Shown: positions 1 through 42,459 of the stretch, one piece after another
Layout of the letters: every line of letters starts with the position of its first letter
Position numbering within the stretch: the first letter of the stretch is position 1
Origin: an uncultured Pleurocapsa sp.
GTDB lineage: Bacteria > Cyanobacteriota > Cyanobacteriia > Cyanobacteriales > Xenococcaceae
DNA length: 42,459 nucleotides
Direction: 5' to 3'
NCBI GenBank assembly: GCA_938015355.1
Contig: CALLPS010000261.1
Location: forward strand, 1 to 42,459
Position numbers and translations under genes: made by a program
Notes under the pieces: model-generated
What the model saw: the letters and a program-made list of their open reading frames with translations, nothing else
The model's database searches: none
What the model was told of the DNA's origin: nothing

Positions 1-420
1 ATAGGAATTTTGTCGGCAATAGCTCTACCTAATTTTATCCAGCAAATAGGAAAAGCGAGAGAAGTAGAAATAAAAAATATTGTTGGGACAGTTAATCGGG
101 CGCAGCAAGCATATCATTGGGAAAAGCAAGTATTTGCGCAGGGAGCAGATGACCAAGAATCTTTAAATAATTTATTGGGGATAGGGTTTGATAGTGAATA
201 TATTGATACATATAATATAGTTGCTAACCCTGGCAGTGCTACTGTAGCTCCTAGTAATATAGATTTTGCTGATGATGGCACTAGAGCCTATTCTGGAGGA
301 ATATTTGTATTGACAGGTAATTATTCTTCAATTATTTGTCAGTCTCCAATAGTAGCAAACGGTTTAGTACCACCAGCTAACTCTTCTACTTGTGCAGGTG
401 GTGGCAATCCACTTCAGTAA
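1..420 (+). CDS. Type IV pilin-like protein, 5' end outside window
   Basis: The reading frame is open from the first base and reads IGILSAIALPNF, the end of the hydrophobic N-terminal helix typical of type IV pilins and pseudopilins. The cleavage site and the start of that helix therefore lie upstream of the window, and the ATG-less start given in the ORF track is an artefact. The remaining ~125 residues form a soluble domain with a Cys pair near the end (ICQSP ... STCAGG), like the C-terminal disulfide loop of pilins. Family knowledge: such proteins are inserted in the inner membrane and polymerised by the PilB/PilC machinery. Whether this is a major pilin or a minor pilin cannot be decided. 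The unknown gene at 439 follows almost directly and may be co-transcribed. Confidence 0.8.
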   Translation: MGILSAIALPNFIQQIGKAREVEIKNIVGTVNRAQQAYHWEKQVFAQGADDQESLNNLLGIGFDSEYIDTYNIVANPGSATVAPSNIDFADDGTRAYSGGIFVLTGNYSSIICQSPIVANGLVPPANSSTCAGGGNPLQ

Positions 421-438
421 TTGTATATAGTTAAAATA

Positions 439-1239
439 ATGATTTCTATTAAATCTAATACATCTTATATATCTAAAATATCTCTATATTTAAATGTAAT
501 CATTACATTAATTATTGGAGTAAGCATTATTAAAAGCCAAAAAAGTGAATTATCTCAATCTAATGTTTTAGATAGTGAAGACTATATCAAGCAAGAAGAA
601 TTTCAGAGAACTAGACTTAATATTTTAAAAACTAGTCCTTCTTTTGGTTTCGATAATTTAGTTGCGGACTTTACTCTTTTGGATTTTATACAGTATTTTG
701 GTGACTACGAAGCCAGAAAAAAATTAGGCTCTAGTCTTACTCCAGATTATTTTGCAGCTATTATTGACTATGATCCGCGTTTTGTTGGTGCATATCTCCA
801 TCTTGCTCCAGCAAATACTATGTTTGCTGGTCAGCCACAAAGAACAGTTTCAATTATGTCAGCAGGTTTAAAATCATTAACTCCTAAAATTGATCAATCG
901 TATTTAGTTTGGACATATAAAGGAGTTGATGAACTATTATTTTTAGGCGATGTTAACGCTGCCCAAAATTCCTATATCACTGGTGCAGAATGGGCAACTT
1001 ATCATACCGATCAAAGAAGTCAAATTATTGGCAATAGGGCTAGAGAAACAGCTCAGTTTTTAGCATCAAATCCAAATAGTAAGCAAGCCCAAGCAAGCTC
1101 TTGGATGATGATTTTTACTAATACTCAAAATCAAACAACCCGTAAAATGGCATTGAAACAAATTCGCTCATTAGGAGGAAATGTAATTATTGAGGATAAT
1201 AAAATAACTGTGGAAATGCCCGATGATAACCGAAGTTAA
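439..1239 (+). CDS. Membrane-anchored protein of unknown function next to pilin
   Basis: The ORF track starts at a TTG at 421, immediately after the pilin stop. I prefer the ATG at 439, which gives 266 aa starting MISIKSNTSY. One hydrophobic segment follows (about residues 12-30, SLYLNVIITLIIGVSIIKSQ), so it is probably a single-pass membrane protein with an extracytoplasmic or periplasmic body. The body is mostly helical, with phrases such as GAYLHLAP and a C-terminal region suggesting a TPR-like solenoid, but no clear TPR consensus is visible. The 18-bp gap to the pilin gene suggests one transcript and a pilus-related role by context only. I do not recognise the family. Confidence 0.7.
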   Translation: MISIKSNTSYISKISLYLNVIITLIIGVSIIKSQKSELSQSNVLDSEDYIKQEEFQRTRLNILKTSPSFGFDNLVADFTLLDFIQYFGDYEARKKLGSSLTPDYFAAIIDYDPRFVGAYLHLAPANTMFAGQPQRTVSIMSAGLKSLTPKIDQSYLVWTYKGVDELLFLGDVNAAQNSYITGAEWATYHTDQRSQIIGNRARETAQFLASNPNSKQAQASSWMMIFTNTQNQTTRKMALKQIRSLGGNVIIEDNKITVEMPDDNRS

Positions 1240-1305
1240 ATCCTAGATGTTGGTTATTTAGCTTATGACATACAAAATATTTCTGCTATAAGCTATAAAT
1301 CGACA

Positions 1306-2358
1306 TTACTTAAGCTCTTTTAATTTATCCTCGACATAGTTATATAAAGCCTGGTTATTTTGTTCTTTAAATAGTTTTGCTGCCTGTTGTAGATTCTTGA
1401 CTGCTTTTCGTTTTTGTCCCACTGTTTGATATACCAGCCCTAAATTGCCGTAGGCTTCAGCGTAATTAGGTTTGAGCTTAATTGCCATCTGGTGATCGGC
1501 GATCGCTTTTTGGTATTCTTTGGTCTTGTTATATGCCACCGCTCGATTGTAATAGGCTTCGATATATTGAGGATTGAGAGCAATTGCAGTATTGAAATCA
1601 GCGATCGCCTGGGAATAGTTTTGAGCCGATAAATAAGTAGTTCCCCGATTGAAGTGAGTGGGGGCGTGACGAGAGTTTTGTTTGATGACGTAAGAGTAGT
1701 CGGCGATCGCTTTTTGATAGTCTTTTGTCTTATGATATACATTAGCTCGATTGTAATAGGCTTCGAGATCCTGCGGATTAAGAGCAATTGCCTGATTGTA
1801 ATCGAAAAGTGCCTGGGGATATTGTTTAACTTTGTTGTAGGTATTGCCTCGGTTGTAATAAGCTTCCCCGTCATCAGGTTGGAGTTGAAGCACTGCTGTA
1901 TAATCGGCGATCGCTTGTTCATGCTGTCCTAGTTTATTGCGAGCAATTCCGCGATTGTAGTAAGCATTGTTATCTTGGGGGTTAAGGATAATTGCCTGAT
2001 TGAAATCGGCGATCGCCTGGTGATATTGTTCTAACTTATGATAAACAGTGCCACGATTGAAATACGCCTTGGCATAATTAGGAAACAACTTAATTGCTTG
2101 GCTATAATCGGCAATTGCTTGGGGGAAATCCTTTAATTGTCCATACCCATAACCGCGAAACATATAAGCTAAAGCATCTTGACTATTGCGCTGCAAAATA
2201 GCATCGAGGTCTTTAATTCCTGAATGATAGTCTTCTAAGGTATAGTAAAGTTCACTGCGACGATAGTAAATATCAGTGTTATCAGGATTTGTTTGTAGTT
2301 CTAGATTAAACTCTTCCAGAGCATTCTGATAATCTTGGGATTCCCATTCTTTAGCCAT
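1306..2358 (-). CDS. TPR-repeat protein (350 aa)
   Basis: Almost the whole protein is tandem 34-residue tetratricopeptide repeats (about nine), with repeated phrases such as AYYNRGIARNKLGQHEQAIADY. There is no signal peptide and no enzymatic domain, so it is a soluble scaffold for protein-protein contacts; the partner is unknown. The start ATG (MAKEWESQDY) is clear. A paralogous TPR gene lies about 200 bp upstream in the same orientation (2565-3974), so the two may be one transcription unit or a duplication. Several repeats encode their AIA tripeptide with the HIP1 octamer GCGATCGC at exactly 102-bp spacing (see findings). Confidence 0.9.
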   Translation of the reverse strand: MAKEWESQDYQNALEEFNLELQTNPDNTDIYYRRSELYYTLEDYHSGIKDLDAILQRNSQDALAYMFRGYGYGQLKDFPQAIADYSQAIKLFPNYAKAYFNRGTVYHKLEQYHQAIADFNQAIILNPQDNNAYYNRGIARNKLGQHEQAIADYTAVLQLQPDDGEAYYNRGNTYNKVKQYPQALFDYNQAIALNPQDLEAYYNRANVYHKTKDYQKAIADYSYVIKQNSRHAPTHFNRGTTYLSAQNYSQAIADFNTAIALNPQYIEAYYNRAVAYNKTKEYQKAIADHQMAIKLKPNYAEAYGNLGLVYQTVGQKRKAVKNLQQAAKLFKEQNNQALYNYVEDKLKELK

Positions 2359-2375
2359 AAAATTAAATTCATAAT

Positions 2376-2450
2376 GGGGCTTTGCCCCAGCTATTAGCCG
2401 TTAGCTATTAGCTATTGGCTTTGGTTTTACTGCTAATAACTAGTAGCTGT
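2376..2450. repeat. Perfect GGGGC-TTT-GCCCC hairpin and TTAGCTA short repeats
   Basis: Between the two TPR genes, 2376-2388 reads ggggctttgcccc, a perfect 5-bp GC stem with a 3-base loop. It is followed by short direct repeats of the type gttagctattagctattgg. On the minus strand this lies just upstream of the second TPR gene. It lacks a T-run, so it is not a convincing terminator; it may affect the leader of the downstream gene or be a dispersed repeat. Confidence 0.4.
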
Positions 2451-2564
2451 TTGATAATTGACAACTAGGGTTCGGATCAATTTTTCTTATGAGAAATAAT
2501 CATCAATACTTTGATACTATATATTTCTTTTTATTTTAAAACCATATCTTTTAGTCTGCTTTTT

Positions 2565-3974
2565 TCATGAACACACGATATCAGAATTACTAGAAGCATT
2601 TTCTAGAGTAGCTTGAGTTGGATTGTCATATAATTGTTGAATTTTGTCTAAAGTTTGTTGTGCTCGTTTAGTTTTGCCCTGCTTGTGCCATAATTTTGCA
2701 GCGAGATTTAAATTCTTGAGGGATTTTGACGACTTTTCTTGAATAAAATAAACTAGCCCTCGATTATAGTAAGCATCAGTGTAGTTCGGATCAAAAAATA
2801 TTGCCTGAGTATAGTCTGCGATCGCTTTTTGATATTCTTCGAGTTTTTGATAAGCAATCCCACGATTGTTATAAATAGCAGGGGAGGGGGGCATCATCGA
2901 AATTGCCGTATTGTAATTATCAATTGCCTGATAATATTGCCCGATGCAACTATAGTTAACCCCACGGTTATAGTAAGCATTACCGTAGTCTGGGTTTAAG
3001 ATGAGACATTCTGTATAGTCTTCAATGGCTTGATAATATTCTTGCAAAAAATTATGAGCATTCCCTCGATGATAATAAGCATCTGGGTTCTGGGGATTTA
3101 ACTCAATAGCTTTAGTGTAACTGGCGATCGCTCCTGAAAAGTCCTTAAGTTTGCCGCAGACATTCCCCTGATCTAGATAAACTTCCACCATACTAGGCTG
3201 AAGACGGATCACTTCACTATAGTTTGCCAAAGCATTTGTATAGTCTTGTAATTGGTAATAAGAGTGTCCCTGATGATAGATTGATTGCCAGTCTTGGGGA
3301 TCGAGCAAAATTGCCTGACTATAATCAATAATAGCTTGGCGATAATATTTAAGTTTAAAGTTTGCCTCTCCCCTTGCTTGATAAGCTTGGGTATGATCAG
3401 TATTATGACGAATTACCTCAGTAAAATTAGCAATTACCTGGGTATAATCTGCTAAAACTTGATAAATATTGCCTCGATGTTCGTAAGCCTTGACATGTTC
3501 GGGTTCTAAACTAATAACCTGATTAAAATCAGTAATAGCAGCTTGATAATCCTCTAAAAGTTGATAAATACAGGCACGATTGTAATAACCTTGGACATAG
3601 TTCGGATCTAGTTCTATCGCCTGAGTAAAATCTGCGATCGCTTGTGGATATTCTCGGATAATTCCATAGGCATAACCCCGACTGCGATAAGCTTTAGCTA
3701 ACTCTGGTGCTAATCGAATTGCCTCGGTATAGTCAGAAATTTCCTGATCAAAGTTTTTTGTTTTCCCGTAGGTATAACCTCGAATCAAATAAGTCTCAAT
3801 ATTGTCTGGATCTAACTGAATTACAGTATCAAAATCTTCAATCGCCGCGGAATAGTCTTTTAGCTTGAGATAGATTTCACCTCGTTTGTAATAAGTTTCA
3901 ATGAGGTCTTGATCTAATTTTGCGATCGCCTCGTGATACATTTGTTCAGATTTATTCTTGCTTGACTTAGCCAT
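2565..3974 (-). CDS. TPR-repeat protein (469 aa)
   Basis: This is a soluble protein built from about twelve tandem TPR units (for example AYYNRGLVYFIQEKSSK, IETYYKRGEIYLKLKDYSA). It has a short basic N-terminus (MAKSSKNKSEQ) and a non-repetitive C-terminal tail. Family knowledge supports only a protein-interaction scaffold; the partner is unknown. It is the upstream member of a same-strand pair with the TPR gene at 1306-2358 and shares its N-terminal MAK and repeat style, so the two are probably paralogues. HIP1 octamers again fall in the AIADY position of repeats at multiples of 102 bp. Confidence 0.9.
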   Translation of the reverse strand: MAKSSKNKSEQMYHEAIAKLDQDLIETYYKRGEIYLKLKDYSAAIEDFDTVIQLDPDNIETYLIRGYTYGKTKNFDQEISDYTEAIRLAPELAKAYRSRGYAYGIIREYPQAIADFTQAIELDPNYVQGYYNRACIYQLLEDYQAAITDFNQVISLEPEHVKAYEHRGNIYQVLADYTQVIANFTEVIRHNTDHTQAYQARGEANFKLKYYRQAIIDYSQAILLDPQDWQSIYHQGHSYYQLQDYTNALANYSEVIRLQPSMVEVYLDQGNVCGKLKDFSGAIASYTKAIELNPQNPDAYYHRGNAHNFLQEYYQAIEDYTECLILNPDYGNAYYNRGVNYSCIGQYYQAIDNYNTAISMMPPSPAIYNNRGIAYQKLEEYQKAIADYTQAIFFDPNYTDAYYNRGLVYFIQEKSSKSLKNLNLAAKLWHKQGKTKRAQQTLDKIQQLYDNPTQATLENASSNSDIVCS

Positions 3975-4224
3975 GTCTGATTTTTAGAAAAAAGCCCTTA
4001 GATAACTAAACAATCAATCGTACCCCTCTTTTAATAGGTGTCAACAGCAATTAATGATAGATATTTATCTTATTGGTACAGGACTAAAATACCATGACAT
4101 TACTAAAATTCCAGCCAAATTCAACTGATGATATTCGAGGTTAAATCCTAATTAGAATGCAGGAACAAGATATGCTGGCGGTCATTTTTTATTATGCTTA
4201 ATAAAAATTTCTAATTATTTATTC

Positions 4225-5490
4225 ATGAATTGTTATCTAGGCATCGATTTTGGTACTTCTGGAGCAAGAGGAATAGTTATTAATGAACAGAAACATATTA
4301 TTGATACCAGGCAAATAAACTTTTCGACTATTGCCCCAGATAAACTGACTCAGACTTGGCAGGATACTCTGTTTGATTTAATTACTCAAATACCTATTAA
4401 TATCAGAAAAAATCTTAAAGCGATCGCCATTAACGGAACTTCCTCTACAGTATTATTAGCCGATGCTGCGGGAAAACTGATTACTGAGCCAATTTTATAT
4501 AACGATTCTAGGGGGAAAGAAGTACTAGAGGAAATTAAAACTATTGCCCCAGATAACCATCTAGTGATTAGTGCGAGTTCCAGTTTAGCCAAGCTCTGGT
4601 GGTGGCAAACACAGTCTTACTTTGATCAGGCACGCTTTTTATTACATCAGGCTGACTGGTTAGCATCTTTATTACACGGCAGATTAGGTATCAGTGATTA
4701 TCACAATGCCCTTAAATTAGGATATGACGTAGAGCATCTTTGCTATCCCGATTGGTTGAACAATTTACCCTTTAGTAACTTATATCCCCAAGTTTTAGCT
4801 CCTGGTGTATCTATCGGAGCAGTAACAACCTTCAATTGCCGTCATTTAGAATTGCCTCTTGACTGCATTGTCAAGACAGGTACTACCGACAGTATTGCCG
4901 CTTTTTTAGCTAGTGGTGCTAGTCAGCCTGGGGAAGCAGTTACTTCTCTTGGTTCAACCTTAGTTTTAAAGTTATTAAGTCGAACTAAAGTTAACGCCAC
5001 TGAATTTGGTATTTATAGTCATCGCTTAGGACAACTTTGGCTGACTGGTGGTGCATCTAATACTGGTGGAGCGGTTTTGAAGCACTTTTTTACTGACAAA
5101 CAGTTACAACAACTATCGGCAAAAATCAATCCAAAGACAGTGAGTCCTTTACAATATTACCCTTTATTAAAACCAGGCGATCGCTTTCCCCATAATGATC
5201 CTAATTTGTTACCCCAGTTAGAACCTCGTCCCCATGAACCAGAAAAGTTTCTTCATGGTTTATTAGAGGGGATGTCTCGTATCGAAGCTCTAGGTTATCA
5301 AAAGCTGCAAGACTTAGGAAGTGATCAATTAACTTGTGTCTACACAGCAGGGGGTGGAGCAAAGAATACCCTATGGAGTCAAATTCGACAGCGTTACCTC
5401 AAAGTATCAGTTAAGTTATCAACAAATACGGAGGCGGCTTACGGCAGCGCATTGTTGGCTGCTGATCAATCTCTATTATCAAAAAACTGA
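4225..5490 (+). CDS. FGGY-family carbohydrate kinase (D-ribulose kinase-like)
   Basis: The 421-aa protein has the two-lobed FGGY/ASKHA sugar-kinase plan. An N-terminal phosphate-1 motif is visible (YLGIDFGTSGARG), and the C-terminal adenosine motif is YTAGGGAKNTLWSQ. An aspartate in GTTDSIAAF is placed like the catalytic or substrate-binding region of the second lobe. It is shorter than classical xylulokinases (~480-500 aa). It resembles the cyanobacterial and plant XylB-like kinases shown to phosphorylate D-ribulose (SePSK and Arabidopsis XK-1). The inferred reaction is ATP + D-ribulose to D-ribulose 5-phosphate in the cytoplasm. The start ATG has no strong Shine-Dalgarno sequence. It stands alone between TPR genes and rpaA. 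Confidence 0.85.
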   Translation: MNCYLGIDFGTSGARGIVINEQKHIIDTRQINFSTIAPDKLTQTWQDTLFDLITQIPINIRKNLKAIAINGTSSTVLLADAAGKLITEPILYNDSRGKEVLEEIKTIAPDNHLVISASSSLAKLWWWQTQSYFDQARFLLHQADWLASLLHGRLGISDYHNALKLGYDVEHLCYPDWLNNLPFSNLYPQVLAPGVSIGAVTTFNCRHLELPLDCIVKTGTTDSIAAFLASGASQPGEAVTSLGSTLVLKLLSRTKVNATEFGIYSHRLGQLWLTGGASNTGGAVLKHFFTDKQLQQLSAKINPKTVSPLQYYPLLKPGDRFPHNDPNLLPQLEPRPHEPEKFLHGLLEGMSRIEALGYQKLQDLGSDQLTCVYTAGGGAKNTLWSQIRQRYLKVSVKLSTNTEAAYGSALLAADQSLLSKN

Positions 5491-5604
5491 ATAAAAGAAA
5501 AGTCGATATTTCCCTTGCGATATCTCTCTCTCAATGGAAATCTGTTAACAGTCTAGTAATTAGTATTAGCAGTTAGTAACTGTTCAACCGACTCTTCTTT
5601 ATTA

Positions 5605-6345
5605 CTAAGCTGTAGCTTTGTCTTCTTGAACCAATATTTGATCGGCAGTAGGTAACTCTAGACAGTATCCCGCACCATATACGGTTTTTATGTAGTTAGG
5701 ATGACGCGGATCAGGTTCTAATTTTGTTCTTAGATGGCGGATGTGAACTCGAATAGTTTCAATATCATCATCAGGATCGTAGCCCCAAACTTCTTTGAGA
5801 ATCTCTGGAGGAGCAACAGTCTGTCCATGACGCTGTAAGAGGCAGTGGAGTAATTCAAACTCAAGATGAGTTAATTTCACTGTTCTTTCAAACCAAATAG
5901 CCTCAAAACGTTCTGGAATAAGGGTCAAAGGTCCAAAATTAAGGATCTCGGAATGCTTCGCCGCTTGGGGAATGCGATCTGTACGACGCAATAAAGCCCT
6001 TACTCTGGCTAACATTTCTTCTACTTCAAAGGGTTTAGTTAGATAATCATCCGCGCCAGCATTAAAACCTTCTACTTTATCTTGGGTTTGCCCCAAGGCA
6101 GTAAGCATCAAAACTGGGATATCTGAGGTGCGCTCGTCTCGACGTAATCTTTGACAAACGGTAAATCCATCAACCTTCGGTAGCATTAGATCGAGCATAA
6201 CTAAATCAGGCTGTAACTGTACCGCCAGAGCCTGCCCCTTGATTCCGTCTTCTGCCTGATTCACATCATAGCCAGCCATCTCTAGGTTGATAGAGACTAA
6301 TTCGGAGATTGCAGGATCGTCGTCAATTACTAGTATTCTTGGCAT
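5605..6345 (-). CDS. rpaA: OmpR-type response regulator RpaA
   Basis: The 246-aa protein has an N-terminal receiver domain (about 1-120) with the acidic pocket IDDDP, phosphoacceptor Asp52 in MLDLMLP and the conserved Lys in TKPF. A C-terminal winged-helix DNA-binding domain follows (about 135-235, [20 protein letters not shown]). The phrases [20 protein letters not shown] and [12 protein letters not shown] are those I associate with cyanobacterial RpaA rather than RpaB. Family knowledge: RpaA is the output regulator of the Kai circadian clock, phosphorylated by SasA, and also affects phycobilisome energy transfer. The upstream 620 bp contains two hairpins that could matter for its expression. 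Confidence 0.85.
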
Positions 6346-6494
6346 ATTAAATATGATTGGATTTATTTTTGATAAAAAAGCGACGCAGTGCGTGCCTTTG
6401 TCCGACTTGATACAGTTGCATCAAGAAGGGATCATTGTAACTTTTTGATTTAATACAAAAAACTAGGACTTATAACAGATCCTCACATGATTAT

Positions 6495-6519
6495 AAGCAA
6501 AAATGCTCATTTTGCTTAA
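6495..6519. repeat. 9-bp perfect inverted repeat TAAGCAAAA-N7-TTTTGCTTA
   Basis: The sequence taagcaaaa atgctca ttttgctta is a perfect hairpin or two-fold operator. It sits about 150 bp upstream of the rpaA start codon on the minus strand. AT-rich dyads of this size fit either a regulator-binding site or an RNA hairpin in the rpaA leader; there is no T-run for a terminator. Confidence 0.45.
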
Positions 6520-6723
6520 GCAAATTATCTAATTATGAATATTTGTAAGGTTTTGTTGCTTATTTGACCAGCCTTTCGCAAATTATTAAGTTTATATGTA
6601 GTTTTATTTCAATTCCAGTTTGGACTAATGGGGGCAGATTCTTAGAGAAGCCGAAACAGTAATCTTCTCGATAGATTTGCTTAAATGCTTTTGATGTTAT
6701 GCCCTTGTATATCAAGGATTTTT

Positions 6724-6770
6724 TGCCTGATTAGCTGAGTACATGGGGCTGACGCGAAGCTAATCAGGCA
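6724..6770. repeat. 13-bp perfect inverted repeat TGCCTGATTAGCT ... AGCTAATCAGGCA
   Basis: Arms at 6724-6736 and 6758-6770 are perfectly complementary and flank a 21-base loop containing acgcgaagc. The hairpin lies between divergent genes, so it is not a gene-end terminator. It may be a small RNA, a short palindromic repeat element or a leader structure. Confidence 0.5.
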
Positions 6771-6967
6771 GGGAAAAGCCTTTAGTATATTTATCTAAAC
6801 TTTAAAGGAAAATACTGACTCTTCATAAAATGTTTACCTATTAAGTTAAAAACTAGGCAATTATAGTAATTACTTAAATACAACTGCAAACAAAAAAATA
6901 ATTACCAAAGTTAAGTTTACTAGTTGTAATTAGTTAACTTTATTATTTAATCAAAATTTTTAATAGT

Positions 6968-7417
6968 ATGATTGAACTTTTATACTTTGCATCTCAAATT
7001 CAATGCGGTATAGGTGGCGAATTTTTAAACATTAGAGTTGATGTTTATCAAAACCAAGAGCTAGTCAAAACTATGACCGTAGAAGATCGTGTTTTACTAC
7101 CTGTTGATTCTATCGATGACCTAACTTTTGAATATAGTATTATCAACAACAATACTGAATGCACAAGTCTGGCTAACCCCACGGAATTAGTCTTATCTCC
7201 TGATGATGCTTTACCTAATATTCCTGGTTTTGATAATCAAAATTCAATTTCCAGAATTCTTGATGGTTTAAATGAATATCAAGAGCTATTTTTAGTTGAA
7301 CTTGGTACAACTGACACAGGAAGTTCTGCCTATGATTTACAAGATTTTATGGTAATAGTAGATAACAATCCTAACGTAGATGAAATTTCTGAGGTTAGCA
7401 GTCTTTTTGCCGACTAA
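6968..7417 (+). CDS. Protein of unknown function (149 aa)
   Basis: The protein is acidic and Asn/Asp-rich, has no signal peptide or membrane helix, and has only two Cys (IQCGIGG and NTECTS). The sequence looks beta-rich (RVDVYQNQELVKTMTVEDRVL), with an acidic C-terminal end. The stop overlaps the stop of the convergent DHH/nucleotidyltransferase gene by 4 bp. A 620-bp upstream spacer suggests its own promoter. I do not recognise the family. The start ATG is preceded by no clear Shine-Dalgarno sequence. Confidence 0.6.
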   Translation: MIELLYFASQIQCGIGGEFLNIRVDVYQNQELVKTMTVEDRVLLPVDSIDDLTFEYSIINNNTECTSLANPTELVLSPDDALPNIPGFDNQNSISRILDGLNEYQELFLVELGTTDTGSSAYDLQDFMVIVDNNPNVDEISEVSSLFAD

Positions 7418-10113
7418 TATCTAGATTTTAGATACTTGATCGCACTACTGCGATCGCAGATTATACCGTCAAGAGTAGCGGCTAAAATATCATCTAAAAT
7501 ATTTTTATATAATGGCCCTGGTTTAAACCCCAGGGTTTTTAAGTCGTTGCCATTTAGTAAAGGTTTTACTAGAGATAAGTGAGCAATATATTGCCAAATT
7601 AAACGGCGATTTTTTTTATTACTTCTCGCTGCCAAGAGAATTAATTGTAGATATTTATAAGGATGTAATAACTGATAGATTTCGCTAGGAAGATTACATT
7701 TAATTAATTGAGTTGCCACTTTAGTTTCTAATATCTCTAACTGTTGCAACCTTTGTAAACTGTCTTTTGATAATTGCAAATTATCCGCAACCATCATTCT
7801 AGATTCAGGAGGTAAATGAGCAATTAGAGTTTCCAGTCTAATCAGCCAATGCTCAGTGATTTTTGGTTCAAAGTACCCTAACCATTTCGAGACGCAATGT
7901 ATCTGCCACTCTAAAGCAGGAGTTAGGGTCAAATCTTGATGTAAACAACTCAATGCATCTAATTTATCGAGTAACTTTAGAGCTGGTTTCCAATAATGCG
8001 CCTGAAGAATATATTTAAATTCAGCTCTTAATCTGGTGGTTAAAGCAGGAGTTTGGCGATCGCTAATTCTCAATTGCTCATAGACACCACTTTTGATGGC
8101 GTAGCGAATGTATTCTTCTGTTTCCGATTCGATCGCAAAACCGAGACGTACGGCAAATCGAACTGCTCGATAAATTCGCGTTGGATCTTCAATAAAGCTG
8201 TTAGCATGAAGCACCCGAACCAGACGCGATCGCAAATCTAATAAACCACCAAAAAAGTCTAGTAAATCTCCTTTTCGAGAAAATTCGCCTCTTTTGGGAG
8301 CTGTTAGACGAACTGCTAGAGCATTAATCGTGAAATCTCGTCGATACAAATCCTGACGAATGGAACTAGCCTCTACTTGAGGATTAGCAGCGGGATAAGG
8401 ATAGAATTCCGTACGGGCGGTAGCAATATCCACCATGAGATTGCCAAAAACAGGATCTCGGTGCCAAGTTAAAGCTGCGGTCTGGAATTCTCCATGGATG
8501 GAAACCCTTACATGGGGATACATTTGCTGAATTACCTCGGCTAATTCTACTCCTGCCCGTTCGTCAGCAGCATGATGGTAGCCATCAACTACTAAATCTA
8601 TATCTTGCAACAATAAAGGTTCCTGATCGCTAGTTAGCAGAACATCTCGAACTCCTCCTCCCACTAAATATAGATTCCAACCACGCTGCTGTGATGCTTG
8701 AGTTATGGATTGAAGTAGTTGCCAGATTACAGATTCTAAACGGTTTTGTAACGTAGGCAAAAGATGAGAAGTTAGACTTTCCTTACTAGCCTCTGGGTTA
8801 ATCTCATGACGCTGATCGTGGAGTTGACGTAAAACATCAGTACGAGTCACGATACCAATCAATTCCCCTGACTCAATTACGGGTAATCGACCTACATCAT
8901 AAGTCACCATTAAGGATTCTATAGCAGGCAAGGTTGTATCAGGCAGAATTGTTTTCAGATTACGACTCATGTAACCTTTCACGGGGGCATGATCGAACCC
9001 ATGATGGATCGCCAAATCCAAATCACGGCGAGAGATAATTCCTACCAAATGATCACACTCATCCACTACCGATAACCCAGAATGACCGTAACGAAATAAA
9101 GTTCTTTGAGCCTGTTCAATAGTAATATCAGGGCGAATTGTCCTCACGGGAGAAGACATTAAATCCCGCGCTGTGGGAGGTTGGGGAATTTGCGATCGCA
9201 ATTGAGTTAATAATTCTTCAAAGATCTGTTCTGGATCAGAGGTGGAGATTGACATAGAAGCTGCTTGAGCATGTCCGCCGCCACCCCAAGGCTGGAAAAG
9301 CTGATTGAGATTGGTTTCTGCTAACCGCGATCGCCCAATTACCACCAGTTTTGGGTTAGAACTTTTTTGAAACTTATGACCCAACAAGATGACATCGCTT
9401 TCGGTGAGATCGATTAACCTCGCGGTTAAAGTCGCTAAGCCGCTCACAAATTGCTCCGTCTCTAACAAGACAGACGCGACAGTATATCCCTGAACAGTAG
9501 AGCGCTGCAAATTATTCAAGGCATCTTTAAACAATTCCTGTAGCTGATTCGATAAACCAGGCTCATTATATTCCGCAATCATCGACAAATTTGCTGACTG
9601 TTCCATCAACCAAGCGATCGCCTTAGCATCACGGGGAGTAGTCTGATCAAAGGTTAAAGAGCCTGTATCCACATGGATGCCTAAAGCCATGGCAGTAGCT
9701 TCAAACGGCGTTAAGGTAATATTCTGCTGCTGTAGTAATTCAGTGATATAGGTGGTAATTGCTCCCACGGCTTCAGTATGAATCTCTGATACAGGAATAT
9801 CCGACTGCAAATCAAGATGATGATCGAACACTTCAATCCAGTTCACATTAGGTAAAGTCAACCACTTCGCTGCGGCACCTAGGCGATCGCTTTTTTGAGT
9901 ATCGACAATATAGATTGTGGCGATCGCTTCAGGAGTAATACTCCGCATTTGAGCAAAGTTAAACTCATCTCGATATAGGGCTAAAAAATTCTTAACCGTA
10001 GGGTGAGCACCACCCGTTAAAACAATCTTTGCTCCTGATTTAAGACGAGATAAACCAATCGCTGAACCCAAAGCATCAAAGTCTACCGTTTGATGGCAAA
10101 GAATTATATCCAT
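7414..10113 (-). CDS. DHH phosphoesterase-CBS-tRNA nucleotidyltransferase fusion
   Basis: The 899-aa protein has three modules in order. First, a DHH/DHHA1 phosphoesterase (about 1-310) with CHQTVDFDALGSA, VFDHHLD, GIHVDTGSLTF and GGGGHAQAAS. Second, a pair of CBS domains (about 315-430; DLMSSPVRTI and GYMSRNLKTI start the two). Third, a class II poly(A) polymerase/CCA-adding enzyme head (about 470-700) with LYLVGGGVRDVLL, the catalytic DIDLVVDG and RRDFTINALAVRL, followed by an RNA-binding region. Family knowledge: the last module adds C or A to tRNA 3' ends, and CBS pairs bind adenine nucleotides. Whether this protein makes the whole CCA or only part of it cannot be read from sequence. The DHH part could be a nucleotide phosphoesterase coupled to RNA end processing (inference). 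The gene ends convergently with the 6968 ORF. Confidence 0.9.
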   Translation of the reverse strand: MDIILCHQTVDFDALGSAIGLSRLKSGAKIVLTGGAHPTVKNFLALYRDEFNFAQMRSITPEAIATIYIVDTQKSDRLGAAAKWLTLPNVNWIEVFDHHLDLQSDIPVSEIHTEAVGAITTYITELLQQQNITLTPFEATAMALGIHVDTGSLTFDQTTPRDAKAIAWLMEQSANLSMIAEYNEPGLSNQLQELFKDALNNLQRSTVQGYTVASVLLETEQFVSGLATLTARLIDLTESDVILLGHKFQKSSNPKLVVIGRSRLAETNLNQLFQPWGGGGHAQAASMSISTSDPEQIFEELLTQLRSQIPQPPTARDLMSSPVRTIRPDITIEQAQRTLFRYGHSGLSVVDECDHLVGIISRRDLDLAIHHGFDHAPVKGYMSRNLKTILPDTTLPAIESLMVTYDVGRLPVIESGELIGIVTRTDVLRQLHDQRHEINPEASKESLTSHLLPTLQNRLESVIWQLLQSITQASQQRGWNLYLVGGGVRDVLLTSDQEPLLLQDIDLVVDGYHHAADERAGVELAEVIQQMYPHVRVSIHGEFQTAALTWHRDPVFGNLMVDIATARTEFYPYPAANPQVEASSIRQDLYRRDFTINALAVRLTAPKRGEFSRKGDLLDFFGGLLDLRSRLVRVLHANSFIEDPTRIYRAVRFAVRLGFAIESETEEYIRYAIKSGVYEQLRISDRQTPALTTRLRAEFKYILQAHYWKPALKLLDKLDALSCLHQDLTLTPALEWQIHCVSKWLGYFEPKITEHWLIRLETLIAHLPPESRMMVADNLQLSKDSLQRLQQLEILETKVATQLIKCNLPSEIYQLLHPYKYLQLILLAARSNKKNRRLIWQYIAHLSLVKPLLNGNDLKTLGFKPGPLYKNILDDILAATLDGIICDRSSAIKYLKSRY

Positions 10114-10139
10114 GACAGATCCATGACATTGTTAATTTG

Positions 10140-10323
10140 ACGTGAGTTCGACAGATTTTCTTTGTGGTTGAATTTCCAAAGTTAGATAACGAAGTAATAG
10201 ACTTTTCCTCAAACTATGCGATGCAAGCCCTTTTCCCTTTTCCCTTATGCAAAACGGTATCCGTGATAGATTTCCCTTTTCCCTCGCCAAAACTAGTAGA
10301 TTTTATACTCATCGAACTCACGT
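10140..10323. repeat. MITE-like element bounded by 12-bp perfect inverted repeats
   Basis: The ends ACGTGAGTTCGA (10140-10151) and TCGAACTCACGT (10312-10323) are exact reverse complements, extending to 14 of 15 bases if TTG/TAA is included. The 184-bp interval has no convincing gene and carries a CT-rich segment (10211-10262) that recurs elsewhere in the window. The right end touches the stop codon of the haemagglutinin-type gene. A short non-autonomous element or a dispersed intergenic repeat is likely. Confidence 0.5.
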
Positions 10324-12899
10324 TAATTTGGCGTTTGAGATTTCCACTGATTACAATCAGGAGTCTGCAATCCAGGCTTGCGAGAAGTGACGACGACGGG
10401 TTTGTCCGTCAACACAACATTACCTTGGGCATCAGTTACCCACCCCTGAATCATAGCAAGTTGCTGTACTCTTTGATCCAAAGTTGTATCCTGATCTGAA
10501 GAAGTTGCATCCTCTCGGGTTACTTCTTCTAAGATCCGCCAGTCTGACCATGTTTGTTCTGGGAGAAAATCTTGTTCAGGATCAAAAGGAAGTCCACCAC
10601 GACCACTAGCAGTAAAGGAACTATTTTGGCTAATTTTACAAAAAGTATTGTTAAATAAATAATTAACATCGACAAAATCTGACGGCAAAGTAAATAGTTG
10701 ATTGGTAGCAGTCAAGACGGGAAATACTAGGTCTACAGTACCTGCTGTGCCAAATTCAGAACTTGCATCAATATCATTAGTCATATTTGGCGGTAGAGCA
10801 TTCCGCTCGACTGTACCGAAAATTCCTTCTGCGTTAATGGTGATGTTACCACCATCGCCAAATACGGCACTAGCCAAAATATCATTATTCTGTTGAGGAA
10901 AAGCAATCACAAAGTTGGCATCAATATCAACATTTCCCCCATTAGCAGCGTTCATAGCCCGAGCTGAAATTAAACTATTTTCTTGGAGAATGAGATTATC
11001 TTCAATGTTTAATTGAATATTGCCTCCTGACTGAAATTCAGTGGTAGCAATAATACTAGCCCCGTTGACTAATTCTACAGAGTTAGCATTAACAGTTAAA
11101 TTTCCTGGTGCGCTAGAGCCAGTACCTTGAACACTGAGGCTAGCGCGATCGCTAATAACTAGTTGATCCGTATTGAGAAATATATCTCCTCCATTCCCTC
11201 CATTATCTGTCTGTGTAGATATGAAGCTAGAAACTTTATCTACTTTATCTATTGGACGAAATCCACTGATTTCAATCTCAGAAGCATCTACATTAATATT
11301 CCCAGAATTCCCCGCAGACGCTGTTGTAGAGATTAGTAATCCTCCATCTTTAATTGTAAGTTTGCTCGTGCTAATATCTACGTTGCCAGCATTACCACTT
11401 CCAAAAGTATTGGCGGTAATCCGACTACTAACACTACCTGTTTTAGGAGAAGTCCCGAGAACTTCTATTGACCCGTTAACATCTAGCTCAATATTTCCAG
11501 CATTTCCAGTACCGAATGGACTAGTTGCAATTGCTGCACCATCTTGTAGGATTATATCTTGAGCAGTAATGCTAATATTTCCTCCATCACTACTACTAGT
11601 TGATAAAACTAATATCTCACTAGACTGATTAATTTCAATTGCTGTATTAATGTCGAATAAGGAACCAATTAAATCTATTGCATTTTCTCCTAACCGCAAT
11701 AGTGGTCTTGAACCTTTGAAATTAATCGAGTTAAAGACGTTCACGGATAAGTCTCCACTCTTTCCCTGGCTTGTTGGAAATGTTTGTAGTTCAATTGCTC
11801 CTCCATCAATTAGTTTTAAATCTTGAGCAACAATTTCAACATTTCCTCCCTTTCCAGTACCAAATGTGTTGCTAGAAATCTGACTGGCAAATGGTAAAAA
11901 GATTTCAAATTGTGCTGCTAGAAATAAATCGATTTTTTCACTTGTGGTATCGCTGCCATTTATTTCTAATAAATCAGATGCCTGAACTTTGATTTTTCCT
12001 CCATCCAGATTACCCAAAGTATTTGATGTGATGGCAGAACCATTAAGAATCTGAATATTTCTGCCCCAGACATTAATATCACCTCCTCCTTCTCCACTGG
12101 TATCAATGGAAGCTAAGTTATCTAATTTAATATCTCGAAACTGACTGACATTTTCATAGTTAACTTTCCATTCTTTAGCAATAGGCTCAAGAGTAACAAA
12201 ACTATTTTCGGCAACACTTCCTAATTCAATATTTCCTGTCGGGGCGGTAACTGCACCACCATCAAAAGTGATTCCATTCCCTATTAATGCCAAGGTGTTG
12301 CCTGGTTCAGTTTCTAATCCTAATTTTATTTGGTCTTGACCAGTCGGATCTTGAGGATTGGGAACTGCAAAATTAGCTCTATTGATAATTTCCCCTGGAT
12401 TGCTACCAAACTGTAATCCTAAAGGCACACTGACAGTTAACAGCGGTTCTGAGTTATCTAGATTAGTACTAAATTCTGTATCATCTTCAAACAATAAACT
12501 CTCGGCAGTAGTTCCAATAAAGGAACCACCGATATCTAAGCTGGCATTTTCTCCAAAGATGATTCCGTTAGGATTAAGTAAAAATAGATTAGCTGTCCCA
12601 TTGCTTTGAATCAAGCCATTGATCTCAGAAATAGATGAACCAGTAACACGGGTAATAATATTCTGAATCGTTATCGCATTATCGAAAGATACCGATCCGT
12701 TATTTGGTATGGAAAATTCTTGGAAACTATGAAATAAATTATCTCCTCGTTGTTCTCCTGCATTGACTGTAAAGTCGCGGTTGTTTTCGGTATTGACTTC
12801 TGTAGAGAGTGTGCCATCTTCAACTATTTGAGCCTTAACTAGCTTAGGGATAAGAATTAAGGAACAAGGAACAACGAATAATAATAGTTTGAGAATCAT
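10323..12899 (-). CDS. Two-partner-secretion exoprotein, filamentous haemagglutinin N-terminal type
   Basis: The 858-aa protein begins with a Sec signal peptide (MILKLLLFVVPCSLILIPKL, cleavage near VKAQ). A haemagglutination-activity (TPS) domain follows, over about residues 25-150, with LFLLNPNGIIFGENA, the NPNG hallmark. The rest is a repetitive right-handed beta-helix, with repeated phrases such as GNAGNIELDVNGSIEV and GGNIQLNIEDNLIL. A short C-terminal region has two Cys (NTFCK, TPDCNQW). Family knowledge: such TpsA proteins are exported across the outer membrane by a TpsB/ShlB-type transporter and act at the cell surface in adhesion or as secreted effectors. No TpsB gene is in the window, so the transporter must be elsewhere. 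858 aa is short for an adhesin but common in cyanobacteria. Confidence 0.9.
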   Translation of the reverse strand: MILKLLLFVVPCSLILIPKLVKAQIVEDGTLSTEVNTENNRDFTVNAGEQRGDNLFHSFQEFSIPNNGSVSFDNAITIQNIITRVTGSSISEINGLIQSNGTANLFLLNPNGIIFGENASLDIGGSFIGTTAESLLFEDDTEFSTNLDNSEPLLTVSVPLGLQFGSNPGEIINRANFAVPNPQDPTGQDQIKLGLETEPGNTLALIGNGITFDGGAVTAPTGNIELGSVAENSFVTLEPIAKEWKVNYENVSQFRDIKLDNLASIDTSGEGGGDINVWGRNIQILNGSAITSNTLGNLDGGKIKVQASDLLEINGSDTTSEKIDLFLAAQFEIFLPFASQISSNTFGTGKGGNVEIVAQDLKLIDGGAIELQTFPTSQGKSGDLSVNVFNSINFKGSRPLLRLGENAIDLIGSLFDINTAIEINQSSEILVLSTSSSDGGNISITAQDIILQDGAAIATSPFGTGNAGNIELDVNGSIEVLGTSPKTGSVSSRITANTFGSGNAGNVDISTSKLTIKDGGLLISTTASAGNSGNINVDASEIEISGFRPIDKVDKVSSFISTQTDNGGNGGDIFLNTDQLVISDRASLSVQGTGSSAPGNLTVNANSVELVNGASIIATTEFQSGGNIQLNIEDNLILQENSLISARAMNAANGGNVDIDANFVIAFPQQNNDILASAVFGDGGNITINAEGIFGTVERNALPPNMTNDIDASSEFGTAGTVDLVFPVLTATNQLFTLPSDFVDVNYLFNNTFCKISQNSSFTASGRGGLPFDPEQDFLPEQTWSDWRILEEVTREDATSSDQDTTLDQRVQQLAMIQGWVTDAQGNVVLTDKPVVVTSRKPGLQTPDCNQWKSQTPN

Positions 12900-13022
12900 G
12901 TTAATTTTTACCAGATGCCTAAGCTAATCTTAAACCTTGACTGTCAGAGGGAAGGTAAGTATTTATAATACAAGTAATTGCCTAAATCTCATCTCTGATT
13001 TGTATCACTTTTCATTTTAGTT

Positions 13023-13499
13023 ATGACTCTCTCCCAATTATTTAATATTTTAAATATCTATGCTATGGCTATTTGGGCTATAGCAATTTTTGCCCCTAAT
13101 TGGAGCATTACTCGAAAAATAATGAGTTCCTTGTTATTTTTAATCCCTTTGATTTGCTTATATATTTATTTTCTAGTTGTTACGTTTGATTTCGAGTCCA
13201 TCACTGTCTTATCTGATTTTAACTTAGAGAATATTGCTCTTCTTTTCTCGCAAGAAGGTACAGCAGGCGCAGGATGGATTCATTTTTTGACGATGGATTT
13301 ATTTGTGGGGAGATGGATTTATTGGCAAGGACAAGAGAAAAAAATTTGGACTGCTCATTCGTTACTCTTATGTCTTTTTTTGGGACCAGTTGGATTGCTT
13401 TCTCACATAATTACCGCTACTTTTTTTGGCAACAATAATAATGATGACTCAGATAACGACGATCCAGAAACCAAAAAAAATAGTAACGTTATTTCTTAA
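13023..13499 (+). CDS. ABA4-like (DUF4281) membrane protein
   Basis: The 158-aa protein has about four hydrophobic segments (residues ~7-25, 34-55, 85-100, 113-135). The central phrase is WIHFLTMDLFVGRWIYW, followed by LGPVGLLSHI. This pattern matches the ABA4-like/DUF4281 family as I know it. Plant ABA4 is needed for neoxanthin formation in plastids; the role of cyanobacterial members is not settled. A polar Asn/Asp-rich tail (NNNNDDSDNDD) ends the protein. A carotenoid-desaturase-like and a carotenoid-oxygenase-like gene lie within 3 kb, which makes a xanthophyll-related role plausible (inference). Confidence 0.75.
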   Translation: MTLSQLFNILNIYAMAIWAIAIFAPNWSITRKIMSSLLFLIPLICLYIYFLVVTFDFESITVLSDFNLENIALLFSQEGTAGAGWIHFLTMDLFVGRWIYWQGQEKKIWTAHSLLLCLFLGPVGLLSHIITATFFGNNNNDDSDNDDPETKKNSNVIS

Positions 13500-13592
13500 C
13501 CTGAAAGTAAATACCCTGAGTTCGAGATAAGCTAAAATCCTTATATTTTAGTAGGAGAAAGCTAAAAACTAATAATTAAAACAACTCTAAGT

Positions 13593-14015
13593 TTACATCA
13601 GACGTTTTATTGTTACATCATAAAGACTTTCAATCCAAACTCTAGCTCCACACATCGGATTATCTGGACGATAGACAATACGGCAACCTCCTGGTATTTC
13701 AACCTCATGTCCGTACTGATTAGTATCTCCTCGCTTGACTGTAATTACTGGCTGTCGCTGTTGATGTTTGTGATTATGTTTAATTTTCTGCGTATTAACA
13801 TGAACAATAGTCTTCGCCGGCTTTCGGGGATTTTGCCAACGAGGAGCAGGACCTCTCGTTCCTTTTAAGATAATAGGTCTGCCTTTAAACAGGGGGATAA
13901 GCCACATTTTTCCTGTTTTGTAAGCCCCTTCCACTCTCTTCGTAATTAAGAGGACTCTAAGTCTGGCAGTAGAGATTTTGAGAATTTTAGCTGCTGCTGT
14001 AGTACCTACTATCAT
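13593..14015 (-). CDS. Small helix-turn-helix (excisionase/MerR-like) DNA-binding protein
   Basis: The N-terminal ~45 residues (TTAAAKILKISTARLRVLLI ... YKTGKMWLIP) fit a single-helix-turn-helix domain of the excisionase/MerR HTH_17 type. A basic linker with RGPAPRWQNPRKPAK and a His/Gln-rich stretch follow. A C-terminal segment (IPGGCRIVYRPDNPMCGARV) contains two Cys. No effector domain is recognised. It lies between the ABA4-like gene and the FAD oxidoreductase and is co-directional with the latter, so it could regulate this group, but that is context only. The start ATG (MIVGTTAAAK) is well placed for the HTH. Confidence 0.7.
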   Translation of the reverse strand: MIVGTTAAAKILKISTARLRVLLITKRVEGAYKTGKMWLIPLFKGRPIILKGTRGPAPRWQNPRKPAKTIVHVNTQKIKHNHKHQQRQPVITVKRGDTNQYGHEVEIPGGCRIVYRPDNPMCGARVWIESLYDVTIKRLM

Positions 14016-14123
14016 TTAACTCTAGCGTGATCGCAATAGTTTTTCAAATTTGGTTGATCAAGATAATTCCAGGTTACCAATAAAAAATGACCAGGAGTTT
14101 AACTCAATACTTCAACAAATTTA

Positions 14124-15929
14124 TCAAATTACTGGTACATAGGGACCAACTACATTATCTTGAGCCGCAATTATCCCCACCGCAATACCAGCAGCAGCAG
14201 CAGCGTGACCCATTAAGTTACCCCCTGGATATACTTGTCCAGGGCTATTTTCAAATCCATCTTTACCCTGTAATGCCACCCAATCTCCCGCTACAACTAA
14301 GTTGGATATATATGGTTCGGCAAAAAATGGTGCAGGGCGATCGCCTTGCCCGACTTGAAACCCAGTAAAGTTATAGTATCTCCCAATTTGCAACCCTCCA
14401 TTCGGCTCAGGAGTAGCATCAGCTAGCTGAGATAGACCATCAATATCCCGCAATTCTTCTTTGATCGCATCCCATAATTCTTGATCAGAAAGTTCCAAGA
14501 TTAACAACCACAGCTGATCATCAGAGCAATTTTCAACTCTCTCTTTTAAACTGCCATACTTTCTCGCTAAAGTCGGACCTAAATCGTAAGCATGAACTTC
14601 GATCACCCATCTGTCTTCCCCCGCAGGAGCAGCTTTGACCCAAGCGGTATCACTCTTTTCAGTTTTGTGGGCTTGAAAAACTAAGTCTACTGGTTGATTT
14701 TCTGGAGTTTCGATGACATCAGGTCGCTCAGGATTTTCAGGTTTGCCGAGTAAATAGGCGCGGGCGACTACATAAGGCGGTGCGGTTTTTAATTTATTTA
14801 CTACCGACCGTACTTGGTCGAGGTTAGCTTGAGACTGAGGGTTTTCTGTTTTGGTGGCAGCGAAAATCTCTTTGGTGCCTCTAATATCCGTTGCCATTAC
14901 TAGATAATCTAAATCGATACTTTCTCCATTGCTAAAATCTAAACCTGTCACCTGATTATTTTCTAGGTTTATATTATTGACTCGATGTCCCAAATGAATC
15001 TTGACTCCTAAGCTTTCTAAATGGTTGCGAAAGGGCAACATAATTGAGTTGTAGTGGTTGTCTGTCGGAACAACCCGCAACATGGCATCAGGCTTACGAA
15101 TGAAAAAAGTCCACATCAAGTGCAATGCCTGGGCTGCACTAATATCTTCAGTACGATTAAGACTTACTGTAAGTACAGTTGTGATAAAGGTATCAAAAAA
15201 AGGTTTGGCAATTTTGCCTTGGGAATATTCAACCATAGTTAAATGGTCAAGTTTTTTTATTACCTTCTCATGGTTGTAGAAGAATAAAGATAACATTCCA
15301 GGGGCACTCTTCATAGCATCCAAAATGTTTACATTGGGCGATCGCCAGACAATACCCAGCATATTTAATAAATGGGCATTGGGGCTAGCTGTGAGAATTT
15401 CTTGTTCATAATTTTCAAACTCTAACAAGACTTCATCCACTGGTTCAAAGTGACGATCTGCCCCAACTTCAGAGATTTTCTGCATCAAATAATCATAAAC
15501 ATTATTAAAAAAGTGATGCAAACCATGTTCCCAAAACCCAGAAGGAGAAGTATCACTTACTTTTGCCCCTAATCTCCCCCCCAAAAAATCTGTAGCTTCA
15601 TAGATATCAACTTGATAGCCCAGCTTAACTAATTCTAAAGCCGCAATTAATCCACTTAGTCCCGCACCGATTACCGCAACTTTCCTAGTTACTCCTGGAG
15701 GTAATTCTGGCAATCCTTTGGTAACTGGAGGCTCCACCATTCTTCCGAGATCATTTAATAGAAAAGGAGGACATCCTCGCAGGGCTTTATTTAACTTCAG
15801 TAATAACTTTTCCACTGATGGTGGAATCCCTTTTTCTCTGGCAAAAAGAGTAACGTTCTTTTGACCGCCCCAAGCTGTTGTGTTGCCGAAATCAGAGCCG
15901 AAATCAGAATTATGCGATCGCTGTTTCAT
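14124..15929 (-). CDS. FAD-dependent carotenoid desaturase/isomerase-like oxidoreductase
   Basis: The 601-aa protein has a dinucleotide-binding fold at about residues 84-125 (KVAVIGAGLSGLIAALELVK ... YEATDFLGGRLGAK). This is followed by WEHGLHHFFNNVYDYL, typical of the zeta-carotene desaturase/phytoene desaturase-like amine oxidase family (COG3349 type). The C-terminal FAD-contact region is YPGGNLMGHAAAAAG. An N-terminal ~80-residue extension precedes the FAD domain. The likely role is oxidation or isomerisation of an isoprenoid or carotenoid in the membrane; the substrate cannot be assigned. The gene is divergent from the carotenoid-oxygenase-like gene at 16166, with a shared 236-bp promoter region containing a perfect dyad. 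Confidence 0.85.
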   Translation of the reverse strand: MKQRSHNSDFGSDFGNTTAWGGQKNVTLFAREKGIPPSVEKLLLKLNKALRGCPPFLLNDLGRMVEPPVTKGLPELPPGVTRKVAVIGAGLSGLIAALELVKLGYQVDIYEATDFLGGRLGAKVSDTSPSGFWEHGLHHFFNNVYDYLMQKISEVGADRHFEPVDEVLLEFENYEQEILTASPNAHLLNMLGIVWRSPNVNILDAMKSAPGMLSLFFYNHEKVIKKLDHLTMVEYSQGKIAKPFFDTFITTVLTVSLNRTEDISAAQALHLMWTFFIRKPDAMLRVVPTDNHYNSIMLPFRNHLESLGVKIHLGHRVNNINLENNQVTGLDFSNGESIDLDYLVMATDIRGTKEIFAATKTENPQSQANLDQVRSVVNKLKTAPPYVVARAYLLGKPENPERPDVIETPENQPVDLVFQAHKTEKSDTAWVKAAPAGEDRWVIEVHAYDLGPTLARKYGSLKERVENCSDDQLWLLILELSDQELWDAIKEELRDIDGLSQLADATPEPNGGLQIGRYYNFTGFQVGQGDRPAPFFAEPYISNLVVAGDWVALQGKDGFENSPGQVYPGGNLMGHAAAAAGIAVGIIAAQDNVVGPYVPVI

Positions 15930-16051
15930 AACCAGAAGTAGCTTGTATTAAATTGTTATCTTAGCTATATTCTGTATAATAATCTACAAATGTAACTTTT
16001 TGGTGTTCACCATTCATTACTGTTTATTTTTCATAATTTTTTTAGTATTAA

Positions 16052-16072
16052 AATGTAAATAATTATTACATT
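16052..16072. promoter_or_regulatory. AATGTAA-N7-TTACATT dyad in divergent promoter
   Basis: The sequence aatgtaa ataatta ttacatt is a perfect 7+7 inverted repeat. It lies between the divergent FAD oxidoreductase and carotenoid-oxygenase genes. A further AATGTAA half-site occurs near 15989, and a TATAAT-like hexamer near 15976. The placement suggests an operator that could control both genes; the regulator is unknown. Confidence 0.45.
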
Positions 16073-16165
16073 AAATGCTTTTTGGCATAATTGCTTGAGC
16101 TTAAACCTAGTAAGAAGTAGAGTTCTAGATTTTGTCTGAATATAAACTTTAACTGGATTCTTATC

Positions 16166-18559
16166 ATGACAGAAGCACCATCAAGCACTATATCAAATAA
16201 TTGTGGTCAAAATTTACCATCAAGATTTCCGCAAACCGTTGTTGCCGTAAGTAGAGAGGAATTTATCGAGCCGATTGAACTGACGATCAAAGATGCAGCA
16301 GGAAATAAGGCTACTCTACCTGAGGATCTTCTAGGTCACTATTTTATGGTTAGTCCTGTAGGATCACCAAATTCTTCTCAGGTAGAAGGGGATGATCAGA
16401 CGGTTTGGGTCAGTAAAGACGGTTGGACTGCTTTATACAACGGCGATGGCATGGTTTATCGTCTAAGTTTTGCCCAAAAAAAAGCTAGTTTAAAAACTCG
16501 CTTAGTCAAAACGCCCTGTTATTTCGCCGATCAAGCCACCGCCGATCCGAGTAACAAACAATACAGCGGACTTAAATTCTATAACCTAGGCATTTCTCGG
16601 GGTTCATTCAACAAGTTGGGTATTCGTAACCAGTTGAATACAGCTTTTGTGCCCTTTCAACTGAGTGACGATGACCATGAACGTTTGCTGATTACCTGGG
16701 ATGTTGGTCGCCCCTACGAAATTGATCCAGAGACTTTAGAAACTCTCACTCCAGTGGGGATGAACGAAAGTTGGTCAGAATTGTTACCAGGTCAACAACC
16801 AATTCCCTTTAAAAACTTGATGGCTTCAGCACATCCTGTATTTGACCGTGATGCCGAAAAATTTTATACCTTAAATGCGGGTCGGTCATTGTGGACGATG
16901 TTAGCTTTGCCGCGATCGATCGACGTTAGGTTAGAGCGCAATTTTGAGGCTTTAAAATCAATTTGGGATCAGTTTTGGCGAGAGCGCAACTTCAATTTTG
17001 CTCAAAGTTTTCAAAATATTTTAGTTCTACTTTATTCCGTTATTTTATATCCCCTCAAGCTGGTAATCTCGATTACAGGAATATTTGTAAAAATTCTGGA
17101 ATTGTTTACTGGTGGCTATGACTTTGTTCATTTGCTGCAATGGGATGGCAAACAAGTCGGCATTACCGAAAAATGGAATATTGTTTTACCAGGAAATAGA
17201 CCCTTAAGCATTAATCAGACTGTCCATCAAATGGGAATTACCGAAGACTATATCGTCTTTGCTGAGACATCATTTAAGTTTTCCCTAGAGAATACCCTCC
17301 CTTATCAGAAAAACCCTTTACTAAGTTCTTTTATCGTTTTTATTACCGATTTTCTCAACTATCCTCAATATCCCAGTACTAACCTGTACATAATTAACAA
17401 AGCAGATTTAAAGTCAGAAACTCCTGGTTTCTGGACAAAATTGACCAACTTTTTCTCTCGTAGCCAATTTAAAAATTTACCAAAAGTTGTTGCCAAAAAA
17501 GTAGAAGTCAGCCCTGAATTTTCTCATTATGTGCTCAACTATGATAATAGTAACGAGCAAATTGTGGTGAATGCCGCCCATTTAGCAGCCTCAGACATTG
17601 CCGAATATATCCGTATTCATGATCGTTCAGCTTATGATGATCGTGACCCTGATGATCTTGAAGACATCTATGATGATCCCGAATTAACCTATCGCATTCA
17701 ACAGCTAGCAGGGAATATAGTCAGCCCTACAGATATTAGTCGTTTAGGACGTTTGGTAATTGATGTCAAAACAGGTGACATTGTCGATCATAAATTAGTT
17801 CCTAATGAATCAGACCGAGACAAGATTAATCAGCAACTTGAAGCTCACCATGCAGACCCAGAAGTTAATCAGATAGATCCTAAGTATCTTCTTACCTGGT
17901 CTACAGCGTTTTATGTTTACTCAGACCAACGACCTACGAAACAAGTTACTGATATTTTCTGGAATAATTGGGGAGCTTGGCCCGACACTCTAACTAACAG
18001 AGCCCTTGAAGCATATCAGGACTATCCACACCGCTTAATAGATCAGAAAAAACTTGTTGACTTAATTTACGAGGGAGTACCTTCAAGTTTATGCCATCTG
18101 CAAATCAAAACAGATTCTATTAAGCTCAACGAAGATAATTATTACCAGTTTAATAATCGTAATTTAGGAACTTCTGCTCAATTCATCCCTCGCCCTAATG
18201 TGGAGGATCAAACTGATGGCTATATTGTCTGTGTTGTCTTAACTTCCGATGAATTCTTATCTCAATCGACAGCAGAAGATAATGATCCAGAGTGGTCACA
18301 AAATAGTGAGATCTGGATTTTTGATGCTGGAAAACTGAAAGATGGGCCTCTGTATAAAATGAGTCATCCTAAACTAAATATCGGCTTTTCCTTCCATACA
18401 ACTTGGATGCCAGAAGTAAAATCTCCTAGCAGACGTTTGGATTATGACGTGAAGAAAGATTATGAACCTTTGGTTGAACAAATAATTTCTAACCAACCTG
18501 AATTAGGGGGCAGTATCCGCCAGTTGTTTGACGAAGAGATTTACCCTAATTTTTCCTAA
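16166..18559 (+). CDS. Carotenoid-oxygenase (RPE65/CCD) family protein with hydrophobic insertion
   Basis: The 797-aa protein carries YNGDGMVYRLSF (about 91-102) and four His regions that fit the four iron ligands of carotenoid cleavage dioxygenases: His223 (SAHPVFD), His354 (TVHQMGITEDY), His454 (FSHYVLNYDN) and His744 (FHTTWMP). Family enzymes use a seven-bladed propeller with four-His Fe(II) to cleave carotenoid double bonds with O2, or to isomerise them. It is much longer than typical cyanobacterial members (~480-500 aa). One reason is a strongly hydrophobic stretch at about 285-315 (LVLLYSVILYPLKLVISITG), which could anchor it in a membrane. It is divergent from a desaturase-like gene. 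The substrate and product are unknown. The start ATG at 16166 is reasonable. Confidence 0.8.
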   Translation: MTEAPSSTISNNCGQNLPSRFPQTVVAVSREEFIEPIELTIKDAAGNKATLPEDLLGHYFMVSPVGSPNSSQVEGDDQTVWVSKDGWTALYNGDGMVYRLSFAQKKASLKTRLVKTPCYFADQATADPSNKQYSGLKFYNLGISRGSFNKLGIRNQLNTAFVPFQLSDDDHERLLITWDVGRPYEIDPETLETLTPVGMNESWSELLPGQQPIPFKNLMASAHPVFDRDAEKFYTLNAGRSLWTMLALPRSIDVRLERNFEALKSIWDQFWRERNFNFAQSFQNILVLLYSVILYPLKLVISITGIFVKILELFTGGYDFVHLLQWDGKQVGITEKWNIVLPGNRPLSINQTVHQMGITEDYIVFAETSFKFSLENTLPYQKNPLLSSFIVFITDFLNYPQYPSTNLYIINKADLKSETPGFWTKLTNFFSRSQFKNLPKVVAKKVEVSPEFSHYVLNYDNSNEQIVVNAAHLAASDIAEYIRIHDRSAYDDRDPDDLEDIYDDPELTYRIQQLAGNIVSPTDISRLGRLVIDVKTGDIVDHKLVPNESDRDKINQQLEAHHADPEVNQIDPKYLLTWSTAFYVYSDQRPTKQVTDIFWNNWGAWPDTLTNRALEAYQDYPHRLIDQKKLVDLIYEGVPSSLCHLQIKTDSIKLNEDNYYQFNNRNLGTSAQFIPRPNVEDQTDGYIVCVVLTSDEFLSQSTAEDNDPEWSQNSEIWIFDAGKLKDGPLYKMSHPKLNIGFSFHTTWMPEVKSPSRRLDYDVKKDYEPLVEQIISNQPELGGSIRQLFDEEIYPNFS

Positions 18560-18662
18560 ATTTGATTATATGGACTTAAGTTAAGTATTTTCTTCGTTCT
18601 ACATTTTCGGCTCAGGCGTTGCTATATCATTAATTAGCAATTAATTTAACCATAGGTAGTTA

Positions 18663-19370
18663 ATGACCGAGGCTGATCCTACTCCGCAAGAAATTAAAGC
18701 GATATTCGATCGCATTGCCCCTATCTACGATCAGCTTAATGATCGTCTTAGTTGGGGACAGCATCGTATTTGGAAGAAGATGGCAGTTAAATGGAGTGAA
18801 GTCAAGCCAGGAAACAATGCTCTTGATGTTTGCTGTGGTAGTGGTGATTTAGCCCTATTATTAGCTAGAGAAGTGGGACAAAGCGGAAAAGTTACAGGAC
18901 TAGATTTTTCCTGTGAACAACTGGCGATCGCTAAAAAAAGGCAGTTAGCTAAATTTCCTACGGTCGCTATGGATTGGCTGGAAGGAGATGCCCTCGCTTT
19001 ACCTTTTGGGGATAATCAGTTCGATTGCGCCACTATGGGTTATGGATTACGTAATGTAACGAATATTCCCCTGAGTTTACAAGAATTATTTCGAGTACTA
19101 AAACCTAGAGCCAAGGCAGCTATTTTGGATTTTCATCGTCCTGATCCTGGCTTGGGAGCGGTCTTACAACAATGGTATTTAGCCAATATTGTGGTGTCAA
19201 CTGCCGAAGATATGGGCATGAAAGAAGAGTATGCTTATATCAACCCCAGTATTGAGCGGTTTCCCACAGGTACGGAGCAAATCAAATTGTCTCAAGCGGC
19301 AGGTTTTAGTAACGCTGTCCATTATCCCCTGATAGGAGGCATGATGGGTATATTGGTGTTAACCAAATAG
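18663..19370 (+). CDS. menG: MenG/UbiE-type quinone methyltransferase
   Basis: The 235-aa class I SAM methyltransferase has the UbiE signature regions: an N-terminal IFDRIAPIYDQLND, the SAM loop LDVCCGSGDLALLLAR, and LRNVTNIPLSLQELFRVLKP. In cyanobacteria this enzyme methylates 2-phytyl-1,4-naphthoquinone in the last step of phylloquinone synthesis, the quinone of photosystem I. Length and motifs are normal for the family. The DUF445 gene follows about 60 bp downstream on the same strand and may be co-transcribed. Confidence 0.92.
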   Translation: MTEADPTPQEIKAIFDRIAPIYDQLNDRLSWGQHRIWKKMAVKWSEVKPGNNALDVCCGSGDLALLLAREVGQSGKVTGLDFSCEQLAIAKKRQLAKFPTVAMDWLEGDALALPFGDNQFDCATMGYGLRNVTNIPLSLQELFRVLKPRAKAAILDFHRPDPGLGAVLQQWYLANIVVSTAEDMGMKEEYAYINPSIERFPTGTEQIKLSQAAGFSNAVHYPLIGGMMGILVLTK

Positions 19371-19431
19371 AATAGTAGATTACAATTAACTGTCTGCCGT
19401 CTAATCTTTATCGTCGATTCAACATCTTGTT

Positions 19432-20667
19432 TTGGCACTAGCGAATCTCTGGATATTTATTGTTCCCCCCGTTGCGGGAAGCATCATTGGCTATTTCACT
19501 AACGATATAGCAATTAAAATGCTGTTTCGCCCCTACAAGCCAATCTATATTGGCAAGGGCAAGCTTCCCTTTACCCCAGGCTTAATTCCCAGCAATCAAG
19601 AGCGTCTCGCTCAGAAAGTCTCTGATACCATTATGGGTTCGTTGCTGACCCCAGGAGAGTTACAAAAGTTAGCTCAACGGTTATTAGCAACCGAGAGAAT
19701 TGAAGGGGCAATTCTCTGGCTCTTAAAATTGGCACTAGATCGGGTTAAATCGGATCAAGAGCAAAAAACCGCCAAGATTTTGGGCAACATTCTGCACGAT
19801 CTGTTTAGTCAATCCCTACCTCGACTATTAAAGGTCTTAGCCCGAAAAGAAGACTTCTTAGAAACTCAAATCAATCAAATTTTCGATCAGATTCTGCTTA
19901 ATTTTCAACTAAAAGATGCCCAAGCCCAGAAATTTGCTGACTGGCTTTTGGGCGCAGTAGTGCCCCCTGATACCATTCGTCGCGCCTTGATTGATTTCTT
20001 AAGCGATCGCAATATTCAAATTATTGATGAGGGATTTCGAGAAAAAACAAGTGGTACTTACTGGGTAGTGGCGAATTTATTTGGTTTACGCAATAGTTTA
20101 ATTAGATTGCGCTCTTTTTGTATTGATGAACCAGGAATTACTAATGCTCGACTCGAAGAGTTAACTTTTTCTCTACAAATCCGCGATCGCATTAAAAACT
20201 GGCTGACTAATCTGTCATTACAAAATCTACCTGTTTCTACAGTAAGACAACTCCGTAAAACTGTGAGAGAAGGAGTACGTAACTATATTCGAGAGGAAGG
20301 GGTTAGTGTTATTTCAGGGTTAGGTGACTCTGTGGAGTGGGAAAACTTAGCGGGATTAATTCTCAAGCGGCTCCAATCCTCTCCCACAGTTAACGATTCC
20401 CTCGAAGTCGTGAGTCAAGAGTTAGCTTTAGTTTTAGAGCGATATCTGGAACAAGATTTAGAAAAGCTAGTCGCTAAAACCATACCGATTCTGGCTATCG
20501 ATCAGGTCATTATTGATCGGGTTTCTGCCACTTCTCCCGAAGATCTTGAAAAATCAGTCCAGGGAATCGTCAAGAATGAACTTCAGGCGATCGTCAATTT
20601 GGGTGGAGTCTTAGGCTTTGTGGTCGGATTATTACAAACTGTTATCTTAATTTTTAACCATGTGTGA
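19432..20667 (+). CDS. DUF445 family membrane protein
   Basis: The 411-aa protein starts at TTG (19432); residues 1-25 ([20 protein letters not shown]) are the hydrophobic N-terminal segment. The family hallmark follows: [18 protein letters not shown] and [15 protein letters not shown]. The middle is a long amphipathic helical region, and a second hydrophobic helix ends the protein ([18 protein letters not shown]). This matches DUF445/YheB-like proteins, which are anchored at both ends; their function is not established. No ATG lies near the N-terminal hydrophobic segment, which supports the TTG start. Confidence 0.85.
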
Positions 20668-20780
20668 GAGAATTCCCTATCTTCTTAAGTTAGGGATGAA
20701 TCACGACGCGGAGCTAGTCCTTTAGGGAACTGAACAACGTAGTCCGTGCATGATACCACTACGCATATGGGATGATTTTA
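20668..20780. mobile_element. Possible IS200/IS605-type right-end remnant (omegaRNA-like)
   Basis: The block gaattccctatcttcttaag-tagggatgaatcac-gacgcggagctag and onward resembles the structured right end that follows tnpB in cyanobacterial IS605/IS1341-type elements, judged from memory only. It contains a CCCTA/TAGGG hairpin and a CGTAGT (20738-20743)/ACTACG (20758-20763) hairpin. No tnpA or tnpB ORF is present; the DUF445 gene ends immediately before it. It could be an orphan end or an unrelated structured repeat. Confidence 0.35.
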
Positions 20781-20837
20781 ACTCTTTAAATTAATCTAAT
20801 CAAAAGCTATTGGCTTATAGCTTACAGCTTAGAGTGA

Positions 20838-20886
20838 AGCACTTTCGTTGGGCGGGTTCCCCGACTTGAGAAAAGTGCTGAACCCG
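20838..20886. repeat. Interleaved inverted repeats with pseudoknot topology
   Basis: Two perfect dyads interleave: AGCACTTT (20838-20845) with AAAGTGCT (20872-20879), and CGGGTTC (20853-20859) with GAACCCG (20880-20886). The order a-b-a'-b' is that of an H-type pseudoknot, or of two mutually exclusive hairpins. The flanking gaagggctaccc text recalls widespread cyanobacterial intergenic repeats. It lies between the convergent ends of the DUF445 gene and ruvC. Confidence 0.5.
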
Positions 20887-20930
20887 AAGGGCTACCCAAG
20901 GCTCGTTAATTGTCTTAACCCGAACTGAGA

Positions 20931-21431
20931 TTAACTACACTGATGAAACCAAGCAGTTAAAGCGATCGCTAAAGCATCCGCAGCATCATCAGGACGGGGA
21001 ATATCATCTAAAATTAGCTCCCGTGCCACAGCGGACTGAACTTCTATTTTGCTGGCATTGCCATATCCTGTGAGCGTTTTCTTAATTTCTGGGGGCGAAA
21101 ATTCGACATAAGGCAAAGCAGTCTGACCTAAAACCAACATCAAAACCCCCCTGGCTTGGGCTACGGTAATAGTGTGGCTCATACGATAAAAAAATAATTT
21201 TTCTACTGCCACTAAATCAGGATTAATTTCGTCGATTAAAGTATGTAGATCATCGTAAATAGTACAAAGGCGATCGCCAAACGGAGTTTTAGGGTTGGTT
21301 TCAATGGTGCCAAAGTCATCAAGTTTGACTAAACCGTTATTAGGGTTACTCTGATTAGATGTATGGCAAATAATTGTACCAAAGCCTAAGATGGCAATTC
21401 CTGGATCTAATCCTAAGATTTTGAGTTCCAT
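20931..21431 (-). CDS. ruvC: Holliday junction resolvase RuvC
   Basis: The 166-aa protein has the RuvC/RNase H-fold acidic residues: Asp9 in LGLDPGIA, Glu77 in VAVEKLFF, and Asp149/Asp152 in [11 protein letters not shown]. Length is normal for bacterial RuvC (~160-175 aa). It dimerises on Holliday junctions and, with RuvAB, cuts them during homologous recombination and repair. It stands alone here, divergent from the yvcK-like gene. Confidence 0.95.
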
Positions 21432-21592
21432 TTTCGACCAGATCCGTTTAACCTTAAAATCACCAACTCGTTACATTCCTAATGTACTTGTACTAATTAT
21501 TTAACTCTACCTGACGAGTCGTTTAGAGCATGATGGTATATGTTTATCTTAACGACTCTGGCATAAACCAACGAAAATGTTCTTTACTTGGG

Positions 21593-22933
21593 ATGAAAAA
21601 TTCATTCTCGCGCAAAAAAAATCCTCGTCGCCGCAATCGCTTATTTAAATGGTTGTCTCCTGGATTATTTATTAAACGATGGTTACTCTTGAGTGCCGGT
21701 GGCTTCGTTTTAGCTGTGATTGGTACGGCGATTTGGAGCAAGCTTACGCCGATTTATCGTTTGTTATCATTCACCTCGGAATTTTTAGAGTTTTTAACTA
21801 CTGTTGTTCCTAACTATATTTCTGGCCCGGTTGTCTTAATTCTGGGGATCTTCCTCATTTATTGGGGGCAGTCCCGCACAGTGGGTTCGATCACTGATGT
21901 CTTGGGAGTGGACAAGAATAAGGGGTTAGTGGATATGCTGTTAGACCGTCGTCGTCTTAATCGCGGACCCAAGATTGTGGTGGTGGGGGGTGGTACGGGA
22001 CTGTCTACCTTATTGCGAGGTCTTAAAGAATATAGTAGCAATATTACGGCGATCGTCACCGTAGCCGATGATGGAGGGTCTTCTGGCAGACTTAGAAGAG
22101 AAATAGGAGTATTACCTCCAGGAGATATTCGCAATTGTCTAGCTGCTTTGGCAGATGAGGAAGAATTACTCACGGAACTATTTCAATATCGCTTTGAAGC
22201 AGGAGAGGGTTTAGTTGGTCATAGTTTTGGGAATCTTTTTCTCACAGTGATGAGCGAGATTACGGGAGATTTGGAACAAGCAGCAATGGCCAGCTCAAAA
22301 GTTTTGGCTATTAGTGGTAAAGTTCTGCCTTCAACCCTCAGTGACGTTAGTTTGTGGGCGGAAATGGAAGATGGCAGATTAATTGAAGGGGAATCTAATA
22401 TCCCTGAAGCCAGAGGACGAATTAAAAATATTGGCTGTATTCCTGCTGATCCTCCTGCACTTCCGAGCGCGGTCAAGGCAATTAACGAAGCAGAATATAT
22501 TATTATTGGCCCTGGTAGTCTCTACACCAGTATTATTCCTAATCTGTTGATTCCTGATATTAGAGATGCGATCGCTAATGCGGATGTTCCCCGCATTTAT
22601 GTCTGCAATATTATGACCCAGCCAGGAGAAACAGAAGGCTACAGTGTTGCCGACCATATTCGAGAAATAGATCGTGTGAGCAAGGGCAAATTATTTGATG
22701 CTGTCCTCGTGCATCGCAAACCTCCTAGTACTAAATCTTTAGAGCGTTATGAGTTGGAAAATTCTCATCCCGTTGATCTAGATCGTCAGGAAATTGCTAA
22801 GTTGAACCGCAGGATAGTTATGGCTAACGTTATGGAAGAAGATTTATTGAGGGGTCATGTCCGTCATAGTTCTACCCAGCTAGCCAGAGTCTTGCTGCGG
22901 TGGTACAGTGGCAAGTGGCAACCTAAAATATAA
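21593..22933 (+). CDS. yvcK: YvcK/CofD-like protein with N-terminal membrane anchor
   Basis: The ORF track starts at 21530, but the ATG at 21593 ([20 protein letters not shown]) begins a basic segment before the first membrane helix and looks more natural, giving 446 aa. Two hydrophobic helices ([15 protein letters not shown] and [16 protein letters not shown]) precede a CofD/YvcK fold with [28 protein letters not shown] and [13 protein letters not shown]. Family knowledge: YvcK (GlmR) binds UDP-N-acetylglucosamine and links carbon metabolism to cell-wall synthesis. Bacillus YvcK is soluble, so the membrane anchor is a departure that may place this role at the cytoplasmic membrane (inference). 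Confidence 0.9.
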
Positions 22934-23417
22934 GTAGGTGGGTCAAATTAATTAGAAGATGCTTCGGGTATTGGAGTAGTGAGGTAGTGGAGAATACGAG
23001 ACAGGCAAATAATCAACATCAAAATTAAGATCCTAATTTTGGTTTTACGCTCAATTACGCCTACCTACATAATTGGCTCTGATTAACTCTAATTAGCAGG
23101 AAGCTTATTTCTGTAGCTATTGCTTCGGATAATTAGAAAATATTAATGATAGTCAAAAAAATAAAGGGAAGTAACAAAGTAGAACAGTCTAATTAGCCCG
23201 CTTTACTTTGTTATCCCAACTTAAAGTTACTTGGCTTATTTATAATTTATCAATTTAATATAAAGGAAGTGTATTGTACCCTGTCAATTAGTGTAAACTT
23301 TCGATGAACTTTTCCTGGACTGAAAATAGTTAATATTTAGTTGATATTTTCTCCTTGACCCTCAAACTTATTGGTCTTAAGTCTTACAGCCCTTTTTATT
23401 ACTAAAAATTTTGCTCT
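22934..23417. other. Intergenic region with two hairpins, no gene seen
   Basis: No supported ORF or RNA gene. The dyad CAAAATTA-AGATCC-TAATTTTG (23020-23041) and a larger hairpin (23166-23217) are present. Text near 22934 (gtaggtgggtcaa) and 23056 (cgcctacctac) is roughly inverted, recalling common cyanobacterial intergenic repeats. Confidence 0.6.
23166..23217. repeat. Imperfect hairpin GGGAAGTAACAAAGTAG / CTTTACTTTGTTATCCC
   Basis: Arms at about 23166-23181 and 23202-23217 pair over roughly 14 bases with a small bulge, around a ~20-base loop. There is no T-run after either arm, so this is not an ordinary intrinsic terminator. Confidence 0.4.
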
Positions 23418-23900
23418 GTGCTGACAATTCTTTTACCCACTCTTGAAGATACTCTGCACCTGGGATATCTGTTGGGAAAACATCTCTCTCCGAAAACAAC
23501 TCTACTGCTAACTGGTAATTTAGGAGCAGGAAAAACCACTTTGGTTCAAGGAATTGCTCAAGGTCTTAATATTTCTGATTCAGTAGTTAGTCCAACTTTC
23601 ACCCTGATTAATGAATATTTAGATGGTCGTATCCCTTTATATCATCTAGATTTATATCGTCTAGAACCTAACCAAGTAGATAGTATCTATCCTGAAATGT
23701 ACTGGGAAGGCATCGAAGTTGAACCAGGTATTACGGCGATCGAATGGTCACAACGCCTCTTAATTAGACCATCAAACTATCTGGAAATTAAGCTTACTCC
23801 TACTCCAACTCAGGAAAGAAAAGCAACTTTACAGTTTTATGGCACGAATACTCAAGATCTAAAGTTTATCCAAAATTTCACGCCATCTGGAACTCCATGA
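23418..23900 (+). CDS. tsaE: tRNA threonylcarbamoyladenosine biosynthesis ATPase TsaE
   Basis: The 160-aa P-loop protein starts at GTG. Walker A is TGNLGAGKTTLVQG (about residues 32-45), followed by the family phrases VVSPTFTLINEY, PLYHLDLYRL and ITAIEWSQRL. TsaE is the ATPase that works with TsaB and TsaD to make t6A at position 37 of ANN-decoding tRNAs. Length is normal. No tsaB or tsaD is adjacent. Confidence 0.93.
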   Translation: MLTILLPTLEDTLHLGYLLGKHLSPKTTLLLTGNLGAGKTTLVQGIAQGLNISDSVVSPTFTLINEYLDGRIPLYHLDLYRLEPNQVDSIYPEMYWEGIEVEPGITAIEWSQRLLIRPSNYLEIKLTPTPTQERKATLQFYGTNTQDLKFIQNFTPSGTP

Positions 23901-24008
23901 TAGATCATGAACTTATATTAAAAAGGATGAAGGAAATTATGCTTGCTCCTTCACCCTGAAACAATAGTTTGCTTGATATATCTTAATTATAAAATATGCG
24001 CGTGATAC

Positions 24009-24125
24009 CTAGTCGATACCCAGCTCGTTACCACGCTTGTACTGCATATAGGCAGCAAAAAACAATCCTAATAAGGTAATAAAAATCAAACCTAGCACGA
24101 TGCCCAAAAGTAGAGGTTCTATCAC
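24009..24125 (-). CDS. petG: Cytochrome b6f complex subunit PetG (38 aa)
   Basis: Not in the ORF track because of its size. Translation of the minus strand gives [20 protein letters not shown] (GTG start), then [17 protein letters not shown] and a TAG stop. This is a single transmembrane helix with a short charged tail and the normal 38-aa PetG length. A good Shine-Dalgarno sequence (GGGAG) lies about 8 bp before the GTG. PetG is required for assembly and stability of the b6f complex in the thylakoid membrane. It is divergent from the cytochrome cM-like gene, so the two may share regulatory DNA. Confidence 0.95.
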
Positions 24126-24377
24126 TATATGTCTCCCTAAAACAAATTATCTAATTAGCTTTTATCCTACGCTAATTTTGGTCTGCCTGTCATCTAGACA
24201 TTATCTAGCTGGAATTTGGGAGAGTAATTCACTTCTTTAATTTAAAGTAGCTTTTTTTCGGTTGAAAATCCCAGAAGCTATGATCTTTCCTTGCCTACCT
24301 TGACCCCTTAGTTTTAAACTATATTTATAAATCATAATAAATATAAGTAAACATTAATATTTTTTCTTAAATAAACA

Positions 24378-24752
24378 GTGGATAACCAGATAGTCCAATC
24401 TAACGCCTGGCTAAACCGCCTTGTATTAACCATTATGGTAATAATGCTTGTGGTTTCTGTTGGCTTTCTGGGTCTCTATTGGCAGAAAGTTTCTGACCCT
24501 TATGCCCAAGAGGTTCTATCTCTGGAGGGAGATATCCAGAACGGATTAGCTATTTTCCAAATTAACTGTGCAGGATGCCATAACTTACAAGCTGATCGAA
24601 ATGTTGGTCCCAGGTTAGAAAATGTCGCTAAGCGAAAATCTCAGCGGCATATTATTACCCAGGTAATTAGTGGGAGAACTCCCCCTATGCCCAAATTTCA
24701 GCCCAGTGAGCAGGAAATGGCAGATCTACTTAGTTACTTAAGCCGTCTTTAG
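24378..24752 (+). CDS. cytM: Membrane-anchored c-type cytochrome, cytochrome cM-like
   Basis: The 124-aa protein starts at GTG. One hydrophobic helix (about 15-35, LVLTIMVIMLVVSVGFLGLY) serves as uncleaved anchor or signal. A small class I cytochrome c domain follows with the haem site CAGCH (Cys64, Cys67, His68) and the likely axial Met104 in PPMPKF. Size and architecture match cyanobacterial CytM, which has been linked to control of photosynthesis and respiration under mixotrophic growth. A cytochrome c6-like protein would normally have a cleaved signal peptide, which argues against PetJ. The name is moderately certain. Confidence 0.8.
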   Translation: MDNQIVQSNAWLNRLVLTIMVIMLVVSVGFLGLYWQKVSDPYAQEVLSLEGDIQNGLAIFQINCAGCHNLQADRNVGPRLENVAKRKSQRHIITQVISGRTPPMPKFQPSEQEMADLLSYLSRL

Positions 24753-24763
24753 CCCCAAAAGAT

Positions 24764-25015
24764 CTAAAATCTTTCGACACTACCGAGAAAGACAGGTTCT
24801 ACTCTCATTGCCAAGACACTTTTAGGTCGCAGCACCATATATTCTCCTTGAATATTTTTGATCGGGACGTTGATAAACTCTTCAGAATCTGATTTGGTCA
24901 TTAATTCGGTGCTATACCATTTCTGAAATTCTTGAACCGTATTGAATCGAACTTCTTCTCTGTGGCCACCAGAAATTAGAATGTGGACTGCGTATTCGTC
25001 GGCTTTTCTTGGCAT
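24764..25015 (-). CDS. Small conserved protein of unknown function (83 aa)
   Basis: This 83-aa cytosolic protein has no signal or membrane helix. The text FNTVQEFQKWYSTELM looks like an amphipathic helix between beta strands (AVHILISGGH, EYMVLRPKSVLAMRVEP). I believe similar short proteins occur in other cyanobacteria but cannot name a family. It converges with cytM, with only 11 bp between stop codons. Confidence 0.7.
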   Translation of the reverse strand: MPRKADEYAVHILISGGHREEVRFNTVQEFQKWYSTELMTKSDSEEFINVPIKNIQGEYMVLRPKSVLAMRVEPVFLGSVERF

Positions 25016-25207
25016 AGGAATTAGTTGAAAACTCTAGTCTCTATCATTCCCATAAAAGCAAGAGAAACAACATTAAGCTAGTAATTTCCTAGTACTTAGA
25101 GTTAAATTAGGATCAGGCGATCGCAGAAAGAGTGATCGGGCTGTGTTCGCGCTCTATTTTGTACCCGCTGCCTATATATTAATAGAAAAGAATTAGATAG
25201 ATCATAA

Positions 25208-26767
25208 ATGACGATAAAACGGGCAGTATTAGCTTTACTAACTATCTTTGCGATCGCTCAAGTTGGCTTTTCTTTAAAAAGCAGTCTAACTCAACCTCAA
25301 ATTCAAAGTCGCTTAGAGCTTTATCAAACAAACCTGATACTCCACGTAGCAGAATTTAAAGCTAATCCCACAGATGATTTTGATCTTAATAGTGCGGTTA
25401 GTTCCTTAGTAGGAGAAAATCCCTACAGCGCAGCTAGTAAAAAATATCAACAAGTCCGCCAGGATTCTCTTACTAGTCGCCAAAATTTCCAATCTCAGCT
25501 ACAGCAGCTTGACAACTCCTCATCAGAGAGTTTAGAAGTTACTAACCAATCAGCAGCCAATAAAAATCAGAAACAACAACTAAAAAAGCAGATTGCTAAA
25601 TTAGAAGAGTTTATTAATGAACTTGATCTTAAACGGGGAATTTTAACTGCCGTACAAGGCAATTCCGCAGAAGCTATTGCTATTTGGGATCAGGCGATTA
25701 AGCGGATCGATAATCCACAGAATCCATCTGCTCAAACAGCTACCCTACTCAAACAGTTATGGCAAGGAAAGTCTCAGCCAGAGAAGGAATCGAATCAGGC
25801 AACCATCACTAATAATTTAGATAGTTGGTTTCGCTATCAAGCTTTAGCTAAATTTGACCAAGTTAATGGTCTAGACAAAAATTTGGTCGCACTGGAAGCA
25901 CAAGAGTTGCAAATTGCTACTAATTCATTGTTCAAACTAGTGGTAATTAGTGGTATTCCTGTTTTTGGCGGCATCGCTGGAGTAATTTTACTGGTTTCAT
26001 TAATTATCCAAAGACTCCTCAAACCAGAAACAGCAATTATTGCTACCAATAACAATACAACTTGGTCAACCCCTTGGGATTGGGAAATAACCTGGCAGGT
26101 ATTAATTGTCGGATTTTTCTTTATCGGTCAGTTTGTCTTACCTTTGCTGTTGGGAATTTTTCAGATTAATCCTGCTAATTCTTCGTTGAGAATCAAGGCT
26201 TTATATGTCTTAGGTACTTATGTTTTGATGGCTGCTGGGGGAATCTCGGTACTTTTCTTTTCGATTAAGTCATTTCTGCCTCTCCCCCAAGATTGGTTTA
26301 AATTTCAGTTCAAATCCAATTGGTTTATTTGGGGTTTTGGTGGCTATTTAGTGGCTATTCCTTTAGTGCTGTTAGTGTCTTTGATTAATCAACAGATTTG
26401 GCAAGGACAGGGAGGAAGTAACCCTTTACTCTCTTTAGCCTTACAGTCCCAAGATAAAGTAGCATTAGCCGTATTTTTTATCACTGCTTCCATTGCTGCA
26501 CCAATTTTTGAAGAGATTATGTTTCGTGGCTTCTTGCTACCTTCTCTCACGCGATATATATCCGTCAGTGGAGCGATTATTATTAGCGGTTTAATCTTTG
26601 CTATTGCTCATTTGAGTTTATCTGAAGTGTTGCCCTTGGCTACTTTAGGCATTGTTCTGGGATTTGTTTACACGCGATCGCGCAATCTTTTGGCTCCAAT
26701 GCTACTTCATTGTCTGTGGAATAGTGGAACTTTGATCAGTTTATTTGTTTTGGGCAGCGGGGTATGA
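25208..26767 (+). CDS. CPBP family intramembrane metalloprotease
   Basis: The 519-aa protein has an N-terminal signal-anchor helix (residues 5-22), a long helical soluble region (about 25-240; rich in Gln and Lys, probably coiled), then several membrane helices. The CPBP (Abi) motifs lie at the C-terminal end: EEIMFRGFLL, FAIAHLSLSE and LLHCLWNSG. These Glu and His residues form the metal site in this family, which includes the CAAX prenyl protease Rce1. The substrate is unknown; the large extracytoplasmic N-terminal part is a common cyanobacterial variant. Confidence 0.9.
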   Translation: MTIKRAVLALLTIFAIAQVGFSLKSSLTQPQIQSRLELYQTNLILHVAEFKANPTDDFDLNSAVSSLVGENPYSAASKKYQQVRQDSLTSRQNFQSQLQQLDNSSSESLEVTNQSAANKNQKQQLKKQIAKLEEFINELDLKRGILTAVQGNSAEAIAIWDQAIKRIDNPQNPSAQTATLLKQLWQGKSQPEKESNQATITNNLDSWFRYQALAKFDQVNGLDKNLVALEAQELQIATNSLFKLVVISGIPVFGGIAGVILLVSLIIQRLLKPETAIIATNNNTTWSTPWDWEITWQVLIVGFFFIGQFVLPLLLGIFQINPANSSLRIKALYVLGTYVLMAAGGISVLFFSIKSFLPLPQDWFKFQFKSNWFIWGFGGYLVAIPLVLLVSLINQQIWQGQGGSNPLLSLALQSQDKVALAVFFITASIAAPIFEEIMFRGFLLPSLTRYISVSGAIIISGLIFAIAHLSLSEVLPLATLGIVLGFVYTRSRNLLAPMLLHCLWNSGTLISLFVLGSGV

Positions 26768-26939
26768 TTAATCCTATGGCGTGGATGGTGATTTAATTCG
26801 CTACAAAACTTAATCGACAAGTATAAAAAATTCTTTGATTAGTTCATACTTAAATGTAATTCATTTAACATTGGTTATTAGTTATGTAAACTTGAAAATC
26901 TTTTAGCTGCAATCTATACAGAAAATAAATGATTTAAAA

Positions 26940-27749
26940 ATGAGAAGTATCTTAACCCCATTCATTGCCTGCTTTCTATTATCATCGTCCGTACCCGTAA
27001 CAGCACAATCTGTGAGTCAACAGCAAGATGGATCTAGGTCTTCTTCGGAACAGCAAACTGCCAAGACGGCGAAGGGAGATAAAAATAATGATAGGGGCGA
27101 GTCTCTAGATTTTTCAGGAATGGGTCGTCCAGGACAGCAAACTGCGGGGGAGAGTCGTGGAAGTTGTGCTAATGCTGGTCTAATGGAAGCCTTGCTCCCT
27201 GACTCTGCGTCAGGAAAGACTGTTCAGGGACATCCAAGTTTTTGGGTTCATTTTCCCGATACTTTCCCCCCAGCTAGTCAAGTTGAATTTATTATTCAAG
27301 ATGAAGCCAGAAAAGATGTTTGGCGATCGCGATCAAAGTTGGATCCCAAACCTGGTTATAAAAGCTTTACCCTCCCAGAAACAGAATCTCCTTTAGAAGT
27401 CGGTCAATGGTATCGTTGGTACGTTAAAGTTTACTGTGATTCACAGATTGCTTCTGCTCAATATGTTCAAGGTTGGGTTAACAGAATATCCTTAACTTCC
27501 AAGCTGCGTTTGGAATTACAGGAAAACGAGGAACATTCTCATCTAGTCTATGGCAATCATGTTATTTGGTACGATGCAATCAATCAATTACTCAGCTCAT
27601 ATCAGAATAACCCGACAAATCTAGCCTTAGAACAGGACTGGCACAATCTGCTGGGAGCCGAAGGTGTAAGTTTAGACTTGCTACCTAGTATCGGAGGTAG
27701 CTATAAAGCGGTTCAATCCCTCAATGGTCAACTACCTCCCATTAAATAA
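26940..27749 (+). CDS. DUF928 family exported protein
   Basis: The 269-aa protein starts with a Sec signal peptide (MRSILTPFIACFLLSSSVPV, cleavage near TAQ). A low-complexity Gln/Ser/Lys linker follows, then a beta-sandwich-like domain with GHPSFWVHFPDTFPPASQVE, LEVGQWYRWYVKVYC and ASAQYVQGWVNRI. These phrases fit DUF928, common in cyanobacteria and of unknown function. It has its own ~170-bp upstream region, and the next gene is convergent. Confidence 0.85.
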   Translation: MRSILTPFIACFLLSSSVPVTAQSVSQQQDGSRSSSEQQTAKTAKGDKNNDRGESLDFSGMGRPGQQTAGESRGSCANAGLMEALLPDSASGKTVQGHPSFWVHFPDTFPPASQVEFIIQDEARKDVWRSRSKLDPKPGYKSFTLPETESPLEVGQWYRWYVKVYCDSQIASAQYVQGWVNRISLTSKLRLELQENEEHSHLVYGNHVIWYDAINQLLSSYQNNPTNLALEQDWHNLLGAEGVSLDLLPSIGGSYKAVQSLNGQLPPIK

Positions 27750-27865
27750 AAAAATCAACAAGCATTAATGTAGTACAAAATGTGTTGTAAAGACGTTACT
27801 TTTTACTCTTTACTTCTGAACCAATCACTTTTAATGTATATAAGATAACGTTGATACGGCTATAG

Positions 27866-28849
27866 CTATGTTGCCTTTCCTGTTTGAAAAAGACGACCAA
27901 CAATTTCCTCGATGGGTGGATCGCTAACACTTAAATCTTGTATCTCTAGCTGTCCCAGAATCCGAGAAATAGTAGTCGTCAATTCTTCTTTGGGAACAAT
28001 AAAACGCACTTCTTGTCCTTGGATCGATTCGATCTCGCCAAAATCAGCTAACTGTTCAGCAGACCAAGACTGAGATAGCTCTACCTTTACCTGCCGATAG
28101 GGAGCAAAGCGATCAAGTAAGCCATCTAGCAAACCGTCGTAGATTAATCGTCCCTGATGAATTAATAAAACGCGATCGCACAATGCCGTAATGTCTGCCA
28201 TATAGTGACTGGTCAGCAAAATAGTTGCATCATAACGTTGGTTATATTCTTGCAAGAATTCTCTCACGGCTACCTGAGCATTCACATCCAAACCTAAAGT
28301 AGGCTCATCCAGAAATAATACTTGGGGATGATGGAGTAATGCTGCCAATAATTCCGCTTTCATTCTCTCCCCCAAAGAAAGTTTGCGTACAGGCTGATTG
28401 AGCTTGTCTGCAACCCCAAGCATTTCTGCTAATTCCCCCAACCGCTGCTTAAAAACCCGATCGGAAATATCATAAACAGCAGCGTTAATCCGTAAAGAGT
28501 CTAAAGCGGGTAAATCCCAGAGAAGCTGTTGCTTTTGTCCCATGACCAAGCTAGTCTTGCGTAAAAATTGCGGTTGACGACGAAAGGGGACATAATCTGC
28601 CACTCGAACCTCACCCTGGGAAGGATGAATCAAACCCGTCAACATTTTCAGAGTAGTAGTTTTTCCCGCACCGTTAGCCCCCAAAAAACCGACTACTTCT
28701 CCTGGCTGAATTTGAAAAGATACATCTTGAACAGCCTTAATTTCGCGGTAAGTACGATGAAAAAAGTGGGTCAATGTTCCTTTTAATCCTGGCTTTTTGA
28801 TCGCCACAGGATAGATTTTACTCAAATGATCAACGGTAATTATAGGCAC
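27866..28849 (-). CDS. ABC-2 type transporter ATP-binding protein
   Basis: The 327-aa ABC ATPase has Walker A GANGAGKTTTLKML, Q-loop region MGQKQQL, signature LSLGERMKAELLAA, Walker B VLFLDEPTLGLD and the His switch TSHYM. A C-terminal ~80-residue regulatory region follows. It resembles the COG4586-type exporters that pair with ABC-2 permeases. No permease gene is adjacent, so the partner is elsewhere. The transported substrate cannot be predicted. Confidence 0.9.
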   Translation of the reverse strand: MPIITVDHLSKIYPVAIKKPGLKGTLTHFFHRTYREIKAVQDVSFQIQPGEVVGFLGANGAGKTTTLKMLTGLIHPSQGEVRVADYVPFRRQPQFLRKTSLVMGQKQQLLWDLPALDSLRINAAVYDISDRVFKQRLGELAEMLGVADKLNQPVRKLSLGERMKAELLAALLHHPQVLFLDEPTLGLDVNAQVAVREFLQEYNQRYDATILLTSHYMADITALCDRVLLIHQGRLIYDGLLDGLLDRFAPYRQVKVELSQSWSAEQLADFGEIESIQGQEVRFIVPKEELTTTISRILGQLEIQDLSVSDPPIEEIVGRLFQTGKAT

Positions 28850-28964
28850 AAGAAAGGGATGAAGTATTAGGACGTAAAGATGAGGAATAGGTAGCGCTTT
28901 TAGGACTACCCGAACTTTATCATTGAAACAACTCTGGAACCTCAGCCATTAAACTATGCTGATG

Positions 28965-29000
28965 AACTGACATTGTTCAACTTGTTTAACTGACATTGTT
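28965..29000. repeat. Two direct copies of AACTGACATTGTT upstream of ABC gene
   Basis: Identical 13-mers at 28965-28977 and 28988-29000 are spaced 23 bp start to start, about two helical turns. They lie 115-150 bp upstream of the ABC ATPase start. This could be a tandem regulator site or a small repeat. Confidence 0.35.
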
Positions 29001-29030
29001 TAATTTTGGGATGAGACAATCGCATTTTCC

Positions 29031-29240
29031 TTAGTGAGATCGCTTTCTCCTAGACAAATTTTGTTTATCTAATTGAGTTTTGCTGGTCTGTTCTGTTTGT
29101 TTGAGACTATCCTCCAATTTCGATTCTCCCATACATCTATATTTTATATCTCGTCCACATACGGTACAGTACAGCCACTGTGAATGTTGATTCCAAGCCA
29201 AAACAACTCGCTTTTGACAATCACGACAAAATCCTTTCAT
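29031..29240 (-). CDS. Small zinc-ribbon-like protein (69 aa)
   Basis: Two Cys pairs, CRDC (residues 5-8) and CTVC (26-29), are separated by about 17 residues, the layout of a zinc ribbon. A further Cys lies in KYRCMGESK, and the tail is basic and Lys/Arg/Gln-rich. The ATG is preceded by an AGAAAG purine stretch. Function unknown; nucleic-acid or protein binding is the usual role of such ribbons. Confidence 0.65.
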   Translation of the reverse strand: MKGFCRDCQKRVVLAWNQHSQWLYCTVCGRDIKYRCMGESKLEDSLKQTEQTSKTQLDKQNLSRRKRSH

Positions 29241-29392
29241 CTTTCTGGCACAATTTATGAGTTATCAAATTCAATTTGTACAAAGTTACTGAGATTCTGA
29301 GGATGTAATTACTGAGTAATTAATTAGATTTTGCTGATAACCAACTCAACTATAAAAAGATAATTAATTACAGGTAGTTAAAGTCTGCAACA

Positions 29393-29659
29393 GTCAACCT
29401 GACTGATGGATACAAGTATCTCAAACCCTTATTACGTACGTATAAGTTTTAATTTTATCGTCGCGGGATTGATGCCGAGGAATTACTAGAGATTCGATTA
29501 GTAAATGTCAGTTACGATCTGGTTTTAGCTCAAGCAGAGAAATTGTTTACTCAATTAGATCACAGCTATGAAATATCACAATTGCCTGATAAAGTAACCG
29601 AGGAGAAGATTAATAATCTGGCAATTGAATTAGTAGAAGAGTTTGGTTGGTTAGTTTAA
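29393..29659 (+). pseudogene. Decayed ORF with one in-frame stop
   Basis: A single frame reads VNLTDGYKYLKPLLRTYKF, a TAA stop at 29450-29452, then FYRRGIDAEELLEIRLVNV and on to EEFGWLV and a stop at 29657. The composition on both sides looks like real coding sequence, but no usable start codon follows the internal stop and no Met precedes it. The duplicated text ttt-taa-ttt-tat suggests a small insertion. I do not recognise the parent protein. Confidence 0.45.
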
Positions 29660-29856
29660 AAATTACCTTAGGCGATCGCATCAGCAGAAAACTGCTACTG
29701 TAGTCTTAAGATTGTTTCCTGCTGGTGCAAAATTATTTTAATTCAAGGATTGAAAGGGGAAAAAGTTGGATCATGATCTAGAATTATGACCAGAAACTTC
29801 TGCTGATCATAATACTTTATTGCATAACGGTCGTTTGAATAATTCATTTGTTCACC

Positions 29857-29910
29857 AAACTATGCAGCACAAGCCCTTTTCTCTTTCCCCTTTAACCCAA
29901 AACAGTTACC
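29857..29910 (+). repeat. Dispersed CT-rich repeat, copy B
   Basis: The text aaactatgcagcacaagccc-ttttctctttccccttt-aaccc matches the CT-rich segment inside the MITE-like element at 10211-10262 (aaactatgcgatgcaagccc...). An inverted third copy is at 31283-31315. All are intergenic. Confidence 0.5.
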
Positions 29911-29942
29911 TAAAAAACTATGAGTTTCAAACTAGACTGGGT

Positions 29943-31076
29943 TTAGTTATTAGCTGCTGCTAGAGTCTTTTTATAATTTTCTGGGTCAGTTCGGAGATCG
30001 ACATGTAAACTATCAATCCCTTCTTGTTCCAATATTTCCAAGACAGCTAAATTTAATTTTTCCTCATTCGCAAAGTACAGGTTAAGATCTTCAACAAATC
30101 CTCTAATACTAATCACACGAGCATTCTCTTCAATGGCGCCGAAGCGGACTAAGCACTTAGTAGACATGCCTTCAATAGTAGGTATTGCATCTCTAATGCT
30201 CTGACAAATTCTGGCAGTTTTTGCTGCGGAAATACCGTCGATTTTGAGAGTCAAATTAAGTCCCCATGCTAAGGGATCGTTCCCTGTCTTCTGCGACCAA
30301 TTTTGGACGATACCAGTAATCATTTGGGAATTCGGCATTTTTTGCACTGAACCCCAACCAGTTAGTTTTAGTGTAGTACTTCTAAAACCAACCTCAACAA
30401 CTTGAGTAAAACCATCCAGACCACTTACCATGATCCAGTCCCCTTCTTTATATAGCTTATCGGTGTAGATAATTACAGTACAAAACCAATCGTATACAAT
30501 GTCCTTAAACAGTAAACCAATGGTAAGACCTGCACCCCCTAGCAGTCCGACTAATGCCCCCGCCGAAGCCCCTAAGAAAATCTCACTTGCCTTAATGATC
30601 ACAACCATAATGGCAATTGCCTGAAATATCTTGGGTGCAAAGGGTCTGAGCAAGTCATCTAGTTCTGTTTCTGTATGGAGAATCGTGTTTGCCAGAATTC
30701 TACCTAGCAACGAGGCAGCTCGGAACACAACATAACCAGTAATGATAACAACGATAAAATTAAATAGCTTATCCAGATTGGCATTTAATTGAGGCCCTAT
30801 TTCCTGAGCTAAGATAGTCTGTACTAGCCAGAAACCAAATAACAAGATAATCAGGTTTAAGGCTGGTTTTAGAATGTCGATTAATTCATCATCCAGATCC
30901 GTTTCGGTGTTTGCCGTCAGGCGGTCAATAAAACGAAAGATAATATTAGAAATAAATCGCCTAAAAAACTGCGTCACAGTCAGGATCAGGATAACTATGA
31001 TTATCTTGACAAGGGGAATACCACCCAAAAAACTGGCATAATCAAAATTCTTGATTGCATTTACCAACAAGTCCAT
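29943..31076 (-). CDS. MscS-family mechanosensitive ion channel (377 aa)
   Basis: About five N-terminal hydrophobic segments are visible (for example VKIIIVILILTVTQFF, LIILLFGFWLVQTIL, FIVVIITGYVVFRAASLL). A Gly/Ala-rich pore helix region follows (GASAGALVGLLGGAGLTIGL), then DGFTQVVEVGFRSTTLKLTG, the MscS beta-domain, and a mixed C-terminal domain. Family knowledge: it opens under membrane tension to release solutes at osmotic downshock. A second, longer MscS-type gene lies upstream in the same direction. Confidence 0.88.
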   Translation of the reverse strand: MDLLVNAIKNFDYASFLGGIPLVKIIIVILILTVTQFFRRFISNIIFRFIDRLTANTETDLDDELIDILKPALNLIILLFGFWLVQTILAQEIGPQLNANLDKLFNFIVVIITGYVVFRAASLLGRILANTILHTETELDDLLRPFAPKIFQAIAIMVVIIKASEIFLGASAGALVGLLGGAGLTIGLLFKDIVYDWFCTVIIYTDKLYKEGDWIMVSGLDGFTQVVEVGFRSTTLKLTGWGSVQKMPNSQMITGIVQNWSQKTGNDPLAWGLNLTLKIDGISAAKTARICQSIRDAIPTIEGMSTKCLVRFGAIEENARVISIRGFVEDLNLYFANEEKLNLAVLEILEQEGIDSLHVDLRTDPENYKKTLAAANN

Positions 31077-31457
31077 ATTTTTCCTCTGGTTTATTATTTA
31101 CCTATTAATTTAGTAAGATGACCGTTGATGATTGTAAATCAAAATAGGTTTAATGCAACTAGTAAACTAGATCATCAGAAACAAATTGTGACCACATCAT
31201 CTTGCTAACTTTTAGATAAACCTTTTAATCTAAACTGACATGCCAAATAACTTTCAAGAGACAAATTAATCTGTTAGGTCTGGTTAAAGGGAAAGGGTTA
31301 AAGAGAAAAGGGCTGCTCTATCTTCTTTTATACCTTATTAAAATAATTACTAATATCTATTTACTGAAGATCTAGCGATCGCTCTTGAGAAAAGTAAGCA
31401 GCTTTTTCCAGACTATACTTGCATGTAATGTTTTCTGACCTATATTACTAATACACC
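31077..31457. other. Spacer between two MscS-type genes
   Basis: There is no gene. It holds an inverted copy of the CT-rich dispersed repeat (31283-31315) and a HIP1 octamer (near 31375). The gap is large enough for a separate promoter for the downstream gene. Confidence 0.55.
31283..31315 (-). repeat. Dispersed CT-rich repeat, copy C (inverted)
   Basis: The reverse complement reads gcagcccttttctctttaac-cctttccctttaacc, matching copies at 10211 and 29857 over the core GCCCTTTTCYCTTT. Confidence 0.45.
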
Positions 31458-33107
31458 TTATAAATTTGTGGGAGATTTAGTTTCCTTTCTCTTTTTAAAC
31501 TTGATTTTTTCTTTAGTTGCCCATTCTGGTTTATCAGTAGTTTCGCCGATGGGTATATAAATTCCTTCGCGATCAAATGCTTGTTTCAATAGTTTTCGTA
31601 AAGTTCTTTGTACTCGTAAATGTCTACCAGGTTTAACTTTGGTTTTGGTATGAATGGATAAGCGAATATCGCCGAATTCTTCAATTCCTTCTATTTGTGT
31701 TGCTTCTAAGATATGTTCATTTTCTGCTTTTAGTTGAAGACCAATGGTTTCAATAATTTCATAAACCTGATCTAAATCGCTATTGTAATCAACACCGATA
31801 TCAACAGCAGCATAGACAAACTCTTTAGAATAATTGGTGATCGAGGTGATATCTCCATTCCTGATAATGTAAACTTGCCCGTAAATATGGCGAATACGTG
31901 TTGTTCTCAATTCAATCGCTTCGACATATCCTGATGCTGTATCAGTTTCGACATAATCTCCTACTAAATAATAATTTTCAAATAAGAGAAAGAAGCCAGA
32001 TACAATATCATTAATTAAGTTTTGCGCCCCCAGACCAACTGCTAAACCGATAATACCCGCACCTGCTAAAATCGGCGCTGGATCGATACCAATGGTATCA
32101 AGTGCCGCAATTCCTGCCCCAAAATAAACAAAATATTTGGAAATGCTCTTGATCAGAGGATTAATTGTCTGCCGTCGCTGTAGCTGGATTTCGGTGAGAT
32201 TTTTGGGCTTGAGCAATAATTCTTCAACAAATAAATAAATTACTGAAATTAAGATGCGACTCAAGAGAAAAATCGTGATTAATTTAATCCCGACGGGTCC
32301 CCAATCTGCTAAATTGGCAATAAATGCAATCTGCTGTACCACCAATGTTGCCATTACGACATAAATAATATATTCCAAACAACGCTTGAGAATTGGAATT
32401 AAATGTCGGAGTTGATCATAAAATCGCAACAGATTTTCGGGGCTAGAGTATTTAATACTGAGGGCATCCAGGCTATCAATAATCACGGCAACTACTTTAA
32501 AAAACAGTAATCCGATGGCGAAAATAAGATAGATTCGTAACAGGATATGTAAATATGTAGTGACGATGGGAGGCAATATCAGAAACTGAGTGCAGACAAT
32601 AGCAATCCCAATCCAAGATAAGTTATTGAGATTTTTTTTGAAGGTTTCAAAAAATGCCGCAACGCTCTCATCATTGGCAGAAATATCATCAAAGTTTTGG
32701 GAGAATTCTGATACCCTATCCAGTAAAAGATTAAAACAGCGAAGGGCAATTATTGTCGTAATTATGACACCGAGACTCTTAATAATTCCCCAGGCAAGTG
32801 CCGTCCAAAACTCCTGAGGAATTTTACGTACTAGCTTTAAACTATAATCTCGAACATTTTCACCACGATAAATTAGGAATCCATTAAAACCCAAGATGCC
32901 CAATGATAGCAACAAACTGAATACCAGCAGAACCCCGCGAATATTACGACGAATTACTGGAATACTGATTTGAGTTGCTTGCAGTACAGGGATTTTTAAA
33001 ATTTGTCGATATAGTTTGCCGAGGCACCAATCAACGAGAAAGAAAAAGACGAAAACCAAACTGATTTCCGCTACGATCGTCAGTATATTAATTGTCATTG
33101 TTGCCAT
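31458..33107 (-). CDS. MscS-family mechanosensitive ion channel (549 aa)
   Basis: This large MscS-type protein has many membrane segments through about residue 380. The conserved pore and beta-domain text is ILAGAGIIGLAVGLGAQNLI, NDIVSGFFLLFENYYLVGDY and VEAIELRTTRIRHIYGQVYI. A cytoplasmic C-terminal domain follows with a charged tail ending KKRKETKSP. The extra N-terminal helices distinguish it from the 377-aa neighbour. Two ATG codons are close together; MATMTINILT was kept as start. Confidence 0.9.
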   Translation of the reverse strand: MATMTINILTIVAEISLVFVFFFLVDWCLGKLYRQILKIPVLQATQISIPVIRRNIRGVLLVFSLLLSLGILGFNGFLIYRGENVRDYSLKLVRKIPQEFWTALAWGIIKSLGVIITTIIALRCFNLLLDRVSEFSQNFDDISANDESVAAFFETFKKNLNNLSWIGIAIVCTQFLILPPIVTTYLHILLRIYLIFAIGLLFFKVVAVIIDSLDALSIKYSSPENLLRFYDQLRHLIPILKRCLEYIIYVVMATLVVQQIAFIANLADWGPVGIKLITIFLLSRILISVIYLFVEELLLKPKNLTEIQLQRRQTINPLIKSISKYFVYFGAGIAALDTIGIDPAPILAGAGIIGLAVGLGAQNLINDIVSGFFLLFENYYLVGDYVETDTASGYVEAIELRTTRIRHIYGQVYIIRNGDITSITNYSKEFVYAAVDIGVDYNSDLDQVYEIIETIGLQLKAENEHILEATQIEGIEEFGDIRLSIHTKTKVKPGRHLRVQRTLRKLLKQAFDREGIYIPIGETTDKPEWATKEKIKFKKRKETKSPTNL

Positions 33108-33334
33108 TGTCGATACCTATCCTCGTTGACAAAACTATTTAATGTCGTAGATTTCGTCTCGATATCATGTTGTCTCGATATCTAAACAAATAAGCAAAAA
33201 AATAATGCCGTCTAACTAGAAAATCACCCTGTATACAGGATAATCAAAAAAGCTAGACGACAATCGTCAATAGTCACTTAATAGTCACTTAAATAAATGT
33301 TGGTTGATACCGCAATTTATTATGATATTTTGTC

Positions 33335-33637
<303 letters not shown>

Positions 33638-33841
33638 TTAGTTTACCCTATGCTCCTATTCTGACTCGACGAAAGACGAGATAACTTTAAATTCTGTTAC
33701 AAGCGGCACGAGTTAGATACTGATTTGTTGATTAAGATTAATATTTCTTAAACTACTTTGCCTGATGAGGTTGATCTAATAGTCGTAATTCGCTAAAAAA
33801 TTAAGTAAGCCTCCGCTTCCTTAGAAGATAAATCCCAAAGC

Positions 33842-34303
33842 ATGGTCAATTCTAATTTTAATCGGCAGAAATCAGCAACTTTATCGCCCCAAGTTAAGTT
33901 GCTCAATAGCTACTATGGTCTGATGGAGTTACATCCCTCGGCATCTAATATTGCTATTCGCCGTGCCTATCGCCAACTGAGCAAGAAATACCATCCAGAT
34001 ACTACTGAATTACCATCTCAGGTAGCTACCGCAAAATTTCAAAGACTTAACGAAGCCTATGCCGTACTGAGTAGTCCAGAAAAGCGATCGCTTTATGACC
34101 TCAAAATTGGCTACTCTCGTCTCAATGTAATTCAAGCACCTACATGGTCTGAACCCGATGCTCATCAATACCCCAAGACGGCTTATTTAGACCCCACAGA
34201 TCGTCCTCTTTCTTCAGGAGAAATCTTTGTTTTACTCTTATTAGGACTGACTTTTGTCGGCTGTTTGTTATTAGTCATGGTTATAGCCTATTTACGAGGC
34301 TAA
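33842..34303 (+). CDS. J-domain protein with C-terminal membrane helix
   Basis: The 153-aa protein has an N-terminal J domain (about 25-85: YGLMELHPSASNIAIRRAYR, KKYHPDTTEL with the essential HPD, and YAVLSSPEKRSLYD). A short linker and one transmembrane helix end the protein (VLLLLGLTFVGCLLLVMVIA). The J domain would recruit and stimulate DnaK, here at a membrane. The G/F, zinc and C-terminal domains of DnaJ are absent, so it is a type III J protein. It is divergent from psaC, which suggests but does not prove a thylakoid role. Confidence 0.9.
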   Translation: MVNSNFNRQKSATLSPQVKLLNSYYGLMELHPSASNIAIRRAYRQLSKKYHPDTTELPSQVATAKFQRLNEAYAVLSSPEKRSLYDLKIGYSRLNVIQAPTWSEPDAHQYPKTAYLDPTDRPLSSGEIFVLLLLGLTFVGCLLLVMVIAYLRG

Positions 34304-34335
34304 ATGATTAACGAGTAATGAGTAATGAGTAACCA

Positions 34336-34487
34336 AACCGAGAACTACTAGAAAGTTTAGAAGATCGAGTACTGGTTAGAGGGTTAATTAACAGACATTA
34401 AAACCAGGAGATTCGATTGTCGTCAATGGGACTCATCGATTAGTTCCTGGTCAATTAGTGCAACTAATGAGAAAAGATTTAATCTGA
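34336..34487 (+). pseudogene. RND membrane-fusion-protein C-terminal relic
   Basis: One frame reads NRELLESLEDRVLVRGLINRH and a stop. After a frame change, LKPGDSIVVNGTHRLVPGQL and on to LMRKDLI and a stop follow. The text GDSIVVNGTHRLVPGQLVQL matches the C-terminal end of RND efflux membrane fusion proteins. Loss of frame and of the rest of the gene shows decay. Confidence 0.5.
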
Positions 34488-34578
34488 AAATCTTGGGAAA
34501 ATCTTAGGGAGCTAAATAGTAGCCTTTTAGCATAATCCAATAGAGCGGATTGTCTTGATTAATGGCTATAATCTCAAG

Positions 34579-34758
34579 CTAGCCCATCGGAAATCCCAGT
34601 GCGGCATTGCGGATATATTCGTTAACGCTAATACCTGCTTTTTTCGCTTTGTTCTGGATTACCTGGGTTTCAGCATCACTTAAACAAACACTAACAGTAT
34701 TACTATCAAATTGAAACGATGAGGTAACTTTGGCTTTGTCAGTAGTGAGAAAAGACAT
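34579..34758 (-). CDS. Ribbon-helix-helix (CopG/MobC-like) small protein, 59 aa
   Basis: Below the ORF-track cutoff. The minus strand reads MSFLTTDKAKVTSSFQFDSN, then TVSVCLSDAETQVIQNKAKK and AGISVNEYIRNAALGFPMG. The strand-helix-helix pattern (VSVCLSDAE, then an AGISVNEYIRNAALG helix) fits RHH proteins of the CopG or relaxosome MobC/NikA type. There is no partner toxin or relaxase beside it; it sits among decayed genes. The Shine-Dalgarno sequence is weak. Confidence 0.6.
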   Translation of the reverse strand: MSFLTTDKAKVTSSFQFDSNTVSVCLSDAETQVIQNKAKKAGISVNEYIRNAALGFPMG

Positions 34759-35167
34759 GGCAAAAAATATCTAGTGGTTACTTTTTTATCTAAACTTTAT
34801 TCACGCAAGAGCGGCTGTGATGTCGATCGTAATCGAAAAATAATTTTTTGTAGTGCAAAAAAAATATTTTCAACAATTTATCAACAATTTTACCTGAAGG
34901 TATCGTGTTAAAGAATGCTATCCAACAAAAAAAATTTAACCTTTCTCTCAGATTTTCTAGTTCCTAGCTAATCCGTTGACGACTACTCCTAAGATGGCAA
35001 AGAAGATCATTCCTTTAGCATCAGTCAACTCAAGATTTAATAGTCGAGTCTCTATCTAATTGCCAAGCTTAAAGCTTAAAGCTTGTTTGAGGGAAGCGAG
35101 TTTTAATTTTAAACTTTTGATGTTATATCCTTGATTAATTCAGTTGATAGAGTTCAGAAAAAAATCA
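34759..35167. other. Spacer upstream of hph operon with gene relic
   Basis: It contains the CDF relic (34957-35056), AT-rich runs and a short direct repeat (aagcttaaagcttaaagctt near 35067). It must hold the promoter of the 35168 operon; no confident -10/-35 is seen. Confidence 0.5.
34957..35056 (-). pseudogene. Cation-efflux (CDF) transporter C-terminal relic
   Basis: The minus strand reads ETRLLNLELTDAKGMIFFAI, then LGVVVNGLARN and stop, preceded in frame by a stop. The text AKGMIFFAILGVVVNGLA resembles a transmembrane helix of CDF (CzcD-type) zinc/cobalt exporters. No start and no other transporter part are present. Confidence 0.4.
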
Positions 35168-36343
35168 ATGCAAACCCTTCCGATCAAGATTGCAGATAGT
35201 ACTCTGCGAGATGGGGAACAACAGGCGGGGCTGTTTTTCTCCCATAAAACAAAATATAAACTTGCTCATTTGATTGCCCAAACTAAAGTAAATTACATTA
35301 ACATTACTCCTTGGGTTTGCGATCAAGACCTAGAATTAGCTAAAGTCCTAGTCTCAGAAGGATTTGCGAACAGGTTATCTGCTGACACGTTAATCGGCAA
35401 ACAGTTTATCGATCTTGCTCAGAAATGCGGCATTAAGCAGATCGTACTGTTCAAAGGGCTTTCAGATCGACTACTCTGGCTACGAGATCCACAGATTCGT
35501 CGGAGGGCGGAGTTTCAAGGAAAAACCATTGATGATCACATTCCCCTCAAGATCATCGAGCAAATCCGTCAAAATGCCATTGATTTGATTGTCGAAAATT
35601 TGCGCTATGCTACTGAGCAAGGATTGAAGGTTGATTTTGCGATCGAGGATGCCTCAAGAGCAGATTTTCACTTTTTAGTCCAGTGTCTTCGTTCTTTTCG
35701 TCCTTATATTCAACACTGTCTCCTTTGTGATACCGTGGGGGTACTTAACCCCGAAAAAAGCTATATCTGGATTAACGACTTAATCCAAAGTGTTCCAGGA
35801 GTTTCTCTGGGAGTACATTACCATAATGATTTAGGGATGGCTTTAGAAAATACCCTCCAGTCTTTGCAGGCTGGTGCTACTTTGGTTTCTGGTACATTTG
35901 GTGGCATTGGAGAGCGAGCGGGTAATGTCGCTTTAGAAGATGTATTAAATGGTTTACGCATTCGTTTTGGTATTGAGGTGGCAGGAATTAACTATGATGC
36001 GATCGCATCTGTCACAGATTATATGGAACAAAGGGGAATTCGTCGTGCAGCCCCCTACTCGAAACAGGCTCAAAGTCACGAATCGGGGATTCATGTTAAT
36101 TCTTTGTTAGTCGATCCTAAAAGTTATGCTGTGTTTCCCCATAATGCGATCGAGATTCTCTTTGGCAAAGGAAGCGGAGCGAGTAATTTCCGCTATTTAT
36201 TTGAAAAGCAATTACATAATCCTCAACCGAAAGAAAAGTATGATCATATGCGTTCGGTAATTAAATCTTTGGCAATTAAACAAGAACGCTATTTTACGGC
36301 AGAAGAGGTTGTGGAGTTGTGGAAAAGTGGCATTTTTAATTAA
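35168..36343 (+). CDS. hphA: Benzylmalate synthase-like (HphA-type) condensing enzyme
   Basis: The ORF track starts at TTG 35144; the ATG at 35168 (MQTLPIKIADSTLRDGEQQA) matches the usual start of the DRE-TIM fold, giving 391 aa. Motifs: DSTLRDGEQQAG (metal and acetyl-CoA site), GVHYHNDLGMALEN with the two metal-binding His, and GTFGGIGERAGN. It lacks the long C-terminal leucine-regulatory domain of LeuA. Family knowledge: HphA of Nostoc punctiforme condenses acetyl-CoA with phenylpyruvate to 2-benzylmalate. The operon with a fused isomerase and a decarboxylating dehydrogenase supports this assignment. Alternatives are homocitrate synthase (NifV-like) or citramalate synthase. Exact substrate is inferred. 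Confidence 0.75.
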   Translation: MQTLPIKIADSTLRDGEQQAGLFFSHKTKYKLAHLIAQTKVNYINITPWVCDQDLELAKVLVSEGFANRLSADTLIGKQFIDLAQKCGIKQIVLFKGLSDRLLWLRDPQIRRRAEFQGKTIDDHIPLKIIEQIRQNAIDLIVENLRYATEQGLKVDFAIEDASRADFHFLVQCLRSFRPYIQHCLLCDTVGVLNPEKSYIWINDLIQSVPGVSLGVHYHNDLGMALENTLQSLQAGATLVSGTFGGIGERAGNVALEDVLNGLRIRFGIEVAGINYDAIASVTDYMEQRGIRRAAPYSKQAQSHESGIHVNSLLVDPKSYAVFPHNAIEILFGKGSGASNFRYLFEKQLHNPQPKEKYDHMRSVIKSLAIKQERYFTAEEVVELWKSGIFN

Positions 36344-37391
36344 TTCTGCTTTAAACAAATCAGCCTACCGAATTGTCGCTATTCCAGGGTCAGGAATTGG
36401 GCTAGAAGTAGTCCCCGCCGCCTTAACCATTCTGCATCAGGTAGGGAAACTGGAAGGATTTACTTTAACCGTAGATTATGGCTATCTGGGAGCAAAAGCT
36501 CTGGAGAAATTTGGCAGTAATTTCCCCCAAGAAACTGTCCAACTGTGTGAGGGAGCAGATGGCATTGTTTTCGGAGCAGTGAGTCAAGGAGGATTACTAG
36601 AACTACGACAGCACTTTGACTTTTTTATTAATCTGCGACCGATTCGTAGTGAGAATAGTTTATTGCATACATCTAGTTTGCGACCAGAGAAAGTGAAAGA
36701 TCTCGATATCCTGATTGTCAGAGAACTAGTTAGTGGAATTTATTTTGGTAACGCTGGGCGCGATTCAGATGACCAGGGAGATTACGGATATCATACAATG
36801 CACTATAGCGATCGCGAAATTCGTCGTATTGCTCAGGTGGCTTTACAAAAAGCACAGCAACGAAGGGGCTTACTCACCGTTGCCCATAAAGAAAATGCCT
36901 TACCCCATATTCCCTGGACAAGATTGGTAGAGGAAGAAGCTAAAGAATTTCCCGCCGTGAAAGTTATACCGATGCTGGTAGATAATTTAGCAATGCAAAT
37001 GGTGCTTAACCCGCAGCAGTTTGACGTAATTTTAGCAGGGAATATGTTTGGGGATATTCTCAGTGATCTTGGTGGAGCATTAGTCGGCTCAATTGGCTTA
37101 TTAGGTTCGGCGAGTCTTAATGAACAGGGATTTGGTCTGTATGAGGCAATTCATGGCACTGCCCCAGATATTGCAGGAAAAGGTATTGCTAACCCCTTGG
37201 GTACAATAGGCGCTTGTGTATTAATGCTGCAACAATGGGGGGAAACAAAAGCAGCGCAAAGGATTATTACGGCACAAAAAAGACTGTTAGCCAAGGGCTA
37301 CAGGACGGCAGATTTATCACCTGCTGAAGGTGAATTGTACGTTAATACTGCTACCCTAGTAGATCTTTTATTGTCAGAAATACAGAAATAA
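36327..37391 (+). CDS. hphB: 3-isopropylmalate dehydrogenase-like (HphB-type)
   Basis: The ORF track starts at a TTG (36309); I prefer the GTG at 36327 (MAFLINSALNKSAYRIVAIP), which follows a GGAG at suitable distance. It overlaps the end of hphA by 17 bp, implying translational coupling. The 354-aa beta-decarboxylating dehydrogenase shows AIPGSGIGLEV, VRELVSGIYFG (LeuB has RELTGG here), DNLAMQMV, GNMFGDILSD and the NAD site GTAPDIAGKGIANPLGTI. In the Hph pathway it would oxidise and decarboxylate 3-benzylmalate to 2-oxo-4-phenylbutanoate. The Thr-to-Ser and Gly changes at RELVSG fit a substrate other than isopropylmalate. Confidence 0.75.
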   Translation: MAFLINSALNKSAYRIVAIPGSGIGLEVVPAALTILHQVGKLEGFTLTVDYGYLGAKALEKFGSNFPQETVQLCEGADGIVFGAVSQGGLLELRQHFDFFINLRPIRSENSLLHTSSLRPEKVKDLDILIVRELVSGIYFGNAGRDSDDQGDYGYHTMHYSDREIRRIAQVALQKAQQRRGLLTVAHKENALPHIPWTRLVEEEAKEFPAVKVIPMLVDNLAMQMVLNPQQFDVILAGNMFGDILSDLGGALVGSIGLLGSASLNEQGFGLYEAIHGTAPDIAGKGIANPLGTIGACVLMLQQWGETKAAQRIITAQKRLLAKGYRTADLSPAEGELYVNTATLVDLLLSEIQK

Positions 37392-37426
37392 CTTATGAAT
37401 AAGCTGCTGAATCAGGATTGTCAAGA

Positions 37427-39148
37427 ATGAATCATATTAAAAATAATCAGGGGAAGATTCTGCATCTGGGAAATGATATTAATACTGATGATATTATCCC
37501 TGCTAAGCGAGGAACTAATGACGATCCAGAGCATTTAAAACAATATGCCTTAGAACATATCATCGGGGTGGGAGAATTGCTCCAATATGATGAAATAGAA
37601 GCAGGAGAAAACTTTGGCTGTGGGTCGAGTCGAGAAATTGCCCCCATTGCCCTCAAAGCTGCGGGAATTAAAAAAATTAAAGCCATATCTTTTGCCGAGA
37701 TTTTCTATCGCAACAGTATTAATATTGGACTTCCTTTAGAAATCATCGGGGATACAGAACAAAATCCAGTAGTAGATGCGATCGCCAATGCTGGAGGACT
37801 GATGGCATATAATCAACAGCGTCTTCAGGGTCAAGTGACCATTCCTCCTGGTGTTACTCCCCCACGTCCGATGACCAGGGTAGAAAAGATGTTAGCTAAA
37901 GCCTCGGGAAATGATTATGTTAAGCCTGGAGAAGGAGTATTTGCCAAGATAGATCTGGCTTTATCCCACGATGCGGTAGCAGGTTCGGTGGCGAAGACAT
38001 TCTATCGGCATTATGGAGAACAAGCGCAATTATGGGACTCCCAACGGGTGGTTTTAGTGGCGGATCACTTTATTCAAGTCCAGGAGATTCGGGCTGATCA
38101 TAAAGTAGACTTGATGTATGACCTGATGATTAAATTTGCTCAGAAGCAAGGTTGTCATTTATTCGATGTGGTTTCTCCAGGGGAGGCAGCAGGCATCTGC
38201 CATGTATTACTACCAGAAAAAGGGTTTATTCGACCAGGAATGATTATTGCGGGAACGGACTCCCACAGTTGCACCTATGGAGCATTAGGCGCTTTTTCTA
38301 CAGGGGTAGGCACCACCGATATGGCGAACATTTTTGCCCTGGGAGATATATGGATTTGTGTTCCACCCACCATCGTCATTGAGTTATCGGGAACCCTGAG
38401 TCCTGAAATTAGCGCTAAGGATATTATGCTATTTATCCTCGGACAACTCGGCTGTGGCGGCGCTACTAGTAAAGTAATCGAATTTACAGGGTCGATTATT
38501 GAGCAATTACCCCTGGATGAGCGCTTGACTTTAGCCAATATGGCGATCGAATGTGGTGCAATGTGCGGCTTAATTGCTACCGACGATGTTACTCGTGATT
38601 ATATTACTAGTCGTACTTCAGTGGGTTTTGAAGAAGTTAAAGCCGATTCCGATGCGGAGTACGAAGCTGTATATGAATTTGATCTGAGTAATTTATCTCC
38701 CCAAGTTGCCCGTCCTCCAAAACCCGATCAGGTAGTGGCTATCAATCAGTTGCAGGAAATTCCTATCACCAAAGCCTTCATTGGCTCTTGTACAGGAGGA
38801 AAACTTTATGATTTAGCCCAAGCCGCCGCCGTCTTGAAAAATCACCAGGTAGCCCCAGGAGTAAGCTTATATGTTGTACCAGCGTCCGTTGAAGTACGTC
38901 AACAAGCCGAACAATTGGGCTATCTTGATATTTTTGAACAAGCTGGGGCACAAATGCTTAAATCTGGTTGCGGAGCCTGTATCAATTCTGGTCAGGGTGT
39001 TTTAGCCAAAGACGAAACTGGAATCTATGCTACCAACCGTAATTTTAAAGGACGCAGCGGTGATCCCACAGGAAAAAACTATTTAGCTTCTCCCAGAACA
39101 GTAGCAATCTCAGCTATACAGGGAAAGATTAGCACTCAAGTTGACTAA
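37427..39148 (+). CDS. hphCD: Fused aconitase-type isomerase (HphCD-type), small domain first
   Basis: Start ATG 37427 ([20 protein letters not shown]) is preferred to the TTG at 37418. The ~573-aa protein begins with the swivel (LeuD-like) domain, about 1-150, with [10 protein letters not shown] and [11 protein letters not shown]. The large (LeuC-like) part follows, with [25 protein letters not shown] and [12 protein letters not shown], which supply the three Cys ligands of the [4Fe-4S] cluster. Leucine pathway LeuC and LeuD are normally separate proteins, so the fusion with the small domain first is diagnostic of a different pathway; HphCD of N. punctiforme is a fused enzyme. It would isomerise 2-benzylmalate to 3-benzylmalate. 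It is 35 bp downstream of hphB and ends the operon. Confidence 0.8.
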
Positions 39149-39188
39149 AGACCGAGGACTAAAGACTCTAAATTAAACTAACAAACTA

Positions 39189-39260
39189 AGCGGGTGACGC
39201 GATTCGAACGCGCGACATTCACCTTGGCAAGGTGACGCTCTACCACTGAGCTACACCCGC
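39189..39260 (-). tRNA. trnG: tRNA-Gly (GCC)
   Basis: The minus strand folds to a full cloverleaf: acceptor GCGGGTG/CACCCGC, D arm GCTCAGTGGTAGAGC, anticodon arm TCACC-TTGCCAA-GGTGA (anticodon GCC) and T arm GCGCG-TTCGAAT-CGCGT, with U as discriminator. Length is 72 nt and CCA is not encoded. Its 3' end faces the hph operon; the integrase gene lies on its 5' side. Confidence 0.96.
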
Positions 39261-39583
39261 ATTTCACCGAATTCCTTTTCTTCCTTATCTAGAAGGTGGA
39301 CTGGTGAGACACACAACCTTTCTGGGCTGTGCTATGTCCTTACCAAGGTTTATTATGCCAAATCTTTCAAAGTTTTGCAAGGAATTCCTTGGATCACTGA
39401 CAAATTACTTAGAATAAGCGGTCAGCATCGGATTGGAATCACAGCTACTTATTCTTCTCAAAGATAAATTGGGGAGAAATTGGGGAGAAATCCCCAATCT
39501 GTAGAACCACCTATTAGCAAAGCTTTTAAACATTCTCCTTCTGTATAGCCCTATCTCAAGCTAAATATACTTAGGAGTTTTCA
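39261..39583. other. Spacer between tRNA-Gly and integrase
   Basis: No gene. Notable are the repeated 9-mer GAATTCCTT (39269-39277 and 39382-39390), the second within a perfect 14-bp palindrome CAAGGAATTCCTTG (39378-39391), and the duplicated GGGGAGAAA hairpin (39468-39498). These could be recombinase or regulator sites. Confidence 0.5.
39468..39498. repeat. Tandem ATTGGGGAGAA repeat ending in GAAA-loop hairpin
   Basis: The 11-mer attggggagaa occurs twice in tandem and is followed by atccccaat. The second copy makes a perfect 8-bp stem ATTGGGGA/TCCCCAAT closed by a GAAA tetraloop, and the first copy can compete for the same 3' arm. It lies about 90 bp upstream of the integrase start. Confidence 0.5.
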
Positions 39584-40753
39584 ATGTACTTAGATAACGA
39601 TAATTACAAAGGTAAAATCGGCAAAGTCAATATCAGTAGTAAAGATAATTCAATCAGGATTAGATTTACCCATCTATCAAAAAGATATGAGTTTACGGTG
39701 GCGACTAAAACTGAGGAAGGATTTGTTAAAGCTGTCCAGGTAGCTCAAAATATCCATCGTGATATTGAGATGGGAGAGTTTGATGAGACACTAGCAAAAT
39801 ACTCAGCCAAACATAAAAGGGCTTTAGAAGTTCAAACGAAGTCGCCAAGCTTACTTGACCTATGGAACTTTTATAAGCTCGTCAGCAAAGAGAGAGTAGC
39901 TGCAACTACTAAGAAAACTCATTGGTATCAATATGAGAATAATTACCTTGGGGATATCTTTAAAAAAGATCCTTCCTTACTTGAGTTAGAGAACAGCGAT
40001 AAGTTTATTGCCTACCTGCTGGAAAAATATAAACCCGCCACAATCAAGCCCATCTTCTCTAATTGCTTAATGCCATCGGTCAATCTTGCTGTTAAAAAGG
40101 GAACTATAGAACGCAATCCTTACATGGATGTGGAGCTACCAAAAGGGATAAAAAGCGAGATTGATTGTTATTCCTCTGAAGAAGTGAAAATGATTATTCA
40201 GAGATTTTATGATTCTGAGTCTGATTATTATGGGACTCTCATTGAATTTATTGCCTTAACTGGTTGCCGTCCTGAAAAAGCCATAGCCCTAACAGCTAAT
40301 GATGTTAAATCTAAAGGTGGTAGGAGTTATATCAGATTCAGTAAGGCATATAGTAATCGTGTTCTACTTCCACATACGAAGAACAGAGCAATTAGGTTGT
40401 TTCCCATCAACGAACAGCTTGAAGCTTTAATTGAATTAATTGAGCCAGCTAAAAATGGAGGTACAAAGGAAATCCCGAAAGGTTTATTCTTCCCTAGTCC
40501 TAAAGGAAAATACATTACCTGGAATAATGTAAGAAATCGCCACTGGATACCTATAATTAACAAGTTAAGAGAAGAGGGCAAATTAGATAGATATATTAAG
40601 CCCTATAGTTTACGTCATAGTGCTATTACAAGATGGCTGATGGAAGGTAAATTAGATATTGCCAGCGTAGCTAGATTGTCAGGTAATTCCACTAAAGTAA
40701 TTATGGACAACTACTGGAAAGCAAAGACAGGTTTTGATATACCCTTACTCTAA
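39584..40753 (+). CDS. Phage-type tyrosine recombinase (integrase)
   Basis: The 389-aa protein has an N-terminal arm/SAM-like core-binding region (about 90-180) and a C-terminal catalytic domain with Arg in TGCRPEKAIAL, the HxxR box PYSLRHSAIT and the nucleophilic Tyr in STKVIMDNYW. This is the XerC/lambda-integrase superfamily. A good Shine-Dalgarno sequence (AGGAG) precedes the ATG. It sits near tRNA-Gly, as integrases of genomic islands often do, but on the 5' side of the tRNA. It likely drives excision and integration of the element to its right. Confidence 0.88.
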   Translation: MYLDNDNYKGKIGKVNISSKDNSIRIRFTHLSKRYEFTVATKTEEGFVKAVQVAQNIHRDIEMGEFDETLAKYSAKHKRALEVQTKSPSLLDLWNFYKLVSKERVAATTKKTHWYQYENNYLGDIFKKDPSLLELENSDKFIAYLLEKYKPATIKPIFSNCLMPSVNLAVKKGTIERNPYMDVELPKGIKSEIDCYSSEEVKMIIQRFYDSESDYYGTLIEFIALTGCRPEKAIALTANDVKSKGGRSYIRFSKAYSNRVLLPHTKNRAIRLFPINEQLEALIELIEPAKNGGTKEIPKGLFFPSPKGKYITWNNVRNRHWIPIINKLREEGKLDRYIKPYSLRHSAITRWLMEGKLDIASVARLSGNSTKVIMDNYWKAKTGFDIPLL

Positions 40754-40771
40754 TTACAGCAATCTAACTAA

Positions 40772-41278
40772 GTGAAAGATAAAAAAGTATATCAAGTTGA
40801 TACAGGAGGACTAAGGGGTGAATTACCTCTGACTGATTCTCAAAAAGCCAAAATATCAGAGTACATAAAATTAGTAGAATCAGGCGCACCATTTAAAGTA
40901 AGTGTGATTAGGTGGGTTGACGACCTAGAAATGAATATTGCTTATAACCCAGGATTTGATTTACTTAATATTGGTAGTGATGTAATGCCAGCAACTACAC
41001 TTAAAGAGAAAGGCACTCTTACAGCAAATAGTAGACTTACTTGGAAAAGCTCTATTGCACACGAATTAGTTGGGCATAGAGAAGCAGCATTGGCGAGTAA
41101 TACACAATTAGAAGATCCATTAGAGGAAGCTCAAGCTAGTATAAGGGCAGCTAGGTTTGCTCCCTCCCTTTCCTCTACTGAGAGATATACTTTACTTAGG
41201 GATGGTATTACTAGATTATACAAAGCTGGGATTAAAGTCCGTCAAGTTAAAAACATACTTCATATAACAAGTCGGTAG
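40772..41278 (+). CDS. HEXXGH metallopeptidase-like protein (168 aa), possible toxin
   Basis: Starts at GTG, 18 bp after the integrase. A central motif SIAHELVGHREAA places His97, Glu98 and His102 in the spacing HEXXGH, which is unlike the usual zincin HEXXH but like that of M49 dipeptidyl peptidases. Acidic residues follow at 118-119 (LEDPLEEAQASIRAARF) and could provide a third metal ligand. The remainder (SSTERYTLLRDGITRLYKAG) is helical. It has no signal peptide or delivery domain. The phrase style reminds me of C-terminal domains of polymorphic toxins, and a small gene follows 6 bp downstream, but both points are inference. The family is not recognised with certainty. Confidence 0.65.
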   Translation: MKDKKVYQVDTGGLRGELPLTDSQKAKISEYIKLVESGAPFKVSVIRWVDDLEMNIAYNPGFDLLNIGSDVMPATTLKEKGTLTANSRLTWKSSIAHELVGHREAALASNTQLEDPLEEAQASIRAARFAPSLSSTERYTLLRDGITRLYKAGIKVRQVKNILHITSR

Positions 41279-41284
41279 ATAGCA

Positions 41285-41590
41285 ATGAAAAACTTAAACT
41301 ACAAAATACAAGATTGGTTTGAACATCCTAACTTTGGAATAATTGTTAGTATTGCTAATCCTCAACTTGACAAGTTCTCTAAGGATGAAATTAAAGGTCT
41401 AGTTGGCGATTGTATAGCTATCTTAGATGCGGAAACTCAACAAAAGAAATGGATACAAGTATCTCAAGTTGAAGTTTCTACTTCGATTATTGATAAAAAG
41501 AATGTTCATATTTGCTTGGGTAATTCAATTAAGCTTTCAGATATTAAGCCCAATTCAGATATTGTCTTATCTAAAAAAATCTTAGTTTAG
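41285..41590 (+). CDS. Small protein paired with HEXXGH gene (possible immunity protein)
   Basis: 101 aa, soluble, with alternating beta-like segments (FGIIVSIANP, CIAILDAETQ, VHICLGNSIKL). It begins 6 bp after the HEXXGH gene stop and is surely co-transcribed. Size, position and lack of domain match are those of an immunity protein or antitoxin, but nothing in the sequence proves it. It converges with the 41597 gene. Confidence 0.6.
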   Translation: MKNLNYKIQDWFEHPNFGIIVSIANPQLDKFSKDEIKGLVGDCIAILDAETQQKKWIQVSQVEVSTSIIDKKNVHICLGNSIKLSDIKPNSDIVLSKKILV

Positions 41591-41603
41591 AAAAACCTAA
41601 GAT
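41572..41603 (-). terminator. Intrinsic terminator for minus-strand micro-operon
   Basis: On the minus strand ATCTTAG-GTTTTTCTAAA-CTAAGAT forms a 7-bp stem (41597-41603 with 41579-41585) followed directly by a run of seven T. The stem overlaps the stop codons of both convergent genes. On the plus strand no T-run follows, so termination is mainly for the minus-strand genes. Confidence 0.65.
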
Positions 41604-41974
41604 AACTTATCTAATTGTTCGTTAACTGTTGCTATTTGCGACTCAACTTGTCTGAGTTGAGACTTAAGAGTGTCTTGTCTAGAATTAAGCTTGTCTCTTA
41701 AATTACATAGCCTAGTGCGAATAGATGAGATAGGGCGTTCTTGCCTGTTGTATAACTCCCTTTGTATCTGTGTCTCTTGAGTATCAGAAAACTCTACAAA
41801 ATCAGGAGATAAGTGATTGAGATTGTGATTGGGAATAGCGGGTAGACTCTCTACAGCAGGTCTTGAATTTTCCAATTCATAAGCATTCAACTCTTGTTCG
41901 GCTTCTAAGGTATGCACGTAAGGAGTAAAAGACCCTTCATTTTCCATTGCGGGATGTTGATGATAGTTATTCAT
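41597..41974 (-). CDS. Coiled-coil protein of unknown function (125 aa)
   Basis: The N-terminal ~70 residues are polar and probably disordered (HQHPAMENEGSF, PAIPNHNLNHLSPDF). The C-terminal ~50 residues form a heptad-rich helix (LRDKLNSRQDTLKSQLRQVE). Its ATG overlaps the TGA of the upstream RHH-like gene (ATGA), so it is translationally coupled to it. Function unknown. Confidence 0.6.
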   Translation of the reverse strand: MNNYHQHPAMENEGSFTPYVHTLEAEQELNAYELENSRPAVESLPAIPNHNLNHLSPDFVEFSDTQETQIQRELYNRQERPISSIRTRLCNLRDKLNSRQDTLKSQLRQVESQIATVNEQLDKLS

Positions 41975-42138
41975 TTATTTTCGTTACTAATTAATTCTAA
42001 AAGTTCTCTTCGGATCAAACCCGTAATAGTTAATCCCTTCCTATGACAATAATTACGTAGTCTGTCTTTGTCTTCTGTAGTTAGATAGGAAACTACTTGC
42101 TCGTATTCACGTTCTTTAGTTTTATATTTACTTGTCAT
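41971..42138 (-). CDS. RHH-like DNA-binding protein (55 aa)
   Basis: Below the ORF-track cutoff. The minus strand reads MTSKYKTKEREYEQVVSYLT, TEDKDRLRNYCHRKGLTITG, then LIRRELLELISNENK. A short beta strand (EQVVSYLT) followed by two helices (EDKDRLRNYCHRKG and TITGLIRRELLELI) fits the ribbon-helix-helix fold. It overlaps the 41-aa gene upstream by 11 bp and the 125-aa gene downstream by 4 bp. It may autoregulate the unit or act in replication or transfer. Confidence 0.6.
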   Translation of the reverse strand: MTSKYKTKEREYEQVVSYLTTEDKDRLRNYCHRKGLTITGLIRRELLELISNENK

Positions 42139-42253
42139 TTTCTATTGATTTGAAATTATAGATTATAAATCTTTTAAACTCTTCTTTTATAGAATTACTT
42201 AGTTTGGGATTACTTTCTATTTTTAATAATGTTTCATTTAATCGTTTATTCAT
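42128..42253 (-). CDS. 41-aa protein, first gene of micro-operon
   Basis: The minus strand reads MNKRLNETLLKIESNPKLSN, then SIKEEFKRFIIYNFKSIEND and K. It is helical and charged, with an AAGG purine stretch upstream of the ATG. The stop codon lies inside the start of the RHH-like gene, an overlap that suggests coupled translation. No family recognised. A leader peptide is an alternative. Confidence 0.45.
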   Translation of the reverse strand: MNKRLNETLLKIESNPKLSNSIKEEFKRFIIYNFKSIENDK

Positions 42254-42340
42254 TTTTTTAGCCTTCTCTATATAGTTCTATATAACCACCTGAAGGGGCG
42301 ACACAAGAGGGTTAAAAGCAAGTCAGGAGAGAGATTGAGT

Positions 42341-42371
42341 AAAGTAGTCTCCCAAAAAATGAGAGACTATT
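42341..42371. repeat. TAGTCTC ... GAGACTA inverted repeat before transposase-like ORF
   Basis: The text tagtctcccaaaaaatgag-agacta is a 7-bp perfect dyad around an 11-base AT-rich loop, 30-60 bp upstream of the last ORF. It may be part of an IS end or an operator. Confidence 0.35.
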
Positions 42372-42399
42372 ATCAATAATCTTTTTTGTTGAAAACGTA

Positions 42400-42459
42400 A
42401 TGATTCAACTTCCTGAATTATATAGTAAACACCTCAAAAAACAATTTAGTTATTCTCAG
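42400..42459 (+). CDS. Start of a possible IS4-type transposase, 3' end outside window
   Basis: Only MIQLPELYSKHLKKQFSYSQ is visible. This N-terminus resembles, from memory, cyanobacterial IS4-family transposases that begin LPSFYxxxLxxxLS. Twenty residues are too few for certainty; another mobile-element gene is possible. Confidence 0.35.
   Translation, partial: MIQLPELYSKHLKKQFSYSQ

Follow-up and report, generated by a model that had tools for sequence, protein, structure and literature searches.

A long CCD/RPE65-superfamily protein family with an altered iron second shell and recurrent linkage to genes for giant kinases

A 797-residue protein encoded by a Pleurocapsales-type cyanobacterium is almost certainly homologous to the carotenoid cleavage dioxygenases (CCDs), and its family represents a divergent, little-studied bacterial branch of the CCD/RPE65 superfamily. 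The family retains the four histidines of the iron site, carries other residues in place of second-shell Glu, and is repeatedly encoded beside genes for giant signalling proteins. The explanation that we favor overall, at somewhat less than even confidence, is that of a four-His CCD-family enzyme, docked on the membrane through a helical hairpin in the clade of this organism, whose products or ligand state would feed signalling. The window, i.e., the whole stretch of DNA analyzed, is a contig of 42,459 bases from a draft genome of 3.995 Mb in 464 contigs, and the gene of interest is located as follows.

16166..18559, + strand: long CCD/RPE65-superfamily protein, 797 aa (ATG at 16166, stop at 18559; Pfam RPE65, hhalign, AlphaFold, and Foldseek)

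The protein matched Pfam RPE65 (PF03055) in two stretches with 126 bits (E value of 2e-36) against a cut-off of 27. The same genome encodes two canonical CCDs, of 494 and 481 aa, which the protein exceeds by about 300 residues, in agreement with the original prediction; by hhalign and AlphaFold, this extra length is distributed over several inserts and is not confined to the hydrophobic insert described below. A gene for a phage-integrase-family protein is present near the contig end (39584-40753, + strand).

When 84,980 species genomes were scanned, 132 stretches encoding relatives were recovered; the 80 that were retained come from cyanobacteria and Bacteroidota. The distribution is patchy, with clear members in 13 of 292 sampled cyanobacterial genomes. 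At least nine loci hold tandem CCD-like pairs, and eight loci (L070, L072, L078, L080, L083, L085, L100, and L102) encode fused double proteins of 1396-1463 aa, with all four His kept in each unit; in the tree, upstream and downstream tandem copies did not form two clean clades. Placement of the long family relative to canonical CCDs was not possible in this tree, where the stem had a length of 2.8 and low support. A few CCD-like copies are apparently broken or fragmented (L046 from genome G118, L086, and L105).

The predicted iron site and its second shell

The original prediction held that four His positions fit the iron site. Profile-profile alignment by hhalign against 14 canonical cyanobacterial CCDs (probability of 99.7) bore this out, pairing H223, H354, H454, and H744 with the canonical ligands H181, H236, H304, and H485, and all four are invariant in the 91 family copies, both halves of the fused proteins included. 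While a search with the single sequence barely reaches solved CCDs, the family profile reaches them at an E value of 3e-14. The residues of the site, all on the + strand, are listed below.

16640..16642, + strand: T159, equivalent of the Thr that occludes the sixth site (ACO T136, CAO1 T151); Thr in 86 of 91 family copies and 14 of 14 canonical CCDs
16700..16702, + strand: D179, in place of a second-shell Glu (ACO E150) by hhalign; Asp in 90 of 91 copies, Glu in 14 of 14 canonical CCDs
16832..16834, + strand: H223, predicted iron ligand 1 (hhalign, family conservation)
17225..17227, + strand: H354, predicted iron ligand 2 (hhalign, family conservation)
17525..17527, + strand: H454, predicted iron ligand 3 (hhalign, family conservation)
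18173..18175, + strand: S670, in place of a second-shell Glu (ACO E426) by hhalign; Ser in 87 of 91 copies, Glu in 14 of 14 canonical CCDs
18395..18397, + strand: H744, predicted iron ligand 4 (hhalign, family conservation)

In characterized CCDs, three of the His ligands are hydrogen bonded to second-shell carboxylates, and the Thr position (ACO T136, CAO1 T151) has a role in occluding the sixth site (PMC12051055). The second-shell Glu that the original prediction had proposed to confirm by alignment proved to be replaced: canonical E148 and E427, corresponding to ACO E150 and E426, align with D179 and S670 by hhalign, and ACO E370 aligns near T577, tentatively, as this region of the alignment is gappy. 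The second shell is thus reduced from three carboxylates to one Asp, D179. Our first reading had placed D179, D523, and Q672 at the second-shell Glu positions, and the profile alignments moved two of these assignments to T577 and S670. Q672 is nonetheless fixed in 90 of 91 copies and D523 in 88 of 91, and these residues may compensate for the replaced Glu. A divergent Microcystis subgroup of 610-616 aa (L049, L050, L052, and L053) shares the equivalents of D179, S670, and Q672. The LALWEA motif, reported in a 2012 survey from all 61 cyanobacterial CCDs studied (PMC3299332), is also missing from the long family, with LLITWDVGRPYEID in its place in the 797-aa protein.

The change in the second shell weakens any claim of canonical catalysis and leaves the superfamily homology unaffected, while the conservation of four His in 91 of 91 copies and of the occluding Thr in 86 of 91 argues against a dead fold. 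The protein very likely binds iron and probably performs oxygenase chemistry, which the reduced set of carboxylates could weaken or change. A "much longer RPE65" of Chlorogloeopsis fritschii, WP_016873878.1, was reported in 2020 to have two of the four His (PMC7029182). This protein is very probably the family member that we found in C. fritschii (L117, 715 aa), which, in contrast to that report, shows all four by profile alignment.

Predicted fold and the helical hairpin

With 75 family sequences as input, AlphaFold modeled the 797-aa protein as a CCD propeller with a pLDDT of 90.2 and a pTM of 0.91. The predicted model matched CCD structures, i.e., seven-bladed propellers, first: the best 50 Foldseek matches listed were all CCD-superfamily structures, with top scores for ACO (target TM of 0.71), lignostilbene dioxygenase (0.69), and RPE65 (up to 0.69), and with only 11-15% identity to solved CCDs. 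The long family shares the propeller, the four His, and the occluding Thr with canonical members such as Synechocystis ACO (PDB 2biw and 5kjb), RPE65, and lignostilbene dioxygenases (5v2d), but differs from them in its low identity, some 300 additional residues, the replaced second-shell Glu, its kinase, cyclase, or TPS (two-partner secretion) neighbors, and a two-helix hairpin between ligands 1 and 2.

16907..16981, + strand: insert helix 1, residues 248-272, charged and amphipathic (AlphaFold; moment of 0.56)
16997..17110, + strand: insert helix 2, residues 278-315, strongly hydrophobic (AlphaFold, hydropathy), the stretch named in the original prediction

This hairpin, predicted with medium confidence (pLDDT of 64-81), lies between H223 and H354, and its hydrophobic stretch is not predicted to form a propeller strand. 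The best 19-residue Kyte-Doolittle window reaches 2.30 at residue 285, and windows above 1.2 span residues 281-318, whereas no window outside the insert exceeds 0.99; a hydrophobic stretch between the first two ligand regions, and its predicted folding as a helical hairpin, are thus as originally envisaged. On the Eisenberg scale, the helix at 278-315 has a mean hydrophobicity of 0.55 and a moment of 0.38, and it contains one Pro, two Lys, and one Glu. We infer that a helix at the membrane surface, or one inserted only shallowly, fits these values at least as well as a plain transmembrane span; it could also pack on another protein instead of lipid.

Nearly every family copy carries an insert of 26-152 residues between ligands 1 and 2. 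Hydropathy windows above 2.0 occur in 9 of 75 copies: eight belong to the window and to six genomes related to it (L054-L059), and the ninth to L094. At the same place, the inserts of Bacteroidota are helical and hydrophilic (hydropathy of about -0.7 to 0.8), and a relative from Algoriphagus has the same predicted fold with shorter helices in this gap. By these models, the hairpin is a module of the family and its strong hydrophobicity a trait of the Pleurocapsales-type clade. Since the strong hydrophobicity is almost restricted to one clade, docking is a plausible clade-specific elaboration, and we rate membrane docking by the hairpin in the window's clade, as judged from the models, at an even chance. 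The original prediction had called such docking unusual; the hairpin and the idea stand as reasonable, but the idea is not wholly unusual, as paired antiparallel helices of plant VP14 and CCD4 have been proposed to enter the membrane or plastoglobule (PMC5133782, PMC8708828). The likeness to plant NCED/CCD4 proteins such as maize VP14 is in the use of such paired helices; in the long family, the insert lies between ligands 1 and 2, and outside one clade it is hardly ever strongly hydrophobic.

Linkage to kinase, cyclase, and TPS genes

In 38 of 81 loci, a gene for a Ser/Thr kinase-AAA_16-GAF protein, a group defined by sequence clustering with seven members domain-scanned, is located directly downstream of the CCD-like gene on the same strand; two Cyanobium loci, masked by spurious open reading frames in gene picking, apparently belong here as well. 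The encoded kinases are typically 1.7-2.1 thousand residues long and shorter at contig ends. Gaps between the two genes range from -67 to 451 bp, with 4-bp overlaps in three cyanobacterial loci and 0-9 bp in Algoriphagus-type loci, and in the Microcystis subgroup the CCD-like gene overlaps the gene for a 2050-aa kinase by 4 bp in four genomes. Giant cyanobacterial proteins of this sort are known by their domain types, and the linked partners combine Ser/Thr kinase, AAA, TPR, and GAF domains with varying outputs; among the scanned partners, SpoIIE, AAA_35, and adenylate/guanylate cyclase outputs were found beside the CCD-like gene, and no DNA-binding output was recognized. Seven loci have, instead of the kinase link, an adenylate cyclase-AAA protein upstream, and in Marivirga a SpoIIE protein is encoded directly downstream.

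The pairing was also evident at the level of genomes. Both strong AAA_16 kinase-type matches of the M. viridis genome adjoin a CCD-like gene, and the single strong match in Algoriphagus (G294) and in Chlorogloea (G296) is the CCD-linked one. Across 149 genomes of the Algoriphagus family, AAA_16 kinase-type matches, which may be other protein types when under about 1,500 aa, were present in 9 of 11 genomes with the CCD-like gene versus 45 of 138 without it (Fisher P = 0.002, calculated as if the genomes were independent, which is not the case), and in 8 of the 9 genomes in which they co-occur the two genes lie side by side. Adjacency in two phyla is firmer evidence than the co-occurrence P values. 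A literature search found no description of a recurrent CCD-like gene upstream of giant Ser/Thr kinase-AAA-GAF genes. Membership in a defense system was considered and set aside, as PADLOC gave no defense-system match for the CCD-like protein, and the matches of the kinases were mainly to generic kinase or cyclase domains. The linkage to signalling genes and the altered second shell had both been missed by the original prediction; the repeated pairing with signalling proteins is more informative than the hydrophobic hairpin.

No kinase gene adjoins the CCD-like gene of the window, and the two giant AAA_16 kinase-type genes of this genome are both on other contigs. The neighbors are the following.

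10323..12899, - strand: TPS exoprotein of the filamentous haemagglutinin type, 858 aa (Pfam TPS, 208 bits); kept as a neighbor within the clade and in several further cyanobacteria
13023..13499, + strand: ABA4-like membrane protein, 158 aa (Pfam ABA4-like, 142.5 bits; same place in L054 and L057)
14124..15929, - strand: amine-oxidase-type FAD protein, a relative of HpnE and zeta-carotene desaturase, transcribed divergently from the CCD-like gene

The order of TPS, ABA4-like, FAD, and CCD-like genes is common to the window and Waterburya (L054), where the FAD protein beside the CCD-like gene is 84% identical. Plant ABA4 is required for neoxanthin. A conserved cluster of FAD, ABA4-like, and CCD-like genes was rejected, as the pair recurs only in Waterburya, with ABA4 alone in L057, and the only one of 146 sampled cyanobacterial genomes to encode the FAD protein is that of the window itself. 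A 140-aa open reading frame (13593-14015, - strand) separates the ABA4-like gene from the FAD gene; by eye, its start resembles that of a DNA-binding helix-turn-helix protein. A TPS neighbor is shared by the window and L054-L058, in L059, L060, L094, and L121 a TPS gene immediately follows the CCD-like gene, and these loci fall mostly into one well-supported clade.

Proposed function and alternatives

According to the explanation that we favor, the protein would be a four-His, non-heme-iron propeller enzyme of the CCD/RPE65 superfamily that, in the window's clade, is most likely laid on the membrane by the hydrophobic second helix of the hairpin. This placement would allow a lipophilic alkene, most probably of the carotenoid or apocarotenoid kind, to enter the tunnel for cleavage or modification at the iron. 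Given the operons with kinase/AAA/TPR/GAF genes or the adjacent adenylate cyclase genes, the products or the ligand-bound state would, across the family, most likely feed signalling. The window's clade has, in place of the kinase, a linked gene for a secreted TPS exoprotein. We put forward a signalling role for the family tentatively; as the window's copy has no adjacent kinase, this reading is carried over to it from relatives by analogy and is more doubtful there. In its fullest form, the proposal is that of a bacterial two-gene signalling system spanning cyanobacteria and Bacteroidota: the CCD-like iron oxygenase would produce or perceive a lipophilic signal of the apocarotenoid type on behalf of a giant kinase/AAA/GAF protein whose output domains are interchangeable. 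In this form it is possible but rather speculative.

The same linkage could be explained by a ligand or gas sensor with slow or no turnover, in which the iron and the lipophilic pocket are kept and the hairpin contacts the partner kinase directly. The family-wide replacement of second-shell Glu by D179 and S670, the tight kinase operons with their 4-bp overlaps, the tandem and fused double copies, which suggest complexes, and the persistence of the helical module even where it is hydrophilic are all consistent with this; however, the invariant four His and the occluding Thr are what selection for oxygen chemistry would be expected to leave, and we consider a sensor of this kind unlikely. Conversely, the canonical four His and fold, together with ABA4-like and FAD desaturase-like neighbors that hint at carotenoid metabolism in the window, would suit an ordinary catabolic CCD with lineage-specific loops, where the kinase only regulates carotenoid turnover under stress. 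The 11-15% identity to solved CCDs, the altered second shell, the long inserts, and the patchy distribution among cyanobacteria fit this poorly, as does the lack of a recognized DNA-binding output in the scanned kinase partners, making it an improbable account.

For the window's clade alone, the function may have shifted to the cell envelope, with the CCD-like protein modifying a membrane lipid or pigment in connection with the TPS exoprotein. The TPS neighbors described above, the concentration of most TPS-linked copies in one well-supported clade, and the raised hydrophobicity in the same clade point in this direction, but no signal peptide was noticed, the window genome has 8 TPS matches, and the neighbor could be a passive inheritance, so that we regard such a shift as very unlikely.

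The second shell is altered throughout the family and fixed there, which offers a natural experiment on the tuning of CCD iron. If the gene linkage means signalling, the family would represent a dedicated bacterial module for an apocarotenoid-type (or other lipid) signal, a prokaryotic counterpart to the biology of retinoids, abscisic acid, and strigolactones, and a convenient system for its study.
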